Assembly (NCBI GenBank): GCA_013297885.1
Contig: JAAFIR010000001.1
Coordinates: 124,001-188,000 of the forward strand
Length of the DNA: 64,000 nt
Source: Leptospirales bacterium
Lineage (GTDB): Bacteria; Spirochaetota; Leptospiria; Leptospirales; Leptospiraceae
Reading direction: 5' to 3'
Every line of letters begins with the position of its first letter. Within the stretch, counting starts at the first letter, position 1. Of the stretch, positions 1-64,000 are shown in pieces. The position numbers and the translations under genes were made by a program. A model generated the notes under the pieces. That model searched no databases. It had not been told where the DNA came from and was given only the letters and a program-made list of their open reading frames with translations.

Positions 1-1
1 T

Positions 2-1225
2 AAAACAATTTATGAATTAAAAGAAAAACAAGTTTTAGTTGGACTTTATAGAAAAGCTATTTTAGAAAAAAATAGTTCAAATGTAATAATGGCAAATGGA
101 CAGTTAGTTTTTATTAAAAAAGACCAAAATGGAAAACCAAACCAAGCTAAATTTGATTCTATATGGAAATCACTTTCTGAAAAAAAAACTGAAAATGAAA
201 TTGATGAAATTATTCGCAGCAGTTCAGATGAAATGGGAAGACTTCCAGTTGCTGGTTTAATTGAACCACAATGTATGAATTGTTCTAAGGATAATATTTT
301 AGTTAATATTTTTTCTGAAGCTGTTGAACAAAAAGTAACAAAAACTTTTTTTAAAAAAGATTTAGAAGGTGATTTATTTATTTATAGAATTTTAGAAGTA
401 AAAGAAATCAAAAAAGAAGATATGAAATCTTATATTACTAAATCTTATATAAACTTTGAAAATAAAGCAAAAGATTTTAAATCTACTGCTACAAATGAAG
501 AACATGGAAAACTTGCTGATTATTATCTTAGAGATAAAGTTCAGATTGAGAGAGAAATTGACATGATTGAATCAAAATATAAAAATGATTTAGATTCCAG
601 CATTTGGAATGATGAATATAAAAAAAGATTATCTAAATCAGGAATTTTATTTTCAGATTTGATGAATCGAATTATAGAAGGAAAAGAAAAAGAATTTCCT
701 AAATTCACTGATAATACAGTTTTATATAAAAAAGATGGCGTGGATTTTACTTTTAAAAATTTAAAATCTGAATATGATAAAATTAATTTAAAAAAAAGAA
801 TTACTTCTGATCAAGATATTTTTTCATTTTTTCAATCTGCTTATCTTCCAATTTATGTTTTGTCAGAACTTGAAGAAGTAAAAAGCTTAAAATCATCTGA
901 AAATTTTATTACGAGTATGGATTTATGGAACAGAAAAATTGCTTGGTCAATGATTGTTGAAGATATTGAAAAAGGAATTGTTGACCCAGACGATAAACAA
1001 CTAAAAGATATTTATGAAGCTGGAAAAAGTACTACTTACCAAAAACCAAGTCCATCAGATCCAAACAAAATGGTAGTAATGAGTTTTGAAGAAGCAAAAC
1101 TTAGAATTTTAGAAGAAATAAGAAATACTAAACTTAAATCAGAAATCCAAAGACTAGTAGAAAAATTAAAATCAGATTATAAATATAAACTTAATCCTGA
1201 TAAATTAAAAGCTGGTAGTATTTAA
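2..1225 (+). CDS. PpiC/SurA-like peptidyl-prolyl isomerase or foldase, 5'-truncated by window edge
   Basis: The reading frame is open back to base 2, before the first ATG at 89, so this is the C-terminal 407 residues of a longer protein that starts outside the window. The segment with GRLPVAGLI, followed by a hydrophobic stretch ending in LFIYRILEVKEI, resembles the end of a parvulin-type PPIase domain. The C-terminal end (SFEEAKLRILEEI, then a charged helix and LNPDKL) is typical of SurA/PpiD-like periplasmic foldases. No export signal can be assessed. By inference it would assist folding of secreted or outer-membrane proteins. The family call rests on overall pattern, not on a clear catalytic motif. 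Confidence 0.5.
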   Translation, partial: KTIYELKEKQVLVGLYRKAILEKNSSNVIMANGQLVFIKKDQNGKPNQAKFDSIWKSLSEKKTENEIDEIIRSSSDEMGRLPVAGLIEPQCMNCSKDNILVNIFSEAVEQKVTKTFFKKDLEGDLFIYRILEVKEIKKEDMKSYITKSYINFENKAKDFKSTATNEEHGKLADYYLRDKVQIEREIDMIESKYKNDLDSSIWNDEYKKRLSKSGILFSDLMNRIIEGKEKEFPKFTDNTVLYKKDGVDFTFKNLKSEYDKINLKKRITSDQDIFSFFQSAYLPIYVLSELEEVKSLKSSENFITSMDLWNRKIAWSMIVEDIEKGIVDPDDKQLKDIYEAGKSTTYQKPSPSDPNKMVVMSFEEAKLRILEEIRNTKLKSEIQRLVEKLKSDYKYKLNPDKLKAGSI

Positions 1226-1237
1226 TTTGTGAGTAAA

Positions 1238-1286
1238 TTTTATTACTATCATTTATCGATACTATTTAAAAACGATAGTAATAAAA
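1238..1286. repeat. 13-bp perfect inverted repeat after the first gene
   Basis: Arms at 1238-1250 and 1274-1286 are exact reverse complements, separated by 23 nt. The right arm includes ACGATAGTA-type sequence that recurs at 6229-6237 and 7110-7118. It lies 12 nt after the stop codon, so it may act as a terminator, but the spacer is long and no clear T-tract follows. Confidence 0.45.
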
Positions 1287-1495
1287 ATTCATACTTTTTA
1301 AAATTTTAGTATCTTACTTAAAAAAAAAATAATAATTTTTGTATTTTAAAAAACCCATATTAATAAAAACTTTCGCTAATGTTGTTATTTTTATTCAATC
1401 AAATACTAAAACATTTCAAATTCCGTACGTAGTAAATTTGTAACCCATTGCAAAATTAATAGTTAATTTAGCTTTGGTCTCGCATGGAGTTTTTA

Positions 1496-3106
1496 ATGAA
1501 AAAAACTTTTTACCTAAATTATATATTTATTTGTGTATTATTAAATTATTGTGAAAACCCAAATTATAATAATATATGTGATATTAAAAATACTTCAAAG
1601 TATTTTAAAGAAGCAATTATTCTTAGAGAAACTTCTAATAATGAATTTTATTGTAACTTAAGAATTAAAACTGCAACTACTCAAACTTCATCTCCTACAA
1701 TATCCTCCCCAACTACAACTTTAAGTCCAACAGCAGTTTTAGTTGCTCCTACCATTAGTTTTCCAAATAAATTGTACCAAACTTTTCAAGGTTTTGCTTT
1801 TCCAACTCCAGTAAATCCAATCACTTCTGGAACAATTACTAACTGTTCAATAAATCCTTCTTTGCCACAAGGTTTGATTCTAAACCAAACTACTTGTGCA
1901 ATTTCAGGAACACCAACAGTTGGTGGTGCTGGTGCAGAATATACAATCACTGCTTCAAATCAAACTGTATCAACAACCACAAAATTAAAATTAAAAGTGA
2001 TTGGACCAAATGCTTTTAAGGTTTATGGTCAACCCAACTTTACTTCAAACACTGTGAACAATGGAGGAATATCAGCAAATTCTCTTAACTCACCTTGGGG
2101 AGTTGGAGTTGATCCAAATGATACTGTGTATATTACAGATCAATTAAATCATAGAGTTTTAGTTTATTCAAATGGTAGCACTACTGCTTCAAAAGTTTTT
2201 GGACAACTTAATTTTACATCTGGAACAGCTAATGCTGGAGGTATAGTCTCTGCATCTGGTTTTGATCAGCCTAGTGGATTTGCAATTGATAAGGATGGAA
2301 ATATATACTTTAGTGATACATCTAATCATAGAGTTCTTCGATTCCCAAATAATGGATCTACAACTGCAAATTTTTCTTGGGGTCAAAATGGATCTCTCAC
2401 AACTGGAGGAATTGGAAATGATGGCACGGCAATTGATAGATATTCTTATCCAACAGATATGACATTTGATAATTCAAATAATATGTATGTTGTTGAAAAT
2501 GGAAATCGAAGGATTTTATTTTATCCAAATGGAAATACTGTTCCAAATTTTTTGTATGGTCAACCTTCTGGAAATTATACTACATTTACAAACAATAATA
2601 CTTTGATTGATGGCAATTGTGTTACAGGAATTAATTGTGCTGGTTTAAATTTACCAACTTCCATCACAACAGATAGTAATTTTGTGTATATAGCAGATGG
2701 TACAAATCATAGAGTGATGATTTTTCCAAGAGGAAATAATGTTGCTTCTATTGTAATTGGACAAAATTCATTTACAACAAATACTAGTGGTTGTACACAA
2801 AATACAATGAAACAACCTTTTGGACTTTCACTAGATACAAATGGATATTTATATGTTCTAGCAAATTCATTTGCAGTCGCAAACACACAGGGAAGAATTT
2901 TAGTTTATAAACCTCCATTCACAACCGGAATGAATGCATCTTTTGTAATTGGTGGAGGACAAACTACTTTAACAAATTTTACAAGTTGTTCAAATGGTGT
3001 TTCATCAAATCAATTTTCTCAAAATACAAGAGGTAAAATTTCTTTTGATTCATTTGGAAATTTATACATGTCAGATGATTTAAATCATCGTGCTTTAGTT
3101 TTTTAA
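1496..3106 (+). CDS. NHL-repeat lipoprotein with putative Ig-like domain
   Basis: The start at 1496 is preferred over the upstream ATG at 1484 because GGAG at 1485-1488 is correctly spaced for it. The N-terminus has a charged start, a hydrophobic core and Cys in LLNYC, consistent with a spirochaete lipoprotein. A Thr/Ser/Pro-rich linker follows. Next is a putative Ig-like segment (LPQGLILN...AISGTPTVGG). The rest carries about five NHL-type repeats, recognisable by D-x-x-N-HRVL motifs (DQLNHRVL, DTSNHRVLRF, DGTNHRVMIF, DDLNHRALVF). The protein is probably a surface or periplasmic beta-propeller. It stands alone, flanked by AT-rich gaps. Its ligand is unknown. Confidence 0.75.
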   Translation: MKKTFYLNYIFICVLLNYCENPNYNNICDIKNTSKYFKEAIILRETSNNEFYCNLRIKTATTQTSSPTISSPTTTLSPTAVLVAPTISFPNKLYQTFQGFAFPTPVNPITSGTITNCSINPSLPQGLILNQTTCAISGTPTVGGAGAEYTITASNQTVSTTTKLKLKVIGPNAFKVYGQPNFTSNTVNNGGISANSLNSPWGVGVDPNDTVYITDQLNHRVLVYSNGSTTASKVFGQLNFTSGTANAGGIVSASGFDQPSGFAIDKDGNIYFSDTSNHRVLRFPNNGSTTANFSWGQNGSLTTGGIGNDGTAIDRYSYPTDMTFDNSNNMYVVENGNRRILFYPNGNTVPNFLYGQPSGNYTTFTNNNTLIDGNCVTGINCAGLNLPTSITTDSNFVYIADGTNHRVMIFPRGNNVASIVIGQNSFTTNTSGCTQNTMKQPFGLSLDTNGYLYVLANSFAVANTQGRILVYKPPFTTGMNASFVIGGGQTTLTNFTSCSNGVSSNQFSQNTRGKISFDSFGNLYMSDDLNHRALVF

Positions 3107-3361
3107 ATGGCTGAAATTTTTTTATTTTTTTATGTGTGAATTTTTTTTCACCTAACACTATTTAAACGATAAATCATTTTTTTTTAGGTTTAAAAAAATT
3201 ATTATTTTTTTGGAAGGAAACACACTGAAAAATTTCAATACAGTTGCTGTTAAAAAGGATTGAATTCTCATTCTAAAAGTTGAAATTAAAATCATTGACT
3301 AAAGAAATAATTTTTAAATTTATGAGTAGGAAATTTTAATTTTAATAGGAAGGTTATTTTA

Positions 3362-3703
3362 ATGAAAGACTCAACTCCTCAATATGATCCAAAACAAGAC
3401 CCAGTAGTAATTAGTTTCACTGAAGAATTGAAAAATCAAATTCCAAACTATTTAAAAAATATTATTTTATATGGTTCAAGAGCTAAGGGTGATAATAAAA
3501 AACACTCTGATTATGATTTTGTTGTATTGCTATTTGAAAGAAATGAAAAAATTTCAGAGATAGTTTATGATATTGGTTATGGAATTTTAGATAAATATGA
3601 AAAATTAGCTTCTTGTCTTATTTTGAATGAAACAGAATGGAAAATTCAACAAAATTTTTTAATTGGAAAAAATATTTTAAAATACGGAATCTGGATATTA
3701 TGA
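3362..3703 (+). CDS. mntA: MntA-type nucleotidyltransferase antitoxin
   Basis: A 113-residue minimal nucleotidyltransferase of the DNA polymerase beta fold. It has the diagnostic GSRAKGDNKKHSDYDF motif, with the Gly-Ser pair and two Asp of the active site. In type VII toxin-antitoxin systems this enzyme adds AMP to the HEPN toxin and so neutralises it. The stop codon overlaps the start of the HEPN gene in an ATGA arrangement at 3700-3703, which implies translational coupling. An AGGAAGG-like sequence lies about 10 nt before the ATG. The pairing with the downstream gene makes the assignment secure at family level. Confidence 0.85.
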   Translation: MKDSTPQYDPKQDPVVISFTEELKNQIPNYLKNIILYGSRAKGDNKKHSDYDFVVLLFERNEKISEIVYDIGYGILDKYEKLASCLILNETEWKIQQNFLIGKNILKYGIWIL

Positions 3704-4095
3704 GTGAAAAATTAGATTTTGCTAAAATGTATTTACAAAAAGCTTCAAGTAAGTTAGAGTCAGCTTTAACAAATTTAGAACATAAACAATTTGATGATTC
3801 TGTTTCAAGAGCTTATTATTGTATTTTTCATGCAATATCTGCATTAATTTTTTTGAATGAATTAGAATTTTCTTCTCACAGCCAAACATTAGTATATTTT
3901 AATAGAGAATTTATTAAAACAGAAATTTTTCCAAAAAAATTTGGAAAGTGGATTTATAAACTATTTGAATTTAGAGAAACAGGGGATTATACAATTAATC
4001 CTAATATCACTGAAAATAATGCAAAAGAAGCTTACCAATTAGTTTCTGAAATTTTAGAAACTATCTCAAATTATATCGACAAAAACTATTCATAA
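3700..4095 (+). CDS. hepT: HEPN-domain toxin HepT-like
   Basis: The start at 3700 (MSEKLDFAKM) is chosen over the in-frame ATG at 3637 because it overlaps the MntA stop codon as ATGA. The protein has 131 residues, all helical. The HEPN active-site signature is SRAYYCIFH, an R-x6-H motif expected to form the RNase centre. Family members are RNases or RNA-binding toxins. The gene order (nucleotidyltransferase first) and tight coupling match known MntA/HepT loci. An adjacent lipoprotein gene starts 9 nt later but is probably unrelated. Confidence 0.82.
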   Translation: MSEKLDFAKMYLQKASSKLESALTNLEHKQFDDSVSRAYYCIFHAISALIFLNELEFSSHSQTLVYFNREFIKTEIFPKKFGKWIYKLFEFRETGDYTINPNITENNAKEAYQLVSEILETISNYIDKNYS

Positions 4096-4103
4096 TCTAA
4101 AAA

Positions 4104-4934
4104 ATGAAACTCATATCAATTCTTCTCATTCTAATTTTATTCAACTGTTTTAGTTTATTTAACAAAGGAATTATTTCTCCTTTGTTTGATGATAAAAAAG
4201 AAATTGAAAAATATAAAAATGAAATATCTTCCTGTGATGCAAATTCTTATAATAAATTATATTTTAATAAATTGGAATTAAAAACAACTTCTGAAAAACT
4301 TAGGACTCCATCTGCATTTATAGATTTAATAAGCGGTTATTATGGAGTTTATTATTTTTATCCAAATGGTTTGAAAATGTTTGCTTCTTTAATGTATGGT
4401 GGTTCTGGAGGATTTTTTTTAAATAAGGAAGTTGATAAGAATTTTTATAACTCAAGACAAAGTTTTTATAAAAATTGCGATTCATATAGTGATATTTTTT
4501 TTAACCAAGAAATAAAATATACTATTGAGTTAGATTTAAAATTAAAAGAGAATTCTCAAATTGAAAATAGGCATATAATCACTTTAGAAAATGAACTCAA
4601 AAATAAATGCATCAAACATTTACCAAAAGTCAAAGAGGGATTTTATATTAGTATGTTTGATTCTATTTCTCCATCTGGTGGCTGGTACAATAAAAACTTA
4701 AATCCTAATTTAGATATTAAATATGATGAACTTTTTAATAATCAAAAAAAATTAAATATTTTTAAACAAAAATTTTTAAAAGAAATTGAAAAAGAAAATT
4801 TAGAAATTTATGGAGTTGTTTCAAATGTTGATCTAAGAGGAAATTTTTTAGATTGTGAAGTAAGAGCTTTTATCGATTACAAAGATGGAATAGGCGGTAT
4901 ATTTAATAAATATTTATTGCCTGAGCTGAATTGA
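4104..4934 (+). CDS. Hypothetical lipoprotein
   Basis: 276 residues. The N-terminus MKLISILLILILFNCF has a hydrophobic core and a Cys in LFNC, suggesting lipidation. I do not recognise the family. It has a central aromatic segment (SGYYGVYYFYPNG then MYGGSGGFF) and a C-terminal GIGGIFNKYLLPELN. The last part of the gene (4880-4905) is repeated exactly at 7052-7077, so a second, now lost, copy probably existed nearby. It starts 9 nt after hepT. It faces the minus-strand frame ending at 4959. Confidence 0.6.
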   Translation: MKLISILLILILFNCFSLFNKGIISPLFDDKKEIEKYKNEISSCDANSYNKLYFNKLELKTTSEKLRTPSAFIDLISGYYGVYYFYPNGLKMFASLMYGGSGGFFLNKEVDKNFYNSRQSFYKNCDSYSDIFFNQEIKYTIELDLKLKENSQIENRHIITLENELKNKCIKHLPKVKEGFYISMFDSISPSGGWYNKNLNPNLDIKYDELFNNQKKLNIFKQKFLKEIEKENLEIYGVVSNVDLRGNFLDCEVRAFIDYKDGIGGIFNKYLLPELN

Positions 4935-4958
4935 ATATTTGGGATTATACAGAAAAGA

Positions 4959-5159
4959 TTAATTCAAAGGTTCATTAAAAAATCGTGGAAAACGTAATTC
5001 TGTAAATAATCTTTTTAACTCACTTGACCTAAATATAGATGAAATATCAAAATCTAGTTTATCTTCAGAATTTAAATAATAAAAATATAAATCTAGAATT
5101 GCCATAGATCCAAGTAAATCAAATCTATTCCGAATATTCTTAAGCTGTTTTCCTTGAGA
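4959..5159 (-). pseudogene. Continuation of the 5160-5501 frame after an in-frame stop
   Basis: Reading the minus strand past the TAA at 5160-5162, the same frame stays open for 66 codons to a TAA at 4959-4961. It encodes a plausible peptide (includes LLGSMAILDLYFYYLN and FRSSELKRLF). The continuation in the same frame suggests that 4959-5501 was once a single gene of about 180 codons, broken by one nonsense mutation. A separate small gene starting at the internal ATG is the alternative. Confidence 0.45.
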
Positions 5160-5501
5160 TTAGTAGTAACCAACATAATCAGATTTATATCTTTTGTCTA
5201 TTACAAGCATTTGTATAGAAATCTGTGAATAAGAATTTTCACTCTGTGGAATATTTAGCAATATTTCAAATTCTACTTCAACAGAATCATTTAAAGTGAT
5301 TGTGGAACCATTTCCATATATCGAAAAACCAATAAAAGCAGGAACTTCATTTGATCTATGCTCAATTTTAATTTTGGGAAAAGTATCTGAAACAAAAAAA
5401 CTATTTGCAAAATCTTTTTCAATGAATTCTTTCTCTGCAATTATTTTTTGTAATTCAAAACTTAGTTTAAATTTTAGTCTATCAGATTTTTTTATGCCCA
5501 T
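5160..5501 (-). CDS. Hypothetical protein, probably truncated by a nonsense codon
   Basis: 113 residues starting at an ATG (MGIKKSDRLKFKL). I recognise no family and see no signal peptide or membrane segment. The second half alternates hydrophobic and polar residues (GFSIYGNGSTITL, VEVEFEILLNI), as in a beta-rich fold. The frame continues past the stop for another 66 codons, so this may be the N-terminal part of a broken gene. It lies downstream of the DUF433/DUF5615 remnant on the same strand and may belong to the same accessory insert. Confidence 0.45.
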   Translation of the reverse strand: MGIKKSDRLKFKLSFELQKIIAEKEFIEKDFANSFFVSDTFPKIKIEHRSNEVPAFIGFSIYGNGSTITLNDSVEVEFEILLNIPQSENSYSQISIQMLVIDKRYKSDYVGYY

Positions 5502-5528
5502 AAGATTTTATTTTTTTATTTTAGTTAT

Positions 5529-5612
5529 TTATGAATGTACTAAAATTATTTTTCTTTCTTTTATCCAAATTGAAAGTTTTTTTGGTAAATTTGCATCGAT
5601 TAAAAATTTCAT
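5529..5612 (-). pseudogene. Truncated DUF5615 PIN-like toxin
   Basis: Directly overlapping the DUF433 stop codon (TAATG, one shared base) is an ATG frame that begins MKFLIDANLPKKL. This is the diagnostic N-terminus of DUF5615 PIN-like toxins, with the first acidic residue Asp6. The frame stops after 27 residues instead of the roughly 110 expected. The following sequence shows no continuation in any frame that I can see. It is a decayed toxin behind an apparently intact antitoxin. Confidence 0.75.
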
Positions 5613-5848
5613 TAGGAAGCGATATAAATACTTTTGGTTTGAAGAACTTTATTAGCAAATATTAAACAAGCTAAAATATCTTCTTTTACAAGGTCTTCAT
5701 AATCTTCTAAGATTTCTTCATGAGTCATTCCTGAACCAAGTAAGTCAAGCATCCATTCCACTGAATATCGTAGATTTCTAATTGTAGGTTTCCCAAAACA
5801 AACTTCAGGATTTAAAGTGATTCGATTTAATAAATTTGATTCAGACAT
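5612..5848 (-). CDS. DUF433 family antitoxin
   Basis: 78 residues. It carries the DUF433 pattern: RITLNPEVCFGKPTIRNLRYSVEWMLDLLGSGMTHEEILEDY split over its length, with CFGKPTIR and the helix-turn-helix-like second half. DUF433 proteins usually pair with DUF5615 or PIN toxins, and the overlapping downstream frame is exactly such a toxin start, truncated. The antitoxin appears full length, so it would now be an orphan, perhaps kept for regulation or simply in early decay. Confidence 0.82.
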   Translation of the reverse strand: MSESNLLNRITLNPEVCFGKPTIRNLRYSVEWMLDLLGSGMTHEEILEDYEDLVKEDILACLIFANKVLQTKSIYIAS

Positions 5849-5986
5849 ATATTTTTTTTAAGCAAAGACAATTCCAAGTCAATCATTTTTCAATAGCAGA
5901 ATAACTTTATGAAAAATGAAAAAAATTGATTGATTTTTAATTAGTAATTATGTTCTCTTATAAAATAGGAATAATGTAAATCTCAA

Positions 5987-6214
5987 TTGTTAAAAAAAAA
6001 CTTACCCTTTATTAAATTAATCAAACAGTTTTTCAAAGGAATTTTATCTTCACCTTGTATAGAAATTTGTTCATATAAAAAAGGAGATCCATTTTGCAAA
6101 GCATGTGGACTCACTAGACCAGAAAAAAAATTATGGAAAAATTCAAACTCAATTTCTAGAAAAGAAATTTTGCTAAATTGTAAAAATAGGTTAGTAGCTG
6201 GTGATTGGAAATAA
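5987..6214 (+). CDS. DUF1289 family protein, putative small Fe-S or metal-binding protein
   Basis: 75 residues, apparently from a TTG at 5987; no in-frame ATG is available nearby. The DUF1289 signature is clear: SPCIEICSY then FCKACGLTRPEKKLW, with four Cys arranged to bind a metal or cluster. The N-terminal 20 residues are basic and less conserved, so the true start is uncertain. It lies between the DUF433 gene (divergent) and the higBA pair (convergent), separated from the latter by a hairpin terminator. Its function is unknown. Confidence 0.75.
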   Translation: MLKKNLPFIKLIKQFFKGILSSPCIEICSYKKGDPFCKACGLTRPEKKLWKNSNSISRKEILLNCKNRLVAGDWK

Positions 6215-6241
6215 AATACTCCCGTTAAACGATAGTATTTT
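6213..6241. terminator. Bidirectional hairpin terminator
   Basis: AAAATACT at 6213-6220 pairs with AGTATTTT at 6234-6241, with an inner CGTT-A-AACG stem. A-tract and T-tract flank the stem on both strands. It sits between the convergent stop codons of the DUF1289 and higA genes. A similar unit occurs at 7091-7127. Confidence 0.6.
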
Positions 6242-6573
6242 TAAATCAAACATTTTAACAAAACAAATTCTTCTTTTTTACTTTTTTTTAATGGAACTGC
6301 TTTGATTTCTAACCCAAGTCCACAAGCATGAATATAATCTATTAAAGTTGAAATACGAATGTCCTCTCTAGATTCAATTCTAGAAATACTAACTTGTGAA
6401 AAACCTTTTAAATCATTCTGCCTTATTCCAAATTTTTTTCTCATTTCTGATAATTTTAATTTGAATATCTTTTTTTGAGCTTCCAATTTAATTTCTTCGA
6501 TAGTTTCTTTTGGAAGAAGTTTTTCCATATCCTCAAAAAAATTTTTTAATTTCTTAGTTTTTCTTGTTTTCAT
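6241..6573 (-). CDS. higA: HigA-type XRE antitoxin
   Basis: 110 residues with a helix-turn-helix in the second half (MRKKFGIRQNDLKGFSQVSISRIESRED), typical of XRE/HigA antitoxins that bind both toxin and their own operator. The first 50 residues are charged and helical. The start lies 2 nt after the toxin stop codon, giving the toxin-first order characteristic of higBA. By family knowledge it represses the shared promoter at 6925-6952 together with HigB. Confidence 0.85.
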   Translation of the reverse strand: MKTRKTKKLKNFFEDMEKLLPKETIEEIKLEAQKKIFKLKLSEMRKKFGIRQNDLKGFSQVSISRIESREDIRISTLIDYIHACGLGLEIKAVPLKKSKKEEFVLLKCLI

Positions 6574-6575
6574 AA

Positions 6576-6917
6576 TTATTCTAGCTCCGATAAGTATTGA
6601 AAATAAATCTTTTCAGCTTTTTTAATTATTTTTTCATAAAAATCTTTTTTTTGAGCTTTATTTCCACCTATTAATAAAACAGCATTTCGTTTGGGATCAA
6701 AAACAAAAATAATCCTAAATGGTCTTCCATTACTTCTAATTCTTAGTTCTTTTAAATTTGATACTTTAGTTCCTTTTAAAGTGTCAACATGAGGTCTTCC
6801 TAAACTTGGACCCAAATGACTAAGAACTTCAATTGCTATAAAAATATCTTTTTTTGCAATTGCATCAATTTCCTTAAACCATTCAATAAATTCTTCAGTC
6901 CTAAGAATATTAAACAT
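6576..6917 (-). CDS. higB: HigB-type RelE-fold toxin (Gp49-like)
   Basis: 113 residues of the phage-derived Gp49/HigB family. The core includes LKGTKVSNLKELRIRSNGRPFRIIFVFDP, then LLIGGNKAQKKDFYEKIIKKA. The family acts as a ribosome-dependent mRNA endonuclease. The start codon ATG at 6917 lies about 7 nt from a strong -10 box and has no Shine-Dalgarno sequence, so the mRNA is probably leaderless or nearly so. It is translated ahead of higA in one transcript. Confidence 0.86.
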   Translation of the reverse strand: MFNILRTEEFIEWFKEIDAIAKKDIFIAIEVLSHLGPSLGRPHVDTLKGTKVSNLKELRIRSNGRPFRIIFVFDPKRNAVLLIGGNKAQKKDFYEKIIKKAEKIYFQYLSELE

Positions 6918-6924
6918 TTATAAC

Positions 6925-6952
6925 AATATAACACATTCGTTATGTTTGTCAA
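6925..6952 (-). promoter_or_regulatory. higBA promoter with overlapping inverted repeat
   Basis: On the minus strand TTGACA (6952-6947), a 16-nt spacer and TATATT (6930-6925) form a near-consensus vegetative promoter. The spacer contains ACAT-AACGA-ATGT, a short dyad suited to HigA binding. Transcription would start at about 6918, next to the toxin ATG. Confidence 0.65.
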
Positions 6953-7051
6953 TTTAAATTTTGAATTTAAAAATTGAACTTCAATAAAATAGATTAAAAT
7001 CGCCCTATAAAAAACTTTTTCGTCTGGCACTGATTCTATATTTGAGTATTG

Positions 7052-7092
7052 CAAAGATGGAATAGGCGGTATATTTATTACCTGAGTTGAAA
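7052..7092 (+). pseudogene. Duplicated tail of the 4104-4934 lipoprotein gene
   Basis: Bases 7052-7077 are identical to 4880-4905, inside the lipoprotein gene. They are followed by a degenerate match to its stop region (CCTGAGYTGAA) after an 11-base deletion. The frame reads KDGIGGIF then soon stops. No upstream coding part of the copy is visible, so this is a remnant. Confidence 0.6.
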
Positions 7093-7131
7093 TAAATTAC
7101 CCCCGTCTCACGATAGTATTTTTCAATACAA

Positions 7132-7226
7132 GCGATAGAGATACAAAATGTTCCGAAGGAAGTCTGAGCAAACTTGCGAAGACCAAAGCATTTTGTAGCT
7201 CGGTCGGAGCTTGCTCCGAATCGCCC
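7132..7226 (-). repeat. Structured intergenic repeat, copy E
   Basis: Read on the minus strand, the unit begins GGGCGAT at 7226 and ends ATCGC at 7132, so GCGAT pairs with ATCGC as an outer stem (P1). Hairpin P2 is TCGGAGC-AA-GCTCCGA (7219-7204), followed by the conserved ACCGAGC. Hairpin P3 has 9-bp arms TACAAAATG and CATTTTGTA (7142-7150 and 7189-7197) with an inner GTCT/AGAC stem. It is markedly more GC-rich than its surroundings. The 3' flank CTCTATCGCTTG is shared with copy D. No coding frame explains it. Confidence 0.75.
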
Positions 7227-7279
7227 ATTCTAGAAGATAGAGGCTAGAAATTAGAAGTATAATTTATTGCAAAATAGAT

Positions 7280-7414
7280 TTATCCAAGTAAAACAAGAAT
7301 CATAATAACTAAACAACCTCCAACAAATTTGAAACATGTTCCTTCTATCTTCAATCCTCTACATTTGAGACCAATTCTCAATTCAACAAAAAATTTTGAT
7401 TCAAAAATGATCAT
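7280..7414 (-). CDS. Possible small membrane protein, 44 residues
   Basis: An ATG frame on the minus strand reads MIIFESKFFVELRIG, then LKCRGLKIEG, and ends in a hydrophobic segment (residues about 31-43, VGGCLVIMILVLL). The mix of a polar N-terminus and one C-terminal membrane helix looks protein-like, and the frame ends cleanly with TAA. There is no Shine-Dalgarno sequence, and I do not recognise a family, so it could be chance. It diverges from the Fe-S oxidoreductase gene at 7490. Confidence 0.35.
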   Translation of the reverse strand: MIIFESKFFVELRIGLKCRGLKIEGTCFKFVGGCLVIMILVLLG

Positions 7415-7489
7415 TTAATATAAATTAAATGACAGATTTGATTTGATTCTTTTTTTAGTAATAAAACTAAATTAATTGGAGAAAGAAAT

Positions 7490-9556
7490 TTGGATACTAT
7501 TCTATTCCACCTTATCTTTACAGTCCTATTTGTAATTGCAAATGTTGTTTTTGCTAAAGCAATTTTATATCGCGTAAGTCTTGTTTTTAGTGGACAAAAA
7601 GCGTCTTTTCATGAAGATTTTAGAGAACATAAAAATCTTGGTTTTAGAATTAAAAGTTTTTTATTTAATGTTCTACTTCAAAAGAAAAATTTTCAAGAGC
7701 CACTTCGTGGTATCATGCACGCATTTATTTTTTATGGATTTATCACTTACCTCATTCACACAACAAACCAAATGGTTGCAGGTGTATTTGGATATTGGAT
7801 GAACATGAATGAGCTATATTCATTTTCACTTGTCGCTTTAATTTCCGATAAATTAAATCATGTATACGAATTTGCTGTTCAAGGAGTTTCGTTTTTAGTT
7901 TTACTTGGACTTGGTTTTTTTGCTTGGAGACGCTGGGTTGCCAGGGCTAAAGGTTTAGACGTTCATTCTCCAGCATCAGCAATTGTAATTGGAATGATTG
8001 CAACTCTAATGGTTTCAACTTTAATCGGTGAAGGTGCAAAATCAATCTCTTCTACTTTTGCAGAACACTCCAATCAAAGTTTTATTGCAGCAGGTCTTGG
8101 AAATTCATTTTCCTTAATGGGACTTTCAAGTGAGGGTGCAGATTTATTATTTAAAGCAATGTGGTGGGGTCATATTTTAACTGTGTTCACTTTTATGTTG
8201 TATGTTCCAACTTCTAAACACGGACATTTGATTTATGCTCCAATGAATTATTTTTTTGCAACAGATACTCCAAGAGGACAATTATCCAAAATCAATTTAG
8301 AAGATGAAAATGCAATTTGGGGATCAAACAAAGTTCAAGATTTCCCTTGGCCATCTCTCATGGACGGACTATCTTGTATTGAATGTGGAAGATGCCAAGT
8401 TCAATGCCCTGCAAACAGAACAGGTAAAGTTTTAAATCCAAAATCAATTATTGTTGAACTGAAACACGCATTAATGGAGCAAATGCCAGCAGTTGTAGAA
8501 GCAAAAAAAGCTGGCAAAACTGCTGAAGAAATTATGGGTCTTGAATCAAATGTAATTGGAGACAAATATATTTCTGAAGAAGCAATCTGGGGTTGCACTA
8601 CTTGTTATGCTTGTGTAGAAGCTTGTCCAGTTGGAAACAACCAAGTAAATGCAATTGTAGAAATGAGAAGAAATTTAGTTCTTGCTGAATCTAGATTTCC
8701 TGCTGAGCTTCAAGGTGCATTTACGAACATGGAAAACAATTCCAATCCTTGGGGAGTAGGGGCACACACTCGTGCAGATTGGGCTGAGGGTCTTGGTGTA
8801 AAAACTATGGCTGAAGACAAAGATGTAGATGTTTTATATTGGGTTGGTTGTGCTGGTGCATTTGATGAAAGAAGTAAAAGCACTGCAAGAAGCCTTGTAA
8901 AAATTATGCAAAAAGCAAATGTCAAATTTGGAATTCTCGGAACTGAAGAAAGTTGTTCTGGTGACTCTGCAAGACGTGGTGGAAACGAGTACCTTTACCA
9001 AACATTAGCACAAGCAAATGTAGATGTGATGAACGGATATGGTGTAAAAAAAGTTGTTACTGCTTGTCCACATTGTTACAACACAATCAAAAACGAATAC
9101 CCTCAATTTGGTGGAAATTTTGAAGTGGTTCATCATTCTGAATTTATCAATCAACTACTTGATGAAAAGAAAATCAAAATGGATATCACTGTTGAAGACA
9201 CAAAAAATTCAGTTGCCTATCATGATCCTTGTTACCTTGGTCGTTACAATGATGGATATGAAAATCCTCGAAGCATTGTAAATGCAGTTTCTGGAAATAA
9301 TTTAAAAGAAGCTGAAGACCACCATTCCAAATCACTTTGTTGTGGTGCGGGGGGTGCTCAAATGTGGATGGAAGAGCAAAATAATGATCGTGTGAACAAT
9401 AAAAGAACTGCTCAACTCATTGAAACTGGTGCTTCTACAATTGCAGTGTCTTGTCCGTTCTGTATGACTATGATGACTGATGGTGTAAAAACTGCTGGCA
9501 AAGTGGATGAAGTAAAAGTCAAAGACATTGCGGAACTTGTGGCTGAGAAGATTTAA
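7490..9556 (+). CDS. Membrane-bound Fe-S oxidoreductase, heterodisulfide-reductase related
   Basis: The TTG start at 7490 has GGAGAAAG 8 nt upstream. The first 240 residues hold about five membrane helices resembling a cytochrome b/NarI-type subunit. Two [4Fe-4S] motifs follow, CIECGRCQVQCP near residue 295 and CTTCYACVEACP near 369. The C-terminal half has two cysteine-rich CCG-type domains (CPHC, HDPCYLGRY, CCGAGG, CPFC). This fused architecture is typical of HdrD/GlpC-like oxidoreductases that feed electrons to the quinone pool. The 688 residues match that family. The electron donor (for example an ETF) cannot be told from this window. It is a monocistronic gene. Confidence 0.85.
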   Translation: MDTILFHLIFTVLFVIANVVFAKAILYRVSLVFSGQKASFHEDFREHKNLGFRIKSFLFNVLLQKKNFQEPLRGIMHAFIFYGFITYLIHTTNQMVAGVFGYWMNMNELYSFSLVALISDKLNHVYEFAVQGVSFLVLLGLGFFAWRRWVARAKGLDVHSPASAIVIGMIATLMVSTLIGEGAKSISSTFAEHSNQSFIAAGLGNSFSLMGLSSEGADLLFKAMWWGHILTVFTFMLYVPTSKHGHLIYAPMNYFFATDTPRGQLSKINLEDENAIWGSNKVQDFPWPSLMDGLSCIECGRCQVQCPANRTGKVLNPKSIIVELKHALMEQMPAVVEAKKAGKTAEEIMGLESNVIGDKYISEEAIWGCTTCYACVEACPVGNNQVNAIVEMRRNLVLAESRFPAELQGAFTNMENNSNPWGVGAHTRADWAEGLGVKTMAEDKDVDVLYWVGCAGAFDERSKSTARSLVKIMQKANVKFGILGTEESCSGDSARRGGNEYLYQTLAQANVDVMNGYGVKKVVTACPHCYNTIKNEYPQFGGNFEVVHHSEFINQLLDEKKIKMDITVEDTKNSVAYHDPCYLGRYNDGYENPRSIVNAVSGNNLKEAEDHHSKSLCCGAGGAQMWMEEQNNDRVNNKRTAQLIETGASTIAVSCPFCMTMMTDGVKTAGKVDEVKVKDIAELVAEKI

Positions 9557-9729
9557 CCTCACCCCCTTCCCCCTCTCCATTGCTGAACTGATGCAACAGA
9601 GAAGGGGAGGTTTAAATTGGAGAATTTTTCAGTAAAGTTTTTGAAATAGTTGCCTTCTCCGTTTTGTTAGAAATGGAGAGGGCTTTTCACAAATCAAATA
9701 CTTCGAATTATGAAAAATTGGGTGAGGTT
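9555..9729. mobile_element. MITE-like element with terminal inverted repeats
   Basis: AACCTCACCC at 9555-9564 is the exact inverse of GGGTGAGGTT at 9720-9729. A second nested pair, CCCTCTCCAT and ATGGAGAGGG, lies inside, and a third partial one (GAGAAGGGGAGG) near 9599-9611. The 175-bp unit encodes nothing and is C/G-rich compared with its neighbours. It begins at the stop codon of the preceding gene. The terminal repeats suggest a non-autonomous mobile element; no target-site duplication is evident. Confidence 0.5.
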
Positions 9730-9746
9730 TGACTTCTGTAAAACTT

Positions 9747-9860
9747 GGGCGAATTTTTTAAAGTAAGGACTTAATTTATTAAGTCCTTACTTTAAAAAAA
9801 CACGCTTTACGCTACAATCTTTTTGCAAGCAAAAAGGATTTCCGCTTCAATCGTTTTCGC
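9747..9860 (+). repeat. Structured intergenic repeat, copy A
   Basis: Outer stem GCGAA (9749-9753) pairs with TTCGC (9856-9860). P2 is a perfect 21-bp hairpin with a TTTA loop (9754-9774 and 9779-9799). The junction CACGCTTTACGCTACAATC follows. P3 is CTTTTTGC-AA-GCAAAAAG (9819-9836), then GGATTTCCGCTTCAATCG and the closing arm. The long P2 would also stop transcription from the Fe-S oxidoreductase gene, but the conserved 3' part goes well beyond a terminator. Confidence 0.8.
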
Positions 9861-10065
9861 ATAGTGTTGGGAAAAATTAATTTGGCAAAAAAAATACTTC
9901 TTTACCACTTTGCAAAGTATATTTTATTTAAGCTGATGTTTGTTTAATTAAAATAAATTTTTTACAAAAAAATAAAATTCATTTTAAAAAATCCCAAGAG
10001 ATATTCTTAGAATTAGATTGACTTTGTATCCCATTTGTGCCAAAATTTATTATGGGAGAATTTTT

Positions 10066-10326
10066 ATGATAAAATCTGCAATGATTAGAGCTAGAGTTGA
10101 AGAAAATCTCAAAAAAGATGTGGACTCAATTTTATTAACATTAGGTTTATCTGCTTCAGAAGCAATTAATATTTTTTATAGCCAAATTAAATTAAACCAA
10201 GGAATTCCTTTTCAAGTAAAAATTCCAAATAATGTTACCACTAGAACTTTTAACGAAACTGATAATGGAAAAAATATTAAAAAATTTAAAAACAAAAAAG
10301 ATATGTTTGCTTCATTAAAAATATGA
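10066..10326 (+). CDS. RelB/DinJ family antitoxin
   Basis: The start at 10066 is preferred over the longer frame from 10018, because GGGAG lies at the right distance upstream. The 86-residue protein has the ribbon-helix-helix opening MIKSAMIRARVEENLKKDV and the DinJ-like LGLSASEAINIFYSQI, then a toxin-wrapping tail. Family members dimerise, bind DNA, and block YafQ-type toxins. The stop codon overlaps the toxin start by 4 nt. Confidence 0.88.
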   Translation: MIKSAMIRARVEENLKKDVDSILLTLGLSASEAINIFYSQIKLNQGIPFQVKIPNNVTTRTFNETDNGKNIKKFKNKKDMFASLKI

Positions 10327-10595
10327 GCTTAATTCCTTCCTACACAAAACAGTTTGAAAAAGATTTAAAACTTTGTAAAAAAAGAAAAATGAATATTGAA
10401 AAATTAAAAGATATTATTTCCAAATTAATTGAGAAAATTGAATTACCTAAAAAGAATAAAAACCACAAATTAATTGGCTCTAATTTTGGAAGAAGAGAAT
10501 GTCATTTAGAAACAGGTTGGTTGTTAATTTATAAAATTCAAGATGATGAAATTATTTTTGAAAGAACAGGAACTCATTCCGATTTATTTGATTGA
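10323..10595 (+). CDS. YafQ-type mRNA interferase toxin with altered active site
   Basis: 90 residues aligning well with E. coli YafQ by eye: NHKLIGSNFGRRECHLETGWLLIYK and FERTGTHSDLF match its conserved C-terminal half. The equivalents of catalytic His50, His63 and His87 are present as His48, His61 and His85. The equivalent of Asp67 is Gly65. In YafQ that Asp contributes to catalysis, so activity may be reduced, which would fit a decaying locus. The ATGA overlap with the antitoxin confirms the operon. Confidence 0.86.
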   Translation: MSLIPSYTKQFEKDLKLCKKRKMNIEKLKDIISKLIEKIELPKKNKNHKLIGSNFGRRECHLETGWLLIYKIQDDEIIFERTGTHSDLFD

Positions 10596-11108
10596 GATAA
10601 CTTCTTTACTTGCTTGATAAAAGTCATATAATATGGTTTGGTCAAGAAATGCCGAGATGGATTTGCTTTAAATTTTGCATTATCTACTAGAAAATTTGCA
10701 AAAAAATTCAGCATTAAAATTAAAATAATTCGAATCAAATATTTTTTTGTTCAGAAAATAGCCAATATTTTAGCAGATACTGGATTATCTAAAGAGTTTT
10801 AAAAATTAATTTATAAATGTTCATTCTGATAACTTTTCAAATGAATTTCAATTTCATCATAAAATGGTTTTAGATTTTTTTTGAAAACAATTTATACTAA
10901 AAAAAAAATTACTAATAAAATAATTTTCATACTACACCCCAATCTGGAATTTTTTTATATTTATATCAAAATAAAGATTATTTATTCTAATCATTTAAGT
11001 AATATAAAAAAGTTAGATCATTTTCTTCAACTAAAATTTCTAATAGATTCAATTCTACTTGTATAAATACTTCAAAATAAATTAATAAAATTAAAAAAAG
11101 GATTTTAA
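10596..11108. other. AT-rich gap with possible decayed coding fragments
   Basis: No convincing intact gene. Two short plus-strand stretches look once-coding: about 10640-10801 (ending IANILADTGLSKEF) and about 10817-10882 (NVHSDNFSNEFQFHHKM), in different frames. The 61-codon frame at 10881-11066 is low-complexity and not supported. I could not assign a parent family. Confidence 0.3.
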
Positions 11109-11240
11109 GATGACCAACTACAAATCAAAAAAACTAATTATTTTATTTTTATTAAGTTCAATTTTTTTATTCCCGACAAAAAAGGTGGAACTTTTTTTGA
11201 AATTGATTTTAAAAAAACCAAATTAAAAAAATCGAATTAA
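11109..11240 (+). pseudogene. Small secreted protein, apparently frameshifted at an A-tract
   Basis: ATG at 11109 opens MTNYKSKKLIILFLLSSIFLFPT split as a basic start plus hydrophobic core, a signal peptide. The frame as read ends at 11225. Shifting by one base at the A6 run 11178-11183 gives the better-looking continuation KGGTFFEIDFKKTKLKKSN, ending at 11238-11240, just 6 nt before the next gene. AAGGATTTT upstream may serve as a ribosome site. It may be a true pseudogene, a sequence error or a slippage-decoded gene. Confidence 0.4.
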
Positions 11241-11246
11241 ATTTTC

Positions 11247-11819
11247 ATGAAGTATTTTATTGTTCTAATTTTTTTATTTCAACAATCTTTGTTTTCACAA
11301 GGAAAAATAATTTTTTTTCATTCAATTTTAAATTTTGAAGGTGTCAGTGATGAAAAAGCAAGTTTAGTAACTGATAATATTTTAAAAAGTTTAGATAAGC
11401 CTGAAATTCAAATTTTACAAAGTACTAAAAAAAGTTTAAAAAGTATTTCTGAATTAAAAAAAATTGCTTCTGAAAATAATGCTGATATTGTACTAAATGG
11501 AACAGTAAGGGTTATTGATTCAGTAGAGTATATTTTTTTGTATAAATATATAAATGGAGAAAAAAACTTAGTTGATTTTAAAATAAAATGTATAGAAGAT
11601 AATTGTAAAAATTCAATTGATGATATAATCCTAGATGAAATATTATTTTTACCAGATGGATATGTTAAAGTAGAAAAAATTCCTGAGTCAGAGAAAAAAA
11701 ATAAAATCTCAAACAAATTAAAATCAAAAGAAATTATTCTAAGCGATTCAGAAATAAAAACAGAAAAAAAACATTTAATGAAACAGAAAATTTGGAAAAA
11801 AATCAAACAAGTAAATTAG
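11247..11819 (+). CDS. Exported protein, N-terminal part of a probable split gene
   Basis: 190 residues with a signal peptide (MKYFIVLIFLFQQSLFSQG). The mature part alternates strands and helices, with NADIVLNGTVRVIDSVEYIFLYKYI, reminiscent of TolB-like/FlgO-type domains that sense or bind at the envelope. The C-terminal 15 residues, after the A8 tract at 11764-11771, look unnatural (HLMKQKIWKKIKQVN). One base more in the tract would continue smoothly into the next frame, which carries the rest of the protein. The two frames overlap by 28 nt. Confidence 0.55.
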   Translation: MKYFIVLIFLFQQSLFSQGKIIFFHSILNFEGVSDEKASLVTDNILKSLDKPEIQILQSTKKSLKSISELKKIASENNADIVLNGTVRVIDSVEYIFLYKYINGEKNLVDFKIKCIEDNCKNSIDDIILDEILFLPDGYVKVEKIPESEKKNKISNKLKSKEIILSDSEIKTEKKHLMKQKIWKKIKQVN

Positions 11820-12277
11820 ATTATTATTTAGATAGATTGCCTTTAGTTTATAAGTCAATTTTAATTCCAGGTTGGGGTCAAACTTCTGAAAATAAAAAAG
11901 AAAAAGGTATATTAATTTTATTTGGATTTGGTTTGATTTTATCATTTGTTGAAAAATTTCAAAATGACTTAATTGATACGAACAACTATTTAAGAACTTT
12001 AGCTCTCACAAGTTATGTTTACCCAAAAGGGGAAGTTTTACCACTTTATTATTACCAGTATAAAATTTTGGAAAAACAGAGAGATTCCGCAGAAACTGGT
12101 TTAAATTTTTCTGAAAATTTTGCAATTTTATTTTATTCAATCAATATTCTTGATGTATTGTTAAACGAAAAAGATATTGAAAAAAGGTTTTTTATTAAAA
12201 GTAGTTTTAATAGAGAAAAAAATTTTGAAGGAGGTGTGAATGATTCTTATCAAGTTAAATTTCAAATTTCTTTTTAA
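11792..12277 (+). CDS. PGWGQ-motif membrane protein, C-terminal part of a probable split gene
   Basis: The apparent TTG start at 11792 is weak; the frame stays open upstream and reads KKTFNETENLEKNQTSKLDYY, compatible with fusion to the previous gene. The segment LVYKSILIPGWGQTSENKKEKGILILFGFGLIL contains the PGWGQ motif and a following membrane helix known from small bacterial envelope proteins. The rest is helical and ends in KFQISF. It overlaps the following outer-membrane gene by 38 nt. Probably part of one protein of about 340 residues with 11247-11819. Confidence 0.5.
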   Translation: MEKNQTSKLDYYLDRLPLVYKSILIPGWGQTSENKKEKGILILFGFGLILSFVEKFQNDLIDTNNYLRTLALTSYVYPKGEVLPLYYYQYKILEKQRDSAETGLNFSENFAILFYSINILDVLLNEKDIEKRFFIKSSFNREKNFEGGVNDSYQVKFQISF

Positions 12278-13088
12278 ATTTATTTTTCTTTTTTTCTTTT
12301 TTCTAGAAATTCAAAGTGAAGAGCCTAAAAAAAATTTTGAAAAAGATGAATTAATAGGTGGGAAAAGATTAATTAATTTTCTAGATGATAGAGGACCAAA
12401 TGGATTATCAAGGTTAAATAAAAAATTTTCTTTAGGAATTGGTTTTGATCGACTAAATGCTATAACTGCATTGAGTTTAAGTTATAACTTGAATCAATAT
12501 TTTTCTATTGGATTTAGTCATTTTTTTGGGAATTTTAATTCTTATTCATTAGGATCTGAATCTGAAATTCTAAATTCTAGGACTGGAGTTTTAAGTGCCG
12601 GTTATGAAGCAACCTACCAAGTCTCAACTCAATCATTTGGTGTTCCGAAATTTGGGAATGCTGCTTTTTTACAAATCTATCCATTTATGTTAATTGATTT
12701 TCCTGTATTTATTTCTTTACATTATGGTAGAACTGAGACCACTCAAATTATTAATAATGCTTCATTATTTCCTGTAAATATTTTAATAGATCGAAAAGTA
12801 GTACCTTATTTTCAATCCACAATTTACGAATTACCAAGTAATTATTATGGAGCTACAATAGGTTATAGATATATTGTTCCTGACAGAAATGTATTTGTTG
12901 GAATAGAGTTTGGAAGAATATATTTTCCAGAAAGAAATTTAAAATTTTATAACCGCCAAGGTATATTCGACAAAAATGCAGTTAGCTTAACAGAATATTT
13001 CATTTATGATTTTCAAATTAAAGATAGTTTTAAATTAGAAAAAGTTTTGGGTATAAATTATGCTGTGATGGTAGGAATTGTATTTTAA
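12240..13088 (+). CDS. Outer-membrane beta-barrel-like protein
   Basis: 282 residues starting after a strong GGAGGTG site at 12229-12235. The N-terminus has a long hydrophobic core (FKFIFLFFFFLEIQS) consistent with a signal peptide cut near residue 26. The body alternates Gly/aromatic beta strands (FSLGIGFDRLNAITALSLSY, YFSIGFSHFFGNF, YYGATIGYRYI) and ends in an aromatic residue, GIVF, as barrel proteins do. It is in one operon with the flanking genes, overlapping both. Function is unknown. Confidence 0.6.
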   Translation: MILIKLNFKFLFKFIFLFFFFLEIQSEEPKKNFEKDELIGGKRLINFLDDRGPNGLSRLNKKFSLGIGFDRLNAITALSLSYNLNQYFSIGFSHFFGNFNSYSLGSESEILNSRTGVLSAGYEATYQVSTQSFGVPKFGNAAFLQIYPFMLIDFPVFISLHYGRTETTQIINNASLFPVNILIDRKVVPYFQSTIYELPSNYYGATIGYRYIVPDRNVFVGIEFGRIYFPERNLKFYNRQGIFDKNAVSLTEYFIYDFQIKDSFKLEKVLGINYAVMVGIVF

Positions 13089-13753
13089 TGAATCAATTTA
13101 TAATTTTAATTTTTTTTATTTTATCTTGCAGTCCAAATCCTTTAAACCGATCAATTGGTTATAAAAAATTGAAAGTTGATACGAATAACAAACCAAACAT
13201 ATACATTGAGGAAATCTTAATTTATCTAAATCAAAATGGTTTTGATGATGCACAAAAAAAAACCGTTTATATAGAAAATTTAAAAAAAGCTTTGCTAGTG
13301 GCAATTTATAATTCTGGAAAATTTAAAGAAATATCTTTCGAAGATATCTACGATAAAAAGAAAGATTTTAAAGCAAAGATTAAAATTGAGAGTTGTTCCA
13401 AATCAAAATTTTTTCATTACCCTTTGAATAAAGAAAATGAGGAATTTTCAATTTTATTTTTTCCAAACCATAATGATCCAGATGGGAATTCTTTTTTATG
13501 GCCAACAATCATACCTGTTCTGCCATATTTTCCAATAACACCTTTATTGCCAAGATCTGGAAGAGCTGAGGTAAGTCTTGAATTTGAAATATTTTCTGGT
13601 AAAAATCCAACTAAAATTATATTATCCGAATATGAAAAATTTTCTTTTTTATTCTATGGTCTTTATCGAAAAAATGAAATTGAAAATTTATTTCCTATTT
13701 TGTATTCTAGAATTTTAGAAAAACTAACTTTGGATCTTTTAGAGATGAAATAA
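13088..13753 (+). CDS. Hypothetical lipoprotein
   Basis: 221 residues. The start overlaps the previous stop codon as TAATG. MNQFIILIFFILSCSPNP is a clear lipoprotein signal with Cys in ILSC. Later features are a Pro-rich stretch (TIIPVLPYFPITPLLP) and helical ends. I recognise no domain. By position it is the last gene of an envelope operon running from 11109. It is followed by a decayed minus-strand gene. Confidence 0.6.
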   Translation: MNQFIILIFFILSCSPNPLNRSIGYKKLKVDTNNKPNIYIEEILIYLNQNGFDDAQKKTVYIENLKKALLVAIYNSGKFKEISFEDIYDKKKDFKAKIKIESCSKSKFFHYPLNKENEEFSILFFPNHNDPDGNSFLWPTIIPVLPYFPITPLLPRSGRAEVSLEFEIFSGKNPTKIILSEYEKFSFLFYGLYRKNEIENLFPILYSRILEKLTLDLLEMK

Positions 13754-13762
13754 AGACTATTT

Positions 13763-14139
13763 TTAATTTATAAATTTAAAAACTTTCCATTCATCTATTT
13801 TAACAGCTATGTCTTGAGAATATATCTCACCATAAAATTATCTAATGTTAATTTAGTCAAATTTTCGTCTAATGCATCTAGATTTAAACTAGAACAATAA
13901 AATCTAAAAGATTTAGTTTCAGTTTTGATTAAAAATGACTTTGGAGTTATAATTAAAAATGGATAAAAAATAATTTAAAAAAAAGAAACTTTGTTTCAAT
14001 TATAATTTCTTGAATTTCAGAATTTTTAAAATAAGAAATTTTTTGAAATGGAAAATTTAGGTTTATTACAACTAGTTGGTTTTTAATAAATGTAAAACTG
14101 TAAATCGAAACAAATAATTCAATATGAAAAATTCGCCAT
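13763..14139 (-). pseudogene. Decayed gene with several homopolymer frameshifts
   Basis: On the minus strand a protein of about 120-125 residues can be pieced together only by changing frame three times. It starts at the ATG at 14139 (MANF). It slips at a T5 run, runs through FVSIYSFTFIKNQLVVINL and FKNSEIQEIIIETKF, slips at T6, continues YPFLIITPKSFLIKTETKSF and LNLDALDENLTKLTLDNF, slips at T4, and ends EIYSQDIAVKIDEWKVFKF. The fragments look like genuine protein, so this is a pseudogene or a region with base-calling indels. Family unknown. Confidence 0.55.
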
Positions 14140-14272
14140 TACATTTATAATTCTACATATAAATTTTTAATTCATAATTTTTTTCAGCTTGCTTGAAACA
14201 AAAATTTGAACCTTAAAAATAAAATTTTATATACAAGAAATAAGTTCTGAAAATGATGGATTTATCCTTTTA

Positions 14273-14346
<74 letters not shown>

Positions 14347-14358
14347 GGGAAAATAAAT

Positions 14359-14431
14359 GGGGCTTTAGCTCAGCTGGGAGAGCATCTGCTTTGCAAGCAG
14401 AGGGTCATCGGTTCGATCCCGATAAGCTCCA
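14359..14431 (+). tRNA. tRNA-Ala (TGC)
   Basis: A 73-nt cloverleaf: acceptor GGGGCTT pairs with AAGCTCC (one G-U). D arm AGCTCAGCTGGGAGAGC, anticodon loop TTTGCAA with TGC, T arm GGTTCGATCCC. CCA is not encoded. It follows tRNA-Ile by 12 nt, the order usual inside rRNA operons, although no rRNA is nearby. Confidence 0.95.
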
Positions 14432-14441
14432 CATTTTTTTT

Positions 14442-15830
14442 ATGCGAATAATTCTTTTAATCCTTATGTCTTTTTCCTCAATTGAGGCAAAACTACCTAA
14501 ACATACATTTGGTGAAAGACCCACAAAAAAATACAATCAGTTTTGGTTTTTATACCAATCAGAAAAAAAACTTGGTCAAGATGAATTCTACATTCGTCCA
14601 TTTTATTCTAAGTATCATGAAAATTTATCTGCACACGACTATAAAACTTCTTTGTATCCACTTTATTATTCTGAAAAAACGGAACACTGGTCCAAGTGGA
14701 CTTTCTTTTTTATATTTTCAGGTGATACAACAAAACATGATGATACTGGGGCAGATGATGATTTTGTAATTTCGCCCATGTTTCAATTTGGAAAAGGGGA
14801 AACTGAAAAAGATAAATACTTTGCGTTTTTTCCTTTTTTTGGAAAAATTAAATCTAAACTTTCTTGGTCTGAAATTAATTTCTTCTTATTTCCAATTTAT
14901 GCAGATTGGAGGCATAAAGAATTTAAAGCCCGAAGTTTAATTTATCCAGTTTTTGTTTATGGAAGCTCTGACATTAGAACTGAGCTAAGAATTTTTCCGT
15001 TTTACTCTCGAAAATCTCATATGGCAAAATTTGAACACAACACAGTTCTTTGGCCATTTATCCAATGGGGAAAAGATTTTTTAGATAAAAAAGAACCAAC
15101 ATCTTATTCTTTATTTTTTCCATTTTATAATCTCAAAAATTCTATGTATGGAAATATGAAAGCTCGTGCATATCTCTGGGTTCCAATTCTTGGTTCTGTT
15201 TTTGGATATGGGGAAGATAAAAGAACAGGTGAAGTGGATTATAATTTTTTATTTTACTTTTTTCAATATGGTTATTCCAATTCCAGAGATTATCGCAAAC
15301 ATATTATTTTTCCTTTTTACGGTTACTCTCATTTTGCTTCCAAACAATTTCGATTTATCACACCTCTTTATATCAATTTACAAACTGATACTTATGGATT
15401 AAAATCTGATTTAACTTACCTTGTTCCATTTTTTATTTTTAATAAAAGAAAATTTATCAAAGAAGAAAGAGAAGATTCTTATTTTAAGTTCTGGCCAATT
15501 TTTGTTTGGCAAAAAGATTCTGAGGGCAACATGAATTGGAATATTATTTCTCCACTGCCAATTCGCTCTGAAACATTTGAAAGAGTTTGGGATCCAATTT
15601 TTTCATTAATAGAATATAAAAAAATGATAAATGGTGAAAAAAGATTTTCATTGCTTATGCGACTTTATACTCAAAGATCAAGCGAAAAAGAATTTCATCT
15701 ATACATTCCTCTTTTACTAGACATGTCGCTTGAAGAAGAATCAAATTCTTATCAATTTATGTATGGATTATTAGGTTATAAATCTTCCAAAGAAAAAAAT
15801 ACAATTTCCTTATTTTGGTTTGAAATTTAG
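14442..15830 (+). CDS. Probable outer-membrane beta-barrel protein with repeated strand motifs
   Basis: The start at 14442 is chosen because the longer frame would overlap tRNA-Ala. It gives a short signal peptide, MRIILLILMSFSSIEA. The mature 447 residues repeat a motif of aromatic strand plus turn (FYIRPFYSKY, SLYPLYYSE, ISPMFQFG, FFPFFGKI, LFPIYADW, IFPFYSRK, LFFPFYNL, IFPFYGYS). This suggests a large barrel or stacked beta-sheet. I see no Shine-Dalgarno sequence; the ATG follows a T8 run 10 nt after the tRNA. Function is unknown. Confidence 0.6.
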   Translation: MRIILLILMSFSSIEAKLPKHTFGERPTKKYNQFWFLYQSEKKLGQDEFYIRPFYSKYHENLSAHDYKTSLYPLYYSEKTEHWSKWTFFFIFSGDTTKHDDTGADDDFVISPMFQFGKGETEKDKYFAFFPFFGKIKSKLSWSEINFFLFPIYADWRHKEFKARSLIYPVFVYGSSDIRTELRIFPFYSRKSHMAKFEHNTVLWPFIQWGKDFLDKKEPTSYSLFFPFYNLKNSMYGNMKARAYLWVPILGSVFGYGEDKRTGEVDYNFLFYFFQYGYSNSRDYRKHIIFPFYGYSHFASKQFRFITPLYINLQTDTYGLKSDLTYLVPFFIFNKRKFIKEEREDSYFKFWPIFVWQKDSEGNMNWNIISPLPIRSETFERVWDPIFSLIEYKKMINGEKRFSLLMRLYTQRSSEKEFHLYIPLLLDMSLEEESNSYQFMYGLLGYKSSKEKNTISLFWFEI

Positions 15831-15850
15831 AAGTGATGAATTTTGAATTA

Positions 15851-15956
15851 GGGCGAATTTTTTAAAAGTTATGACAAGTCATAACATTTAAAAAAACACG
15901 CTTTACGCTACAATCTTTTTGTAGGCAAAAAGGATTTCCGCTTCAATCGTTTTCGC
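15851..15956 (+). repeat. Structured intergenic repeat, copy B
   Basis: Outer stem GCGAA (15853-15857) with TTCGC (15952-15956). P2 arms 15858-15875 and 15878-15895 pair with one A-A mismatch around an AA loop; the arm core GTTATGAC differs from copy A. P3 is CTTTTTGT-AG-GCAAAAAG (15915-15932), where a C-to-T change against copy A leaves a G-U pair. The junction and the 3' part match copy A almost exactly. Confidence 0.8.
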
Positions 15957-16117
15957 TAGTGTTGAGAAACTTTTTAGATTTGGGAGATAATAAAATATTA
16001 AAAAAAAAGGAACTTTCTTCACATTTAAGAAAGATCCCAAAACCTTTTTTTTCAGAAAAAAAGCTTGATTTTATTTTTAAATCGTTTAACTATTCTTATT
16101 CGAGGATTTGTAAGAAA

Positions 16118-16186
16118 ATGTTAAAAATTTTATTAATTGTAAATTTCTTTTTTTTGAACAATTGTAATCCACTGAAGCAAAAGTGA
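16118..16186 (+). CDS. Possible 22-residue lipopeptide or truncated lipoprotein
   Basis: MLKILLIVNFFFLNNCNPLKQK is split here as a short basic start, hydrophobic core and Cys in NNC, so it resembles a complete lipoprotein signal with almost no mature part. The frame stays open upstream to a GTG at 15959 at the edge of copy B, but that part looks non-conserved. It could be a small lipopeptide or a fragment left from a larger gene. Confidence 0.25.
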   Translation: MLKILLIVNFFFLNNCNPLKQK

Positions 16187-16259
16187 TTATTAGGTAATAT
16201 GAAATATATATTCTTAAAATCGAGCTTATTGAATTTTCCAAATTTTTAAAACAAAAAAA

Positions 16260-16319
16260 ATAGGTAAAAATCCCTATTTAGGGAAACTACCTATTGACTA
16301 TTTTAAAAATTCTTATAAT
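16260..16319 (+). promoter_or_regulatory. Nested palindrome and promoter-like boxes upstream of the 16347 gene
   Basis: ATAGGTA (16260-16266) pairs with TACCTAT (16288-16294). Between them TCCCTA-TT-TAGGGA forms an inner perfect dyad (16271-16284). It abuts TTGACT (16294-16299), and TATAAT follows at 16314-16319, a 14-nt spacer that is short for a vegetative promoter. The dyad may be an operator. GAGG lies before the ATG at 16347. Confidence 0.45.
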
Positions 16320-16346
16320 AATTAAATACATTTATAAGAGGTTAAA

Positions 16347-18596
16347 ATGAAAAAAAATGTGTTTTTATTATTTATTTTTTCTTTATCAGTTTTTTCAGAA
16401 TCAAAAAAAAACAAAATCTATTTTCAATCAATCCAATCACAGAATCAGGTTTCTAAAGCTTTAGTTGATAAATTAAATAGCAATGTGTTACTTAATTTAA
16501 TTCGATTTTCAAAAGATAAACTCAATATCATTTCAGATGATTCATTAAATTCTATTTTAAAACACCAAAGTTCAATTCAAAAAATTGGATTAAATGAAAC
16601 TGGCCAAATTGAATTAATTGGTGCTGCTTTGAATTTTCAAGAACTAGTCACTGGAAAAATTAGAGAAGAAAATGAAAAACTATTTTTGGATTTAAGGATA
16701 ATAAAAAAATCTGAGGATTCTAATTCCTATTTTCTAAAAAATAGTTTTCAAATTGATTTTTATAAATTTCAAATTGAATACTATTCTGAAGAAATTGCAA
16801 AATCTATTTTAAACCAAAATTATGTAGTCAACAAAAAATCTGCACCAGAATTTTCTGAAAATAAATTAGAGCTAACAAGTATAGAATTTAATCAAGCTGA
16901 TTCTTCAAATTTAAACCAACTAAATTTTAAACTAAATGATGACCGTTTAGAGATATTATTAGATGAATTAAAAAATACTACTTCTGAAGGAGATTCATTT
17001 TTTAATAAAAACAAATTTTCAGAAGCATTAAAAATTTATTCTTCAGTGAATTTTGCAATAAATGGACTTTCTGAAGAATCAAAAAATAAAATAAAAGTTT
17101 TTCAAAATGAAATACAAATTCGTATTCAAAATTCCAATACTTTGGTTTATAAAAATAAAATTGATTTAGAAGATTTTGAATTAAAAAATAACCAACTTCA
17201 AAATGAAAAAAATTTATTATCAAAAATAAATTCTTATATTAAGATTCGAGATGATTACTTATCTTTAGATAGTTTTGCAATTAACAGTCATTTAATTTTA
17301 GTGTTAAATGAAAGAATTGAAAAATTAGAAATTAATTATATGAGTTTTAAAGAAAGCAAAGCAGATGAATTTTATATACAATATAAATTTAGCAATTCAC
17401 TAAAAATTTATTCTGTAATAATTGATTTTCTAAAATCAAAACCAAATGGTTTTTATTATAATAGATATTGGAATAAGATATTAAAAAAAATATCCACAAC
17501 AAAAGAATCAGGAACTTCATATGTGGAACATAAAGTGGATGAGTTTTGTGATCTTGCTGAAACTGAAAATTCACGCTCTATACTTTTTGGAAATCTTGGG
17601 AAAAAATTTGAAAGAAAAAATAGCAAACGAATTTCGATAGAATATCTAAAATTAGGAAAATCAATAATTTTAGAAAATCCAAATTTTGTGAATGAAAAAA
17701 CTGAAACCTATTTTAATCAAATAGCAAAAAAAATTAATGGAGATAGTAAAACAGTTAATGATACTTCTATTTCAAATCTAGCACTTATTCCTATAAAGTA
17801 TATAACAAATGTTGGAAAAGGTATAACAGATATTTTTGTTTTTAAATTTGGCTATGGGCTTGGTTTTGGTGCACAAGGATTTATATTGGGTACGGATTTT
17901 GGAGTTGGAATTTATCCTTACGAAATTTCAACAGCTTATTCAAAGAAAGAATCAGAAATTTCTGGAAATTATTTTGGTGAAAAAAAATTAAGAGTAATTG
18001 ATGATAAAAAAAAAGATGATTCATTCCAAACTGCAGGTCTTGGAATAATAGGAGAGTCAAATTGTATTTCAGGTTACTACTTAAGACTTTGTGAAGGAGA
18101 AAAAGATTCATTAGGTTTAAAAAAATATTCAACAATTAATTCTTGGGTGGGACTTGGTCCTTCAATTTTTATAAGTTTAGAACTTCATCGAATTCCAGAA
18201 CTTTCTGGAATCCTAATTGGTCAAAACTGGGATTTGTTTAATACTGGAATAAAAAGATACAAGTATTTAAGTTTTGAAGAAGTTGAATTAATTTCTCCAA
18301 ATAAAAAAAATAAATGGAGCAATAATTTGGGTAAATTCAATTGGGAAACTGCTAAAGAAGAATGTGAAAATTTAGGAATGAAACTTCCAGAAAAAAAAGA
18401 TTTTTTTGAAGCGTATGATACTGGGATTACAAAAACTTGGGCATCAGATAAAATATATTTTTGGACTGATGAAGAAAATTCAAGTAAACTTGTTAATATT
18501 TATTTCCTTAATAAAGAGTTAAACTATCATAGCCAAAACTATGTTGGTAGTAAAGATGATTTCTACGACACTCGCTGTATTAAAAATGAAGAATGA
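16347..18596 (+). CDS. Large exported protein with C-terminal DUF1566/Lcl-like domain
   Basis: 749 residues, signal peptide MKKNVFLLFIFSLSVFS. Residues 20-150 resemble the TolB/FlgO-like envelope domain (LIGAALNFQELVTGKIREE). The middle, residues 180-450, is long, helical and Lys/Glu/Asn-rich. A Gly-rich segment near 490-520 (KFGYGLGFGAQGFILG) may be membrane-associated. The end has FNWETAKEECENLGMKLPEKKDF and WTDEE, the pattern of DUF1566/FGE-like domains (W..A...C..LG..LP). Function is unknown. GAGG 9 nt upstream supports the start, and an operator-like palindrome precedes it. Confidence 0.6.
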   Translation: MKKNVFLLFIFSLSVFSESKKNKIYFQSIQSQNQVSKALVDKLNSNVLLNLIRFSKDKLNIISDDSLNSILKHQSSIQKIGLNETGQIELIGAALNFQELVTGKIREENEKLFLDLRIIKKSEDSNSYFLKNSFQIDFYKFQIEYYSEEIAKSILNQNYVVNKKSAPEFSENKLELTSIEFNQADSSNLNQLNFKLNDDRLEILLDELKNTTSEGDSFFNKNKFSEALKIYSSVNFAINGLSEESKNKIKVFQNEIQIRIQNSNTLVYKNKIDLEDFELKNNQLQNEKNLLSKINSYIKIRDDYLSLDSFAINSHLILVLNERIEKLEINYMSFKESKADEFYIQYKFSNSLKIYSVIIDFLKSKPNGFYYNRYWNKILKKISTTKESGTSYVEHKVDEFCDLAETENSRSILFGNLGKKFERKNSKRISIEYLKLGKSIILENPNFVNEKTETYFNQIAKKINGDSKTVNDTSISNLALIPIKYITNVGKGITDIFVFKFGYGLGFGAQGFILGTDFGVGIYPYEISTAYSKKESEISGNYFGEKKLRVIDDKKKDDSFQTAGLGIIGESNCISGYYLRLCEGEKDSLGLKKYSTINSWVGLGPSIFISLELHRIPELSGILIGQNWDLFNTGIKRYKYLSFEEVELISPNKKNKWSNNLGKFNWETAKEECENLGMKLPEKKDFFEAYDTGITKTWASDKIYFWTDEENSSKLVNIYFLNKELNYHSQNYVGSKDDFYDTRCIKNEE

Positions 18597-18613
18597 ATAA
18601 AATTCATCATTCA

Positions 18614-19123
18614 CTAAAATCCAATAGGTCCAAGTTGAATCCAAGAACCAGTATCTCCATCTCCAATTTGTAAAATTTCAGGGGCTTTTTTTAAATTACA
18701 AGAAAGTAAACTAGCAAAGACTGAAGGAGTTGGAATTGGGGCAATTGCATTTCCTACAACTGTTGCAACTCCACCTGAAATTGTGACTGATCCGTTAGCA
18801 GTAAAAACTAAACCTAGATCAGAAATATTTTTTTTACATTCATCAACTGAGGGTCTAGAATATTTTTCGTTATCTCTAATTCCTTCTAAACTGGAAATTA
18901 AAATTGAATCAACTGTAAATGTTAAAAATATACTCGGAAATAAAAGATTAATTGGTAAACCAACTCTAGAACCAAAACTTCCCCAATTTAAAAAAGCATT
19001 TTGTTTGATCACTTCTCTCAGTTCTGACTTCACAACTTTTCCAGAAACTCCACCTGTTCCAAGAATTCCAAAATTCTCACAGTTTATTATTAAAAGTATT
19101 AAAAAAATAATTTTAGTTTTCAT
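18614..19123 (-). CDS. Small lipoprotein of spirochaete type
   Basis: 169 residues. MKTKIIFLILLIINCENFG is a lipoprotein signal with Cys in INC. A Gly-rich mature start (GILGTGGVSG) follows, then an apparent membrane-like segment (LPINLLFPSIFLTFTV) and a C-terminal part with two Cys and GDGDTGSWIQLGP. I recall similar small lipoproteins from Leptospira but cannot name the family with confidence. It is divergent from asnS with a 42-bp shared upstream region, and convergent with the 16347 gene across a short dyad. Confidence 0.55.
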   Translation of the reverse strand: MKTKIIFLILLIINCENFGILGTGGVSGKVVKSELREVIKQNAFLNWGSFGSRVGLPINLLFPSIFLTFTVDSILISSLEGIRDNEKYSRPSVDECKKNISDLGLVFTANGSVTISGGVATVVGNAIAPIPTPSVFASLLSCNLKKAPEILQIGDGDTGSWIQLGPIGF

Positions 19124-19165
19124 AAGTCTTCTTGATTTTTTATTTTTATTTGATTCTTTGTTATT

Positions 19166-20455
19166 ATGGACTTAAAATCAATTCAAAATTATTCCAACAG
19201 AAAAATTAATCTTTCTGGCTGGGTTCAAAATATTCGTGGCAATAATAAAATTCAATTTATCCAATTTAGAAATTCTGGTAAAATTATACAAGTAGTTTGT
19301 GAAAAAGAAAAATTAGGTGAAGAAAAATTTCTGGAAATCAAATCCTTAGACCAAGAAACTTCAATTGAAATTTCTGGAACTGTTGTAGATAATTTAAAAT
19401 CAGATCTTGGTTATGAAATTTTACTTGATGAATTAAAAATTGTTTCTTCTTCAAAAGATTATCCAATTACCCCAAAAGAACATGGACCAGATTTTTTACA
19501 TAATAATCGTCATCTTTGGATTCGCTCCAAACTTCAATTAGCTATATTACAAATTCGTAATGAACTATCTTACCAAATTAGAAAGTATTTTTATGATAGA
19601 AATTATGTTTTAATAGATACTCCAATTTTAACTGGATCTATTGGAGAGAGTGCAGGAACTTTATTTGAAACAGAATATTTTGATATAGGTAAAGCATATC
19701 TTGCCCAAACAGGACAATTGTATTTGGAAACTGCAATTTTTGCTCATGATAAAGTATATTGTTTTGGTCCAACGTTTAGAGCAGAAAAAAGTAAAACAAG
19801 AAGACATCTTACTGAATTTTGGATGCTTGAAGTGGAAACAGCAAATTTTCATAACGAAGATAATTTGGCTTTACAAGAAGATTTTATTAAAACTATTTCA
19901 CTTGCTACAATTGAAAAATCCATTCAGGAACTAAAAGTTTTAGGACGAGATATAGAAAAATTAAAATCCTATTTTGAAAAACCTTTTGTGAAAATTTCTT
20001 ATAGAGAAGCGATTGAAATTTTACAAAAAAAAGGTGAGGATATAAAATTTGGAGAAGATATAAATGCTGAAAGAGAAAATATATTAACTTCTGAATTTGA
20101 GCAAGCTGTGTTTGTAAAAAATTACCCCAGAGAAATTAAAGCATTTTATATGAAGCAAAATCCTAATGACCTTGAAACAGTTTTATGTGCTGATTTAATT
20201 GCACCCGAAGGAGTAGGGGAGATAATTGGTGGCTCTGAAAGAGAAGAGTCTTATGATAAGATTATAGATCGTTTAAATGAAGAAAAACTCCCCATTGATT
20301 CTTATACTTTTTATTTAGATTTAAGAAAATATGGCTCTGTTCCACATTCTGGATTTGGTCTTGGACTGGAAAGACTAATTGCTTGGATTTGTGGACTGCC
20401 TCATGTTAGAGAATGTATTCCTTATCCAAGACTTATGGGTCGTTTAGATCCATAA
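19166..20455 (+). CDS. asnS: Asparaginyl-tRNA synthetase
   Basis: 429 residues, the normal length of bacterial AsnRS. An N-terminal OB-fold anticodon-binding domain (SGWVQNIRGNNKIQFIQFR) is followed by the class II catalytic core. Motif 2 is FRAEKSKTRRHLTEFWMLEVE split around the conserved Arg and Glu, and motif 3 is GFGLGLERLIAWICGL. The GESAGTLFETEYF segment and the WMLEVE sequence favour AsnRS over AspRS. The protein charges tRNA-Asn with asparagine in the cytoplasm. Confidence 0.93.
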   Translation: MDLKSIQNYSNRKINLSGWVQNIRGNNKIQFIQFRNSGKIIQVVCEKEKLGEEKFLEIKSLDQETSIEISGTVVDNLKSDLGYEILLDELKIVSSSKDYPITPKEHGPDFLHNNRHLWIRSKLQLAILQIRNELSYQIRKYFYDRNYVLIDTPILTGSIGESAGTLFETEYFDIGKAYLAQTGQLYLETAIFAHDKVYCFGPTFRAEKSKTRRHLTEFWMLEVETANFHNEDNLALQEDFIKTISLATIEKSIQELKVLGRDIEKLKSYFEKPFVKISYREAIEILQKKGEDIKFGEDINAERENILTSEFEQAVFVKNYPREIKAFYMKQNPNDLETVLCADLIAPEGVGEIIGGSEREESYDKIIDRLNEEKLPIDSYTFYLDLRKYGSVPHSGFGLGLERLIAWICGLPHVRECIPYPRLMGRLDP

Positions 20456-20506
20456 AAAATTTAATAGAATTTTGAAATTCTCCCGAAAATATATAAGGGA
20501 GTTTAT

Positions 20507-21289
20507 ATGTTAAATATGATAGAAGATTCTTTAAATAAAATAGAAAAAAATGCTTGGGATAATTTTGAAGTTGGTTCAATTGATGAAATATTAAATTCAA
20601 ATGAAGATTCAAGCTTTTTGTCTCACTTAAAAATTTTAATTGAGTTAGAACAAGGGAAAAAAAATTTTTTAATTGAAGAAATTAATTTTGACTCTAAATT
20701 AAAATATCTCGTTCTTGCTTATTTTTTTTATCAAAAATTGGATTTGAAAATTTCAGCCGAAAATTTTGAATCTTACTTAAACCAAAAAAATTCTTTATTT
20801 ACAAATTCAATTTATCTTTTTGGGATTCGTTTAAATCATAATTTTGGAAATTATAAAAGAACATTAAGCTTGATTGAATCTTACCATTCATTAAATAGTA
20901 ATTCTAATTTATTTTTTAAAGAAAAATTAGATTCCTTTTATCATTTGAATAGATATTCTGAAGTAGTTGATTATTTTAAACAAATACACAAGTTAATAGA
21001 TAAAGATTTAGATATTTATTTAAAAGTTGGTATGTCACTAAATGCTTTAGGTAAATTTAAAGAAGCTGAAACAATTTTAACATTAGTTAAGATTGAAAAA
21101 TCTCTTCCTACATATGAAGATAAACAAAAAGAATATTTAGCAAAGATTAAAAAAATATCAGACTATGAAAATAAAAAAGAAAAACTTGACTTAAAAGAAC
21201 TGAAAGATTTAGGTTTTGCATATTTATTTAATTCACAATTCCAAAAAGCAGAAGAAGTTTTTAGTAAAGTAATTACTTTACAAGAATAA
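20507..21289 (+). CDS. TPR-like helical protein
   Basis: 260 residues, entirely helical, without signal peptide. Repeating helix pairs such as DIYLKVGMSLNALGKFKEAETILTLV and LGFAYLFNSQFQKAEEVFSKVI carry TPR-type small and aromatic positions. The protein is a probable cytoplasmic scaffold with unknown partner. AAGGGAG lies 6 nt before the ATG. It follows asnS by 51 nt and may share its transcript. Its 3' end overlaps the convergent LPP20-like gene by 17 nt. Confidence 0.6.
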   Translation: MLNMIEDSLNKIEKNAWDNFEVGSIDEILNSNEDSSFLSHLKILIELEQGKKNFLIEEINFDSKLKYLVLAYFFYQKLDLKISAENFESYLNQKNSLFTNSIYLFGIRLNHNFGNYKRTLSLIESYHSLNSNSNLFFKEKLDSFYHLNRYSEVVDYFKQIHKLIDKDLDIYLKVGMSLNALGKFKEAETILTLVKIEKSLPTYEDKQKEYLAKIKKISDYENKKEKLDLKELKDLGFAYLFNSQFQKAEEVFSKVITLQE

Positions 21290-22118
21290 TAACTTTACAT
21301 TTTTTTAAATTCTTTTTAGTTTCTTCATTTGAGAGAATTTTTATTGCATCATTTGTTGAAATACTTAAATTTACTTTATCAATTACATTTAACGCTAAAA
21401 GAAAATATGGATTTTCATTTACTCTTTTATGTAACATAGCTACTTTTGGATCTTTTAGATAAAGAACCATTCCTTTTTCAATTACAGAATTTTTATCCAC
21501 AAATAAATTTGAATAAATTTCTAAACCTTTATCAGTTAAAATTTTTGGAAATAATGAGGGTTCAAAATTTAAATGTCTAGCATCCAAAATTAAACCAGAA
21601 TAAGTTGAAAAATTTTTCTTTTCCAAAAATTCTGGAAATATTTCAGTGTTGTATTTAAAGTCAATATAACTGATTAATCCGTTTTTACCTAAAAGTTTTA
21701 AACTTGAATCTAATAAAACATTATCTTGAACATATTTTACTTTAAATTCATAGTTATCATTTTGATAAAATTCATTAAATCTCTCTCTAAAATCCAAACT
21801 TGAATTAATTTTATCTTTGAACAATCCCTCATCACTCAAAATTAAATTTTCAATTGAGCGGGCAAATTGAATTTTTATTTTTTCTCTAGCCAAAATAAGT
21901 GTTTTGTTTCTAGCCTCTGAAATATTATATGCTGTATTTTCTTTTCCATAATCTTTGTCATATACATCAATTATTACACGTGGAATTTTCTCGGAAATTT
22001 TTAGATTCATTTCCATTTTTGTCCAATTAATTTTAGTATTAAAAAAATCTTCTCTTACTAAATCATTATTTTTATTTTCGGAAAATAATATAAGGCTGAA
22101 AAAAAATAAGTATTTCAT
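21273..22118 (-). CDS. LPP20/FlgP-like exported protein
   Basis: 281 residues with a short signal peptide (MKYLFFFSLILFSE). The C-terminal half has YSGLILDARHLNFEPSLFPKILTDKG and later VIEKGMVLYLKD. This is the pattern of LPP20-type domains (TGLIIDARGL...P.L.P.I.D..G) found in exported proteins linked to flagella or the outer membrane. The N-terminal half is charged and helical. It lies in the same direction as the upstream cytochrome gene but 99 nt away, so co-transcription is possible but unproven. Confidence 0.6.
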   Translation of the reverse strand: MKYLFFFSLILFSENKNNDLVREDFFNTKINWTKMEMNLKISEKIPRVIIDVYDKDYGKENTAYNISEARNKTLILAREKIKIQFARSIENLILSDEGLFKDKINSSLDFRERFNEFYQNDNYEFKVKYVQDNVLLDSSLKLLGKNGLISYIDFKYNTEIFPEFLEKKNFSTYSGLILDARHLNFEPSLFPKILTDKGLEIYSNLFVDKNSVIEKGMVLYLKDPKVAMLHKRVNENPYFLLALNVIDKVNLSISTNDAIKILSNEETKKNLKKCKVIILVK

Positions 22119-22217
22119 AAATTTATTATCGGATATACTATAATTTTTAACAATGAATTAAATATATTTTTCGTTCAAAATATTACATTATGAACTAAAA
22201 ATTGTTCCAATAATCAT

Positions 22218-23324
22218 TTAACCTTTTTTAGTTAATTTTTTTAAAATAAATTTTTTCTTTTTAAATTCCAAAAAAGTGAAATTCTTATTTAGATTAGTTT
22301 CAAATCTGTTTAGACCATGTAAATAATCCATATATAATATTGCTTCAATTTCAATAATATTTTTTGGAATCCAAACAATAAATTTTTTTTCTGATACATG
22401 TGATTCTTTTGGAGGTTCAATTCGATTATCTGAATCTAAAATCATTGGTGGTGAATTTTTATCACCTGAAGAATTTTTTAAATAAGTTTTTTTTAAATAA
22501 ATTTCAGTAATAAATTTTTTTGATTTAGAATCATTTATTTTAACTCTTAAAGTTCTAAATAAATCTCCTGTTGGAAATGAATGTGCGATTCCAATTGTTA
22601 TTAATTTTATAGAAATTTTTGTTTCAGATATTTTTTCTATCTCAATTTCAATACTTTCTTTGAGCTTATTTTTTGAATGTCCACCAAAAAAGGAATGGGA
22701 ATTCATTGAATAAGATTCAAGATGACATGTTGAACATTCTCCCAATTCTTTAAAAAAAGACGAATTAAATTCATTTAAAGTATTTTGCATTTCTAAATTT
22801 GAATAATGAAAATTTTCATCTTTTGTATTGGATTCAATATTTGGAAAATTAAATTGGTGACAGTCAGCACAAAATTTTCTTTGACCAAAATCAGCCTCTA
22901 ATTTGTATTGGTGATAGTATTTTTCTTCCTTTAACTCAGGTAATTTCTTTACGAGAATTTTTTTTTCTCGGATATGGCATACATTACACGAGATACCCTC
23001 TTCTTTTAAAATCCTATCATTTAAATTTGATTCAATTCCGTTTCTCTTCATCAAAGGAGCATGACAATTAACACACCAATTTCTTGGTTCTCGCTTATGA
23101 CTTTCTTGGTATAGTTCATTTGTGAATGAAACTTTATGCCTTGAATTAAACCAATTATCATAGATAATTTTATGGCATTTCTTACAAGATTGTGAAGTTT
23201 CTAAATTTGTTATGGCATCTCTATCCATATCAAATTGAATTGCTTTAATTCCATTTGAAAAATTTAAACTAGAATATTCACATGAATATGTATTTATAAT
23301 TAAGAATAGAAAAAAATATTTCAC
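22218..23324 (-). CDS. Pentaheme c-type cytochrome, probable lipoprotein
   Basis: 368 residues with five CxxCH haem sites: CKKCH, CVNCH, CNVCH, CADCH and CSTCH. The N-terminus is hydrophobic with a Cys at residue 15 (NTYSC), suggesting lipid anchoring, though the -3 residue is unusual. The C-terminal third is beta-rich and contains GIAHSFPTGDLFRTLRVKI, seen in multihaem cytochromes of the c554 type. It probably transfers electrons in the periplasm. No reductase partner gene is adjacent. It shares a divergent upstream region with the FecR protein gene. Confidence 0.8.
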   Translation of the reverse strand: MKYFFLFLIINTYSCEYSSLNFSNGIKAIQFDMDRDAITNLETSQSCKKCHKIIYDNWFNSRHKVSFTNELYQESHKREPRNWCVNCHAPLMKRNGIESNLNDRILKEEGISCNVCHIREKKILVKKLPELKEEKYYHQYKLEADFGQRKFCADCHQFNFPNIESNTKDENFHYSNLEMQNTLNEFNSSFFKELGECSTCHLESYSMNSHSFFGGHSKNKLKESIEIEIEKISETKISIKLITIGIAHSFPTGDLFRTLRVKINDSKSKKFITEIYLKKTYLKNSSGDKNSPPMILDSDNRIEPPKESHVSEKKFIVWIPKNIIEIEAILYMDYLHGLNRFETNLNKNFTFLEFKKKKFILKKLTKKG

Positions 23325-23420
23325 AAATTACCTTAGTATACTAAATAAAATTTTTCAAGAAATTATTTAACTTGAAAAAAAAATTTTTATTAAAATTATA
23401 AAATAAAATGGAGATAAAAT

Positions 23421-24404
23421 ATGGTTAAATACAGTATATTAATAATACTCATCTTGATGAGTTATTGTAAAAAAGAAGAGGAAAAAAAACTACCTAATAA
23501 AGCTATTGTAAGTTTAGTAGTTGGTGATGCAATAATTCAAACTGAGGATAAAAAAGAGATTAAAGCAGCTATAAATTTTGTTGTTTTTCCAAAAGACAAA
23601 ATTATTACTTCAAAAGATTCTTTTTTAGATTTGCAAATCAATGAAGATGTAAAAATCAGAATTAAAGAAAATACAGTTTTAGTTTTAGAATCTATTTTTC
23701 TTAATGAAAAAGAAAACAAAATTTCTGCCAACTTTAAATTGGAAAAAGGTAAAGTTTACTCAAAAATTACAAAAAAACTTTCTAAGGATAGTTCATTTCA
23801 AATTAAAACAAGAACTTATGTAGCAGGAGTTCGAGGAACTGAATTTATTGCAGAAGAAAATCCTAACTCAAGTAAAACACTTGTTAGTGAAGGATCAGTT
23901 TCGATTGATCTTTTAGATAAGGAGGGAAAACCAATTGGAAAAGAAATCATCATTGAAAATGGGAATAAAGGGATATGTGTGAATAATACTATTTCTGAAA
24001 AAAAACTAAATGATGAAGAAATTAAGGAACTTGATACTGACTCTAAAACTATTTCTTCAATTAAAACTGAAGCTATGGAAAATATTAATAAAATTATAAA
24101 AACTTTAGATGATCAAAAATCAATTAATGAAAAAGTTTTAAACTCTCAAAAGGAAAAAAATAAAGAAGAGTTAAATCAACTTAATGAAAATAATTCTAAT
24201 GAATTAAATAAATTAAATCAAATAAACAAGGAAAATCTAGAAGAAATTAAAACTAAGTCAATTTCAGACAAAGTAAAAATGACTTCAGAGCAAAATTCAG
24301 AAAGAGAAAAAATACAAGATTCTGCTAAAGAAACCAAATCTAAATCAAATTCTGAATTAGAAGAACTGAAAAATAAAAATAAGGAAAATTTACCGCCTAA
24401 ATGA
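23421..24404 (+). CDS. FecR-domain lipoprotein with C-terminal coiled coil
   Basis: 327 residues. MVKYSILIILILMSYCKKEEE is a lipoprotein signal with Cys in MSYC (shown only to define the site). Residues 30-190 form a FecR-type domain (VSLVVGDAIIQTED, DKIITSKDSFLDLQI, VRGTEFIAEEN). In spirochaetes FecR lipoproteins of this layout are common and need not act in iron signalling, as no sigma factor or TonB receptor is nearby. Residues 210-327 are a Lys/Glu/Asn-rich coiled coil. GGAG is present upstream. Confidence 0.75.
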   Translation: MVKYSILIILILMSYCKKEEEKKLPNKAIVSLVVGDAIIQTEDKKEIKAAINFVVFPKDKIITSKDSFLDLQINEDVKIRIKENTVLVLESIFLNEKENKISANFKLEKGKVYSKITKKLSKDSSFQIKTRTYVAGVRGTEFIAEENPNSSKTLVSEGSVSIDLLDKEGKPIGKEIIIENGNKGICVNNTISEKKLNDEEIKELDTDSKTISSIKTEAMENINKIIKTLDDQKSINEKVLNSQKEKNKEELNQLNENNSNELNKLNQINKENLEEIKTKSISDKVKMTSEQNSEREKIQDSAKETKSKSNSELEELKNKNKENLPPK

Positions 24405-24469
24405 AATTAGGTGAAAAAAGATTGAATTTTTAATACTCATTTTAAAATATAGTTTTTCGAGGCTATAGC

Positions 24470-24895
24470 ATGTATATTAAAATTCTTTTATTATCATTCA
24501 TTTGCACTATTCAACTTAGTGCAAATGATAAAATTTTAGGTAAATGGAATACCGATAAATCAACAGTTGAAATTTATAAATGTGGCGAATTCCTATGTGC
24601 AAAAATCCTATCTTTAAAAGAACCAACTGATTTAGAAGGTAAACCAAAAGTTGACAAAAACAATCCTGATCCTTTAAAAAAAACTCATCCAGTTGTAGGA
24701 TTAAATTTTCTTAAAAATTTTAAATTTAATGAATATGATGGAGAATGGGTAAATGGTGAAATTTATAATCCTGAAGATGGCAAAATTTATACTGGAGAAA
24801 TTAAATTAGAAAATGAGAATAAACTTCTACTCAATGGACATTTGAAAATTTCTAAATGGTTGGGAAAAAAACAGACTTGGACTAGAGCCAAATGA
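24470..24895 (+). CDS. DUF2147 exported protein
   Basis: 141 residues with a signal peptide (MYIKILLLSFICTIQLSA). The DUF2147 pattern is clear: ILGKWNTDKSTVEIYKCGEFLCAKI, then DGEWVNGEIYNPEDGKIYTG and a final KWLGKKQTWTR. The two Cys may form a disulfide. The family is periplasmic and of unknown function. It lies 65 nt after the FecR gene on the same strand. Confidence 0.8.
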   Translation: MYIKILLLSFICTIQLSANDKILGKWNTDKSTVEIYKCGEFLCAKILSLKEPTDLEGKPKVDKNNPDPLKKTHPVVGLNFLKNFKFNEYDGEWVNGEIYNPEDGKIYTGEIKLENENKLLLNGHLKISKWLGKKQTWTRAK

Positions 24896-24931
24896 ATTTA
24901 TATTTAAAAATAAGAATTAATGTAAATTAAA

Positions 24932-25264
24932 ATGATTCATCATATAGCAATTGGAACAAATAACCTAGAAGAAATGATTTCATTTTATGAAAAACTTCCT
25001 AATTTAGTTAAAGAAAAAATAAATTATTACAAGAATAAAACAATTCGTTCTGTTTGGTTCAAAGCAGAGCAGAATCTTATTATGATAGAAAAGATAAAAA
25101 TAAAAAAAGCACCACATGCATTAGTCTTTAATTATATTTCTATGACAGAAATCATAAAATTAAACATAAATATTAAAAAAAAAACAGATTATACATATTA
25201 TTTTCATGATCCAGATGGAAACCTACTTGGTTTTTCAAGCTATCCAAATAAGATGGTAAAATAA
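24932..25264 (+). CDS. VOC/glyoxalase-like protein
   Basis: 110 residues with the start MIHHIAIGTNNLEEMISFYEKL and end YFHDPDGNLLGFSSYP, the standard first and last strands of a vicinal-oxygen-chelate domain. The usual metal ligands (first-strand His, final Glu) are only partly apparent: the last motif has Leu-Leu-Gly in place of the common xxxE. The substrate is unknown. It probably works as a dimer in the cytoplasm. Confidence 0.7.
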   Translation: MIHHIAIGTNNLEEMISFYEKLPNLVKEKINYYKNKTIRSVWFKAEQNLIMIEKIKIKKAPHALVFNYISMTEIIKLNINIKKKTDYTYYFHDPDGNLLGFSSYPNKMVK

Positions 25265-25397
25265 ATTTTTTCCAATTTTTTTTTGACCATTTCTTAATTT
25301 AAGGACTCTAATAAATAGATTCTTTCTAGTATCAAACTAAGAACAAAAAATTCTTACTTGAAAAACTTGGAAAAATTATCTTAGGAGTACATACCCA

Positions 25398-25598
25398 ATG
25401 GCAAAAGGCACAGTTAAATGGTTTAATAAAGTTAAAGGTTACGGTTTTATTTCAACCGAATCTGGTGAAGATATTTTCGTTCATTATAGCGAAATTGAAT
25501 CTGATGGTTTTAAGCAATTAAAAGAAGGCGAAGCAGTTGAATTTGAAGTTGTTAACAGCAATAAAGGACCCGCTGCTACTAAAGTTAAATCAGCTTAA
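25398..25598 (+). CDS. csp: Cold-shock protein
   Basis: 66 residues, a complete CSD fold. RNP1 is KGYGFI and RNP2 is DIFVHYSEI, preceded by [11 protein letters not shown]. It binds single-stranded RNA and acts as an RNA chaperone. AGGAG stands 10 nt before the ATG. The gene has 133 nt of upstream noncoding sequence, with a possible promoter TTGACC (25283-25288) and TCTAAT (25307-25312) with an 18-nt spacer. A long leader would be usual for cold-shock genes. A strong terminator follows. Confidence 0.95.
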
Positions 25599-25607
25599 AA
25601 AAAATTA

Positions 25608-25632
25608 TAGCCATAAAATTTTTTTATGGCTA
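25608..25632 (+). terminator. Rho-independent terminator of the cold-shock gene
   Basis: TAGCCATAAAA (25608-25618) pairs perfectly with TTTTATGGCTA (25622-25632), with a TTT loop. The lower half of the stem supplies the U-rich tract. It ends 10 nt before the start of the M61 peptidase gene. Confidence 0.8.
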
Positions 25633-25642
25633 ACTTGTTTTA

Positions 25643-27361
25643 TTGGCAACTAAATCACTTGTTCAGTTCAAAATTAGAATTGAAAGTCCTCAGTTAAATT
25701 ATTTAAATATAAGTCTTATTTACGATTCTAAATTAAAATTTAAAAATTTTCTTTTACCAAACTGGACTCCTGGTTCATATTTAATTCGGAATTATTCAAC
25801 TAATTTATTTGGAATTGATGCTTTTGATCAAAAAAAACAAAAATTAATTTTAACTCAAAAAAATACTTCTTGTTGGCAAGTTGTAACCAATTCAAAACAA
25901 GTTCATATTAATTATAAAATCTACTCATTTGAAAATTCCGTAAGAACAAATTTTTTAGATTCTGAATTTTCATTTATTAATCCACCTTCCACTTTTTTAT
26001 ATCCTGAAAATGAATTAAATTCAAAAGTTTCAATTGAATTTGAATTAAATAATTATTTTAAATATATTTATACAAGTTTAAAGCAGAAAAAAAATATTTT
26101 ATATGCAGAAAGTTTTGATGAACTATTTGATTCACCCATCCAATTATCAAATAAAAAATCATATTTTTTTAAAACAAAAGAAACTGAACATGAAATTTTA
26201 ATTGAAGGAGATCTAAAAGAAACAACAAGGGAAAATTTAATTAATGATTTAAAATTAATTACAGAATATGAAAATAAGCTAATGAAAATTTCTCCAAATA
26301 AAAAATACCTTTTTATTTTACATTTAATACCTAATACTTATGGTGGTTTAGAACACTCTTCTTCATCAGTAAATTCATTTGATCCAACTATACTTTATAA
26401 TAATTTTGAATACAAAAAACTTCTAGGATTACTTGCTCATGAATATTTTCATTTATGGAATATTAAACGAATAAGACCAATTGCATATGGACCATTTGAT
26501 TATCAAAATCCCAACTATTCTAAAGAATTATGGATAGCAGAAGGAATTACTAGTTTTTATGATAATTTCATTTTATTAAAAACAAACTTAATTACTAGTT
26601 CAGATTATTTAGATGAAATTAATTCAGATTTTGCAAGACTAGAAGATCATTTGGGAGAGGAACTAATGAGTTTAGAAAGTTCTTCTTTTACAACATGGAA
26701 CAAATTTTATGTTCCTAATCCTAATTCAATCAATACTGGAATTTCCTATTATACAAAAGGTGCAATTTTAGTTTTTTGTATGTACATATCCATACTATCT
26801 CAAACAAATGGAAAAAAATCGTTTACTGAAATTTTAATTTATCTTTATAAAGAATTCTATCAAAAGAAAAAAAGAGGATTTACCAAATCAGAATTTTTTT
26901 ATTCTGCTGAAAAAGTAACTGGTGTAGATCTATTAAAAGAGTTTGATAAATATTTAACTAATGAAATTAGAATTCCTAACCAGCACTATTTAAACTTGAT
27001 TGGATTAGAAAGAGTAGAAATAAATTCAAAAAAAGATTTTGGATTTGATATTGAAGAAAGAAGAGGAAGATTTTATATATCAAAAATTTATAAACAACTT
27101 CCAATAAAAGACTCCAATATAAACTTGAATGATGAATTAATTTCTATTAATAATTATAGGTACTCTAAAGAAAAAGATGAATTTATTAAGTCCGAAATTT
27201 TAAATAATTCTGAAGTTGAATTAATTTTATCTAGAAGAGGAAAAATTATTACTACTAAACTTAAAACTTCAATTCATAAAAATTATAGAATTATTTTTAT
27301 TGATGATGTTAGTGAAAAAGCTAAAGTTTTAAGAGATATTTTTTTTCAAAAAGAAACTTAA
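25643..27361 (+). CDS. M61 glycyl-aminopeptidase-like protease with PDZ domain
   Basis: 572 residues from a TTG start. The N-terminal beta domain has FLLPNWTPGSYLIRNYS, typical of M61. The catalytic zinc site is HEYFHLWNIKRIRP with the third ligand in WIAEGITSFYDN. The C-terminal 110 residues include a PDZ-like domain (GFDIEERRGRFYISKI and LNDELISINNYR). No signal peptide is visible, so it is probably cytoplasmic. Family members cleave N-terminal Gly/Ala from peptides. Translation must start soon after the cold-shock terminator, so its promoter may lie in that terminator region. Confidence 0.88.
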   Translation: MATKSLVQFKIRIESPQLNYLNISLIYDSKLKFKNFLLPNWTPGSYLIRNYSTNLFGIDAFDQKKQKLILTQKNTSCWQVVTNSKQVHINYKIYSFENSVRTNFLDSEFSFINPPSTFLYPENELNSKVSIEFELNNYFKYIYTSLKQKKNILYAESFDELFDSPIQLSNKKSYFFKTKETEHEILIEGDLKETTRENLINDLKLITEYENKLMKISPNKKYLFILHLIPNTYGGLEHSSSSVNSFDPTILYNNFEYKKLLGLLAHEYFHLWNIKRIRPIAYGPFDYQNPNYSKELWIAEGITSFYDNFILLKTNLITSSDYLDEINSDFARLEDHLGEELMSLESSSFTTWNKFYVPNPNSINTGISYYTKGAILVFCMYISILSQTNGKKSFTEILIYLYKEFYQKKKRGFTKSEFFYSAEKVTGVDLLKEFDKYLTNEIRIPNQHYLNLIGLERVEINSKKDFGFDIEERRGRFYISKIYKQLPIKDSNINLNDELISINNYRYSKEKDEFIKSEILNNSEVELILSRRGKIITTKLKTSIHKNYRIIFIDDVSEKAKVLRDIFFQKET

Positions 27362-27424
27362 TTCACTTGCAATATTTACTTTATGATTAAAAATTATCAA
27401 AAATTATATTTAGGATATTAGTTC

Positions 27425-28378
27425 ATGTTTTTAGGTAATTGGATTTTAAATTCAAAAGAAAAAAAAGAAATTAAAGATTTAAATTTACCAATTAAAATTC
27501 CACTAAATAAAACTTGGATACATTTAACCCCAAAAAATGAAGAAGAACTTTCAGTTCTTTTAACTAAATTTCAAATTCATCCTCTAACAATTGAAGATAT
27601 CATGAATTTTCATTCAAGAGTTAAATATGAAGAATTTAAACATTATACCTTCGTAGTATTTAGAGGACTTCATTTAGAAGAAAATCATATTGTATCTAAA
27701 AATTTCAATTTTATAGTTACCAAAAGCTGTTTGATCACAATTGTTCTTGATAACCGCAATACCATTTTAGATTTAATAAATGATTGGTCTAAACAAAAAA
27801 TTTTATTAAATAAAGGACTAGAATTTATTATTCATAAAATTATGGATGTTGAAACAGATCATATGATTCCAATTGTATATAGAATTGAAGATCAAGCTGA
27901 AGATTTAGAATCACAAGTTTATAGCTCAGATAAAGATTTAAATATAGAATTAATTTTCATGATGCGTTCAAATCTACAACAGATAAAAAAAACGATTCAC
28001 CAACATGTTGAATTATTACAAGAACTTGAAAATTCAAATACAGATTTTATAACTGTCGAATCTGATGCTTTTTTTAGAGATGTAAAAGATCATTCAATTC
28101 GTATTTTAGAAATAGCAGAAACAGTAAAAGAAATGATTTCTTCAGCATTAGAAGTTCACTTAACAATATCTAGTCGTAAATCCAATAATATTATGAAAAT
28201 TCTAACGATTATGACAGCAATAATGTTGCCAATGTCATTAATTGCAGGGCTTTATGGGATGAATTTTAAATATATGCCTTTATTAGATATTGAATTAGGG
28301 TTTTATTTAACACTTGGAGGAATGTTTTCAATTGGGTTATTGATGTATTTTTATTTTAAATTTAAGGACTGGGTTTAA
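27425..28378 (+). CDS. corA: CorA-type magnesium transporter
   Basis: 317 residues. A large cytoplasmic N-domain with long helices is followed by two C-terminal membrane segments. The signature GMN (LYGMNFKYMP) ends the first membrane helix. The family forms pentameric Mg2+ channels gated by intracellular Mg2+. The gene meets the convergent CPBP protease gene with no spacer (stop codons at 28378 and 28379). Confidence 0.9.
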   Translation: MFLGNWILNSKEKKEIKDLNLPIKIPLNKTWIHLTPKNEEELSVLLTKFQIHPLTIEDIMNFHSRVKYEEFKHYTFVVFRGLHLEENHIVSKNFNFIVTKSCLITIVLDNRNTILDLINDWSKQKILLNKGLEFIIHKIMDVETDHMIPIVYRIEDQAEDLESQVYSSDKDLNIELIFMMRSNLQQIKKTIHQHVELLQELENSNTDFITVESDAFFRDVKDHSIRILEIAETVKEMISSALEVHLTISSRKSNNIMKILTIMTAIMLPMSLIAGLYGMNFKYMPLLDIELGFYLTLGGMFSIGLLMYFYFKFKDWV

Positions 28379-29176
28379 TTATCTTTTTAATTTATATAGA
28401 AAATATATTCCAAAATTCAAAATTATATATGAAGAAAAAAATACCGAAAAAGGTTCAAACTCTTGATCAATTGTATTTGGAAAAGTGCTAAATCCTTCAA
28501 TTTCCCAAGGAAAAAATTTCATCAAAACTATATAAGAAATAAAATTACTCACTCCATGAAATAAAATTGTGAGTGATAAATTTTCTGAATTATAAAAAAT
28601 CCATCCTGCTATTATTCCAAACAAGAATGCTGGAAAAAATTGAGCTGGATTTAAATGCATAAATGCAAATAAAAATGCAGTTAATAAAATTGTAGTTATG
28701 ATTGAATAATTTTTTTGAAATCCATTAAAAATCACTCCTCTAAAAATAAATTCTTCTGTAACAGGAGCTAAGATACATAAAAGAAAAAAAGTTAAAACAG
28801 GAGAGTTTAAATCAAAAAGTGTATTTATCAATTCTTGAAATTTTAGAATTGAAGGAAAAAAATGATTGATCCAATTCTCAATTTCAGATGAAAAAACCAC
28901 AAAACTAATACTAATTAAAATTACTAAAAAAAACTCTTTAGTAGAAATTTTTTTTAATGGAAATAGAGTTTTAAAATTTTCTTTACTCAGTTTGAATAAT
29001 AATAAAATAAATATAGATAAAGTAATAGAAGAATCTAAAATTAATTTTAAAATATAATTTTTGATTCCAATTTTAGAAAAAAACATTTCCAATAGATAGG
29101 AACTTAGAATTTGAAATATTAAAAATAATAGGATCAATAGAAATGCTTTTAAAAATGTTGGGAATACTTTCTTCAT
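28379..29176 (-). CDS. CPBP-family intramembrane protease
   Basis: 265 residues with about seven membrane helices. The active-site motifs are EEFIFRG (EExxxR) near residue 140, then FAFMHLNPAQFF and LFHGVSNF supplying His residues. The family includes CAAX prenyl endopeptidases and bacteriocin-processing homologues; the substrate here is unknown. It is the last gene of a minus-strand group behind pbpC and the PLP enzyme. Confidence 0.85.
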   Translation of the reverse strand: MKKVFPTFLKAFLLILLFLIFQILSSYLLEMFFSKIGIKNYILKLILDSSITLSIFILLLFKLSKENFKTLFPLKKISTKEFFLVILISISFVVFSSEIENWINHFFPSILKFQELINTLFDLNSPVLTFFLLCILAPVTEEFIFRGVIFNGFQKNYSIITTILLTAFLFAFMHLNPAQFFPAFLFGIIAGWIFYNSENLSLTILFHGVSNFISYIVLMKFFPWEIEGFSTFPNTIDQEFEPFSVFFSSYIILNFGIYFLYKLKR

Positions 29177-29202
29177 TTTTACAAATTCAACTTAAGACAG
29201 GA

Positions 29203-30093
29203 TTAATCAATTGAATTTTCATTAAAATACTTTAAATGATTTAATATACCTCCTTGGTGAATATAGATTCCTTTACCAATTAGTTTTGTTTTTTTTAAAT
29301 AATCTAAAATTGTTAAAATTGATTTTGCTGAATAAATAGGATCTAAGTATATTTCTTTTTTTATATAAAATTCTTTTATATAATTTTCTAATTCTTTATT
29401 AACAGAACCAAAAGATTTTGAAATTATTGGAGTTAGAATTTTTAAATTATTTAAATTTTTTTTTGGTAAGTTAAGACTTATTGAAATATTTTCTAAATAA
29501 GTTCTAATCTTTTTTTCATCTTGACCAATCGCCACTCCAATTATTTTTTTTTCTTTAAAATATTCTAACGCAGTAAGAGCTGTAAAACCTGTTCCAATAT
29601 CCAAAAATAAAAATTCAAATTTTAAATTTTCTATTTCAGTCCAAAGTTCGTTTAGACTAAAAATTGAAGATTGATGGATACCAAATTCAGGAATTTGAAA
29701 TAGTTTTTCTCTATTAGAATATTCTTTAATATAATATTCTAAGTTGTTTTTAGATTCAATAAATTTAAATTCATCAGAATATATTTCTGAAATTTTTGAA
29801 TTGATACTTTTTTTCAATCTATCTTTGGTATAAAAAATAGAATTCACTTTAAAGTTAAAATATTTACAAAGAAATGTATAAGTAGATACATAATTTGAAT
29901 GTGGGTTACCATATATTAAAATTTCTTTAAATTTATTTAATTTGAGATATTCATATAATCCTTTAAATTTTCTAAGTTTAGTACCAAAACTTAAATATGA
30001 TTCATATTCTTTTTTTATCTCAAGCTCAAAATTTTTTGACTTAAATAATTCATAAATTCCAGACTTTAAATTAAAAATATTATCTAATTTCAA
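29203..30093 (-). CDS. PLP-dependent ACC deaminase/D-cysteine desulfhydrase-like enzyme
   Basis: 296 residues of fold type II. The likely PLP lysine is in FGTKLRKFKGLYEYL, equivalent to the GGNKxRK motif. IYGNPHSNYVSTYTFLCKYF matches the region after it, and DIGTGFTALTALEYF matches the phosphate-binding loop. True ACC deaminase cannot be told from D-cysteine desulfhydrase or an inactive homologue. Its start overlaps the pbpC stop codon by 14 nt. Confidence 0.65.
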   Translation of the reverse strand: MKLDNIFNLKSGIYELFKSKNFELEIKKEYESYLSFGTKLRKFKGLYEYLKLNKFKEILIYGNPHSNYVSTYTFLCKYFNFKVNSIFYTKDRLKKSINSKISEIYSDEFKFIESKNNLEYYIKEYSNREKLFQIPEFGIHQSSIFSLNELWTEIENLKFEFLFLDIGTGFTALTALEYFKEKKIIGVAIGQDEKKIRTYLENISISLNLPKKNLNNLKILTPIISKSFGSVNKELENYIKEFYIKKEIYLDPIYSAKSILTILDYLKKTKLIGKGIYIHQGGILNHLKYFNENSID

Positions 30094-32083
30094 ATTGAAC
30101 CTCGTCTATTACTTTTTTGTATTTATCTACTAATTTTAATTTTTGAATACCTTTTTTTGGTTTAAGGTAACGTATCATACTTGTATCTGAGATAGGTTTC
30201 TCATTTAAATAGAATTGGTATTCTGAAGATTTGATATTTGTTTCTAAAAAAATTGCAGAAATTTCTTCGGGAATTTCAGGGTCTATTCCATAAATTGCAT
30301 TTTTAACTGGTGAAATAATTTTAATTGTAAAATCAGGTTCTAACTTTTCTTGAATATCAGTTTGTTTGTTTTTAATTTGTATTTTTTCAAAATTATTCGA
30401 ATCTAAATAATTTATCATTGATCTCCAAATAGGTGCAGCACCAGTTACACCACTTACATCTCTCATAGGTTCACCATTAAAATTACCGACCCAAACTCCA
30501 AGAGTAAATTTTTCATTATAACCAACGCACCAATTATCTCTCATATCTTTGCTTGTTCCAGTTTTTACAGCACTAGAAAATTTTGTTACTAAAGGATTAT
30601 TTAAACCAAATGTCAAAGCTCTTGCTTCTTTGTCTGATAAAATACTTGTTATTAAGTTCGTAGTTTTAGTAGTAAAGATCTTTTTATTTTCTTGTTGATT
30701 TTTAAAAAAAATAGTTTGAGAATAATTTCCTTCATTCGCAAAAACTCTATATGCATTCGTTAAATCTTTCAAACTTACATCTATTGAACCGAGAGCTATA
30801 GAAGGTCCATAAAATTCTTCTTCTTCTGAATTACTAAATCCGAGTGATTCGAGTAAACTTAAAAACTCACCCTCATTTAACAACTTGTAAACTTTAATAG
30901 CAGGAATGTTTAAAGATGATGCTAAGGCTTGCCTAACACTTACATCGCCAAAAAACTTATCTTTATAATTATTTGGTGCATAAATACCAGAACCAACTTG
31001 TATTTCAATTGGTTTATCTTCAAGGATACTGGAATCGGTTAGTAAATTTTCTTCAAATGCTTTTGCATAAAGAAAAGGTTTTAAAGTTGAACCTGCTTGT
31101 CTATTTGCAATTACTCCATCAACTTCTTTGTCAATAGAACCAACATAAGCTCTAACTTCACCACTTTTATTATCTAATAATATTAATGCAGCATCATTAA
31201 CATTTTTACTTTTTAAAACTTGAATATGATTTTTAACTAAGTCTTCCGCTTTTTTTTGATAATCAAAATCTAAACTGGTTAGAATATCAATATTAGAATT
31301 TTCTAATTTAGTTTTAATATGAAATGCTAAATTGTTTTTTGGTTTAATCCAGAGTTTTGTTTGAAAAACTTTTTCAACTGTTGAGTTAATTTCCTCACAT
31401 GAATTTTCTTTAAGCTTTTCGTAGATATAACAAGCTCTTTTTTTTATTCTAATTTCATTACCAGAAGGAGATTTAAAAAATGAAACCAAAATTGAAGATT
31501 CAATCTCTGTTAGCCCATGTGCTTCTTTTTTAAATACAGCCCTACTAGCAGAATCTATTCCAATCAATTCTCCTTTAAATGGAGCGAGATTTAAGTAAGC
31601 TTCTAAAATTTCATCTTTAGTCCAGTTTTTTTCAAGTTCAAGTGCTTCAAAAATTTGATTCCATTTTTGTTTAAAACTTCTTCCAGATTTTTTTGAAGCC
31701 AATTCTTTATTTAAAAATGAAACTAGCTGCATACTGATAGTACTAGCTCCCCTTTTTTTTACAAAGCTAATATAAGAAAAAAAACCTTTAAGTAATGCAA
31801 AATAATCTACTCCTGAATGATCGTAAAAATTTTTATCTTCAGCAATGACCAAAGCTTTAATTATATTTGAAGAAATTTCTTCTATTGAAAGCCAGTTAGT
31901 GGTTCTGAAATTTGAATTTACTCTAAGCTCATTTAAGAGTTTTCCAGAACGATCTAAAATTTTAACATCTGATTTTTTAAAATTTTTTTTTACTTCTGAA
32001 AAACTCAAAATTTCATTTGAAAATAAATTTAAACTAATAAAAATTATAAATAAAGGAAATTTCATAAGAATAATTTTTTTCAT
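30080..32083 (-). CDS. pbpC: Penicillin-binding protein 1C
   Basis: 667 residues with a hydrophobic N-terminus. The GT51 glycosyltransferase domain shows EDKNFYDHSGVDYFALLKG and RGASTISMQLV. The transpeptidase has STLK (RQAGSTLKPFLYAKA), SSLN and KTG (AVKTGTSKDMRDNWCVGYN). The C-terminal domain (about residues 580-667) matches the PBP1C-specific extension. The protein polymerises and cross-links peptidoglycan in the periplasm. PBP1C usually pairs with a YfhM-like macroglobulin, which is absent here. Confidence 0.9.
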   Translation of the reverse strand: MKKIILMKFPLFIIFISLNLFSNEILSFSEVKKNFKKSDVKILDRSGKLLNELRVNSNFRTTNWLSIEEISSNIIKALVIAEDKNFYDHSGVDYFALLKGFFSYISFVKKRGASTISMQLVSFLNKELASKKSGRSFKQKWNQIFEALELEKNWTKDEILEAYLNLAPFKGELIGIDSASRAVFKKEAHGLTEIESSILVSFFKSPSGNEIRIKKRACYIYEKLKENSCEEINSTVEKVFQTKLWIKPKNNLAFHIKTKLENSNIDILTSLDFDYQKKAEDLVKNHIQVLKSKNVNDAALILLDNKSGEVRAYVGSIDKEVDGVIANRQAGSTLKPFLYAKAFEENLLTDSSILEDKPIEIQVGSGIYAPNNYKDKFFGDVSVRQALASSLNIPAIKVYKLLNEGEFLSLLESLGFSNSEEEEFYGPSIALGSIDVSLKDLTNAYRVFANEGNYSQTIFFKNQQENKKIFTTKTTNLITSILSDKEARALTFGLNNPLVTKFSSAVKTGTSKDMRDNWCVGYNEKFTLGVWVGNFNGEPMRDVSGVTGAAPIWRSMINYLDSNNFEKIQIKNKQTDIQEKLEPDFTIKIISPVKNAIYGIDPEIPEEISAIFLETNIKSSEYQFYLNEKPISDTSMIRYLKPKKGIQKLKLVDKYKKVIDEVQFEIR

Positions 32084-32270
32084 TGAGTTTTTTGTTTGAT
32101 TAAATTTATGATTAAAAAAAATTTACTCAAAAGTTCACTGAGTCAAGAAAGTAGAAGATAAATATTAGAAGATAAATTAGATTTAAAAATTTTTTTTTGA
32201 ATTAAAATTTAAAACAAAGAAAAATTTCTAGTGAAAAATTAGAATTAAAAAAACCTTTATCTTCAAACCT

Positions 32271-32660
32271 TTAACCTCTGCTTTTTAGAGAATCCCTAAT
32301 TTCCGTAAGTAATTTTTCGGATAAAGTTGGTTCAGCAGGTATCGCAGCTTCTTCTTTTTTAAAACGATTTGCTAATTTTATTACCATCATAATTGCAAAT
32401 GCTATAATTAAAAATTGAAAACTTACTTGAATAAAATTTCCATAATTTATCGATATAGATTTTTCACCTGCTTCTTTTAAAACAATTTTTAATGTTTTGA
32501 AATCTACATCTCCAATTAACAAAGCAATTGGTGGCATAAGTAAATCTTCTACAAACGAAGTAATTATTTTTCCAAAAGCTGCTCCAATTATAACACCTAC
32601 AGCCAAATCAACTACGTTACCTTGATTTGCAAATTCTTTAAATTCTTTAATAATCTTCAT
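32271..32660 (-). CDS. mscL: Large-conductance mechanosensitive channel
   Basis: 129 residues. The N-terminal signature [40 protein letters not shown] and second helix [19 protein letters not shown] (positions about 5-45 and 77-95) are standard MscL, followed by the cytoplasmic helix. It opens on hypo-osmotic shock. It overlaps the HIT gene by 4 nt, and the three genes eamA, HIT and mscL form one operon. Confidence 0.95.
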
Positions 32661-33070
32661 AACAACCTTAAATTTTTTTTTATTACCTCAAAATCTAATT
32701 TTGAGTCTTCATACAATTCAAGTTCTCCGCTTACAGCTTTTTGCAAATAAGAAAAACCTTTAAATTCATCAATATATCTAGGAACTAGATGAAAATGAAT
32801 ATGAGGAACTGCCTCAGATATTGTAACAGTATAAATTTTTTTTGGAGAGAAATATTTATAAATCCAGTTTACTCCAAACTCCAAACATTCTGAAAGTTCA
32901 TAAAATTCCTCTTTAGAAAATTCAGAATAATTTTCTATGTGTTTTTTTGGTTCAATGTACAAATAACCAGGAACATTTTTTGAAAATTCAGAATGCCTTA
33001 CAAAAAAAAATTTTTTTTCTAAAATTAAATTTTCTTTTACAGGATGAATTTCACAAATTTTACAATTCAT
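32657..33070 (-). CDS. HIT-family nucleotide hydrolase
   Basis: 137 residues. It has the histidine triad [10 protein letters not shown], plus the usual N-terminal two Cys (CKICEIHPV) and FVRHSEF. HIT proteins hydrolyse nucleoside phosphoramidates or dinucleotides. Its start overlaps the EamA transporter gene end by 11 nt, and its end overlaps mscL. Confidence 0.88.
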
Positions 33071-33926
33071 TTTTTTTATTCAAAATTATTACAGCTAGTA
33101 TTAAAACTAATCCACCAATTATTGTTGTGAGTTTTGGAGTTTCGCTTAAAATTGCCCACGAACTTAAAAGAGCTGATGTTGGAACAATAAATATAAATGA
33201 ACTTGCTTGTGCAGAACCAAGTTTAGCTGATGCTAAAAAAAACATGGTTGTTCCGAATATAGTAGATATTCCAGATAAATAAAATAAACAAATCCAAAAT
33301 GTTGAAGTTAGTTCAGGAATTTTTTTATAAGAATCAAATTCTAAAAAAAATAAACAAAAGATTGTGCTTAATAAATGAATATAAAAGCTATAGGCATAAG
33401 TAGAAATTGAATCTTTTGATCTAGAAGTTGTCATTGCTAAAAATGCCCAAGTGATTGAACCTAGAAGAAAAAAAGAATTTCCAGTTTTTAAAATTTCACT
33501 TAAGTCATATTTCCAAACTTGAAGAATAATTATTCCACCTATAAAACCAATAACCAAACCAATAGATTTTAAAGTGGGAATTTTAGTTCTAGTTAAAATA
33601 GCAACTAATAGAAAATTAAAAATTGGATTCATTCCCGTTGTCAAAACTCCACCAATTCCTGGTAAACCATTTTTTAATCCTGCAAAAAATAATAAATTAT
33701 AAAGTGATACGCCAATAGATCCGAGCAATACAAAACCAAAAGATTTTTTATTTAATTTAAAACTTTCTTTTTTTATTAGAAGCAATGGTATATAAAAAAT
33801 TGCAGTTGTTAAAAATCTTAAAAAAATCAACATTTGATAATTTAAGTCTTTGGTTATAATTTTGGAAACTGGCCAAGAGATTCCCCATATTACCATTGCA
33901 ATGATTAATAATAGATAAAATTTCAC
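33060..33926 (-). CDS. EamA/DMT-family transporter
   Basis: 288 residues, about ten membrane helices in two EamA halves. The first begins MVIWGISWPVSKII and the second ITWAFLAMTTSRS, each with the characteristic Trp-Gly or Trp-Ala opening. The substrate cannot be told; the family exports metabolites or amino acids. First gene of the operon with the HIT protein and mscL. Confidence 0.88.
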   Translation of the reverse strand: MKFYLLLIIAMVIWGISWPVSKIITKDLNYQMLIFLRFLTTAIFYIPLLLIKKESFKLNKKSFGFVLLGSIGVSLYNLLFFAGLKNGLPGIGGVLTTGMNPIFNFLLVAILTRTKIPTLKSIGLVIGFIGGIIILQVWKYDLSEILKTGNSFFLLGSITWAFLAMTTSRSKDSISTYAYSFYIHLLSTIFCLFFLEFDSYKKIPELTSTFWICLFYLSGISTIFGTTMFFLASAKLGSAQASSFIFIVPTSALLSSWAILSETPKLTTIIGGLVLILAVIILNKKNEL

Positions 33927-34027
33927 GTTCTAAGATGCAAAAGATTCTATTTCTAGAATCTAGATTTTTTTATTTTGAGTTTAAAGATAAAATTTAAAGT
34001 TAACATTAATAAATATTTCTGGAAAGA

Positions 34028-34321
34028 TTATTTTTCTTTTCCTTTTTTATCAATTTCAAGCCTATGAGTTTCACAAAGTCTATATAATTTTCCAGTATTT
34101 GGATTACTTTTTTTAACCTTTACACCACAAACGATACACAAACCATTTTCTCTTCTTCTTTGGTATAGCTGTTTTACTCTGTCGCCGTTTCCAAGTTTAT
34201 ATTTGCTAATTTGGATTCTATACCCATTTAATAAATACAAACCTGTAACATCGTCTTCTTTTGATTGAACTTTTTTAGTAATTGAATTTAAATCGGAAAC
34301 TTGAATTTTTAACGGCTTCAT
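34028..34321 (-). CDS. Small zinc-ribbon-like protein
   Basis: 97 residues, basic. The C-terminal half has RRRENGLCIVCGVKVKK and LYRLCETHR, a C-x2-C...C-x2-H arrangement suited to zinc, like those in small nucleic-acid-binding proteins. The N-terminal half is variable. A helix (VKQLYQRRREN) precedes the ribbon. No family name is offered. It is monocistronic; an intrinsic terminator of the mqnC gene lies upstream of it. Confidence 0.6.
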   Translation of the reverse strand: MKPLKIQVSDLNSITKKVQSKEDDVTGLYLLNGYRIQISKYKLGNGDRVKQLYQRRRENGLCIVCGVKVKKSNPNTGKLYRLCETHRLEIDKKGKEK

Positions 34322-34391
34322 TTTTTATCCTTGAAAAATAACTTATCTTTCACCATTTAGACAGTGTTAGGTGGTAAAATGTTTTAAATTT

Positions 34392-34426
34392 AAAAAAAAT
34401 TATCATTTAACAGTGATTAAATGATA
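34392..34426 (-). terminator. Intrinsic terminator downstream of mqnC
   Basis: On the minus strand a perfect 10-bp stem, TATCATTTAA and TTAAATGATA (34426-34417 with 34410-34401), has a 6-nt loop and is followed by A then T8 (34399-34392). It is about 77 nt after the mqnC stop codon. Confidence 0.8.
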
Positions 34427-34502
34427 TTTATCATAAAAAAAACAATTTAAATTAAATGATTTTTTTTAAATTTTTATATTTAAAAAAAAAAGTATTATAA
34501 AC

Positions 34503-35642
34503 TCAAGTAAAAGCCAAATTCATAAATTTATCTTCTAGTCCAGTGTTTACATATTCTGGATACTTTTTGTAGTTATAAGATAAATCTCTACGTTTAGGAA
34601 TAAATCCTGCTGTTGTTAAAAGTCTTGTTGCTTCTTCTTCTGATTTTAATCCATAATTTCTTAAAACATTTTCTTCTATTACAACTGAAGAAACATCATC
34701 AGCACCAGAATGAAGTGCCAGTTGACCAATTGCTTTTCCTAGCACCATCACAGATGTTTCAATATGATCTATATTGTCCAAAAATATTCTACAAATTCCT
34801 AGAACTTTCAAATATTCATCTGTAGAAACTGTTCGGACTTTAAATTTTTTAGTTTGAGGTTGAAATGTCCAAGGAATGAAAGAATGAAATCCTTTTGTTC
34901 TATCTTGTAAATTTCTCACAACTTCTAAATGTTCAATCACTTCTTCTTTAGTTTCTTCTGATCCCCAAACCACATTCGCAGATCCTGTTAAACCCACATT
35001 GTGGGCGGTTTCCATTGCACGCACCCATTCAGACACAGTTGCTTTTTTTGGAGAAATAATTTGACGCATTCTTTCAGTTAAAATTTCAGCCCCAGCTCCA
35101 GGAACAGAATCAAGTCCTGCTTTTTTTAATTCTAGCAAAACATCTTTGAGGCTAAGACCTGTTAGCTTTTCCATGCTAATTATTTCAACTGGAGAAAAAG
35201 CACGAATATGAAAATTTGGAAAACGAGATTTCATGCTAGATAAAATATCCAAATAATAATCAAATTTTAAATCTGGATAAACCCCACCCTGTAAAAACAT
35301 TTGGTCTGCATTTTGTTTTTCTGCAAATTCCATTTTTTCTAAAATTTGATTTTTACTTAGAACATAACCTTTACCAGAACCAATTTCATCCATAAAAGAA
35401 CAAAATGAACATTCCACATTACAAAAATTTGTGTAATTGACTACACGAAACATTGTGTAAGAAGCATATTTCATATCTAAAATTCTGGAACGAAGTTCAC
35501 GAGCGACAAATTGGATTTTTAAAAAATCTCCGTTTTCATAAAGATCTATTGCTTCTTCTTTTGTAATTCTTTCTTTGTTTAAAGCTTTATCTAAAATTTT
35601 ATCAGTACTACTTTTTTTGGAAAATTGTTCAGAAATTAACAT
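34503..35642 (-). CDS. mqnC: Cyclic dehypoxanthinyl futalosine synthase (menaquinone biosynthesis)
   Basis: 379 residues of the radical SAM family. The cluster-binding motif is CNVECSFC. Landmarks such as [20 protein letters not shown] and [26 protein letters not shown] and [20 protein letters not shown] fit MqnC better than the related MqnE. MqnC forms the cyclic intermediate of the futalosine route to menaquinone. No other mqn gene is adjacent. The assignment between MqnC and MqnE is by overall pattern. Confidence 0.82.
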
Positions 35643-35675
35643 GAGACCTCACAGGCTTCTAAAGAGTTTTAATCA

Positions 35676-35768
35676 GGGCGATGCTTGCACAAGTGCAAGC
35701 CCGAGCTTTCAGCTACTTCTGAACCTCGTGTTATACACTAGATTCAGAAACGCTTCAATCTCTATCGC
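35676..35768 (+). repeat. Structured intergenic repeat, copy D
   Basis: Outer stem GCGAT (35678-35682) with ATCGC (35764-35768). P2 is GCTTGCAC-AA-GTGCAAGC (35683-35700), followed by CCGAGCTTTCAGCTAC. P3 arms are TTCTGAA (35717-35723) and TTCAGAA (35743-35749) with an inner GTGT/ACAC stem. It ends CGCTTCAATCTCTATCGCTAG. The P1, junction and 3' flank match copy E, while both hairpin stems are different in sequence. Confidence 0.75.
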
Positions 35769-35864
35769 TAGCATTCAAAAACTATATTCTTAAGAATAAA
35801 ATTTTTGTCTAAATAGTTTAGTATTTAGACTTGTTTTGAAAACAAAAAACGTTATTCAATAAAA

Positions 35865-36067
35865 GCGAAACGAGATTGTAGCGAAAATCCTTTTGCTTTG
35901 AGATAATCTTTTTCATTTATAAAAGTTATCAAAAGATTGAAGCGAAAAGCTCGGTTTTTCCCACCTAATCTATTTGAACTTGGTAACATTTAGTATAGTC
36001 TTTTCCCTTACCTAACTCAAATTTGGAAAAAGGAAAGAAAGAAGGGTTTAGGTGGGAAAAATTCGCC
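35865..36067 (-). repeat. Structured intergenic repeat, copy C (expanded)
   Basis: Read on the minus strand, GGCGAA (36067-36062) starts the unit and TTCGC (35869-35865) closes it. P2 has 14-bp perfect arms (36048-36061 and 35955-35968, AAAAAGGGTGGATT-type order reversed) around a 79-nt loop, far longer than in the other copies. Then comes CCGAGC, CGCTTCAATC, P3 with CTTTTG and CAAAAG arms, GGATTTTCGCTACAATC and the closing arm. It faces copy D across about 95 bp. Confidence 0.65.
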
Positions 36068-36219
36068 TAAATTCTTTAATTTGATTTAATATAAACCCCT
36101 TCTTTTACTTAAAACTAAATAGGAATAAGCATTTTAACCATTATTATCCTGAAGGAAAAATTTAATCTTAAAAAATGAAAAATATTTGCCAAAAATTAGA
36201 TGGATAGAAAACTTTACGT

Positions 36220-37104
36220 ATGTTTCAAGGCGTATTTACAGCAATCATCACTCCTTTCAAAAATGATAAAATTGACTATCCATCCTATTTTAGAATTTTA
36301 GAAAATCAATTAAATTCTGGAGTATCCGGAGTTGTTCCATGTGGAACTACAGGTGAATCCCCTACTCTTTCACATGAAGAACATAGTGAGTTGATTCAAA
36401 AAACAGTAGAATATATTAATAATAAAATTTTAGTAATTGCAGGAACCGGCAGTAATTCCACATCAGAAGCAATTTCACTAACTGAAAAAGCTTGTAAAGA
36501 TAATGTAGATGGAATTTTATCTGTTAATCCATATTATAACAAACCCACTGCTGAGGGTCTTTTTCAACATTTTTCTGCAATTGCTAAATCTTCTTCAAAA
36601 CCTGTTATGCTATATAATATTCCTGGACGCACTTCAGTAAATTTACATCCTGAAACAATCAAAAAATTATCTGAGATTGAAAATATAAAATCCATCAAAG
36701 AAGCAACGGGAGATCTTGGACAAATGGCAAGAACCATTCTAGCAGTTGGCGAAAGAATGACTGTTCTCTCAGGAGACGATAATTTGACTTTACCACTTTT
36801 AGCAATTGGTGGAAAAGGAGTTGTTTCTGTTGTTTCCAATTTATTTCCAAAATCTTTAGTAAATATGGTTAATGAATTTCAAAAAGGAAATTTAGAACTA
36901 TCAAGAAAAATTTATTTTGATTTACTTCCAGTTTTTACTCTAGCATTTTGTGAAACAAATCCAATTCCTGTTAAAGCAGCTATGAATTGGCTAGGATATT
37001 CAGAAAATTCTTTACGGCTTCCACTTACAACACTCCAAAATTCAAGCTCAGCAGATGATTTAAAAAAACATGTATTTAGATTAAGAGATAAAGGTTATGA
37101 ATAA
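36220..37104 (+). CDS. dapA: 4-hydroxy-tetrahydrodipicolinate synthase
   Basis: 294 residues, a TIM barrel. Key motifs are [15 protein letters not shown], the Tyr-containing [15 protein letters not shown] and the Schiff-base Lys in [12 protein letters not shown]. It condenses pyruvate and aspartate semialdehyde in the lysine/diaminopimelate pathway. First gene of a long plus-strand run; its stop overlaps dapB. The 577-nt region upstream holds two structured repeats. Confidence 0.95.
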
Positions 37105-37885
37105 AATTAAAATTTGCTTAGTTGGTGCTGGTGGAAGAATGGGTGTTTCAATTTCAGAAGCAATTTTAGAATCCAAAAATTCTTTCCTTTCTGCCGCAAT
37201 TGAACATTCAGACTTTTCTGGTATTGGTAAAAAAGTAGATGGTTTTGATATTGAATATTCTTCAAATCTTGAAGAAGGAATCAAAAACTCAGATGTAATT
37301 ATTGATTTTGGTTCAAGTGAAAATGCAATTAAAGTTTTGCAAATTGCTAGTAAATTCAAAAAACCCCTAGTAATTGGTGTAACTGGTTTAAAAGATGAAT
37401 TTATTTATTTATTAAAAAATGAAAGTTTACAATTTCCTATATTACAATCTGCTAATATGTCAATTGGAGTAAATTTATTATTCAAACTTGTTGAGCTTGG
37501 TGCAAAAGTTATTGGTGAAAATTTTGATATTGAAATTTTAGATATTCATCATCGCCACAAAAAAGATTCACCTTCTGGAACTGCCAGAGAATTAAAAAAT
37601 ATTTTACTTAAAACTCTTTTAAGAAATGAAGAAAATGTGATTTATGGAAGACATGGAGATGATTACAAAGAAAGAAAAAATTCTGAAATTGCAATTCACT
37701 CTATGAGAGCTGGTGAAGTTGTTGGTGACCATACAGTTCATTTTTTCTCTGCTGATGAAAGAATTGAAATTTCCCACAAAGCTCTTCATAGAAAAACTTT
37801 TGCAGTTGGATCAGTTAAAGCAGCAGAATTTTTAGTAAACCAAAAGATGGGTCTTTATTCAATGTTTGATGTATTAGGACTTTGA
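37097..37885 (+). CDS. dapB: 4-hydroxy-tetrahydrodipicolinate reductase
   Basis: 262 residues. The NAD(P)-binding start is [11 protein letters not shown] and the catalytic region [17 protein letters not shown]. The C-terminus contains [29 protein letters not shown], a strong family marker. It reduces the product of DapA. The 8-nt overlap with dapA indicates coupling. Confidence 0.95.
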
Positions 37886-37889
37886 GATT

Positions 37890-38678
37890 TTGGATGAAAT
37901 TATAAGCCAATTTAACTTTGATTTTAACAATCTTTCACCAACTCTTGTAATATTAGATATATTAATTACAAGTTTTATTTTTTTTAAAATTTATGTAATG
38001 CTTCGTCAATCCAAAGGTCTCCAATTAATTATTGGAGTTGGTTTTTTTTATGTACTCGGACTTATTGCAAGTTATTTTCAATTAGAACTATTAGATTGGT
38101 TAATTTCAAATATCAAACCAGCACTAGTATTTGTTATTATCATCCTGCTACAACCTGAACTTAGAAGAAATTTAACTGAACTAACAAAAATTAGATTTAT
38201 AAATTATTTTATTATTAAACCAAGTATTGAATTAGATGAAATTATTGAATCTGTAAAACTAATGAGTATGGAAAAAACAGGCTCTATAATTGTATTTGCA
38301 AAAGACATTAGTCTAAAAAGTATTATTGAACAATCTGTTCAAGTTGATGCAGTTATTTCATCTAGTTTAATTTTAACAATATTTAAAAAAAATTCAGTGC
38401 TTCATGATGGTGCAATTATTATTGAACAAAATAGAATTGCATCAGCTTCTTCCTATTTACCAATGAGTAATAGTTTAGGTAATTCAGCACTAGGAGCAAG
38501 GCATAGATCAGCTCTTGGACTTGCAGAAGAAACAGATGCAGTTGTTTTAGTTACAAGTGAAGAAACAGGTGAAATATCAATATGTCAGGATGGAAATTTA
38601 ATTCATCCTGTGAAAATATTTGAATTAAAAAATCAACTTCTGAAATTTTTAAAAGAAAAAAAGAGTAATAAAAAATGA
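37890..38678 (+). CDS. cdaA: Diadenylate cyclase CdaA (c-di-AMP synthase)
   Basis: 262 residues from a TTG start. Three membrane helices occupy residues 20-100. The DAC catalytic domain has LHDGAIIIEQNRI (DGA motif) and GARHRSALGLAEETDAVVLV (RHR motif). It makes c-di-AMP, which commonly controls potassium and turgor. It is followed at once by the YbbR-type regulator, the usual cdaA-cdaR arrangement, and preceded by dap genes where other bacteria often place glmM nearby. Confidence 0.93.
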   Translation: MDEIISQFNFDFNNLSPTLVILDILITSFIFFKIYVMLRQSKGLQLIIGVGFFYVLGLIASYFQLELLDWLISNIKPALVFVIIILLQPELRRNLTELTKIRFINYFIIKPSIELDEIIESVKLMSMEKTGSIIVFAKDISLKSIIEQSVQVDAVISSSLILTIFKKNSVLHDGAIIIEQNRIASASSYLPMSNSLGNSALGARHRSALGLAEETDAVVLVTSEETGEISICQDGNLIHPVKIFELKNQLLKFLKEKKSNKK

Positions 38679-39697
38679 GAAGAATTTTTGATTTATGGCA
38701 AGCAAAACTCGGTTCAATCATTCTTGCGATTATTTTATATATCAATTTACAAAATTCAAAAATCCTAGTAAAAAATTTTTTTATTCCAATAGAATATCCA
38801 AAGTTATCAAATAATCTGTATTATGCAAAAAATTCAGAAAAAAATTTTCTAATAAAATTAGAAGGATCTAAAGATTTAGTCAATTATCATTCTCAATTTT
38901 TAAAAGCAGTAATTGATATAAATGATTTACAAGTTGGTGATAATTTAGTAGAAGTAAAAAAAATTTATAATCTTCCTAATTCTGGAATAAAACTAACTAA
39001 ACTCGGGCAGAAAATTCCAATTACAATAGATACTTTGATTTCAAAAACAATTCCAGTAGAGATTAATTTTGAAGAAGAACCCCAAATTGGTTTTCTAAAA
39101 AGTAATCATTTAATTAAACCTCAAGTAATTACACTTTCTGGACCTAAACAAGTTATTGAAAAATTTAACAAATTTACTTTAAATCCAGTTTCCATTAAAG
39201 ATGTTACTGAAGGATTTACTAAAAATATTCGTATTCCAGAATTACCAAAAAATACAACTATCTTAGAAAATTTTAAAGAGTTTACTTTAAGAGTGAACAT
39301 CATAAAAGATTTATCAACTATGGGTGAACAATTAATAGTTCAAATTCCAGTAAAGTGTGATGGTCTTGATACAAGCCTGGATGCAGATTTATCAGTTGAT
39401 GAAATTTCATTAAAATTCTCATCTACTGTAAAATTTAATAGTTTGCAAGTAATTCAAGGACTTCAAGCTTTTATATCTTGTAATTATTCTTATGATAAAA
39501 AGCAAAAAAAAATTCTTCCTAGTGCTACTCCAAATTTAGCAAAAGTTAGAATTCAAAAATCTAATGAATTAAAAAATATTGAAATACTTGGAATATCACC
39601 TGAAAAAATATTAGTTAGTTATAAATTAAAACCTGGTTTAGAAGAAAAAAAAGAAACTGATGAAATTTCTCCTGAAAATTTGGATGAAAAGAAATGA
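38675..39697 (+). CDS. YbbR-domain protein (CdaR-like)
   Basis: 340 residues with one N-terminal membrane helix (KLGSIILAIILYINLQ) and extracytoplasmic YbbR repeats (VITLSGPKQVIEKF, KLGQKIPITID, SVDEISLKFSSTV). By family knowledge it binds and modulates CdaA. The ATGA overlap with cdaA and acpS shows operon coupling. The C-terminal tail is Glu/Lys-rich. Confidence 0.85.
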   Translation: MRRIFDLWQAKLGSIILAIILYINLQNSKILVKNFFIPIEYPKLSNNLYYAKNSEKNFLIKLEGSKDLVNYHSQFLKAVIDINDLQVGDNLVEVKKIYNLPNSGIKLTKLGQKIPITIDTLISKTIPVEINFEEEPQIGFLKSNHLIKPQVITLSGPKQVIEKFNKFTLNPVSIKDVTEGFTKNIRIPELPKNTTILENFKEFTLRVNIIKDLSTMGEQLIVQIPVKCDGLDTSLDADLSVDEISLKFSSTVKFNSLQVIQGLQAFISCNYSYDKKQKKILPSATPNLAKVRIQKSNELKNIEILGISPEKILVSYKLKPGLEEKKETDEISPENLDEKK

Positions 39698-40074
39698 ATA
39701 TCTCAGTTGGAAATGATATTGTAGAAAATTATAGAATTAAAGAAGCATTTGAAAAATTCGGCGATAAATTTTTGCAAAAAGTTTTTACTAAAGAAGAAAT
39801 TGAATATGCACTTTCAAAACCAAACCCAATCCCTTTTTTAAGTGGTAGATTTGCTTGTAAAGAAGCCTTTATAAAAGCGATTTGTTTAGAAAATGGAATA
39901 GTTTTGGATTTTAAGGAAATCGAGTTAAAAGGAAATTTTTTTGGAAAAAAAAATATTGCTCTTTCAGGCAAGTCAAAAGAAATATTTATTGAAAAAGGTT
40001 TTGATGAAATTTCTGTATCAATTTCACATACAGATAATTTCGCAACTGCAGTTGTTATTTTATTTAAAAAGTAG
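39694..40074 (+). CDS. acpS: Holo-[acyl-carrier-protein] synthase
   Basis: 126 residues. The start VGNDIVENYRI supplies the metal-binding Asp, and LSGRFACKEAFIKAI the Glu and Lys. VSISHTDNFATAVVIL is the conserved end. It transfers 4'-phosphopantetheine from CoA to apo-ACP. It overlaps the YbbR gene by 4 nt. Confidence 0.93.
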   Translation: MNISVGNDIVENYRIKEAFEKFGDKFLQKVFTKEEIEYALSKPNPIPFLSGRFACKEAFIKAICLENGIVLDFKEIELKGNFFGKKNIALSGKSKEIFIEKGFDEISVSISHTDNFATAVVILFKK

Positions 40075-40079
40075 GTTTT

Positions 40080-40301
40080 ATGATTAGTCAAGAAATGAAA
40101 GATTTACTTGGTTTTTATGACCAGGGGTTAAAGCTTTATAAAGAAGCAAAATTTGAAGAAGCACTAGATTCTTTTAAAAAAGGTTTAGAAAAAAAACCAG
40201 GTGATGGTCCTTCTGAAATGTACATAAAAAGATGTAAAGAATTTATTCAAACTCCACCTCCAAAAGATTGGGATGGTGTTTATGTGATGAAAACAAAGTA
40301 G
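40080..40301 (+). CDS. Small TPR protein with a cyclase-type C-terminal tail
   Basis: 73 residues with one to two TPR units (FYDQGLKLYKEAKFEEALDSFKKGL) and an ending FIQTPPPKDWDGVYVMKTK. The same ending (FIQTPPSPDWDGVEIFEIK) closes the adenylate cyclase at 61183-63297. In that class of cyclases this TPR-plus-DWDGV region is a common tail. This protein looks like the tail on its own. It lies between acpS and the bactofilin gene, 5 nt from each. Confidence 0.6.
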   Translation: MISQEMKDLLGFYDQGLKLYKEAKFEEALDSFKKGLEKKPGDGPSEMYIKRCKEFIQTPPPKDWDGVYVMKTK

Positions 40302-40306
40302 GAATT

Positions 40307-40672
40307 ATGATTAAAAAAAATATACAAAATCAATTTACGGATTATGGAACTATTTCAACAATTTTGGGAAAAGGAACTTATTTTAATGGAACATTAAGTT
40401 TTAAAAAACCATTACAAGTTTCTGGTGAATTTGAAGGTGAAATTATTTCTGAGGGTTTTTTATTTATTTCAGAAGGTGCAATTGTTAAAGCGAATATTAA
40501 AGCTAACACTGTAGTTGTTGCAGGACATGTTACTGGTAATGTAGTAGCTTTAGAAAGATTAGAAATGCAGACAACAGGTAAAGTTGTTGGTAATATTAAA
40601 ACAGCAAAACTTCAAATTGCAGATGGTGTAATTTTTGATGGAAGTTGTGAGATGATTCAAAAGGCAAATTAA
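40307..40672 (+). CDS. Bactofilin
   Basis: The start at 40307 (MIKKNIQNQF) is chosen over the ATG at 40268 that overlaps the previous gene, because AGGAATT precedes it. The 121 residues form the right-handed beta-helix typical of bactofilins (STILGKGTYFNGTLSFKKPLQVSGEFEGEI, VVVAGHVTGNVVALERLEMQTTGKVVGNIKT over about residues 15-105). Bactofilins polymerise into cytoskeletal filaments linked to cell shape and peptidoglycan enzymes. Confidence 0.92.
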   Translation: MIKKNIQNQFTDYGTISTILGKGTYFNGTLSFKKPLQVSGEFEGEIISEGFLFISEGAIVKANIKANTVVVAGHVTGNVVALERLEMQTTGKVVGNIKTAKLQIADGVIFDGSCEMIQKAN

Positions 40673-40675
40673 AAT

Positions 40676-42499
40676 TTGGAAAATTTTTTAGAGATAGCTT
40701 TTAATTCAACTTCATCTGGGATTATTTTCTGGAATGAAGAGGGAAAAATTATTTCAATAAATAATTCAGCTAAAAATCACACATCATTAAATGACTTAGA
40801 TAATGTTTTAAAATTTTTATCTCAGTTCGATAAAAACTTAAATGAATCAATTAAGTTTAAAAAAGAAAATTTTGTTTTATTTCAACCTGAGAAATCCTTA
40901 AAGTATGTGACACAAGTTCTTGGAGTTCACTCAGATAAAATTATTTTTCAAACTATTACAACATCATTTGAAAATAGTTCAAAAGATTTAAATCAAAAAG
41001 AATTAGATATCTTAATTGATGATTTAAGAAACCAAAAAAGATTTTTAACAGATCGAGAATCAAATTTAAAACTTCAAAATGCTGTTCTACTTCAACTAGC
41101 TAAGTCTAGTATTTTTGATCATGGTGATTTAGATAATGCTTTAAAAAAAATTACTTCTGCTGCGACTGTTACATTAGATTGTGATAGAAGCTCTGTCTGG
41201 TTTTTTAATGAAAATAAAACAAACTTACAACAAGCTATTTTATTTGATAAAAATTCATATGAGTATGAAGATGGAAAAGTTTTAAATCTAAAAGACTACC
41301 CAAATTATTTTAATGCACTTTACCAAGAAAGAATTATATCTGTTAAAGATGCTCATACTGATTCTTCAACCTCTGAATTTTCTGAAAACTATTTAGCACC
41401 ACTAAATATTTATTCATTACTTGATGCTCCCATTCGTGTAGAAGGAAAAATGATAGGTGTTATTTGTAATGAAACTGTTGGATATAAAAAAAATTGGTCT
41501 TTAGAAGAAGAAGCATTTGCTAGTTCTCTTGCAGATTTAATTACTAGAACACTTGATTCAAGAGATAGAAATTTAGCTAAAGAAGAATTAAAAAAAGCAA
41601 ATGAAGAATTAGAACAAAGAGTAATAGAAAGAACAAAAGAGCTTCAAGAAAAAATGAATGAAGTTGTTAAATTAAAAAAACAACAAGATGGAGATTATTT
41701 TTTAACCACATTAATTCTAAATCCACTTTGTATTGACCTAAACTCTTCTAAAATTTTAAAAACCGAATATTACGTAGAACAAAAAAAACAATTTGAATTC
41801 CACAATAATACTCATGGTCTTGGTGGTGATATAATTATTTGTGGAAATTTGAAATTTTGGGAAGCTAATTCCAAGTTTTTATTCTTTATAAATGCAGATG
41901 CAATGGGAAAATCTATGCAAGGTGCTGGTGGAGCTATTGTTCTTGGTTCAGTGATGAATAATATTTTAGCAAATTCAGCAAGAAAAAATAAAGTTCTTCA
42001 AATTAGTCCAGAGGAATGGTTACAACAAACATATGTTGAACTCCATTCAGTATTTTTAGCATTTTATGGAACAATGTTAATCTCAGCTTGTTTTGGATTA
42101 ATTAATGAAAAAACAGGAGAAATGTTTTATTTAAATGCTGAACATCCTCCAATTATTTTATATAGAGATGGTATTGCTGAATTTACTCATGAAGAAACTA
42201 ATCTTCAAAAATTAGGTTCTGATTTTGCTAAAAAAAATAAACCTGAAATTAAAAAATTTTTACTTATGAAAAATGATATTTTATTTATTGGATCTGATGG
42301 AAAAGATGATTTATTAATTTATGATAAAAATAATAAAAAAGAAATGAGTAATGATATAAGTATATTTTTAAATATTGTAAAAAGTTCTAATGGAAAATTA
42401 AATTTAATTGTTTCTGAATTAAAAAAAACAGGTGAATTAACTGACGATTTATCAATATTAAAAATAGAATTTTTCTCAAATGAAATAATTGATACATAA
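40676..42499 (+). CDS. PAS/GAF-SpoIIE type PP2C phosphatase
   Basis: 607 residues from a TTG start 3 nt after bactofilin. Residues 1-110 resemble PAS (STSSGIIFWNEEGKIISINNSA). Residues about 130-300 are a GAF domain (SAATVTLDCDRSSVWFFNE, DAPIRVEGKMIGVICNETVGY). A coiled coil (305-345) leads to a SpoIIE-type phosphatase domain with GLGGDIIICGN, NADAMGKSMQGAGGAIVLGS and LNAEHPPIILYRDG. Such proteins dephosphorylate anti-sigma-factor antagonists; no such target is adjacent. Confidence 0.85.
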   Translation: MENFLEIAFNSTSSGIIFWNEEGKIISINNSAKNHTSLNDLDNVLKFLSQFDKNLNESIKFKKENFVLFQPEKSLKYVTQVLGVHSDKIIFQTITTSFENSSKDLNQKELDILIDDLRNQKRFLTDRESNLKLQNAVLLQLAKSSIFDHGDLDNALKKITSAATVTLDCDRSSVWFFNENKTNLQQAILFDKNSYEYEDGKVLNLKDYPNYFNALYQERIISVKDAHTDSSTSEFSENYLAPLNIYSLLDAPIRVEGKMIGVICNETVGYKKNWSLEEEAFASSLADLITRTLDSRDRNLAKEELKKANEELEQRVIERTKELQEKMNEVVKLKKQQDGDYFLTTLILNPLCIDLNSSKILKTEYYVEQKKQFEFHNNTHGLGGDIIICGNLKFWEANSKFLFFINADAMGKSMQGAGGAIVLGSVMNNILANSARKNKVLQISPEEWLQQTYVELHSVFLAFYGTMLISACFGLINEKTGEMFYLNAEHPPIILYRDGIAEFTHEETNLQKLGSDFAKKNKPEIKKFLLMKNDILFIGSDGKDDLLIYDKNNKKEMSNDISIFLNIVKSSNGKLNLIVSELKKTGELTDDLSILKIEFFSNEIIDT

Positions 42500-42510
42500 A
42501 AAAAACATCT

Positions 42511-42526
42511 TGGCATAGATTTTGAT
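42511..42526 (+). promoter_or_regulatory. Sigma-54-like promoter site
   Basis: TGGCATAGATTTTGAT matches the -24/-12 layout TGGCAC-N5-TTGCW, with the right spacing. It differs at the C before the -12 position (TTGAT instead of TTGCT) and at the sixth base. It stands 34 nt before the LptA-like gene, which leads into lptB-rpoN-ntrYX. Confidence 0.35.
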
Positions 42527-42559
42527 TGTCTAGCAAATTTCAAAAAAAATGATAGTTAC

Positions 42560-43867
42560 ATGAAGAAAATTCTCTTTTTCTTACTAACTATTTTTTCAAT
42601 TCAATCAAATAAATATTACCCAGATTTACTTTTATATGAATCTGAAGAATTAATAAAATTTAATACAGACAAAGCAGATAAAAAAAAGAAATCAAAAATT
42701 CCTACAAATTGGGGTGGTAGTACTCTTTCCCAAGAAACAAAAAATATTGATGGATTAGATCAAACAGTATATTCACTTTCAGGTGGTGCTTGGATTGAAC
42801 ACAAAAAAGTGAAACTAACTGCAAGTAAAATTGAAATTCTTGGACAAGATGCTTATAAAGGATTTTTAACAGGGCAAACTAAAGTTGAAGATTCAGAAAA
42901 TGGAATCAATATAAGTTCAAGTAATGGAACTTATGATAAATTTTCTGAAACAATTTTATTAAATGGGAAAACTAGATTTTATTATAAAGATAAAAAAAAT
43001 CAAATTACTAAAATATCTTGTCCAAATCTTTCAAGAAATATGTCTGAAAACATTACTTATTTTTCAAATGGAGTTATAATTGAAAATTCTGATTTTACAA
43101 TTTATTCAAATTCAGCAAAGTTTATTGAAAAGGAAAAACTTTTGGAATTAGAAGAAAAACCATTTATTTTTTCAAAAGATAGTTTTATTATTGGTGAAAG
43201 AGCAAGTCATAAGTTAAATGATAAAATAACTGAAATTGAAGGAACAGCTTTTGTTATAAGACAAAGTTTAGAAAATAAAAAAGATTCTGAAGAAAAAGAG
43301 AAAGTAATAACTTATTTAACAGGTGATAAAATAATTTCAATTGATAATGAAGAACCTTCAACTGGTTTATATGGATCTGCAAAACTTTTTAGAAAAAATT
43401 TAGAGTTTAGTTCAAACTACATAAAATCAATTGGTAAATCAGGTGAAAAAATTATAGCAAAAGAAAATGTAGAAATTTTTGATAAAGATAATCATTCTAA
43501 AATGAGTGGTGAAACTTTAGAATACAATAAAGAAAAAAATTACACACATTTAACAGATAATTCAAAAATAGAGTTTTTATCAAAAGACAATGAAGAAGTT
43601 CAATCAACTTTAACTGCAGTAGAAATAGAAAGATTTGGAAATTTAAAAGAACTTGTATCAAGAGGAGATGTAGAAATCAACTCCGACAAAGCTATATTAA
43701 ACGGAGAATTTGCTACATATTTTGAAGAATCTGAAAAATTAGTTTTAGAAGGAAATCCAAGTATATCAAGAGATAAAAAAAAAATTTATTGTGGAAGAAT
43801 AATATTATACCCTAAGAAAAATAAAATTTTATTAACAGATGGCCTTAATGCGAGTAAAAAAAAATGA
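42560..43867 (+). CDS. LptA/OstA-like LPS transport protein
   Basis: 435 residues with signal peptide [16 protein letters not shown]. The body is a repeating beta-jellyroll of the OstA/LptA type: [49 protein letters not shown] and [13 protein letters not shown] show the periodic pattern. It is about twice the length of E. coli LptA, as in other spirochaetes. It should bridge LPS across the periplasm with LptB, whose gene overlaps its stop. Confidence 0.8.
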
Positions 43868-44592
43868 ATGAAAAAGTTTTTAAGATGCAAAACTTAGTGA
43901 AAGTTTATAATAAAAGAAAGGTTGTTAATGGAGTTAGTTTTGAAATAAAAAAAGGTGAAATTGTTGGACTATTAGGACCTAATGGAGCTGGTAAAACAAC
44001 ATCTTTTTATATGTCTGTGGGTTTTGTTAGACCAGATGAAGGAAATGTTTTTATTGACGAGGAAGATGTAACTGATTTTCCTATGTACAAAAGAGCTAGA
44101 CTTGGAATTGGTTATTTAGCACAAGAAGCATCTATATTTAGAAAACTTACAGTTGCAGAAAATTTAGAAGCTGTTCTACAAACTCTTGGAATTTCAAGAG
44201 AAGAAATTATTTCTAGAAGAGATGAATTACTTTTAGAGCTTCAAATTATGAGAGTAGCAAATCAACCAGGTTATACTTTATCTGGAGGTGAAAGAAGAAG
44301 ATGCGAAATTGCAAGGGCTTTAGCAACCAAACCAGATTTTATTTTATTAGATGAACCTTTTGCAGGTGTTGACCCTATAGCAGTGAAAGATATTCAGACA
44401 GTAATTAAAAGTTTAAGAGAAAGAGGTCTAGGAATTTTAATAACTGATCATAATGTTCGAGAAACACTTAAAATAACTGATAGAGCTTATATAATGTATT
44501 CAGGTCAAATTTTAATTTCCGGAACAGCAAATGATTTAGTGAATGATCCAGAAACTAGGCGAATTTATTTAGGTGAGGATTTTACACTTTGA
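43864..44592 (+). CDS. lptB: LPS export ABC transporter ATPase
   Basis: 242 residues. Walker A is GPNGAGKTT, the signature [15 protein letters not shown] and Walker [14 protein letters not shown], followed by [10 protein letters not shown]. The [17 protein letters not shown] motif is typical of LptB. It drives LPS extraction with LptFG, which are elsewhere. It overlaps the LptA-like gene by 4 nt and rpoN by 4 nt, the classic lptB-rpoN order. Confidence 0.94.
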
Positions 44593-46019
44593 ATATAAGC
44601 CAGCGACAAACACTTGTTTTAAAACAAACTCAAAAGCTTTCAATGACTACTGAGCTTAGGCAATCAATAGAACTATTGCCACTTTCAACTATAGAACTCG
44701 CTGAAAAAATAAAATCTGAATTGATTGAAAATCCTATGTTAGAAGAAATTGAAACTGGTGAAAAAAAAGAACCAGAAACTTATTCTGTATCAGAAATTAG
44801 AAATTTAGAAAAATTAGAACATCAAAAAAATACAGATATTAACTATTCAGATATTTATTCAATTGAAAAAACTAGTTATACTTATGATCAGGATGCATCT
44901 GATAGAAATCAAAAAATGATTGAATCTAGCGTAAAAAGTGAAAATTTATCTGATTACTTAATTTCACAATTTAGATTATTAGATTCAACTGATGAAGAAA
45001 TTTATATCGCTGAAATTTTAATTTCTATGATTGACGAAAAAGGTTTTATAGTTGATGATTTAGATCAAATCACTAAGGAAATGAATTTATCATTAAAAAA
45101 AACAAATTTAGTTTTAAAAAAAATTCACAATTTAGATCCAATTGGAATAGGTGCTAAAAATATTGAAGAAACATTGTTAATTCAAGCTATTATATTAAAA
45201 CCTGAAGAAGAAAATTTACACACACTAATAAAATTTCATTTTAAAGATTTAGAAAAACTTGATTATAAAAAAATCTCGAAATCTATGAAAATTTCAGAAG
45301 AAAAAGTTGAATTACTTGCAAAACAAGTTAAGAAATTAGAACCTTTTCCGGCAAACTCATTTAATCCAAAAAAAACAGATTATGTAATTCCTGATGTTGT
45401 TATAAGCGAATCAGAAGGTCAGTTTTCAATTTTTATTAATGATGAATGGATTCCAAAAATTCAAGTGAACAAAGAATATAAAGATATATTAACAAATTCT
45501 TGTACTGAAGCTGAAAAAGAATTTATTACCCCAAGAGTTAACCAAGCAAGTTGGTTAATTAAATCTATACACAATAGAAGGCAAACATTATTTAGAGTGG
45601 TAAATTCGATAATTGATTTTCAAATAGATTTTTTTAGAAAAGGAATTCAAGAGATAAAACCTTTAACTTTAAAAGAAATTGCTGATAAATTAGATTTACA
45701 TGAATCAACAATTTCAAGAATTACAACAAATAAATACGCTCAAACAACTTGGGGAATTTTGGAATTAAAATGGTTTTTTTCTTCTGGAGTCAAATCACAA
45801 GAAGGTGGAAAAGAATCTTCAAAAAAAGTACAAGATATGATTCGTAATATTATTAAAGAAGAAACAGAATCTAGTCCAATCTCTGATCAAGAAATAGTAG
45901 AAATTATTAAAGAAGCTGGAATTGATATTGCAAGAAGAACAGTTTCTAAATATAGAAAAATTTTAAGAATTCCATCTTCTTCACAAAGAAAAAAAGTTAA
46001 GGAGTTAAAATCAAATTAA
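44589..46019 (+). CDS. rpoN: RNA polymerase sigma-54 factor
   Basis: 476 residues from a TTG start overlapping the lptB stop codon. Region I is Gln/Leu-rich ([28 protein letters not shown]). The RpoN box is [20 protein letters not shown] and the core-binding domain precedes a helix-turn-helix ([16 protein letters not shown]). It directs transcription from -24/-12 promoters with an activator such as the NtrX-like protein encoded 3 kb downstream. Confidence 0.95.
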
Positions 46020-46957
46020 TGTCAATTGCAACTATAACTGTAGAAACAATTTTAAAAACTCATCCTGAACTTTTTTTGGAATTAATAACTGGACATTCTG
46101 GTTTATCAAAAAAAATATCTAATTCTGAAATAAATAGACCTGGATTATCTCTAACAGGTTTTTTTGATTTTTTTGCACATGATAGAATTCAGATTTTTGG
46201 GAAGGGTGAATGGGCTTATTTAAATTCTCTAGATGAAATAAAATTAAAAGATATTGCGGAAAAATTTTTTTCTTATCCATTAAGTTGTATTATTTTTACA
46301 CATGGAAACAGACCAAGTGAAATTATTATAAAAAAAACTGAAGAACTAAATATTCCTCTATTAATCACAAATATTTCAACACATAAATTTATTACATTAA
46401 TTTCTGATATTTTAAATAAAGCACTTGCTCCAAGGACAATGAGGCATGGCGTTTTAATTGAAGTATTCGGAATTGGGATTTTGCTTTCAGGAAAAAGTGG
46501 TGTTGGAAAATCAGAAACTGCACTCGAGTTAATTGAAAGAGGTCATCGATTAGTAGCTGATGATATGGTTGAAATAAGAAGATTTGCTGAAAGTTATATT
46601 GTTGGAACTTGTTCTGATATTTTACGTCATCATATGGAAATTCGAGGTTTAGGTATTATTAATATTAAAGATATTTTTGGAGTTGGTTCAGTAAGAGACT
46701 CAAAATTAATTGAACTAATGATTAATATAGAAGAATGGAGTGAAAAAGTTGAATATGATAGAACAGGACTTGATGAAAATTTTGAAGAAATTTTGGGGCT
46801 AAAAGTCCCTCTCCTAAAAATTCCAATTAAACCTGGTAGAAATATTCCAATTTTAGTTGAAACAGCTGCAATGAATCAAAGGTTAAAAAAAATGGGTAAT
46901 AATGGTGCTAAAGAATTTAACAAAAAATTAGCAAATTATATCGAGACAAAAAATTGA
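46019..46957 (+). CDS. hprK: HPr kinase/phosphorylase
   Basis: 312 residues. Walker A is GKSGVGKSE in the C-terminal domain, with the family signature HMEIRGLGIINIKDIFGVGS. It phosphorylates HPr on a serine, using ATP, and reverses this. The start overlaps the rpoN stop by 1 nt. The HPr gene follows directly. Confidence 0.95.
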   Translation: MSIATITVETILKTHPELFLELITGHSGLSKKISNSEINRPGLSLTGFFDFFAHDRIQIFGKGEWAYLNSLDEIKLKDIAEKFFSYPLSCIIFTHGNRPSEIIIKKTEELNIPLLITNISTHKFITLISDILNKALAPRTMRHGVLIEVFGIGILLSGKSGVGKSETALELIERGHRLVADDMVEIRRFAESYIVGTCSDILRHHMEIRGLGIINIKDIFGVGSVRDSKLIELMINIEEWSEKVEYDRTGLDENFEEILGLKVPLLKIPIKPGRNIPILVETAAMNQRLKKMGNNGAKEFNKKLANYIETKN

Positions 46958-47220
46958 AAGAAATAATAACTAAAATAATTGAAACAAGTCATGGACTTCA
47001 TGCTAGGCCAGCTTCTATGTTTGTTAAAACTGCTGCAAAATTCCCTTGTGAAATTAAAGTAATCAAAGATGATATTGAAGTAAATGGAAAAAGTATAATG
47101 GGTTTGATGATGCTTGCGTTAGCACCTGGTGTAGAATTTAAAATTCTTACTGAAGGGGAAAAAGAAGAAGAAGCTATTCTTGAACTTGAAAAATTAGTAC
47201 AAAATGATTTTAAATCATGA
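46954..47220 (+). CDS. ptsH: HPr phosphocarrier protein
   Basis: 88 residues from a TTG start overlapping the hprK stop. The active His is in SHGLHARPASMFVKTAAKF, and the serine regulatory site in NGKSIMGLMMLAL. No EI or EII gene is in this window; the HprK/HPr pair may serve regulation rather than sugar uptake, as proposed for other bacteria lacking a full PTS. Confidence 0.93.
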   Translation: MKEIITKIIETSHGLHARPASMFVKTAAKFPCEIKVIKDDIEVNGKSIMGLMMLALAPGVEFKILTEGEKEEEAILELEKLVQNDFKS

Positions 47221-49022
47221 ATGAATTCCAAAGATTAAATGAAAATAAATATTATTTAAAAGATCTTTATGTTTTTTTTGTTAGTTTATTTGTTTCAATA
47301 CTATTTTCAGAAGTTTTTTTAATTCACACTGATTATGAATTTTATAATAAACTTTTTATTTACATTATAATTTTTTTTCCAACTTTTACTTTAGCATTAA
47401 TACTATCTTATTTTTATAGAAATTATAGAATCAAACAAACTGGAAGAATATGGTCTATTATTCGATATAGATTGACAATAGCATTTTTATTTATTTCAAT
47501 TTTACCTTCAATTCCGCTATTATTATTTTCTTCAAATATTGGTGGGAAGTTAGTTGAAAATTTTTATCAAATTCAAATCCAAGAAGCTTTATCATCTGCA
47601 AAGAATATTATTCTCAATTCAGAAGAAGAAGATAAAAAAAATTTAATTTTTAAAGCAAAAATTCTTCAAAAAAGTTTAAGTAAAAACCTGAATCAAATTA
47701 ACTTAATTTATTCTAAATCTCTAGATCTTGGCTTATTACAATCAAATAAATTTTATCTTGGAATATTTAAAGAAGATAAAAATATTTATGAAAATTACAA
47801 ATTTCAAGATGAATTAAAAAATTTAGAATTCAAAAAAATAAAAGGTGAAAATTTTGAAGAATTTAGTTTTTATCAAATAGAAAAAGCTTTTTATTTTTTA
47901 AAAGTTAACTCATCAAATAATAGAAATTTTTTAATTATAGGAAAAAGAATTCATATTGGAAATGAAAAAAATATATACAATATTTTATTTACTGAAGGAA
48001 AGTATTCAAATTTAGTTATCTGGAAAGATAAATTACCTACTGCTTTTAGATTACTAATTGGAATTTTTTTTATTCTTACTTTTGTAATATCAATCCTAAT
48101 TTCATTGATTTTAGCTAGACAAATATCTAGACCTATTGTTCAACTTGCAGAAGCTACTCAACAAGTTTCTAAAGGTGAAATGGATGTTAAAATTGATTTA
48201 GTTGAAGATGGTGAAATGGGAATTTTAATTGAGTCTTTTAATCAGTTAACAAAGGATTTAAAATCTAAAAATGAGGAATTGATTCATATCCAAAGAATTG
48301 CTGCTTGGAAAGAAGTTGCACAAAGAATGGCACATGAAATTAAAAATCCACTTACCCCAATTCAATTATCAGCAGAAAGAATTAGAAAAAAATTAGACAA
48401 TCCTAACAGAGAAAAATTTGACGAAGTTGTAAGAAATGGAACAGAAACAATAATTGGCCAAGTGAGAGTTTTAGAGCATTTAGTAAAAGAGTTTTCTGAA
48501 TTTGCTAGAATGCCTTCCCCGATTTTAATTAATCAACACATAAATCCTATTATTGAGGAATCAGTAAAATTATTTATTGATCATGTGAATATCAATTTTA
48601 CCTTAAAGCTTTCAAAAAATCTTCCAGAAGTATTTCTAGACAAAAGACTTTTTTTAGGTGTTGTTAATAATTTAATTAAAAATGCAGTTGAAGCAATTCA
48701 CAATTATGAAAAAGAAATTGCGGATCAAGAAAATTTTAATTCTTTTATCGGAGAAATAAAGATATCAACAAAATTAGAGAAAACTTTATTAAGAAAATCT
48801 TTGATTTTTACTATTGAAGATAATGGACCAGGAATTGATTCAAATATGAAAGAAAAGATTTTTCAACCTTATTTTTCTACTAAAGAGGGACATGGAACAG
48901 GAATTGGACTTGCCATAGTAGAAAAAACAGTTCTTGATCATAATGCACATTTAAGATTACTCGATTCTGAATTAGGTGGTTGTAATTTTAAAATTGAAAT
49001 TCCAGTTGAAGGTAAAAAATGA
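47217..49022 (+). CDS. ntrY: NtrY-like sensor histidine kinase
   Basis: 601 residues. Three membrane helices lie in residues 15-110, a periplasmic or linker region follows, then another helix near 280-305 and a HAMP domain (ARQISRPIVQLAEATQQVSKGEM). The H-box is AHEIKNPLTPIQLSAERI and the ATPase has NNLIKNAVEAI, DNGPGID and GTGIGLAIVEK. It is paired with the NtrX-like regulator next to it, overlapping by 4 nt. Confidence 0.88.
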   Translation: MNEFQRLNENKYYLKDLYVFFVSLFVSILFSEVFLIHTDYEFYNKLFIYIIIFFPTFTLALILSYFYRNYRIKQTGRIWSIIRYRLTIAFLFISILPSIPLLLFSSNIGGKLVENFYQIQIQEALSSAKNIILNSEEEDKKNLIFKAKILQKSLSKNLNQINLIYSKSLDLGLLQSNKFYLGIFKEDKNIYENYKFQDELKNLEFKKIKGENFEEFSFYQIEKAFYFLKVNSSNNRNFLIIGKRIHIGNEKNIYNILFTEGKYSNLVIWKDKLPTAFRLLIGIFFILTFVISILISLILARQISRPIVQLAEATQQVSKGEMDVKIDLVEDGEMGILIESFNQLTKDLKSKNEELIHIQRIAAWKEVAQRMAHEIKNPLTPIQLSAERIRKKLDNPNREKFDEVVRNGTETIIGQVRVLEHLVKEFSEFARMPSPILINQHINPIIEESVKLFIDHVNINFTLKLSKNLPEVFLDKRLFLGVVNNLIKNAVEAIHNYEKEIADQENFNSFIGEIKISTKLEKTLLRKSLIFTIEDNGPGIDSNMKEKIFQPYFSTKEGHGTGIGLAIVEKTVLDHNAHLRLLDSELGGCNFKIEIPVEGKK

Positions 49023-50362
49023 AAATCTATATTTTAGATGACGAAATTGAAATTAGAAATTCATTAAGGAATATACTTGAAGATGAAAATTATTTAGTCG
49101 AAGATTTTGCTTCTAGTAAATCTCTATTAAAAGCTATTCAAAAAGAAAGACCTGCATTAGTATTACTTGACGTTTGGCTTGGTAAAGAAGATGGTTTACA
49201 AGTTTTGACAGAGTGTAAAAAAATTTATCCTTTACTTCCAATTGTAATGATCTCAGGACATGGCACAATTGAATTAGCCGTAGTAGCAACTAAAAAAGGT
49301 GCAATCGATTTTTTAGAAAAACCTTTATCAATATCAAAAGTTTTAGATACAATTTCTAATTCTATTTCAGTTACAAGCCAAATTGAAGTTCCAGAAATTA
49401 AATTAGATTATGATCCAATTATTGGAATTTCTGAAGGTATAAAAAAAGTTAAATTTGCTATTTCACAAGCTGCAAATAAAAATGCAAGAGTTTTTATTTA
49501 TGGAGAAAATGGTACTGGTAAAGAACTTGTTGCAAAATCAATTTATATGAACTCAAAGAGAAAAGATCAAGCCTATATAGAAATTAATTGTGCTGCAATT
49601 CCAGAAGATTTAATTGAATCAGAATTATTTGGTCATGAAAAAGGGGCATTTACAGGAGCTAATGAAAAACGAATTGGTAAATTTGAAGCTGCAAATAATG
49701 GGACAATTTTTTTAGATGAAATTTGTGATATGTCATTATCAACTCAAGCAAAAGTTTTGAGAATTTTGCAAGAGCAAAGATTTGAAAAAATCGGAAGTTC
49801 AGAAACTATTCATGTCGATGTGAGAGTTATTGCAGCTACAAATATTCCTGTAGAAGATGCAATTAAAGAAGGAAAATTTAGAGAAGATTTATATTATAGA
49901 TTAAACGTTATACCAATTCACATTCCACCTCTAAGAGAAAGAGTTTCAGATATTCCCTTACTCCTAGATTTTTATATAAATCAAACTGTCAAAGAAAATG
50001 ATCTTGAACCAATTAGTTTAGAAACTGAAGCTGTTTCAGTTTTAACAAATCATTTTTGGCCTGGGAATATTCGTGAATTAAAAAATGTTGTTGAAAGATT
50101 ATCTATATTAACAATAGGTAATTTAATTAAAGTTAAAGATGTTAGAGAAGCTTTAGTCGGGTTTAAAAAAGCTGAAGAAATTTTTAAACAAGGAGATTTA
50201 AAAAAAGCTAAAGAAGAGTTTGAACGGCAGTATATTTTAAAATCTTTACAAATTAATGATGGAAATGTTTCAAAAACTTCAAAAATTTTAGGTGTTGAAA
50301 GAACTCATTTATATAGAAAACTTAAATCTTTAAATATAAATATTGAGAACTTAAGTGAATAA
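49019..50362 (+). CDS. ntrX: NtrX-like sigma-54-dependent response regulator
   Basis: 447 residues. Receiver domain with the phospho-acceptor Asp in LVLLDVWLGKEDG. AAA+ domain with Walker A GENGTGKELVAKS, the sigma-54 contact loop GAFTGA and RVIAATN. C-terminal Fis-type helix-turn-helix (VSKTSKILGVERTHLYRKLKSL). It should activate sigma-54 promoters in response to the NtrY-like kinase. rpoN lies upstream in the same run. Confidence 0.9.
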   Translation: MKIYILDDEIEIRNSLRNILEDENYLVEDFASSKSLLKAIQKERPALVLLDVWLGKEDGLQVLTECKKIYPLLPIVMISGHGTIELAVVATKKGAIDFLEKPLSISKVLDTISNSISVTSQIEVPEIKLDYDPIIGISEGIKKVKFAISQAANKNARVFIYGENGTGKELVAKSIYMNSKRKDQAYIEINCAAIPEDLIESELFGHEKGAFTGANEKRIGKFEAANNGTIFLDEICDMSLSTQAKVLRILQEQRFEKIGSSETIHVDVRVIAATNIPVEDAIKEGKFREDLYYRLNVIPIHIPPLRERVSDIPLLLDFYINQTVKENDLEPISLETEAVSVLTNHFWPGNIRELKNVVERLSILTIGNLIKVKDVREALVGFKKAEEIFKQGDLKKAKEEFERQYILKSLQINDGNVSKTSKILGVERTHLYRKLKSLNINIENLSE

Positions 50363-51494
50363 TTGTGTTCATTTTGGGAATTGTTCAGGTTGTGATTTAC
50401 TGGATTTAAACTATAAATCTAGTCTAGAAATTAAAAAGGAATATTTAGAAAAAATACTAAATTATAATAATATTTTACTTTTTCCTTCAAAAAAAGAAAT
50501 TTATTATCGAAGTAAGGTTCAATTGCCTTTTGGTATAAAAAAAGGGAAGTATGAATCTATTTTAACTCTAGGACTTCACTCAAGAGATTATTCTAATATT
50601 ATTGATCTCAAAGAATGTTACATCCAAGACAAAGATTTAACTGAAATTTCTTTTTTAATAAGAGATTTTTTTAGAGAAAAAAAAATTTCTAGTTTTACTC
50701 CAAAAAATCAAGATGGAATTTTAAGATATTTAGTACTTAGAAAAAGTAATTTTAATTCTCAAGTATTAATTTGTATTGTAACAGCATTTAATTATGAATT
50801 TAAAAAAGAATTAATACAAGAACTAGTTTTAAAGTTAAAATTAAGTTTTGGTCAAGAGAAAATAGCAGGGATTTTACAAAATATCAACTTTAATGAAAAT
50901 AGTATGGTATTTGGAAAGAAATTTAAAACTTTATTGGGAAATAACTTTTATAAAGAAAAAATTTTAGGTTCCATATTTCATATTAAAATTGAAACTTTTG
51001 TTCAAATTAATCATGAAGTTGCTGAAATCATATATAAATTTGTAAAAGATCATTTAAATGAAAATTCAAATGTTTTAGAATTATTTTCAGGAATTGGAAC
51101 CTTAAGTTTATTTATCAGGGATAAAATAAATTCTTTGACTTCTGTAGAATTAAACAATGAGTCTGTTAAATCTAGTATTTTAGCAATGAAAAAAAATGAT
51201 AAACAAAAAATCCAATTTTTTTCAGAAGATGCAAACTCTTTTATTAAAAAAAATAAATCAAAATTTGATACTTTAATTGTTGATCCTCCAAGAATGGGAT
51301 TGGGAAGAGAGTTATCTCATAATATATTAATCCTAAATCCAAAAAAAATTATTTATATTTCTTGTGATCCAATTACATTAAATGATGATTTAGAAATACT
51401 TGAAAAAAAATATAAGTTAAAAAATATTACTGCTTTTGATATGTTTCCATTTACAAAACATATTGAAACAGTATCCATTTTAGAAGCTAACTAG
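50355..51494 (+). CDS. RNA m5U methyltransferase (RlmD/TrmA family)
   Basis: 379 residues from a GTG start overlapping ntrX by 8 nt. Cys residues CVHFGNCSGC and a later Cys near residue 88 are suited to a [4Fe-4S] cluster. The SAM-binding motif is LELFSGIGTLSLF, with VDPPRMGLG and the catalytic Cys in YISCDP. The C-terminal FPFTKHIETVSILE is typical. It methylates uridine C5 in rRNA or tRNA; the position is not determinable. Confidence 0.85.
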   Translation: MNNCVHFGNCSGCDLLDLNYKSSLEIKKEYLEKILNYNNILLFPSKKEIYYRSKVQLPFGIKKGKYESILTLGLHSRDYSNIIDLKECYIQDKDLTEISFLIRDFFREKKISSFTPKNQDGILRYLVLRKSNFNSQVLICIVTAFNYEFKKELIQELVLKLKLSFGQEKIAGILQNINFNENSMVFGKKFKTLLGNNFYKEKILGSIFHIKIETFVQINHEVAEIIYKFVKDHLNENSNVLELFSGIGTLSLFIRDKINSLTSVELNNESVKSSILAMKKNDKQKIQFFSEDANSFIKKNKSKFDTLIVDPPRMGLGRELSHNILILNPKKIIYISCDPITLNDDLEILEKKYKLKNITAFDMFPFTKHIETVSILEAN

Positions 51495-54417
51495 ATTTTT
51501 TTTTCCTGCTATTACCATTTGCTTGTATTACTTCTTTTGTTTTAATTGATTTTGGTTTAACCGGAACATCGGCAATTGAAATATACATTTTTAATTTTTC
51601 GTATTTATCATCTGCTTTTTCAATCAATTTTTCAAAATCAGTTTTCATTTCTTCGGTCTCATCTTTTAAAGTTTCTACACGATTCTGAAGTGTTGAAATT
51701 TGTTTATGTTTAGTTGAAAGATCCATCATTAAATCTTCTATTTTATCAAACTTAGCTTCAATAGATTTAATTTCTTGATTTTTGGATTGAAGTAATGTTA
51801 ATTTATTTTCTATCGAAGAAATAAATTTTGTTAAATCTTTACTTCTTACATCCATCACATTAAATTCGCTTTGGAATTTTTCTATTAATTTTCTTGTTTC
51901 AGATGTGGACTTTTCATTAACTAATAATGTATCATTTATAAAATGAATTTTTTGATCTACAGATGAAAGTTTTGCAAATTTTTCATCAAATTCTGATGTA
52001 AATTCTTCAATAAATTTTATTTTAGAATCTACATCTGTTAGTAATGAAATTTTTTCTTTCATCTCTGAAATTTTTTTAGTAAGAGAATCCAAATTTAAGA
52101 AACTAGATTGAATATCTACAATTAACTTTTCTGATTTTGATTTTTGGAGTTGAAGTTTTGAAGATTCTTCAGCAAGAAAATTATAAATACTAGATTTTAA
52201 ATCATTTGCCCTTTCCATTTCAACTTCTACTGATGATTTAAGTTTATAAAAATCTTCTTTTGATTTTGAAAAATCTTTTCTAGTAGAATTTAAAAATTCT
52301 TCATTATTTAATTCAATATCTTTTAATGACTTTATAGTTTGTGAATGAAATTCATCAATTTTTAATCTACTTTCTTCTTTTGAATTATTTAAAATTTCTT
52401 CTATATTTAATTTTGTTTCTTTAATATAGTTTGTAATTTTACTTTCTAAAGAACCAAGTTGTAATTCACCTTTATCGATTAAACGTGTGATTTCTTTTGA
52501 AATTCTTTCATCTAAGATTGCATTAAATTTAAGAATTTTTTCTTCTTGTTTATCAAGTAGATTTTTACTTGAAGATTCTACTTCTTCTAAAACAAATTCT
52601 GTATTTTTTTTCACATTTAATAATCTTTCATTCATTGAATTAACTAGCTTGTTTGAATAATCAGTTAACAAGGATTCTTGTTTATCATATAATTGTTCAA
52701 AAGATTTCGATGAACGAGAAACTAGCAATTCTAATTCATCTTGTAATCTCTTAGATTTGGAAGTTATATCATCAAGAACTAAATCATTTTTATCAGCAAG
52801 TCCATCTTTATAATTTTTATAAACATCTTCTAAACCTGTTTTTAAAGAGTTATATTCTACATTTAACTTGGAAAGCAAAGTATCACCATCCAATTGGATT
52901 AAATTAATTTTATTTAAAACTTTAAATCTTTCTTCTTCAAATTGAACTTTATATGCTTCTAGCCTATTATTCCAATCCGAATCTAACTGAAAAATTCGAA
53001 GTTCAGAGTTTGAAAGGACAGATTCTAATATCCCTTTTTGTTTTGTAGTTTCATTTTGAATTTCATAAATAGACTTTTTTGATTCAGACTCAATTAAATT
53101 TTTTGCTTCAGTTAAAATTGAATTATTTAATTGAATTTTTTCTTGAAGTTTTTCATCTAAATTTGAAATTTTTGATTGAAAATCATTTGCAAAACTTAAA
53201 TAATCTGTTTTTTTTGATTCATAATTATTGATTAATCCATCTTGTGAAGTTACATACTCTTCTTTAATTTTTTCAACATAATGATATAAACTTTCAACTT
53301 TTCTTTTCGTTTCAGACAATATTTCTTCTTTTCTAAAACTTAATGAATCATCTAATTTTTTTATATCATCTTTAAAATTACTAAGTTCAATTTGAAAATT
53401 TTTAAACCAAGCATCTTTAATTAAATTGGCTTCAGCTTCACTATTTTCAAAACGATCCTGTAATTTTTTTTCGTACAACCCTACTCTATCTAAAATTAGT
53501 TTCATGGAGCTATCTAATCTTTCTTCCATCTTCATTTCTAATTTTTCTATTTGTGAGGAGATTTCATAAACAGAGTTTTTATGTTTTTCAAGCTTCATAT
53601 CAATTGCTTGTTTAGTTCCATCCATAAGTTTTTCGAAATTATTTTGGAATTGGATTTTTCGATTTGTGAGTTCATTAACATATTCATCTTCTTTTTTTAA
53701 GGCTTCTTTTTGGGCTTCAACAACCTCCGATTTAATTAAATCAATTTCTTTCTGCATTTCTTTTGAAGATTGAATTAGAGCTTGATTTGACTGATCAAAT
53801 AACAATTTTAATTTACTTTGAAACTTCTGAGAATAAATTAAAAGTTTTTCTTCAACAATTCTAGCTGCAAGATCTGCTCTTTGATTAATTAATGATTGAA
53901 AATCGTTCATTTTGTCTTGAGTATTTTCAGCGATTGCTCTAATGTTATCAAGTTCTTTAGTTTTAATTTCTTCATTTTTAGAAATTTGAATTTGAAATCC
54001 ATCAAGTCTTAGAAAAATTCCATTCACTTTTTCAACTGTATCTTTAATTAAATTTTCAGTTTCTGCAACTAATTTTTTCTGACTATCTTCACGAAGAGAT
54101 AAAATAATTTCATCAATTTCATATGATTTATTTTTCATTGTTGTATGAAATTCATCACTTTTAAAATACATATCAGAATATATTTCTTCAGCTTTTTCTT
54201 GAACAACCGCTTCCATTTCTTTAACTAAAAGATGCATTTTGGATTCAAGAGCTTTGATATCAGAGCTAGTTTGTTGAAGGCTATCTCTTTGGCTTTTTAA
54301 TTTTTCTACAAAAGAATTTTTATTATCCATAGAACGAATAAATAGTGTAAATGCTACCGAAGCTAAAAACGGGAAAAAAAGTAAAAATAAACCTTGTAGA
54401 AATGTAATTTCAGTCAT
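51487..54417 (-). CDS. Giant coiled-coil membrane-anchored protein
   Basis: 976 residues. A single N-terminal membrane helix (LFLLFFPFLASVAFTLFIRS) is followed by nearly 900 residues of Lys/Glu/Ser/Asn-rich heptads, without a globular domain, and a basic tail (NGNSRKKKSS). This suggests a long rod attached to the inner membrane, probably cytoskeletal or organising the cell cylinder. It is not homologous by eye to a known spirochaete filament protein. Its 3' end overlaps the convergent methyltransferase gene by 8 nt. Confidence 0.6.
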   Translation of the reverse strand: MTEITFLQGLFLLFFPFLASVAFTLFIRSMDNKNSFVEKLKSQRDSLQQTSSDIKALESKMHLLVKEMEAVVQEKAEEIYSDMYFKSDEFHTTMKNKSYEIDEIILSLREDSQKKLVAETENLIKDTVEKVNGIFLRLDGFQIQISKNEEIKTKELDNIRAIAENTQDKMNDFQSLINQRADLAARIVEEKLLIYSQKFQSKLKLLFDQSNQALIQSSKEMQKEIDLIKSEVVEAQKEALKKEDEYVNELTNRKIQFQNNFEKLMDGTKQAIDMKLEKHKNSVYEISSQIEKLEMKMEERLDSSMKLILDRVGLYEKKLQDRFENSEAEANLIKDAWFKNFQIELSNFKDDIKKLDDSLSFRKEEILSETKRKVESLYHYVEKIKEEYVTSQDGLINNYESKKTDYLSFANDFQSKISNLDEKLQEKIQLNNSILTEAKNLIESESKKSIYEIQNETTKQKGILESVLSNSELRIFQLDSDWNNRLEAYKVQFEEERFKVLNKINLIQLDGDTLLSKLNVEYNSLKTGLEDVYKNYKDGLADKNDLVLDDITSKSKRLQDELELLVSRSSKSFEQLYDKQESLLTDYSNKLVNSMNERLLNVKKNTEFVLEEVESSSKNLLDKQEEKILKFNAILDERISKEITRLIDKGELQLGSLESKITNYIKETKLNIEEILNNSKEESRLKIDEFHSQTIKSLKDIELNNEEFLNSTRKDFSKSKEDFYKLKSSVEVEMERANDLKSSIYNFLAEESSKLQLQKSKSEKLIVDIQSSFLNLDSLTKKISEMKEKISLLTDVDSKIKFIEEFTSEFDEKFAKLSSVDQKIHFINDTLLVNEKSTSETRKLIEKFQSEFNVMDVRSKDLTKFISSIENKLTLLQSKNQEIKSIEAKFDKIEDLMMDLSTKHKQISTLQNRVETLKDETEEMKTDFEKLIEKADDKYEKLKMYISIADVPVKPKSIKTKEVIQANGNSRKKKSS

Positions 54418-54574
54418 AAATTATTGTCTCATTAGGACTATCGAAAAGAAAACTAATTTTTTCAAGTGTTTTTTGTTCAAAATCAGAAAAGATGGAAAAA
54501 ATAGTTTATTTTTAAATAAAATTAAGATTTATTTACTAATATTGCAATTTATAATAATTTTATGAGGCTTTTAG

Positions 54575-55225
54575 TTGAATTTTTTTAAGTTATTTTTCAT
54601 TTTATTTGTGACATTAATTTTATGTGGTGAGGATGAACTCAAAAGTCCCTATAGATTTATTAAAGCAAAAACTGGTTTAACCTTGAGAGAACAAGCTGAT
54701 ACTGAATCAGAGTCACTTGGAAATATTCCAGAAGGTAAAATTGTAAAAGTTTTAGAAATCCTCGAAACTGATGTTAATATTAAAGGTAGAATTTCAAAAT
54801 GGGCTAAAGTAATTTATTCATATAAAGAAGGTTATGTAGTAAATAGTTTTTTAGAAGATGATTTAGAAGATGAAAAAGAAGTTGTATTAAAAAAAGAAGA
54901 TATTATTGGTAAATGGAAAGGAGAATGGCATTGGGGAAAAAAATATACCAACATTCAGTTTAAAAAAAATTCATTTAAAGCAGAATTATTTGCTGGTGGA
55001 GATGAAAGTGCTTACACTGGGTTTACAAGAATTGGAACTTGGAAGCTAAGCCCAGAAAAAAATCCAACTGAGGTTTGTTTAAATACAAAAGATGATAATG
55101 TTTGTTTTTTTTTATACAATAAAAAATTAGTTGTAAATATGAATCATTCATATAAAGAAAAAAAGAATCATTTTTTAGAAAATTATGATTATGATATTTT
55201 ATCGGGACTAATTAAAGAAAAATGA
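54575..55225 (+). CDS. SH3b-domain lipoprotein
   Basis: 216 residues from TTG. The signal FFILFVTLILCGED has Cys in LILC. Residues 35-90 form a bacterial SH3 domain (KAKTGLTLREQADTESESLGNIPEGKIVKVLEI and AKVIYSYKEGYVVNSFL; family known for peptidoglycan contact). The rest (GKWKGEWHWGKKYTNI, GTWKLSPEKNPTEV) is beta-rich and uncharacterised. It overlaps the UDG-like gene by 4 nt. Confidence 0.7.
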   Translation: MNFFKLFFILFVTLILCGEDELKSPYRFIKAKTGLTLREQADTESESLGNIPEGKIVKVLEILETDVNIKGRISKWAKVIYSYKEGYVVNSFLEDDLEDEKEVVLKKEDIIGKWKGEWHWGKKYTNIQFKKNSFKAELFAGGDESAYTGFTRIGTWKLSPEKNPTEVCLNTKDDNVCFFLYNKKLVVNMNHSYKEKKNHFLENYDYDILSGLIKEK

Positions 55226-56019
55226 ATTCCAAAGAAAAATTTTTAGAGATTTTAAATAATATTTCTTATATAATCAAAAACAATTTAATTCCAATTTCAA
55301 ATTTTTCAAATGAAAAAAAAATTGATGAGTATCAATTTGAAACTAAAGAAATAAAAAAAGTAGAAGAAAAAATTATTAGACCGATTTTAACTGGTGATAA
55401 AAATTTTTCTTGTAAACTTTGTCCAAATAAATTAACAGCTATTAAAACTTTTGAGTATAAAGGAAATTTACCAGTATTGATTTTACATTATTCAGGAGAA
55501 GCTAGAAAAAATTTTTCTCCATTTACAAAAACTAAATCTAACTTAATTTTTAAAAATGAAAAATTAGAAGATTTGTTTGATCGTTTATGTAAAAAAGCTG
55601 CAAATAAAAATATGAGAGATTTCTATTTTCAAGAATTTCCTGCATGTAGTTTCTCGCCTAATAATTCTTCAGATTCTGATTGGACTTCAAGAATTAATTT
55701 TTGTAAATCTCATGTAATTGAAACATTGGAATTAAATCAAATTAAAACTATTTTATTTATTGGAATAACTGCAGTATTATTTTATGGAAAAGAAAAAGCA
55801 AATGAACTAACGGGAAAAATTATTGATGTAGAATTTGGTGGAAAAAAATATCCATCAATGGTTTTACGTTCTCCTGAAGGTATTTTGTCGTTAGAAGATA
55901 AAAGAAAAAATTTGGAAAATAAAAAAAATTCTCTAGAGTATGAACAAGCAAAAAAAGAAGAAGATAAAGTGAAAAAAGAAACTTTAGATAATTTTACAGA
56001 GTTTTGTAAATTAATATGA
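55222..56019 (+). CDS. Putative uracil-DNA-glycosylase-fold protein
   Basis: 265 residues. Segments with CKLCPNKL, LPVLILHYSGEARKNFSPF, FQEFPACSF, and TILFIGITAVLFYG resemble the fold and order of uracil-DNA glycosylase-type proteins (FxPF, cluster-type Cys, strand then helix), but catalytic motifs are not convincing. The last 50 residues are a charged helix. It lies directly before priA (4-nt overlap), compatible with a DNA-repair role, which is an inference. Confidence 0.4.
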   Translation: MNSKEKFLEILNNISYIIKNNLIPISNFSNEKKIDEYQFETKEIKKVEEKIIRPILTGDKNFSCKLCPNKLTAIKTFEYKGNLPVLILHYSGEARKNFSPFTKTKSNLIFKNEKLEDLFDRLCKKAANKNMRDFYFQEFPACSFSPNNSSDSDWTSRINFCKSHVIETLELNQIKTILFIGITAVLFYGKEKANELTGKIIDVEFGGKKYPSMVLRSPEGILSLEDKRKNLENKKNSLEYEQAKKEEDKVKKETLDNFTEFCKLI

Positions 56020-57974
56020 TAAGTTTTGCAGAAATTGCATTAAACATTCCATTTAATAATGAAGATTGTTTAACTTATGAAATTCCATATGGAATGAATG
56101 CTACTATTGGTAAAAGAGTAGAAGTTGAACTTGGTAAAAAGATTCAACAAGGACTTATCATTTCTATTCATCAAATGATGCCAAATTATAAAACTAAAAC
56201 AATTTCAAAACTAATTGATAAAGAAAGAATTCTGACTGATGAACAAATAGAATTAGCATATCAAATGAAAGATTTTTATTTATCTACACTTGGCGAATGT
56301 ATTTTCAAAATGATCCCACAAGGTAGAAGAAAAATTAGTACTAAGTTAGAAAAAATTAAAGCAGAAAAAAATTTGTTTATACTTAATACTGAACAAGAAA
56401 TGGCTTACAAAGAAATTAAATCTAAATTTGGTAAAGTATCTATTCATTTACTTTATGGAATTACTGGAAGCGGAAAAACTGAGGTTTATATACATTTATT
56501 AAATGATTTATTAAAAGAAACAGATAAATCAGCAATATTACTTGTTCCAGAAATTAGTTTAACTGTTCAAACATTAAAAAGATTAGAATTAATTTTTGGA
56601 GATAAATTAGCACTTCTTCATTCTGCTATGAAAATTTCGGAAAAATTTAGAAACTATAACCAAATTTTAAGTGGCGAAAAAAGAATTATTATTGGAACAA
56701 GATCTGCAATTTTTGCACCTGTAAAAAATTTAGGTTTAATTATACTAGATGAAGAGCATGATTCGTCTTATAAAGAACATTCCTCACCAAGATACCATGC
56801 TAGGCAAATAGCTCAAATGCGTGCTAAACAAAATTCTTCTGTGGTTGTACTTGGATCTGCAACTCCTTCAGTTGAAAGTTTTTATTTCGCAAAAACAGGA
56901 AAAATTGAATTTCACAAATTAACTAAAAGAGCTAAATCATCAAGCCTAAGTGAAATAGAATTAGTTACTAAAAAAGATAATTCTGAATTAATTTCAGAAA
57001 AATTACTTTTTAAAATCAAGCAAAGACTAGATAAAAAAGAACAAATTATTTTGTTATTAAATCGTAGAGGGCATAGCCCGTTAATTTATAATCGGTTAGA
57101 AGAAAAATTTATTGAATGCCCAAACTGTTCTTCAAATTTATGTTATCACCAAAAAGCACAAGTGAAATGTCATTTATGTGGTTACAAAGATAGTTTTCAA
57201 AATTTACAAAATAAATTTTCTTCTGAATTAGAATTATTTGGTTCTGGAACACAAAAATTAGAAGAATATATTTTAGAAAAATTTCCTGAAGTTAAATTAG
57301 AAAGATTAGATCAAGATTCAACAAAAAACAAAACTGTAGTGATAGATGTTATTCAAAAATTGATTGATAAAAAAATAGATTTACTAACAGGAACACAGAT
57401 TATTGCAAAAGGGTTAGATGCTGCAAATGTGACTTTAGTGGGAGTAATTAATTCTACAATTGGTCTTGGTTTGCCAGACTTTCGAGCTGGAGAAAGAGTT
57501 TTTTCATTATTAACTCAAGTTGCTGGAAGAGCTGGAAGAGCTGAGTTAAAAGGTGAAGTTATTATTGAAACCAACACTGATCATCCCATTATTCAATTAG
57601 CAAAAAATCAAAATTATGATGAGTTTTTTGAAAATGAAATTTTAGTGAGAAGTGATTTATATTTCCCTCCGTTTTGTAGATTAGCAAGAATTATTTTAAG
57701 GTCTGTGATTGAAGAAAAACTTATTAAATCAAAAGAAATTTTAACAGAAGTTTTAAAAAAATATCTAATTCATTCAGAATTTAAGAAATTAGTTTTATTC
57801 GGTCCAACAGAAGCACCATTTTATAAAATCGATAATAATTTTAGAATTCATGCTTTAATTAAGACTACTGAAATGATTTTGTTAAAAGAAAAATTAAAAT
57901 TAATTCAAAAAAATTTAAAACTACCATCAAAAGTTTATCTAGAAATAGATATAGATCCTATTGATTTAGTTTAA
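56016..57974 (+). CDS. priA: Primosomal helicase PriA with a reduced zinc region
   Basis: 652 residues. Helicase motifs are present: Walker [35 protein letters not shown] and [19 protein letters not shown]. The zinc region keeps CPNC and CHLC but lacks the first and fourth cysteine pairs present in most PriA proteins (the latter position reads [11 protein letters not shown]). PriA restarts collapsed replication forks. It overlaps the UDG-like gene by 4 nt and the convergent chemoreceptor gene by 9 nt. Confidence 0.93.
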
Positions 57975-59573
57975 TTCTATTTCATCTTTTTTTTCAAATA
58001 ACATTTTTAGTTCACTAGAAATTTTATTTAATTGAGTTGAAATTTCATAAAGTGAATAAGAAGTCAGTCTTGAATCTTCCCTAAAAGTTTTTTTCTCAGA
58101 ATTTCTAGATTGAAATTCAGAGATAGACTCTTTTTCATGATCTATTAAAACCGTGATATTATTGGCTATTTCTGTGATATTTTCTACATCATTATTAATT
58201 GCAAAACTAGCTTTTTCTTGATTTTTTATACTAGAATTTAACTCTTCCAAAAATTTTAGATTTTCATCCACAGATTCAGAAATTTTTTCAATTTGTTTTG
58301 AAGTTTCAAGAATCATTTCAGAACTTTTCGCAAAATTTTTAACAGTCGCTCGAACAATTGAATTAATTTCTTTTGATGAGTCAATACTTTGATCTGCAAG
58401 TTTTTGAACTTCAGTTGCTACCACAGAAAATCCTTTTCCATGTTCACCTGCTCGAGCTGCTTCAATTGATGCATTTAAGGAAAGTAGATTAGTTCTATCG
58501 GCAATTTCATTTATTGAGTTTGATATTAAAACAATCTTTTCAGATTGAGTCTTCATCTCAGAAACAAGTGAAATTGCATTTTGTAAATATGTAAAACTTT
58601 CTGAAGTGATTAATTTAGTTCCATTTGCAATTTCCGAGGATTTTTTACTTCCATTAAGAATTTGTTTAATTGAATCTAAAAGTGTTGAAGTTCTGGTTGA
58701 AATTTTAGAAATCATCTGTAATTGTGCTTTTGAAATCAATTGAATTTCCTCTCCGTTTTTCTGGATATGACTCATTGCATCTAAATCTTTATTAAAAATT
58801 TCACTTTGACTAGAATCATTTTTTTCTACATGTTTTATAATTTTTAATAATTCTTCAATCATATAAATTAATTCATCAGAAACTAATTTTGTTTTATCTA
58901 ATAATTCAATTACTAAACTAGAATTTTTTTTTGATTTTTCTTCAGAATCGGAAAGTTGGTTAAAAAACTGTCTAGTTTCTTGAGATAAATACATCACTAC
59001 AAAAGTTGAACCAAGTAAAAATAAAATTTTTGCAACCTCTGTGGGAGCTCTTAAAACTTTAGCTTCAAAAATTCTTTTTGGGTCAGAAGAAAATTCAACT
59101 TGTCCAGAATTAACAGCTAAAATTAGTAATAGGACAGATAAAACAGACGAGAAAACACCTGTAAACAATGAAAACTTTTTATCTAATCTTAAACCTGCTA
59201 AGTTTATGAATAAAAAGAAAAGCAAAAAAGTTGCTGGCTCTTTTATTGCGAGTCCCCAACCATTGAATTCGTCAAAATGAAATCCATATTTTGCACTAAA
59301 AACACAAATTAAATCAACCGAGGTGCTAATGTATTTTAAATAAGAATGGTATTTTGCTTTTCTTAAATAAAATTCGAATGAAATTATAAGAATAGAATAA
59401 ACAATTATCATAAAAAATAACGAACCATATACCCCAAAGCTACTTCCTGATTTGTAAGCTGAAACAGCCGTTATAATAAACAGTACAATAAAAATAAATC
59501 GAATTCTATTGATTTTTCTTTCTGTTTCTAAACTTTTTAGTTCGTATTCAATTCTGAAACTTTTATAACTCAT
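57966..59573 (-). CDS. Methyl-accepting chemotaxis protein
   Basis: 535 residues. About six membrane helices lie in the first 210 residues with no clear ligand-binding domain. The C-terminal signalling domain includes the hallmark hairpin tip [39 protein letters not shown] (around residue 365). This multi-helix input is unusual for classical receptors but seen in spirochaetes. It overlaps glpD by 4 nt and so is expressed with it. Confidence 0.9.
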
Positions 59574-61174
59574 TTATAAGTACTCATATATTCCTGAATT
59601 AATTTAGACGCTTTAAGCTCTTCTTCTTTTTGTCTTTTATCATTCCATTTTAATTCTTTAGCCATAATTTTTAAAATTGGTTTAATTAACTTTTTAGAAA
59701 TTTCTAAATCTAAAAATAAAATTCTAAATCTTCTTGCAAGAACATCTAAAATAGTATTAGCAAATTCTTTTCTTATAAAATGAATTACTTCTTCTTCAAA
59801 AAAACCTGTATTTTTTATTAACTCTTTAGGTTTTGAACCTAATATAGAATAAACTTCACCACCATAATGATTTTTTAATCTTTTTGCAGAATCAATATTT
59901 AATTTATAATCAGATGAAATTTTTAAGTACATATTTTCTGAATAACCATCTTTTCCTAAAAATTGATAATCATATGTTGTACAAGATTTTGTTGGATTAA
60001 ATTTTCCAAGTTCAATAATTTTATTTGTAAGGTCTTCAGCCATTTTTCGATAAGTTGACCATTTTCCACCACTCATAGTAATCATCCCAGAACTAGAAAC
60101 TAAAATCATTTCTTCACGAGAAATATTTTTTGTGTCACCTTCTCCGCTTAAATTGATTAAAGGTCTTAATCCTGAAAATACAGATAATACATTCTCTTTT
60201 TGAAGTTTTGTTCCTAAATATTCATTTCCAGTTTTTAACAAAAATTCAACTTCATCTTTATAAGGCATTGGTTCATATGAAATATCAGATCTATTTGTGT
60301 CTGTTGTTCCCATCATAACATGAGATTCCCAAGGAATAATAAAAACGACTCTACCATCAGAAGTTTTTGGAATAATCATTGCAGTATTGCAAGAAATATC
60401 ATTTTTTGAAAATACTAAATGAATTCCTTGAGAAGGTTTTAAAATAGGTTTGCAATTTGGATCATCCATTTTACGGATTTCGTCAATAAAAATTCCAGTA
60501 GTGTTTACAATCGTTTTTGTTTTAACTTTAAATTCTTTATTTGATAAATGATCTTTTAAAACAGCTCCATTTATTTTTCCTGATTTATCTTTTAAAATCG
60601 AAACTAAAGCTAATTGATTTGCAATTACTGCACCTTCTAATTCAGCACATCTTGCAAGTAAGACATTTAATCTTGCATCATTAAATTGTGCATCATAATA
60701 TTCAATCCCACCTCTTAAACCATTTTGGTTAATTGAAGGAAAATCTTTAACTGCTTCTTCTTTAGAAACTCTTTTATGGGAGGGTAATCCGGATTTACCT
60801 GCTAAAAAATCATACAAAGTCAATCCAAGTGAATAATATGGTTTTTCAAAAATTTTATAAGTGGGCATTAAAAACTTAAGTGGTTTTACTAAATGGGGTG
60901 CATTTTGAATTAATCTTTTTCTTTCACTTAATGCTTCTGCAATCAATCCAAAATGAAATTGAGCTAAATAACGAACCCCACCATGTATTAATTTTGTTGA
61001 TCTACTAGATGTTCCAGATGCAAAATCATATCTTTCACAAAGACCTACGCTAAGACCTCTGAGACTAGCATCAAGCGCAGTACCAACACCTGTTGCTCCA
61101 CCACCTATGATTAAACAATCAAAATCTACTTTTTCAAATTTTGATAATTGACTTTTTCTTTCAATAGAAAACAT
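59570..61174 (-). CDS. glpD: FAD-dependent glycerol-3-phosphate dehydrogenase
   Basis: 534 residues. FAD-binding start [23 protein letters not shown], followed by [19 protein letters not shown], and later [12 protein letters not shown] and [15 protein letters not shown]. It oxidises glycerol-3-phosphate to DHAP and passes electrons to quinone at the membrane. The menaquinone gene elsewhere in the window fits. Upstream lies the cyclase (8 nt), downstream the chemoreceptor. Confidence 0.94.
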
Positions 61175-61182
61175 ATTTACCT

Positions 61183-63297
61183 CTACTTAATTTCAAAGAT
61201 TTCAACACCATCCCAATCTGGACTTGGTGGAGTTTGAATAAATTTTATTGATCTTTCATAAAATAATTTTGCTGCTTTATCTTCAGGATGTGCTTTATAA
61301 ATATTTTCAAAAACATTTTTAGCTGCTTCAAAATCTTTATTCAAATAAAAAATTATTCCTTTTTCAAAAATTGGTTTTGAAGATAATTTGTATTCAGCAA
61401 TTTCATCATTGTTCCCATCAATGATTTCTAAAATCCCAACTGATTCTTTTTTACCTTTGACTTGAACTCTGCCCAAAACTCTACATTTATAATTTTCTTG
61501 ATCTATAACTCTATTAAAAGTTTCATCAGAAATTAATACTGGAGAGCCATAAACTTTTGTTAATCCTTCAAGTCGAGATGCTAAATTTACAGCATCTGAA
61601 ATAACAGTTGCATCCATCCTGTTTGCTTCACCAATTGTTCCTAACATTAAATTGCCAATATGTACACCAATTCCTACTTCGATAGGTGAGTAGTTCTGTT
61701 TAAGCCGATGAATATTATAAGCTCTTACTTCTTCTTGAATTTGTATAGCTGAAAGAATCGCATCCTCCGGTTTACCTGAAAACAAAGCCATAATTCCATC
61801 ACCCATAAATTTATCTATAAAACCATTATTATTTCTAATAACAGGTCCAACTCTTTTTAAATATGCATTTAAAAACTTAAAAGTATCTTCTGGAGTCATA
61901 CTTTCTGAAAGCGTACTAAAACTTCTAATATCACAAAATAATACTGTCATTTCTGTTTTTATTTGATCACCAAGTAAAACTTCAGTAATATCATCTCTTT
62001 TTAAATATTCAATAAAATCAGATGGAACAAATCTACTATAAGCCACGTTAGTGGATTTTAAATGTTCAGTTAAAGAAATTGATTTTTTAAAAGTTTGAGA
62101 AAAAATTAAAGAAAGAATAAATGATTGAGAAAAAATAAATATAAATAAACCAAATGGAGTAATTACACTTGAACCATAAATTTCATTGATATAAATATCT
62201 CCAACAATGGACAAGAAAAATAATACCCAACCTATACAAGCAGCTATTGCACCAACTCTTTTTCTAATTATAGCTAATACCAAAGCAAATAAACAATACA
62301 GTCCACAAAGAATTGTGAAAATTTGAAAATAAAGTAAAGATTCAGTAAAAAAATAAGGTGGGGTCAAAACCACTAAAAGTAAAAATAAAGTTCCAACTAA
62401 ACAAATTAATATCCAAATAAATTTATTAAATTCTTTTTTATAAAGATAATAAACAAAACTTGCAAAAAAAGTTGGGCTAATATAAAAAGTAGCATATTCA
62501 ATTTTTATTTGGTTACTCCAATCTATATCTTTAATTAAAGTTGTAATCCATGTTTCACCTGTAAATAAAATACGAACTGAAATAATAAAACAAAAACTTG
62601 CAAAAAAAAGATAAGTTTTTTCTTCTCTTCTTAATAAATACAACCCTAAATGGTAAATTGTCATTATACATAAAACGCCAAATAAAAAGAAATCATAAAA
62701 TAAAACAAAATCATTTGAAACTTGAATATCTCTTTCTTTACCAATAAGAATATTTTGCCAGAGTCCACCTTTTTTATGAAAAAAATTAGAAACTTGAATT
62801 ATTAATTCTAATTCCTCACTTGCTTCAATAAACTTAATTTGGTTAATATATGATGGAATTGAAAATTTTTGACTTGTTCCAACAACTCCTTGTTCATGGA
62901 TTAATTTTCCGTTAGAATAAGCTTTTAAGGAAGTTGCAGCATAATTAAATTTTATAGCTAAATTGGGATGTTCTTTTGGAAGTTTAATTTTTAAATAATA
63001 AGTTCCATAACCTTCTCCTTTTAATTTTTCCTTATTAATTTCTTCACCGTTCCAACTACCTGGCACATGCATATTTCCTGAGGGAACTGGAATTGGTTCT
63101 TGTTTAAAATCCTCTGGTAAAAGCAATTTAGAATAATAAAAACTCCATTTTCCTTCTAAAGAAATTATTCCTTCTGTTTCCAAATTCCAGTTGGATAAAT
63201 CTAGAAATCCATTTTCAATATTAACTTGTTTTCTTTTTTGACATGATATTAAAAATAAAATTAAAACAAAGGTAATGATTTTTTTGAAATAAGACAT
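61183..63297 (-). CDS. 7TMR-DISM adenylate cyclase with TPR tail
   Basis: 704 residues. A lipoprotein-like start (LILFLISCQKRK) leads to an extracellular 7TMR-DISM beta-domain (residues about 25-180), seven membrane helices (about 205-400), then a class III cyclase domain with LFCDIRSFSTLSE, GFIDKFMGDGIMALF and SDAVNLASRLEGL. Metal-binding Asp, the adenine-type Lys and Asp, and the Asn/Arg pair are all present, supporting ATP as substrate. A TPR and FIQTPPSPDWDGVEIF end the protein. The first gene of a group with glpD and the chemoreceptor. Confidence 0.88.
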   Translation of the reverse strand: MSYFKKIITFVLILFLISCQKRKQVNIENGFLDLSNWNLETEGIISLEGKWSFYYSKLLLPEDFKQEPIPVPSGNMHVPGSWNGEEINKEKLKGEGYGTYYLKIKLPKEHPNLAIKFNYAATSLKAYSNGKLIHEQGVVGTSQKFSIPSYINQIKFIEASEELELIIQVSNFFHKKGGLWQNILIGKERDIQVSNDFVLFYDFFLFGVLCIMTIYHLGLYLLRREEKTYLFFASFCFIISVRILFTGETWITTLIKDIDWSNQIKIEYATFYISPTFFASFVYYLYKKEFNKFIWILICLVGTLFLLLVVLTPPYFFTESLLYFQIFTILCGLYCLFALVLAIIRKRVGAIAACIGWVLFFLSIVGDIYINEIYGSSVITPFGLFIFIFSQSFILSLIFSQTFKKSISLTEHLKSTNVAYSRFVPSDFIEYLKRDDITEVLLGDQIKTEMTVLFCDIRSFSTLSESMTPEDTFKFLNAYLKRVGPVIRNNNGFIDKFMGDGIMALFSGKPEDAILSAIQIQEEVRAYNIHRLKQNYSPIEVGIGVHIGNLMLGTIGEANRMDATVISDAVNLASRLEGLTKVYGSPVLISDETFNRVIDQENYKCRVLGRVQVKGKKESVGILEIIDGNNDEIAEYKLSSKPIFEKGIIFYLNKDFEAAKNVFENIYKAHPEDKAAKLFYERSIKFIQTPPSPDWDGVEIFEIK

Positions 63298-63420
63298 ATA
63301 GATTCAATACTGTTTTTATTAATCTATAAAGTAAAGTATATTAATATTTTCAATAAATAGAATCTGTTCAATTACTGAAAGTTCGCCCAAAAATTATCTA
63401 TAAGTATGAATGAATTTTTT

Positions 63421-64000
63421 TTAATAACCATCTCTTGGTTTTACAACTCTAACTAAATCTCCTTCCAAAAAAGAAGTTCTGGGATTATTGATAACTTTAT
63501 CACTTGGATTTATTCCTTCAATAATTTCAACATCTGAATCTATAATTTTATTAATTTTTACATTTTTAAAATGAATTTTATTTTCATCCGTAAGTAAAGC
63601 AACTTGAATTCCTTTTTCATTAAAAATTAAAGCACTTGCTGAAATAGTTAATAAATCTTTTTTTATTGGAGCAGTAAAATTTACGGTAGCATAAGATCCT
63701 GGCCAAATTTTGTAATCTTTATTTTCCATCACAAACTCAGCTAAAACTGTTTGGGTATTCGGATCAAAACCTTTTGATATAGTTAAAAATTCTGCTTTGT
63801 AAGTATTTTCTGGAAACTGTGCTATGATTACTTCAGCTGTTAAACCTTTTTTTAATAAATAAGAAAAGGAACTTGGAACAGAAACAAATAATCTCATTTT
63901 ATGAATTTCTGAAACAGTGAATAAATTTGTAATTTCTTTTGTATCAGAGATATTCCCATCTTTATTGATATAATCTCCCACATTAATATTTCTCTGTGTC
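63421..64000 (-). CDS. RND efflux membrane fusion protein, 5'-truncated by window edge
   Basis: The frame is open to the window end and carries codons before the apparent GTG at 63981 (TQRNINVGDYINKDGN), so it is the C-terminal part of a longer gene. The beta-barrel and membrane-proximal domains are recognisable: LFTVSEIHKMRLFVSVPSS, VLAEFVMENKDYKIWPGSYATVNF, and VINNPRTSFLEGDLVRV. It would link an inner-membrane RND pump to an outer-membrane channel; the pump gene is outside the window. Confidence 0.85.
   Translation of the reverse strand, partial: TQRNINVGDYINKDGNISDTKEITNLFTVSEIHKMRLFVSVPSSFSYLLKKGLTAEVIIAQFPENTYKAEFLTISKGFDPNTQTVLAEFVMENKDYKIWPGSYATVNFTAPIKKDLLTISASALIFNEKGIQVALLTDENKIHFKNVKINKIIDSDVEIIEGINPSDKVINNPRTSFLEGDLVRVVKPRDGY

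Follow-up and report, generated by a model that had tools for sequence, protein, structure and literature searches.

An Open Reading Frame Split at or Beside an A8 Run in a Leptospirales Genome: One Gene with a Net −1 Frame Change and an Intact Orthologue

Introduction

Two overlapping open reading frames (ORFs) of a Leptospirales bacterium, the second in the −1 frame relative to the first, raise the question of whether they represent two genes, one broken gene, or one gene whose reading frame is restored during expression. They occupy positions 11247 to 12277 of the stretch of DNA analysed here (the window, 64,000 nucleotides from positions 124,001 to 188,000 of contig JAAFIR010000001.1 in assembly GCA_013297885.1) and overlap around a run of eight A's (A8). 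An earlier note on this DNA had proposed that they encode a single exported protein, interrupted in the run and perhaps rescued by transcriptional slippage. E. coli dnaX-type −1 frameshifting is a programmed ribosomal frameshift on an A-rich heptamer; it is mentioned in PMC3017870, on poly(A)/poly(T) frameshifts in Blochmannia genes, which also cites Tamas (2008) and Wernegreen (2010). Sequencing errors, too, commonly add or remove a single base in a homopolymer.

Avoidance of A/T runs sets in at nine in a large share of genomes, according to the part of PMC1088944 that deals with this question, where the reasons for such avoidance are described as inseparable and replication slippage is held to contribute, or possibly contribute, to it.

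Reading Frames and the Position of the Frame Switch

The first frame extends on the forward strand from the ATG at 11247 to the stop at 11817–11819 (190 aa) and contains the A8 run at exactly 11764–11771, between a G and a C. The second frame has its last upstream stop at 11702–11704 and stays open over 11705–12277; the ORF called within it (11792–12277, 161 aa) begins with TTG. Codon log-odds were derived from a training set of 227 ORFs from the same 324,507-base contig, each 150 codons or longer. By this measure frame 1 scores +25.2 up to the A8 run and −1.1 over its last 15 codons past it, and the second frame scores +22.4 downstream of the run. If the switch lies at A8, these 15 codons, which lead up to the stop at 11817, are read in the wrong frame. 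Both halves give a clean coding signal, with no additional stop across about 343 codons. The earlier description of the locus, with a first frame that turns unnatural after A8 and a second frame already open upstream of it, is in agreement with these coordinates and with the switch in codon signal, and the frame switch as such is not in doubt.

The summed codon score for every possible junction forms a plateau of 46–48 at 11753–11783, and the A8 run is situated inside this plateau. Junctions from 11786 to 11816 score 44–46, about 2 to 4 below the best, and those upstream of 11753 score 40–46, up to 8 below it. A run of seven A's at 11796–11802 is about 3 units worse than the best junction. The alignment of the C-terminal half to the orthologue described below is a statistically weak match, and it begins at the residues just past A8, so that A8 is favoured over the later A7. 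Another A8 run (11694–11701) was rejected as the switch point, the downstream-frame stop at 11702–11704 directly abutting it. From junction scoring and orthologue alignment, the A8 run is the best place for the net −1 change, with a junction elsewhere within 11705–11816 also allowed; the break is at or beside the run, much as had been claimed. In the predicted structure, confidence is low from residue 134 onwards (pLDDT under 50), and the junction falls within this lysine-rich segment behind the first domain.

One Gene and Its Orthologue

When the N-terminal half alone was searched in 61 genomes, three of them, including its own, gave matches at E 0.001 or better. The match in a congener (G003:C336, E 6.4e-4; Leptospiraceae bacterium MAG, JANYCR01, record JANYCR010000584.1) is a single, uninterrupted ORF of 326 codons, and the same ORF carries DUF5683 (E 3.2e-4). 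It is followed in the same gene order by orthologues of both genes that lie downstream in the window. The first of these window genes (12240–13088, forward strand) is an intact ORF of 282 aa, whose orthologue (L074:4163–5002) shows 30% identity (E 4e-27). The next (13088–13753, forward strand) is an intact ORF of 221 aa, a putative lipoprotein by eye, with 31% identity to its orthologue (L074:3441–4163, E 5e-30). ORFs in the cluster overlap by 38 and 1 bases in the window versus 4 and 1 bases in G003. We regard the stretch 11247–12277 as the gene that opens a cluster of three envelope genes, which is probably an operon. By arithmetic, the joined halves comprise 343 codons versus 326 in the intact relative, in line with the earlier estimate of one gene of about 340 residues.

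The orthologue is only about 26% identical to the window protein and is too distant for a selection test. Direct BLASTP of the two window halves against it gave weak matches (E 0.003 and 0.063), the window gene was not recovered at E 0.001 when eight family genomes were searched with the whole orthologue protein, and a scan with the intact orthologue as query yielded no record beyond its own. Orthology accordingly rests on the N-half match, the common domain and the gene order. Among eight genomes searched, the second cluster gene was found, besides itself, only in G003 (E 3.4e-24), and in a search of eight family genomes it was likewise found in G000 and G003 only, which leaves a single orthologue for comparison. 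The N half also matches (E 8.3e-5) G002:C85:109433–109729 (L025), the N-terminus of a 966-codon open frame that reads by eye as a TonB-dependent receptor.

Relatives of the C-terminal half bear on the possibility that the window holds two separate genes, the second starting from the TTG at 11792. A TTG-started ORF of 161 aa is indeed present, and the second frame offers five TTG codons and one GTG codon as possible starts; the same frame contains no ATG, and no ribosome-binding site is seen by eye before the TTG. In the 61 genomes, the C half matched 22 other places, all in longer ORFs with an N-terminal part (273–550 codons, their mechanically set starts lying over 100 codons ahead of the match); 21 of these are uninterrupted and one has an in-frame TAG. 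No homologue encoded alone with the same start was found among these matches. The same 22 places were also checked for the arrangement that the earlier note had named as refuting a split gene, in which the homologue consists of two separate proteins divided at this boundary, and it was not seen there. The comparison with uninterrupted homologues, which that note had also suggested, thus yields an intact syntenic orthologue in a single ORF as well as these 21 relatives. Of 130 other DUF5683 places, only two lie in open frames that do not exceed 190 codons (lengths copied by hand); one contains an internal stop and the other starts 10 bases from a contig end. A named-genome scan with the C half, from which the window's own genome may have been excluded, returned 57 stretches that fit a pattern, of which none was confirmed. 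Judged from sequence, the two frames are one gene, and two independent genes are scarcely credible.

Some further features were observed in this family and near the gene. A congener DUF5683 paralogue (L020, G001:C124) has one in-frame TAG in an otherwise open frame of 404 codons. Upstream of the broken gene, 10063–10592 contains a toxin–antitoxin pair, with genes for a RelB-like antitoxin and a YafQ-like toxin (Pfam E 2.4e-13 and 2e-30). Directly before it, near 11110–11246, lies a short hydrophobic ORF in which a second frame is also plausible by eye, possibly another broken remnant.

Domain Architecture

The 5′ part of the gene (11247–11819) encodes a hydrophobic N-terminus that was recognized by eye as a signal peptide. 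The protein looks exported, as the earlier note had it; export itself is a prediction from this feature. The remainder of the N half has no Pfam match, and its profile comparison with congener CsgG/LpoB domains (probability 1.5) revealed no sequence-level link. A structure model of the N half, with a mean pLDDT of 58.7 (66–80 in residues 21–100), shows the order strand-helix-strand-helix-three strands-helix. In a Foldseek search of the PDB with this model, matches included PelC (E 1.5e-5), TolB (2.1e-4) and LpoB (8e-4), the overall range extending up to 9e-4, with TM-scores by query of 0.35–0.49 for these PelC, TolB and LpoB matches. By VIA, the model matched PelC (Z 11.1, rmsd 3.0, 110 aligned), FlgT (Z 11.0, rmsd 3.7, 124 aligned), TolB (Z 10.2, rmsd 3.2, 111 aligned) and LpoB (Z 9.7, rmsd 2.6, 99 aligned), with anticodon-binding-type domains slightly behind (Z 9.5 and below). 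These model comparisons support a broad PelC/TolB-N/LpoB-type fold for the N half, as a fold class rather than a family.

The 3′ part (11774–12277, forward strand, −1 frame) comprises the end of the linker and a domain with the PGWGQ motif. Its match to Pfam PF18935 (DUF5683) has E 5.6e-5 and 23.6 bits, below the curated cut-off of 26.7, and the domain is therefore called DUF5683-like only. Against four DUF5683 relatives compared by hhalign, it reached a probability of 98.3 (E 1.5e-14), and one of these four, the congener protein L004, itself scores 26.9 bits for DUF5683, over the cut-off. L004 is a 320-aa protein with CsgG/LpoB followed by DUF5683 within one ORF, and L010 is its close relative (74% identical in the N domain). 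The structure model for the C half was too poor to be used (mean pLDDT 35.4), and a search of a limited set of literature for DUF5683 together with Leptospira found no paper. Joined across the junction, the gene would encode one exported protein consisting of a signal peptide, a PelC/TolB-N/LpoB-type domain, a lysine-rich linker and a DUF5683-like domain.

Possible Programmed Frameshifting at the A8 Run

The gene might yield two products in a set ratio, as dnaX does, by programmed −1 ribosomal frameshifting on A_AAA_AAA. This heptamer is found at 11765–11771, correctly phased for the frame that precedes it, and reading continues in the −1 frame, as such a mechanism would require. However, visual inspection of the bases preceding the heptamer shows nothing resembling a Shine-Dalgarno element, the downstream RNA is no more structured than shuffled sequences (z 0.10), and the heptamer site is missing from the linker of the orthologue. 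We consider a programmed frameshift highly improbable.

Split Genes and A-Runs across the Genome

A survey of split genes covered 1,785,620 of the 4,615,609 genome bases (39%), comprising contig C28 as a whole and all or part of 40 other contigs. At the strict setting, 433 A8 runs were intact, two were split by −1 without an ATG, one had GTG/TTG at the stop and three had a nearby ATG. The corresponding values for A9 were 125 intact, none split without ATG and two with a nearby ATG; nine A10 runs and 97, 12 and 3 runs of T8, T9 and T10 were intact, with no split at the T-runs. Split-like cases without ATG also occurred at shorter runs (three at A5 and one each at T5, T6 (C28:5873) and T7 (C33:42523)). 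At random positions, 31,645 intact cases were accompanied by 19 split-like ones without ATG, 8 with GTG/TTG at the stop and 164 with a nearby ATG. Splits are modestly enriched at A8 compared with random positions (Fisher p 0.03; 0.07 when all A/T runs of at least eight are pooled). A looser setting added one A8 case (C28:123746, +1, with a stop 7 bases past the run) as well as cases at shorter runs.

The two A8 splits, both −1, are the window gene and C28:71731–73007. The latter (L060:11731–13007), which lies outside the window, appears to be split at an A8 followed by C, in the same direction and context as the window case, and its C half contains an SH3_3-like domain whose score falls slightly short of the cut-off. 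Its relatives match only query residues 126–262 of the C part, so that the split of this gene rests on codon signal. Another candidate, C28:69651, was rejected because it is a normal overlap of genes in which a TTG at the stop serves as start. In the same region, pieces at L060:13100–13686 resemble by eye the N part of L014 (CsgG match E 0.036, below the cut-off) and are directly followed by a gene (L060:13717–15177) whose product has HSDR_N and N6-methylase domains; they probably represent a paralogue truncated beside a restriction-modification gene.

These counts also bear on whether the lesion is a sequencing or assembly error in the homopolymer, with the gene intact in the organism. The gene has no second lesion, as would be expected of such an error. 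On the other hand, the assembly is otherwise clean, with 679 intact A/T runs of at least eight versus the two splits (strict setting), and the genome is rated 99.99% complete. A homopolymer-prone platform should break more runs, and a systematic homopolymer error is thus unsupported. An error at this position is distinctly unlikely.

Run lengths in genes were compared with their expectation from a synonymous-codon shuffle of 583 genes, for the first 986 kb only. The observed-to-expected ratio is 1.16 for A8, 1.00 for A9 and 0.22 for A10 (10 versus 45.0 expected), and A11 or longer runs are absent (0 versus 37.8 expected). For T8, T9 and T10 the ratios are 1.18, 0.56 and 0.29. Depletion in genes starts at A10 for A-runs and at T9 for T-runs; in the sampled part of the genome, runs up to A9 (or T8) show no depletion in genes and longer ones do. 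Relative to runs of nine, runs of ten are rarer in genes (10 to 171, sense-strand A-runs) than they are elsewhere in the sample (29 to 138, obtained by subtraction and covering both strands; p 0.0006). Rarity of long A-runs in genes is expected if such runs contract through replication slippage or if selection acts against them. Since avoidance of A-runs in genes begins only at ten, A8 would be expected to slip little, and it is probably only weakly slippery in this genome.

Possible Slippage Rescue of the Split Gene

The explanation to which the earlier note pointed, rescue by transcriptional slippage, would mean that RNA polymerase adds A's at the run in some transcripts, giving enough full-length protein for a functional gene, as proposed for Buchnera and Blochmannia. 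The locus resembles genes of this class in that a single frame change at an A-run separates two otherwise open frames with clean coding on either side, in a window of low GC content (23–29%). Support from elsewhere comes from the portions of four papers that treat such runs: eight Blochmannia vafer genes with homopolymer frameshifts are described as possibly corrected by slippage (PMC3017870), in E. coli and Buchnera, transcription insertions show an exponential increase as runs become longer (PMC5574713), and bypass at eight A's was reported for human apoB, where about a tenth of the product is restored (PMC1088944), and for laboratory drift of a methyltransferase gene (PMC3812077). Several observations argue against it. 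The presence of A8 and A9 in genes at or above expectation suggests little slippage, by the logic set out in the relevant part of PMC1088944; the run is shorter than the A10 from which avoidance begins in the genes of this genome. Rescued splits would be expected to accumulate, yet two were found in 39% of the genome. The linker of the only orthologue has no A-run longer than six, and the split is not conserved there. In addition, the sections of the genome-wide E. coli/Buchnera study considered here describe no restored-frame case (PMC5574713). The rescue claim is not supported by these results; it deserves some weight but is unlikely. If it were true for A8, more such splits would have to be reread as functional genes.

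A further possibility is that slippage on the A8 run, in transcription or in replication, serves as a low-level switch in this leptospiral relative with its full-sized genome. The first gene of the operon would then make a soluble PelC/LpoB-type domain and the full-length protein in a ratio set by the run, and C28:72216, which shares the A8-then-C context and the direction, would be a sister case. We regard this as quite improbable.

Probable Reading: A Recently Disrupted or Switched-Off Allele

The reading we favour, and hold to be reasonably probable, is that of a recently disrupted or switched-off (OFF) allele produced by contraction of the A-run, which would make little full-length product and involve no programmed device. 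The net −1 change would lie in the linker, at or very near A8, and the simplest origin would be the loss of one A by replication slippage. As it stands, the gene would mainly produce a truncated exported domain ending after 190 residues, and the DUF5683-like part, lacking an ATG of its own, would be made only via occasional slips of RNA polymerase or the ribosome on the run. The lesion is read as recent because nothing else in the gene has decayed. Clean coding in both halves and two intact downstream ORFs imply that it is very recent, not real, or tolerated through the remaining product. The case illustrates how genes in very AT-rich leptospiral relatives can look split at A-runs.

Comparison with Known Systems

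In domain order and size, the joined protein is similar to the CsgG/LpoB + DUF5683 proteins of Leptospiraceae (L004 and L010). These are encoded by single uninterrupted ORFs, whereas the window gene is split and its N domain is too diverged for a Pfam or profile match. With E. coli dnaX it shares a phased A-rich heptamer, but no stimulatory elements were found here.

The tssM1 gene of Citrobacter rodentium, as described in the part of PMC4256274 concerned with it, is likewise interrupted right after an A-run, where slippage would restore a long product. In that case the run is A11, a transcriptional frameshift of 20–25% was reported and both forms are needed; the run in the present case is A8.

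The gene is also similar to the poly(A)/poly(T) frameshifts of Blochmannia, as far as these are presented in the relevant part of PMC3017870, in having a single homopolymer frameshift in an otherwise intact frame of an AT-rich genome. The Blochmannia cases belong to reduced endosymbiont genomes, and some of the splits are kept between species; the present case concerns an A8 run in a 4.6 Mb genome, and the single orthologue of the gene is uninterrupted. The window gene looks more like an isolated lesion than a member of this tolerated, rescued class: we see in it a frameshifted gene of the ordinary sort, broken in a well-known way that involves no new mechanism.
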